This document shows, one piece after another, positions 1-6,812 of a stretch of DNA of 6,812 bases (position 1 is its first letter; every line of letters begins with the position of its first letter). The translations under genes were made by a program, and so were the position numbers. Origin of the DNA: Candidatus Tectimicrobiota bacterium (GTDB taxonomy: Bacteria; JACPSX01). The notes beneath the pieces were generated by a model. That model was not told where the DNA came from. It made no database searches and saw only the letters and a program-made list of their open reading frames with translations. Location of the stretch: assembly GCA_016193065.1 (NCBI GenBank), contig JACPSX010000148.1, forward strand, positions 1-6,812, in the 5' to 3' direction.

Positions 1-1
1 G

Positions 2-43
2 ACGGCAGTTCATCAATTCCTCTCGGAGAGGGGTCTATCGTGA
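2..43 (+). CDS. C-terminal end of upstream gene, probably MntA-like antitoxin nucleotidyltransferase (partial)
   Basis: An open frame enters the window from the left and ends TAVHQFLSERGLS at a TGA (41-43). That TGA overlaps the GTG start of the HepT-like gene by two bases (GTGA). Thirteen residues are too few to identify a family. The assignment rests on context: HepT toxins are normally encoded directly after, and often overlapping, the MntA minimal nucleotidyltransferase antitoxin that AMPylates them. The ribosome-binding site of hepT (GGAGAGG) lies inside this frame, which fits translational coupling. If the 5' flank showed no GSxARG nucleotidyltransferase motif, this call would be wrong. 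Confidence 0.45.
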   Translation, partial: TAVHQFLSERGLS

Positions 44-471
44 GTCCCATTGAGGCGGAGGTGATCCGCCGCAAGTTGGGAATCATTACGGAGAATCTGC
101 GCGCACTGAAGCCAATCGGGACTCTCAGCTCTAAGGAATACCGCCGGGATCTATTCCGCAGGAAAGGGACGGAGAGACTCCTCCAGGAGCTGATTGAAGC
201 TGCTATTGACATCAACACCCATCTGGCTACGGCCCAGGGGCAGAGTCCCCCGGATGACTATTACGAAAGCTTCCTCAAGATGGGTGATCTCGGTGTTCTC
301 TCTTCAGAACTTGCCAACGGGCTTGCCCCCTCGGCCGGTCTCAGAAACCGCCTGGTCCACGAATACGACGTGCTGGACGACAAGCTGATCCTGGCTGCCG
401 TCAAGACCGCCCAGGATCTTTATGCCCGCTACGTGAAGGCCGTTGAGGATTTCCTGAAAACCAATCCCTAG
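40..471 (+). CDS. hepT: HepT-like ribonuclease toxin (DUF86 family)
   Basis: A 143-residue, largely helical protein of the DUF86/HepT (HEPN superfamily) type, the RNase toxin of MntA-HepT systems. The diagnostic RX4HXY motif is visible as Arg102-NRLV-His107-Glu-Tyr109. Arg and His form the HEPN RNase active site, and in studied systems the Tyr is the residue that MntA AMPylates to neutralise the toxin. The stretch around residues 45-66 (ERLLQELIEAAIDINTHLA) and the GVLSSELANGL segment (85-95) are also typical of DUF86. The start is GTG with GGAGAGG about 8 bases upstream, overlapping the stop of the preceding frame. The length matches the family (about 130-150 aa) and the motif is intact, so the toxin looks functional. 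The gene ends tail-to-tail with the selenoprotein gene, sharing CTAG as overlapping stops. The family call is firm; activity is inferred. Confidence 0.88.
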   Translation: MSPIEAEVIRRKLGIITENLRALKPIGTLSSKEYRRDLFRRKGTERLLQELIEAAIDINTHLATAQGQSPPDDYYESFLKMGDLGVLSSELANGLAPSAGLRNRLVHEYDVLDDKLILAAVKTAQDLYARYVKAVEDFLKTNP

Positions 472-1349
472 CAGTTGCAGCGGATCGCGAATTCTTTTTC
501 CCGTCCCACCAGGGACTCCCCCCTTGCCTTGTGGTCCGCCGTGTGAGCGGCGACTGTCTCCACGCCCTTCCGGTAGATATTCTTGATCGTCTCCTCCCAG
601 TCCCGGTTGTCGTCGGCGGACCACGGGAAGGGGAGTTCCAGGATCTTCCAGGGCTCGCGGAATTCCGAGGCCAGCCGCAGGGCCGCCCTCAGAATCTCGC
701 GCTGCAGCTCCGGCTCGTTGGGCTTTCCCGCGGGGCAGCCGGGGGGAAAATCGAGAAAGACGGTGCGGGGAGGCTTGAAAGCGCTGCTCACATCCCAGAG
801 GCAACTCATGCTGAGAGTGGGGAGTCCCCGGGCTTCCAATCCTCGTGCAATCAGTCCCACGGACCGATGGCAGGCGGGTCAGAGAGGGAAGAGAAAAACA
901 AGATCCACTCCCTGAGAACTAAATTCCTCCTTGATGGCGGGGACGGTCTTCTCGATCAGTTCCGTGTATCGCGTGATCGAGCCGACCATGGACACCGCTC
1001 TGGGGGCAAGACGGCCTATCGTCCCCTGGGACTCCAGTTCCGCGAGCCTGTCCCGGGGGAAAGCGACGTTCAGGTCCTCTTCGGCCCAGATCCGCACCGG
1101 TGTCTTGTGGGAAAGGATCAAATCCGAAAGAGGCGTCTTGCGATCGATCAGGCGGTAGGAGAGATCGTTCGTTTCGGCGAGAAGCGGCTCCGTGGGGAGC
1201 TGCACACCCGCGCTGCTGAAGAGGCCGATGGTGGCCTCCGCGATCGGACGGCGCAGCGGTGTGAGTTGCGGCGGATCGAAGTTCGGCAGGGGAGGGTAGG
1301 GCCTGGGGGCCATGAGCTTGGTCATGAACTCCACGTACTGAAACGGCAT
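468..1349 (-). CDS. GrdB/PrdB-like reductase family selenoprotein with in-frame UGA (Sec157)
   Basis: This reads as one 293-residue protein if the TGA at 881-879 is translated as selenocysteine (residue 157). Both halves are in the same frame and fit the glycine/sarcosine/betaine/D-proline reductase selenoprotein B family. Before the TGA are an IGLFSSAGVQL segment, the DLNVAFPRDRLAELESQGTIG block and VDLVFLFPL. After it come PACHRSVGLIARGLEARGLPTL and TVFLDFPPGCPAGKPNEPE. The TGA falls at the redox position, giving U-P-A-C (Sec157, Cys160), the UxxC arrangement of this family. A hairpin of SECIS type follows. The start at 1349 is chosen because AAGGAGGG (1364-1357) sits 7 bases upstream and the added N-terminus of the longer frame is repeat-derived. 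The protein is shorter than true GrdB (about 430 aa) and longer than PrdB (about 240 aa), so the substrate is unknown. No pyruvoyl subunit (GrdE/PrdA) is present. A nonsense-mutated pseudogene is the alternative, made less likely by conservation on both sides. Confidence 0.85.
846..872 (-). promoter_or_regulatory. Candidate bacterial SECIS element
   Basis: On the mRNA, beginning 7 nt after the UGA, TGC pairs with GCA, then there is a C/T mismatch. ATCGGTCC then pairs with GGACTGAT (8 bp, one G-U wobble) around a GTG loop. The apical loop starts 18 nt after the UGA and its first base is G, matching the described bacterial SECIS rules (loop about 16-37 nt from UGA, G in the first two loop bases). 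It would recruit SelB with Sec-tRNA. The element lies within the coding sequence, as is usual in bacteria. Confidence 0.7.
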
Positions 1350-1356
1350 CGTGCAT

Positions 1357-1364
1357 CCCTCCTT
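1357..1364 (-). promoter_or_regulatory. Ribosome binding site of the selenoprotein gene
   Basis: AAGGAGGG with a 7-base spacer before the ATG at 1349. It decides the start: the same frame is open further upstream to 1454, but that extension runs through the palindromic repeat at 1393-1417 and has no comparable ribosome-binding site. Confidence 0.75.
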
Positions 1365-1385
1365 GATTCTTCTATTCCTCTTCCC

Positions 1386-1432
1386 AATCTTACCCTCTCC
1401 CCAATTTGGGGAGAGGGGTGGGTGAGGGGGAG
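1386..1432. repeat. CCCTCTCCCC/GGGGAGAGGG palindromic repeat
   Basis: A 10-bp perfect inverted repeat, CCCTCTCCCC (1393-1402) and GGGGAGAGGG (1408-1417), with an AATTT centre whose ends can also pair, followed by GGTGGGTGAGGGGG. The motif resembles the dispersed intergenic 'CCCTCACCC...CCCTCTCCCC' palindromes of many proteobacterial-type genomes. It sits between the 3' end of sir2 and the start of the selenoprotein gene, both on the minus strand, and has no T-tract on either strand. Confidence 0.7.
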
Positions 1433-1446
1433 CTTTTGCAAATTGC

Positions 1447-2202
1447 TCAGGCAAGTCTCATCAGTGGATTCAACTGTTCAAAGAACTCCCCGATCTCTCT
1501 ATCCCACCGGTAGTCCGCCAGTGAATCCAGCGGCGTGTCGTCCCTATTAATGATGGCAAGCAGGGCGCCGCTTTGTTTCGCAATCACCGGGAAAGAGGCA
1601 GCCGGCTGAACAACAAGGGAAGAGCCCACGACGATGAAGACCTTTGCCGCCTCGCTCCACTCCTGGGCGCGCTGCATGGCCCGCAGGGGCATCTGCTGGC
1701 CGAAGGAAATGGTGGCGGGCTTTAGATAGCCGCCGCACGCATCGCAGATCGGAGGACGAAAATCGCCGACGATTCTCTCATAGATTGCGTTCGGTTCAAA
1801 TTCTTTCCCGCACTGCAGACAGGTGACTTTTCTGTCCGTGCCGTGCAACTCCACGATTTTTTCCTCGGAAACTCCGGCCATCTGGTGGAGCCCGTCCACA
1901 TTCTGCGTGATAAGACCCAGCAATTGGCCCCTCTTCTCAAACTCGGCAATCGAGTAGTGCCCGATATTCGGCTTCACGTTCTTGTAAAGTTCGTTAGTTT
2001 CCTTCTTCATCTTCCAATATTGGATGCGCGCAGCCTCGCTGTCCAGAAAGTCCGAGTAATAGACCGGCGTGTATCTTGTCCAGATCCCCCCCGGACTGCG
2101 GAAGTCGGGTACGCCGGATTCCGTGCTGATTCCCGCCCCGGTGAAGAAGACAACGTCACGGCAGGCTTTCAGTCCGCTGGCAAAGTCCTGCAGTGTCATC
2201 AT
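1447..2202 (-). CDS. sir2: NAD-dependent protein deacylase, Sir2 family
   Basis: A 251-residue cytoplasmic sirtuin that removes acyl groups from lysines using NAD+, releasing nicotinamide and O-acyl-ADP-ribose. Visible motifs are the NAD-binding TGAGISTESGVPDFRS (21-36), TQNVDGLHQMAG (99-110), catalytic His120 in ELHGT, zinc ligands Cys128, Cys131, Cys153 and Cys156 (CLQC and CDAC), VGSSLVVQPAA (192-202) and the ribose-binding IINRD (218-222). Spacing and length match compact bacterial sirtuins such as that of Thermotoga maritima. No clear Tyr-x-x-Arg pair of CobB/SIRT5-type desuccinylases is seen, so deacetylation is the more likely activity. The ATG at 2202 is chosen for AGGGA at 2214-2210 (7-base spacer). 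ATG 2199 and ATG 2217 are alternatives, and the frame stays open to 2400 without domain content. The selenoprotein gene lies 97 bases downstream on the same strand and may share the transcript. Confidence 0.93.
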   Translation of the reverse strand: MMTLQDFASGLKACRDVVFFTGAGISTESGVPDFRSPGGIWTRYTPVYYSDFLDSEAARIQYWKMKKETNELYKNVKPNIGHYSIAEFEKRGQLLGLITQNVDGLHQMAGVSEEKIVELHGTDRKVTCLQCGKEFEPNAIYERIVGDFRPPICDACGGYLKPATISFGQQMPLRAMQRAQEWSEAAKVFIVVGSSLVVQPAASFPVIAKQSGALLAIINRDDTPLDSLADYRWDREIGEFFEQLNPLMRLA

Positions 2203-2241
2203 AAAGGATTCCCTCATGGGTCGAGGCCGGGTACAGCCCGT

Positions 2242-2247
2242 ATTATA
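2242..2247 (-). promoter_or_regulatory. Candidate -10 box of sir2
   Basis: On the minus strand this reads TATAAT, a perfect sigma70-type -10, about 40 bases before the sir2 ATG. No good -35 exists at 16-18 bases (GGAGTT at 17). A GGAGT-N4-ACTCC inverted repeat (2257-2270) overlaps the place where the -35 should be, so activator or repressor binding there is conceivable. Confidence 0.45.
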
Positions 2248-2337
2248 GAACTTCCGGGAGTCAAAACTCCAGTGAATGCGCTCTCGCTTTCGAGAAGATC
2301 CGAGCTTCTGGCCTAACAGGTTGCTGAGAATGTCCTT

Positions 2338-2406
2338 TTCGTGGTTCGACAAGCCTGTCCTGCACCCGGAAGCCGGGTACCCGGTCGAAGGGCTCACCAC
2401 GAACGG
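2338..2406. repeat. REP-like palindrome (TTCGTGGT...ACCACGAA)
   Basis: TTCGTGGT (2338-2345) pairs with ACCACGAA (2396-2403). Between them lie TTCGACAAGCCTGTCC, a GGGTACCC palindrome (2375-2382), and GTCGAAGGGCTC. The wording (TTCGACAAGCC, TCGAAGGGCTCACCACGAACGG) is that of a widespread family of intergenic repeats. It lies in the roughly 380-base gene-free divergent region 2203-2581 and apparently belongs to no gene. Confidence 0.65.
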
Positions 2407-2433
2407 AGAAACTTCCAGAATTTCAATGCGTGA

Positions 2434-2468
2434 TCCGTTCGCTCTGAGCGTGTCGAAGGGCGAGCGGA
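2434..2468. repeat. REP-like palindrome (TCCGTTCGC...GCGAGCGGA)
   Basis: TCCGTTCGC (2434-2442) pairs with GCGAGCGGA (2460-2468) with one G-U wobble, around TCTGAGCGTGTCGAAGG. This is the familiar 'CCGTTCGCCCTGAGC...TCGAAGGGCGAACGG' dispersed repeat. It is separated by 27 bases from the preceding repeat and probably comes from a related family. Confidence 0.65.
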
Positions 2469-2502
2469 GGGTTTTTCGGCAACCTTCTAATGAAAAGCAG
2501 GC

Positions 2503-2533
2503 TTGACAACCGTGTCCCCTGCCGAGAGATACT
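2503..2533 (+). promoter_or_regulatory. Candidate promoter of the PPOX-GNAT-YceI genes
   Basis: A perfect -35 TTGACA (2503-2508) is followed after a long 19-base spacer by GATACT (2528-2533, 4 of 6 matches to TATAAT). It lies just outside the REP-like repeats and about 50 bases before the first rightward gene. The -35 is convincing; the -10 and the spacing are not ideal. Confidence 0.35.
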
Positions 2534-2555
2534 GCTAAGGTAAGGAGGTTTCGAA

Positions 2556-2618
2556 ATGACCCGGGGAATCAGGAGGTCAACATGCTCGATTTCACCACCA
2601 AATTCGGCCGGCGGGTAA
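2556..2618 (+). CDS. Possible 20-residue leader ORF overlapping the PPOX gene start
   Basis: ATG at 2556 has an excellent ribosome-binding site (AAGGAGG 2542-2548, 7-base spacer) and encodes MTRGIRRSTCSISPPNSAGG before TAA. It is out of frame with the PPOX gene and overlaps its first 37 bases. The PPOX ribosome-binding site (AGGAGG 2571-2576) is read as two tandem AGG arginine codons. It may be a leader or coupling peptide, or a chance frame after a duplicated Shine-Dalgarno sequence. There is no homology to judge by. Confidence 0.22.
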   Translation: MTRGIRRSTCSISPPNSAGG

Positions 2619-2998
2619 ACCGGCGCCTTCGTCAGGAGCAGATTATCTGGCTGACGACTGTTGACTCGAACAACGTACCTCTGCCAAGACCGGTCTGGTT
2701 TCACTGGGATGGCGAGACGCTCCTGATCTTCAGCGAAGAGGACAGGGCCAAGATCCGGCACATCGCCCGGAACCCGAAGGTCTCGCTGAATTTCAACACG
2801 GATGAGGAGGGCGGCGATGTCGCTGTCCTCGTGGGAAAAGCCAGAGTTCTGGAGGAACCACCTCCTCAGACGAGAGTCAAGGCTTATCTCAGAAAATACA
2901 AGAAAGGGCTGAAGGATCTGGGAATGACCTCGGCCGCGTTCACGGGTTCATATTCGGTTCCTATCGTTGTTACCCCGAAGGACATGCGGGGTTTTTGA
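2582..2998 (+). CDS. PPOX-class split-barrel flavin/F420-dependent oxidoreductase-like protein
   Basis: A 138-residue cytoplasmic protein with the pyridoxamine 5'-phosphate oxidase-like split beta-barrel fold. Typical blocks are QIIWLTTVDSNNVPLPRPVWFHWDGETLLIFS (20-51), the DRAKIRHIARNPKVSLNFN strand-helix (54-72), a DVAVLVGKARVLEE strand (79-92) and a C-terminal YSVPIVVTPKDMRGF. The N-terminal FGRRVNRRLRQEQIIWLTT resembles the small F420-dependent PPOX subfamily (TIGR03667-like), but cofactor choice between F420, FMN and FAD cannot be read from this sequence. The start has AGGAGGT at 2571-2577 with a 4-5 base spacer. The stop is followed by one codon and then the ATG of the GNAT gene in the same frame, so translation is probably coupled. 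Confidence 0.85.
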   Translation: MLDFTTKFGRRVNRRLRQEQIIWLTTVDSNNVPLPRPVWFHWDGETLLIFSEEDRAKIRHIARNPKVSLNFNTDEEGGDVAVLVGKARVLEEPPPQTRVKAYLRKYKKGLKDLGMTSAAFTGSYSVPIVVTPKDMRGF

Positions 2999-3001
2999 AT
3001 C

Positions 3002-3469
3002 ATGGAAGTCGCTGGCTGCACGATGGAGGATTTTCACCAGATCGTTTCCCATATTGCCGAGTTCTGGGGGAGTGACCGGACGCTGCACTTGCACCACCCC
3101 ATGTTCGTCCACGAGTTTGGCGATACGGCCTACGTTGTGAAGGACGGGTCCGACGTGGCTGCCTATCTTTTCGGTTTCCTTTCCCAGACCGAGCCCACGG
3201 CCTACGTGCATCTGGTCGGGGTCCGAACACCGTACCGAAGGCGGGGGCTCGCTCGGCAGCTCTACGAGCACTTCATTTCCGTTGCGCTATCCCGAGGCTG
3301 CAAGAAGCTCAAGGCGATCACGACGCCGGGAAATCTCGGATCGATTGCCTTCCACCGGGCGCTGGGGATGGAGATGATCGGGACGGCGAACGAGCAGGGC
3401 ATCCCGGTCGTTCGCGATTATGCCGGACCGGGTCAGGGCAGGGTGGTGTTTGTGAAGGACCTTCTCTAG
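3002..3469 (+). CDS. GNAT family N-acetyltransferase
   Basis: A 155-residue GCN5-related acetyltransferase that would transfer an acetyl group from acetyl-CoA to an amine. Motif A is clear: strand YVHLVGVRTPYRRRGLARQLYEHF (68-91), with the R-R-R-G-L-A pyrophosphate loop (79-84) that binds CoA. It is followed by CKKLKAITTPGNLGSIAFHRALGMEMIG (100-127), the strand 5/helix region with the usual N-x-x-x-x-x-F-x-x-x-x-G pattern. The N-terminal CTMEDFHQIVSHIAEFWG is a normal start for this family. The substrate is unknown. It begins 3 bases after the stop of the PPOX gene, in the same frame and with little independent Shine-Dalgarno sequence, so it probably depends on ribosomes finishing the upstream gene. 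Confidence 0.9.
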   Translation: MEVAGCTMEDFHQIVSHIAEFWGSDRTLHLHHPMFVHEFGDTAYVVKDGSDVAAYLFGFLSQTEPTAYVHLVGVRTPYRRRGLARQLYEHFISVALSRGCKKLKAITTPGNLGSIAFHRALGMEMIGTANEQGIPVVRDYAGPGQGRVVFVKDLL

Positions 3470-3508
3470 GCTCGGCAGAGCGGACACATCGGAAGGAGGG
3501 GGAAGAAG

Positions 3509-4057
3509 ATGCGCTGGGAATTCGAGCCGGGGCACAGCGCGGCGGAGTTCTGCTGCCGACATATGATGGTGACGTGGATCCGGGGTCACTTCAAGAACGT
3601 CCGGGGCTCCCTGGAGTTTGATCCGCAGGCTCCGGACAAGTCCTCGGTGCGCGCCGAGATGGACGGCGCCGCCGTGTGGACGGGAGAGAAGGACCGGGAC
3701 GAGCATCTTCGGGCGGCGGCTTTTCTGGACGCCGGGATCTATCCCAAGATCACGTTCGAGAGCAAGAGCGTGGACGTCCTCACGGCCCACGAGTGGCGAG
3801 TCAACGGAGACCTCACGCTCCGGGGAGTCACGCGTCCGGTGACTCTGAAGACCCAGTATCTCGGCCAGTGGGAGACGCCCTACTGGGAAGGAGGCGCCGA
3901 CAGAGGTCCGGTGATCCGCGCGGGCTTCTGCGCCACCACCGTGATCAACCGCCACGATTTCGGCGTGAGCTGGAATGCCCTGATGGACAGAGGAGGCGTC
4001 GTCGTGGGAGACGAGGTGTACATCACGTTGGACATCGAGGCGCTGCGCAAAAAATGA
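3509..4057 (+). CDS. YceI family protein (lipid/isoprenoid-binding lipocalin-like)
   Basis: A 182-residue YceI-like beta-barrel; relatives bind polyisoprenoid or other amphiphilic molecules in a hydrophobic channel. Family landmarks are all present: FEPGHSAAEFCCRHMMVTWIRGHF (5-28), RDEHLRAAAFLDAGIYPKITFES (63-85), GDLTLRGVTRPVTLKTQYLG (100-119), INRHDFGVSWN (146-156) and the closing strand VGDEVYITLDIEAL (166-179). There is no signal peptide, unlike the periplasmic E. coli YceI, so it should be cytoplasmic. The start is supported by AAGGAGG at 3493-3499 with a 9-base spacer. It lies 39 bases after the GNAT gene and is likely the last gene of that transcript. The exact ligand is unknown. Confidence 0.92.
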   Translation: MRWEFEPGHSAAEFCCRHMMVTWIRGHFKNVRGSLEFDPQAPDKSSVRAEMDGAAVWTGEKDRDEHLRAAAFLDAGIYPKITFESKSVDVLTAHEWRVNGDLTLRGVTRPVTLKTQYLGQWETPYWEGGADRGPVIRAGFCATTVINRHDFGVSWNALMDRGGVVVGDEVYITLDIEALRKK

Positions 4058-4089
4058 CATGGGATTTTGGAATACCCGGACTTGTCTTA

Positions 4090-4182
4090 CCGTCATTCCG
4101 GCGCAGGCCGGAATCCAGTCTTGCCTTTATCACCTCGGCCCGAGGCTGAAGACCTGGATTCCCGCTTACGCGGGAATGACGG
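4090..4182. repeat. Paired ATTCC-N8-GGAAT inverted repeat, MITE-like
   Basis: Two 29-base arms (4090-4118 and 4154-4182) are inverted copies matching at 25 of 29 positions, separated by 35 bases. Each arm is itself a hairpin: ATTCCGGC-GCAG-GCCGGAAT and ATTCCCGC-TTAC-GCGGGAAT. The two differences at the hairpin stems are compensatory, keeping 8-bp pairing in each. The spacer holds a further small palindrome CCTCGG-C-CCGAGG (4133-4145). This wording resembles dRS3-type repeats known from Neisseria and similar dispersed elements elsewhere. It starts 33 bases after the YceI stop and could end that transcript as a strong stem, but there is no T-tract. Confidence 0.75.
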
Positions 4183-4202
4183 AGGGAGAAGATAAAGAAA
4201 AT

Positions 4203-4221
4203 GGGCGCAATGAATGCGCCC
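4203..4221. repeat. GGGCGCA/TGCGCCC palindrome
   Basis: A 7-bp perfect stem GGGCGCA (4203-4209) and TGCGCCC (4215-4221) with an ATGAA loop, followed by CCTGGA. It shares the GGGCGC...GCGCCCCT core with the right arm of the next element and is probably a partial copy of the same family. Confidence 0.6.
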
Positions 4222-4245
4222 CTGGACCGGAATCGGATCCTCCCA

Positions 4246-4326
4246 ATGTAGGGACGCGATTTATCGCGCCTTCATTTTAGAGGAAGAAGAGAAGCAAAGA
4301 GGGCGCAGCAAGCGGCGCCCCTACAT
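4246..4326. repeat. 81-base element bounded by ATGTAGGG/CCCTACAT
   Basis: The terminal 8-base inverted repeats are ATGTAGGG (4246-4253) and CCCTACAT (4319-4326). Inside the left end is CGCGAT-TT-ATCGCG (4255-4268), and inside the right end GGGCGC...GCGCCC (4301-4320). Between them is a purine-rich stretch without coding potential. It looks like a MITE-like or REP-pair element of the widespread GTAGGG...CCCTAC type. No target-site duplication was recognised. Confidence 0.6.
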
Positions 4327-4355
4327 GGGGAACGAGCTGATTCACTCCCGGATTG

Positions 4356-4384
4356 CCGTCCCCGACTACTATTTTCGGGGACGG
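4356..4384. repeat. Strong 10-bp hairpin CCGTCCCCGA/TCGGGGACGG
   Basis: A perfect 10-bp stem (4356-4365 with 4375-4384) around the loop CTACTATTT. It is the last structural element before the promoter region of the HyuA/HyuB operon. There is no U-run after the stem, so it is not a standard intrinsic terminator. It could be another dispersed repeat or a boundary structure. Confidence 0.6.
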
Positions 4385-4397
4385 GTCTTGCGCGGGG

Positions 4398-4466
4398 TTG
4401 ACGAAGTTAAGGGAAAAGGCCGTATGATGATTCCAGGTTTACCTGCTTGCCGGCTTGTGTTAAATT
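4398..4466 (+). promoter_or_regulatory. hyuA: Two candidate sigma70-type promoters for the hyuA operon
   Basis: The first has TTGACG (4398-4403) and TATGAT (4423-4428), each 5 of 6 matches, with a 19-base spacer. The second has TTTACC (4438-4443) and TAAATT (4461-4466), 17 bases apart, with a TG one base before the -10 (extended -10). Either would give a leader of roughly 50-90 bases before the ATG at 4524. With the repeats above, this accounts for what is seen in the gene-free stretch 4058-4523. Confidence 0.4.
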
Positions 4467-4523
4467 AAGGCCCGTCCAGCCGGAGTGCCCGGACCCGCGC
4501 GTAGTACCACCAAGTGAGGTTTC

Positions 4524-6632
4524 ATGGATTCGAACAGCACATTTGTCATCGGCAGCGATACGGGGGGTACCTTCACGGATATCACGGTCCTCACCGATCA
4601 GGGTGAGATCTTCATGGACAAGGCCCCCACGACCCCCCACGATTTCTCCATCGGCGTCATGGACGCCATCGACAAGGTGAGCCAGGGAATGGGGCTTACC
4701 CGCGAGGATCTCTTGCGTCGCTCTGTCATGGTCAAACACGGCAGCACGGTGGCCACCAACGCCCTGATCACCCGGGAAGGCTCCAAGGTCGGCCTGATCA
4801 CGACCCGCGGCTTTGAGGACACGACCCTGATCATGCGGGCCATCGGGAGAGTGGCCGGCTTGAGCGAAGAAGAGATCAAGCATCAGGCCACGGCGGTAAA
4901 ACCCGAGCCCATGGTGCCGCGGGAACTCATCAAGGGAGTTACGGAACGCGTGGATTCCCAGGGGAAAGTTGTCATCCCCGTGAACCAGGACGAGATCCGC
5001 GAGGCCCTGCGCTGCCTGGTGGAGGAGCACCAGGTGCAGGGGATTGCCGTGAACTTCCTCTTCGGGTTCTCAAATCCCGCTCACGAGCTTGCCGTCCGGC
5101 GCCTCTTCCAGGAGATGTATCCCGGCAGCGACATTACGCTCACTTGCAGCCACGAGATCTGCAAGACGATCCGGGAGTACTCCCGCAGCAACACGGTGAT
5201 CATGAACGAGTTTTTAGCGCGCACCGTGCACAACTATGTGAGCCGGCTGGGCCGCCAACTGGCCGAGTCGGGCTATCAGCGCCCACTTCTGGTTATGCAG
5301 GCCAATGGCGGGGTCGTGCATCCGGACGAGATGGTGCCCGTGGGTACGATCAGTTCCGGCCCATCTGGCGGAGTCATCGCCAGCAAGTTCGTGGCCGACA
5401 TCCTGGGCCATAAGAATGTGGTGACGACGGACATGGGCGGCACCAGCTTCGACGTGAGCCTGCTGATCGATGGTCACTGGCGCAACATGCTGGACTCCAT
5501 CGTGGAGCGCTTCCATGTGAGCTGGCCCATGATGGACATCCAATCAATCGGCGCCGGGGGCGGCACGATTTCCACGGTCGACCCGGTGACGGGCCAGCTC
5601 CGGGTGGGACCCAAGAGCGCCGGGGCGGCTCCTGGCCCGGTCTGTTACGGAGCCGGCGGGCAGCACCCCACGATCACCGACGCCGACTTGATTCTCGGGC
5701 TTCTGGACCCCGACTACTTCCTGGGCGGCCGCATGAAGCTCAACAAGGCCCTGGCCGAGAAGGCCATGCGGGAGAAAATTGCCGAGCCCCTGGGGATGGA
5801 CGTAGTGGAGGCAGCGGCCGGAATCTACGAGATCATCAATGCCTCCATGTCCGACCTGATCCGCAAGCAGGTCGTCACCACAGGGCGGATTCCTGCTGAG
5901 TTCGTCATCTACTCGTTCGGGGGCGCGGGACCGGTACACGCCGCCGCCTACGGCGCGGAGCTCGGCGCGTCCAAGTGTTATATCTTCCCCATGTCTGCGG
6001 TGTTCTCGGCCTTTGGCGTGGCGGCGGCGGACATTATCATGAGCCACCCGGAGACCTTCCGCCAGCGGCTGCCCGTGGACCCGGAGGTTCTCAACCGGAA
6101 GATCGAAAGCGTCGAGTCCGAGCTGCAGGCCGCCATCGAGCGCCAGGGGATCCGTCGGGAAGACATCAGCTTTCGCCGAACTTTTTATATGCGCTACGGG
6201 AAGCAGCTCAATGACCTGGAGATCCAGGTTCCCACCAAGCGCTACACGGAAGAAGATATCCAGGCCATCATGGCACTCTTCGAGCGCAAATATGAGGATG
6301 TGTACGGCCACGGCAGCGGCTACCGGGAGGCGGGCATCTTGCTGATCTCTTTCAACATCGAGGCGATTGGTGCCACCATCAAGCCCCGGCTCGCTACGGT
6401 GCCGAGCAACGGCAGTCGCAGCCCCGAAGGAGCCGTCAAAGGAAAGAGGTTGGTCTACTTCCCCAAGGTCGGGGACTTCGTGGAGACCCGTGTGTACGAT
6501 TATCTCAAGCTGAAGGCCGGACACGGACTCGAAGGGCCGGCCATTGTGGAAACGCCGATCACCACGATCATCATACCGCCTCAAGCCACGGCGGTGGTCG
6601 ATTCGTATCTCAACATCGAGATGGTGATCTAG
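4524..6632 (+). CDS. hyuA: HyuA/AcxA-family ATP-dependent subunit (hydantoinase A / acetone carboxylase beta-like)
   Basis: A complete 702-residue protein of the hydantoinase A/oxoprolinase/acetone carboxylase beta superfamily, whose ASKHA-type fold hydrolyses ATP to activate the substrate. Motifs in order are the phosphate loop SDTGGTFTD (11-19), KHGSTVATNALI (71-82), SRSNTVIMNEFL (220-231), SSGPSGGV (277-284), TDMGGTSFDVS (302-312), SIGAGGGTI (341-349) and VGPKSAGAAPGPVCYGAGG (361-379). After these come YSFGGAGP and a C-terminal domain ending GPAIVETPITTIIIPPQATAVVDSYLNIEMVI. Length fits both HyuA (about 690) and AcxA (about 717). The start has GTGAGGT (4514-4520) close upstream. Its partner HyuB/AcxB follows 9 bases later. 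The partner's SPVVVEGGE wording leans towards acetone/acetophenone-type carboxylases rather than hydantoinase, but the substrate cannot be fixed without the next genes; a small AcxC-like gamma subunit would settle it. Confidence 0.93.
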   Translation: MDSNSTFVIGSDTGGTFTDITVLTDQGEIFMDKAPTTPHDFSIGVMDAIDKVSQGMGLTREDLLRRSVMVKHGSTVATNALITREGSKVGLITTRGFEDTTLIMRAIGRVAGLSEEEIKHQATAVKPEPMVPRELIKGVTERVDSQGKVVIPVNQDEIREALRCLVEEHQVQGIAVNFLFGFSNPAHELAVRRLFQEMYPGSDITLTCSHEICKTIREYSRSNTVIMNEFLARTVHNYVSRLGRQLAESGYQRPLLVMQANGGVVHPDEMVPVGTISSGPSGGVIASKFVADILGHKNVVTTDMGGTSFDVSLLIDGHWRNMLDSIVERFHVSWPMMDIQSIGAGGGTISTVDPVTGQLRVGPKSAGAAPGPVCYGAGGQHPTITDADLILGLLDPDYFLGGRMKLNKALAEKAMREKIAEPLGMDVVEAAAGIYEIINASMSDLIRKQVVTTGRIPAEFVIYSFGGAGPVHAAAYGAELGASKCYIFPMSAVFSAFGVAAADIIMSHPETFRQRLPVDPEVLNRKIESVESELQAAIERQGIRREDISFRRTFYMRYGKQLNDLEIQVPTKRYTEEDIQAIMALFERKYEDVYGHGSGYREAGILLISFNIEAIGATIKPRLATVPSNGSRSPEGAVKGKRLVYFPKVGDFVETRVYDYLKLKAGHGLEGPAIVETPITTIIIPPQATAVVDSYLNIEMVI

Positions 6633-6641
6633 GAGAGCAGG

Positions 6642-6812
6642 ATGGTCAACGGGACAACCAAGATCCGCAGCATTGAGGCCCTCGATCCGGTCAAGTACGA
6701 GATCTTCCGCCACCGCATCTTCAACATCCTGGAAGAAGGGCGGATCGCCATGCGCATGGTGTCGGGTTCGCCCGTCGTCGTGGAAGGAGGGGAGACCCTG
6801 TGCTCGTTTTAC
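6642..6812 (+). CDS. hyuB: HyuB/AcxB-family catalytic subunit, N-terminal part (runs off the window)
   Basis: The first 57 residues of a protein continuing beyond the right edge. DPVKYEIFRHRIFNILEEGRIAMRMVSGSPVVVEGGETLCSFY (15-57) is the N-terminal signature of hydantoinase B/acetone carboxylase alpha subunits, which normally run 550-780 residues. These pair with HyuA/AcxA and carry the substrate-converting site. EGRIAMRMVSGSPVVVEGGE matches the carboxylase branch pattern (helix, then S-P-[IV]-V-x-x-x-G-E) better than the hydantoinase branch, which usually has S-x-x-x-x-E-R-x-D-F. The start is preceded by AGGAG (6631-6635), which overlaps the hyuA stop codon TAG, consistent with coupled translation in one operon. 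Confidence 0.85.
   Translation, partial: MVNGTTKIRSIEALDPVKYEIFRHRIFNILEEGRIAMRMVSGSPVVVEGGETLCSFY

What the first reader, a model, noticed from the sequence alone, without database searches (positions are those of the whole stretch)
468..1349. Unrecognised selenoprotein: GrdB/PrdB-like reductase split in two by an in-frame UGA
Two same-frame minus-strand segments are separated by a single TGA (881-879). The TGA sits exactly where the family carries its redox-active selenocysteine (U-P-A-C). Conserved-looking family blocks continue on both sides: DLNVAFPRDRLAELESQGTIG before and TVFLDFPPGCPAGKPNEPE after. Automated annotation would report two truncated hypothetical proteins. The full protein (293 aa) is intermediate in size between PrdB and GrdB. 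No reductase partner subunits lie nearby, so it may be a stand-alone member with an undescribed substrate.
Basis: partly seen in the sequence, partly recalled or inferred. Interest (0 to 1): 0.85.

Follow-up and report, generated by a model that had tools for sequence, protein, structure and literature searches.

The report
Stand-alone PrdB-like selenoprotein gene
The gene that looks cut in two by a stop codon is one intact gene for a selenium-containing enzyme, a lone relative of proline reductase whose selenoprotein family has been known since 2005 but whose job without its usual partner protein is still unknown.

Summary
Window 468-1349 (minus strand) is one 293-codon frame with a single in-frame TGA at 881-879. 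It is a real selenocysteine (Sec) codon. 28 further homologous genes, in 27 other genomes of the 386 searched, carry TGA in the same U-x-x-C column. The hairpin right after it fits the published bacterial SECIS model. Its stem covaries at a codon third position that the protein does not constrain, and Cys homologues lack it. All 27 other genomes have SelA. The host MAG has SelB and two SelD genes that themselves carry in-frame TGA; selA and tRNA-Sec were not found in this 86%-complete, 294-contig bin.

The protein belongs to the PrdB/GrdB superfamily (PF07355 just over its cut-off; TIGR04483 129.5 bits against a 300-bit cut-off). It is not PrdB proper: it sits outside the canonical PrdB clade, and 24 of 28 Sec-bearing genomes, including its own, lack any PrdA/GrdE-type (PF09338) pyruvoyl partner. 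It has no conserved neighbour.

Sec 'PrdB' (pfam07355, UxxC) has been reported as an abundant selenoprotein family since 2005-2008. So this is a new member of a known kind. What stays open is what a PrdB-like selenol reductase does without PrdA.

The parts
468..1349 (-). Complete selenoprotein gene, 293 aa plus stop, PrdB/GrdB superfamily, ATG at 1349-1347, TAG stop at 470-468
879..881 (-). In-frame TGA read as selenocysteine, residue 157, motif U-P-A-C-H
   Evidence: TGA in the same column in 28 other loci; Cys in homologues from Roseomonas, Haematobacter, Bradyrhizobium and an Acidimicrobiaceae MAG
850..868 (-). Bacterial SECIS hairpin core: 8-bp stem AUCGGUCC/GGACUGAU, apical loop GUG, 18 nt after the UGA
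   Evidence: fits the model quoted from PMC13188914
1357..1364 (-). Shine-Dalgarno-like AAGGAGGG, 7 nt before the ATG
   Evidence: sequence
1447..2181 (-). Upstream same-strand neighbour: Sir2-family deacylase; not a conserved neighbour of this family
   Evidence: Pfam SIR2 7.6e-45; neighbour clustering
1..471 (+). Convergent downstream neighbour: HepT-type RNase toxin (frame runs to the contig's left end)
   Evidence: NF047751 95.4 bits, cut-off 60

Best explanation
A functional selenoprotein gene. The ribosome reads UGA 881-879 as selenocysteine, directed by SelB bound to the SECIS hairpin just downstream. The product is a stand-alone, PrdB-like selenol reductase. By inference, Sec157 sits at the N-terminus of a helix in a Rossmann-like alpha/beta fold as the nucleophile, and Cys160 of U-x-x-C resolves the selenenylsulfide, so that the enzyme reduces a small substrate (or a protein disulfide) with thiol electrons, without the pyruvoyl (PrdA/GrdE) subunit that D-proline and glycine reductases use to hold their amine substrate. 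Shown by comparison: Sec codon, SECIS, family, absence of a partner gene. Inferred: chemistry, electron donor, substrate.
For: In-frame TGA in the same column in 29 loci of 28 genomes. SECIS: 91.7% of cells paired, 0 of 500 shuffles reach it, slid controls 12-52%, 14 cells with both sides changed against 4.1 expected. The Ser/Thr/Ala codon first base pairs with the Gly codon third base in 28 of 29 Sec loci (T-A 20, A-T 5, G-C 2, T-G 1), against 1 of 9 Cys loci. The hairpin meets the published bSECIS limits (loop 3 nt beginning G-U, stem 8 bp, spacing 18 nt, MFE -17.5 kcal/mol for 52 nt). SelB 370.6 bits over the whole model; two SelD each with a TGA at the SelD Sec site. SelA in 27 of 27 other Sec-bearing genomes against 12 of 29 genomes without a homologue. 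PF09338 absent in 24 of 28 Sec-bearing genomes, own genome included, while canonical PrdA does match it. Where PF09338 occurs in G047 it lies beside the long GrdB-type genes, not beside the two PrdB-like genes. No recurrent neighbour in 25 loci. AlphaFold model pLDDT 81, pTM 0.82, strand 150-154, then Sec157, then helix 158-173.
Against: selA and tRNA-Sec were not found in the host bin, although 86% completeness and 294 contigs make a gap likely and selB begins about 260 bases from a contig end. The shuffle z-score of the single window hairpin is only -1.1; the case rests on comparison. Substrate and electron donor are untested, and no solved structure with a clear match was found.
Confidence: 0.9

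Rival explanations
1. It is a D-proline reductase PrdB subunit whose PrdA, PrdC and other partners lie in the missing 14% of the genome.
For: TIGR04483 (PrdB) is the best family hit, 1.3e-37, over nearly its whole length; the bin is 86% complete.
Against: Score 129.5 against a cut-off of 300, while a real PrdB scores 399.7. Canonical PrdB genes sit beside prdA and form one 100/100 clade that excludes the window. 24 of 28 genomes with the Sec gene lack PF09338, most of them over 90% complete.
Confidence: 0.06
2. A pseudogene: an ordinary protein truncated by a nonsense mutation.
For: A TGA interrupts the frame, and selA and tRNA-Sec are not in the bin.
Against: The same TGA in 28 other loci across many families, a covarying SECIS, and third-position substitutions in the 3' part.
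Confidence: 0.01
3. Two separate proteins, or a genetic code in which TGA is read as Trp or Gly.
For: Standard gene calling gives two frames, 191 and 130 aa.
Against: The other genes of the window read through without internal TGA; the usual alternative residue in aligned homologues is Cys, not Trp or Gly; a changed code would need no SECIS.
Confidence: 0.01

Closest known systems
Sec-containing 'proline reductase PrdB' family of marine metagenomes (pfam07355, UxxC; PMC1088965, PMC2398784)
   Same: Same Pfam family, same UxxC Sec motif, same UGA-SECIS logic
   Different: Those sequences were not at hand to align; this one comes from an unnamed lineage with no relative nearer than domain in the held set
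PrdB of D-proline reductase (TIGR04483)
   Same: About 35% identity to Peptoclostridium PrdB, Sec and Cys in the same columns, similar core
   Different: Motif UPACHRSVG instead of UGTCHR[ST]; about 50 extra C-terminal residues, mostly one helix; no prdA cluster; below the equivalog cut-off; outside the PrdB clade
GrdB/GrdF/GrdH of glycine, sarcosine and betaine reductases (TIGR01917, TIGR01918, NF040794, NF040795)
   Same: Homologous C-terminal half with the Sec motif
   Different: Those models are about 430 positions, with an N-terminal half missing here; in G047 the GrdB-type genes sit beside PF09338 genes
Cys-type 'glycine/sarcosine/betaine reductase selenoprotein B family protein' of Alphaproteobacteria (WP_207415257, WP_035710215; Bradyrhizobium)
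   Same: Stand-alone genes of about 300 aa, C-P-x-C-H-Q motif in the same columns, no reductase partner among the listed neighbours
   Different: Cys instead of Sec, and weak SECIS-position pairing

Membership tests
Bacterial selenoproteins | In-frame UGA at a column where homologues have Cys or Sec | tested here: met
Bacterial selenoproteins | bSECIS hairpin: loop of 3-9 nt with G in its first two positions, stem 4-16 bp, 16-37 nt after the UGA | tested here: met
   Loop GUG, 8 bp, 18 nt; covariation
Bacterial selenoproteins | SelB and SelD in the host | tested here: met
Bacterial selenoproteins | SelA and tRNA-Sec in the host | tested here: inconclusive
   Not found in an 86%-complete bin; SelA present in all 27 other Sec-bearing genomes
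GRDB Pfam family PF07355 | Score over the gathering cut-off | tested here: met
   23.9 bits, cut-off 22, E 3e-5; marginal
PrdB, D-proline reductase (TIGR04483 equivalog) | Score over the curated cut-off of 300 bits | tested here: not met
   129.5 bits; Enterococcus PrdB gives 399.7
PrdB, D-proline reductase (TIGR04483 equivalog) | PrdA pyruvoyl proprotein in the same genome | tested here: not met
   No PF09338 in G000 (the bin is 86% complete); canonical PrdA does match PF09338
PrdB, D-proline reductase (TIGR04483 equivalog) | Reduces D-proline to 5-aminovalerate | not testable with these tools
   needs an assay
GrdB, glycine reductase selenoprotein B | Full-length match of about 430 positions and a GrdE partner | tested here: not met
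   27.5 bits over profile positions 268-418 of 431, cut-off 602; no PF09338

The most novel reading that the evidence does not exclude
The PrdA-less PrdB-like Sec proteins are a distinct, widespread class of selenol reductase that works without a pyruvoyl partner on an undescribed substrate, so that the 'proline reductase' label given to the abundant marine selenoproteins is wrong for most of them.
Probability: 0.55. Interest if true: 0.65.

Novelty: new member of a known kind. Interest (0 to 1): 0.42.

Why it matters
It adds a well-supported selenoprotein gene that plain gene calling splits in two, with a clean example of codon-level covariation in a SECIS. More usefully, it makes an old gap testable: Sec 'PrdB' is among the most abundant marine selenoproteins, yet in the genomes checked here most bearers have no PrdA-type partner, so they are unlikely to be making D-proline reductase as it is known.

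Tried and rejected
Gene-neighbour clustering of 25 loci found no recurrent partner. A scan of genome contigs with the single protein found nothing, and with the alignment only six homologues, all with Cys in the motif column, because back-translation turns the Sec column into TGY; one of them (L106) has an internal stop in the frame read. Viral contigs: none. Phage records: one weak, unannotated hit, not followed. Foldseek against the PDB: no match at E 0.001 or better; VIA-align Z up to 8.4 to LacI-type and generic Rossmann-like folds, not taken as kinship. The second selB hit, on C112, is EF-Tu. The L021 row in the 'none' group was wrongly anchored and is disregarded; the strand of several loci was wrong and was redone. 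Paper searches for the stand-alone form found nothing.

Full report
1. The observation. Minus-strand frame 1349-468 is open from ATG to TAG with one TGA at 881-879, giving 293 residues with U157. Standard calling gives two ORFs, 191 aa and 130 aa. A Shine-Dalgarno AAGGAGGG precedes the ATG.

2. Family. Pfam: GRDB, 23.9 bits (cut-off 22). NCBIfam: PrdB TIGR04483, 129.5 bits over profile positions 16-235 of 238, below the 300-bit cut-off; weaker partial matches to GrdB, GrdF and GrdH. Positive control: Enterococcus PrdB 399.7 bits. An alignment with ten relatives, Sec and Cys, puts U157 on the catalytic Sec/Cys column and C160 on its partner.

3. Recoding. Searching 386 genomes from across the domain with a five-member profile found 43 with homologues. 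In 28 loci besides the window, in 27 other genomes, a TGA falls on this column, in contexts such as PLUPACHQSVGL, PVUPLCNQSVGL and PAUGICNQSVGL. The hairpin after the UGA has the same place and shape in nearly all. Counted on 27 distinct sequences: 91.7% of cells paired, 0 of 500 shuffles as high, slid controls 12-52%, 14 double-change cells against 4.1 in shuffles. The most telling pair joins the first base of the Ser/Thr/Ala codon to the third, silent base of the Gly codon: T-A 20, A-T 5, G-C 2, T-G 1, one mismatch. Of nine Cys homologues only one keeps this pair, and their stem pairing is lower, 3-6 of 8 against mostly 7-8. The window hairpin satisfies the bSECIS limits printed in PMC13188914.

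4. Machinery. Host bin: 2.9 Mb, 294 contigs, 86% complete. SelB is full length (370.6 bits), and two SelD genes each have a TGA at the SelD Sec site. SelA was not found, nor a tRNA-Sec by Rfam, by ARAGORN on selected contigs or by two patterns. The Rfam first look scored 150 of 508 candidates, so this absence is not proof, and the contig with selB starts about 260 bases before it. SelA is present in 27 of 27 other Sec-bearing genomes against 12 of 29 genomes without a homologue, Fisher p 6e-7; genomes are related to varying degrees, so the p-value is a guide.

5. Selection on the 3' part. Contig C106 of the same bin ends with the last 48 codons of a near copy: 11 of 144 bases differ, 9 at third positions, 46 of 48 residues identical. 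Together with the HepT gene the overlap is 85% identical in DNA over 611 bases, so it is a second locus or a related strain, not the same sequence.

6. Stand-alone. PF09338, the pyruvoyl-forming partner family, is absent in 24 of the 28 Sec-bearing genomes, own genome included; canonical PrdA matches it. In G047, which has three, each lies beside a long GrdB-type gene (C5, C30 at 92-95 kb, C31), while the two PrdB-like genes are on C25 and on C30 at 50 kb. No other gene recurs beside the family in 25 loci beyond closely related genome pairs. In the tree canonical PrdB is one clade (100/100), and the window groups with L018, L025 and an Acidimicrobiaceae Cys form (100/97), inside a set of eight Sec and one Cys (95/90). 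Cys appears in several separate places, so Sec/Cys exchange seems to have happened more than once.

7. Structure and mechanism. The model (pLDDT 81, pTM 0.82) is an alpha/beta fold with Sec157 between strand 150-154 and helix 158-173, the usual place for a nucleophilic selenol with a resolving Cys three residues on (general knowledge of thiol oxidoreductases). No solved relative was found by sequence or fold. That the enzyme reduces a small substrate or disulfide through a selenenylsulfide is inference from the U-x-x-C motif and from PrdB/GrdB chemistry.

8. What is known. Sec 'PrdB' was the third most abundant known family in the Sargasso Sea set (42 genes, UXXC; PMC1088965) and had 235 Sec sequences in GOS (PMC2398784); 'proline reductase' selenoproteins were also listed for Anaeromyxobacter and Geobacter (PMC1794560). 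So the selenoprotein family is known. I found no paper on the PrdA-less form in the held library, but that library is partial.

Verdict: a genuine selenoprotein gene, a new member of a known kind, with an unassigned substrate.

Noticed in passing
L033 (G000:C175) 260-9476: selB and a Sec-containing selD lie on one contig with a phosphonate-type ABC transporter (substrate-binding protein, ATPase, two permease-like ORFs) directly before selD; a possible selenium-oxyanion uptake system.
   Followed up: partly
L029 (G000:C120) and L030 (G000:C175): Two different SelD genes in one bin, both with TGA at the Sec site.
   Followed up: partly
window 9-614 and L035 7603-8208: Two contigs of the bin share HepT and the end of the selenoprotein gene at 85% DNA identity; either a duplicated locus or a strain mixture.
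   Followed up: partly
L103 642-1511: An Acidimicrobiaceae MAG holds a Cys homologue grouped within the window's own small clade (99/90), a sign of Sec/Cys exchange there.
   Followed up: no
L071 (G263:C188): The one Sec locus with a different hairpin register (GCAC-GGUC-GUGC); it is nearest to canonical PrdB in the tree.
   Followed up: no
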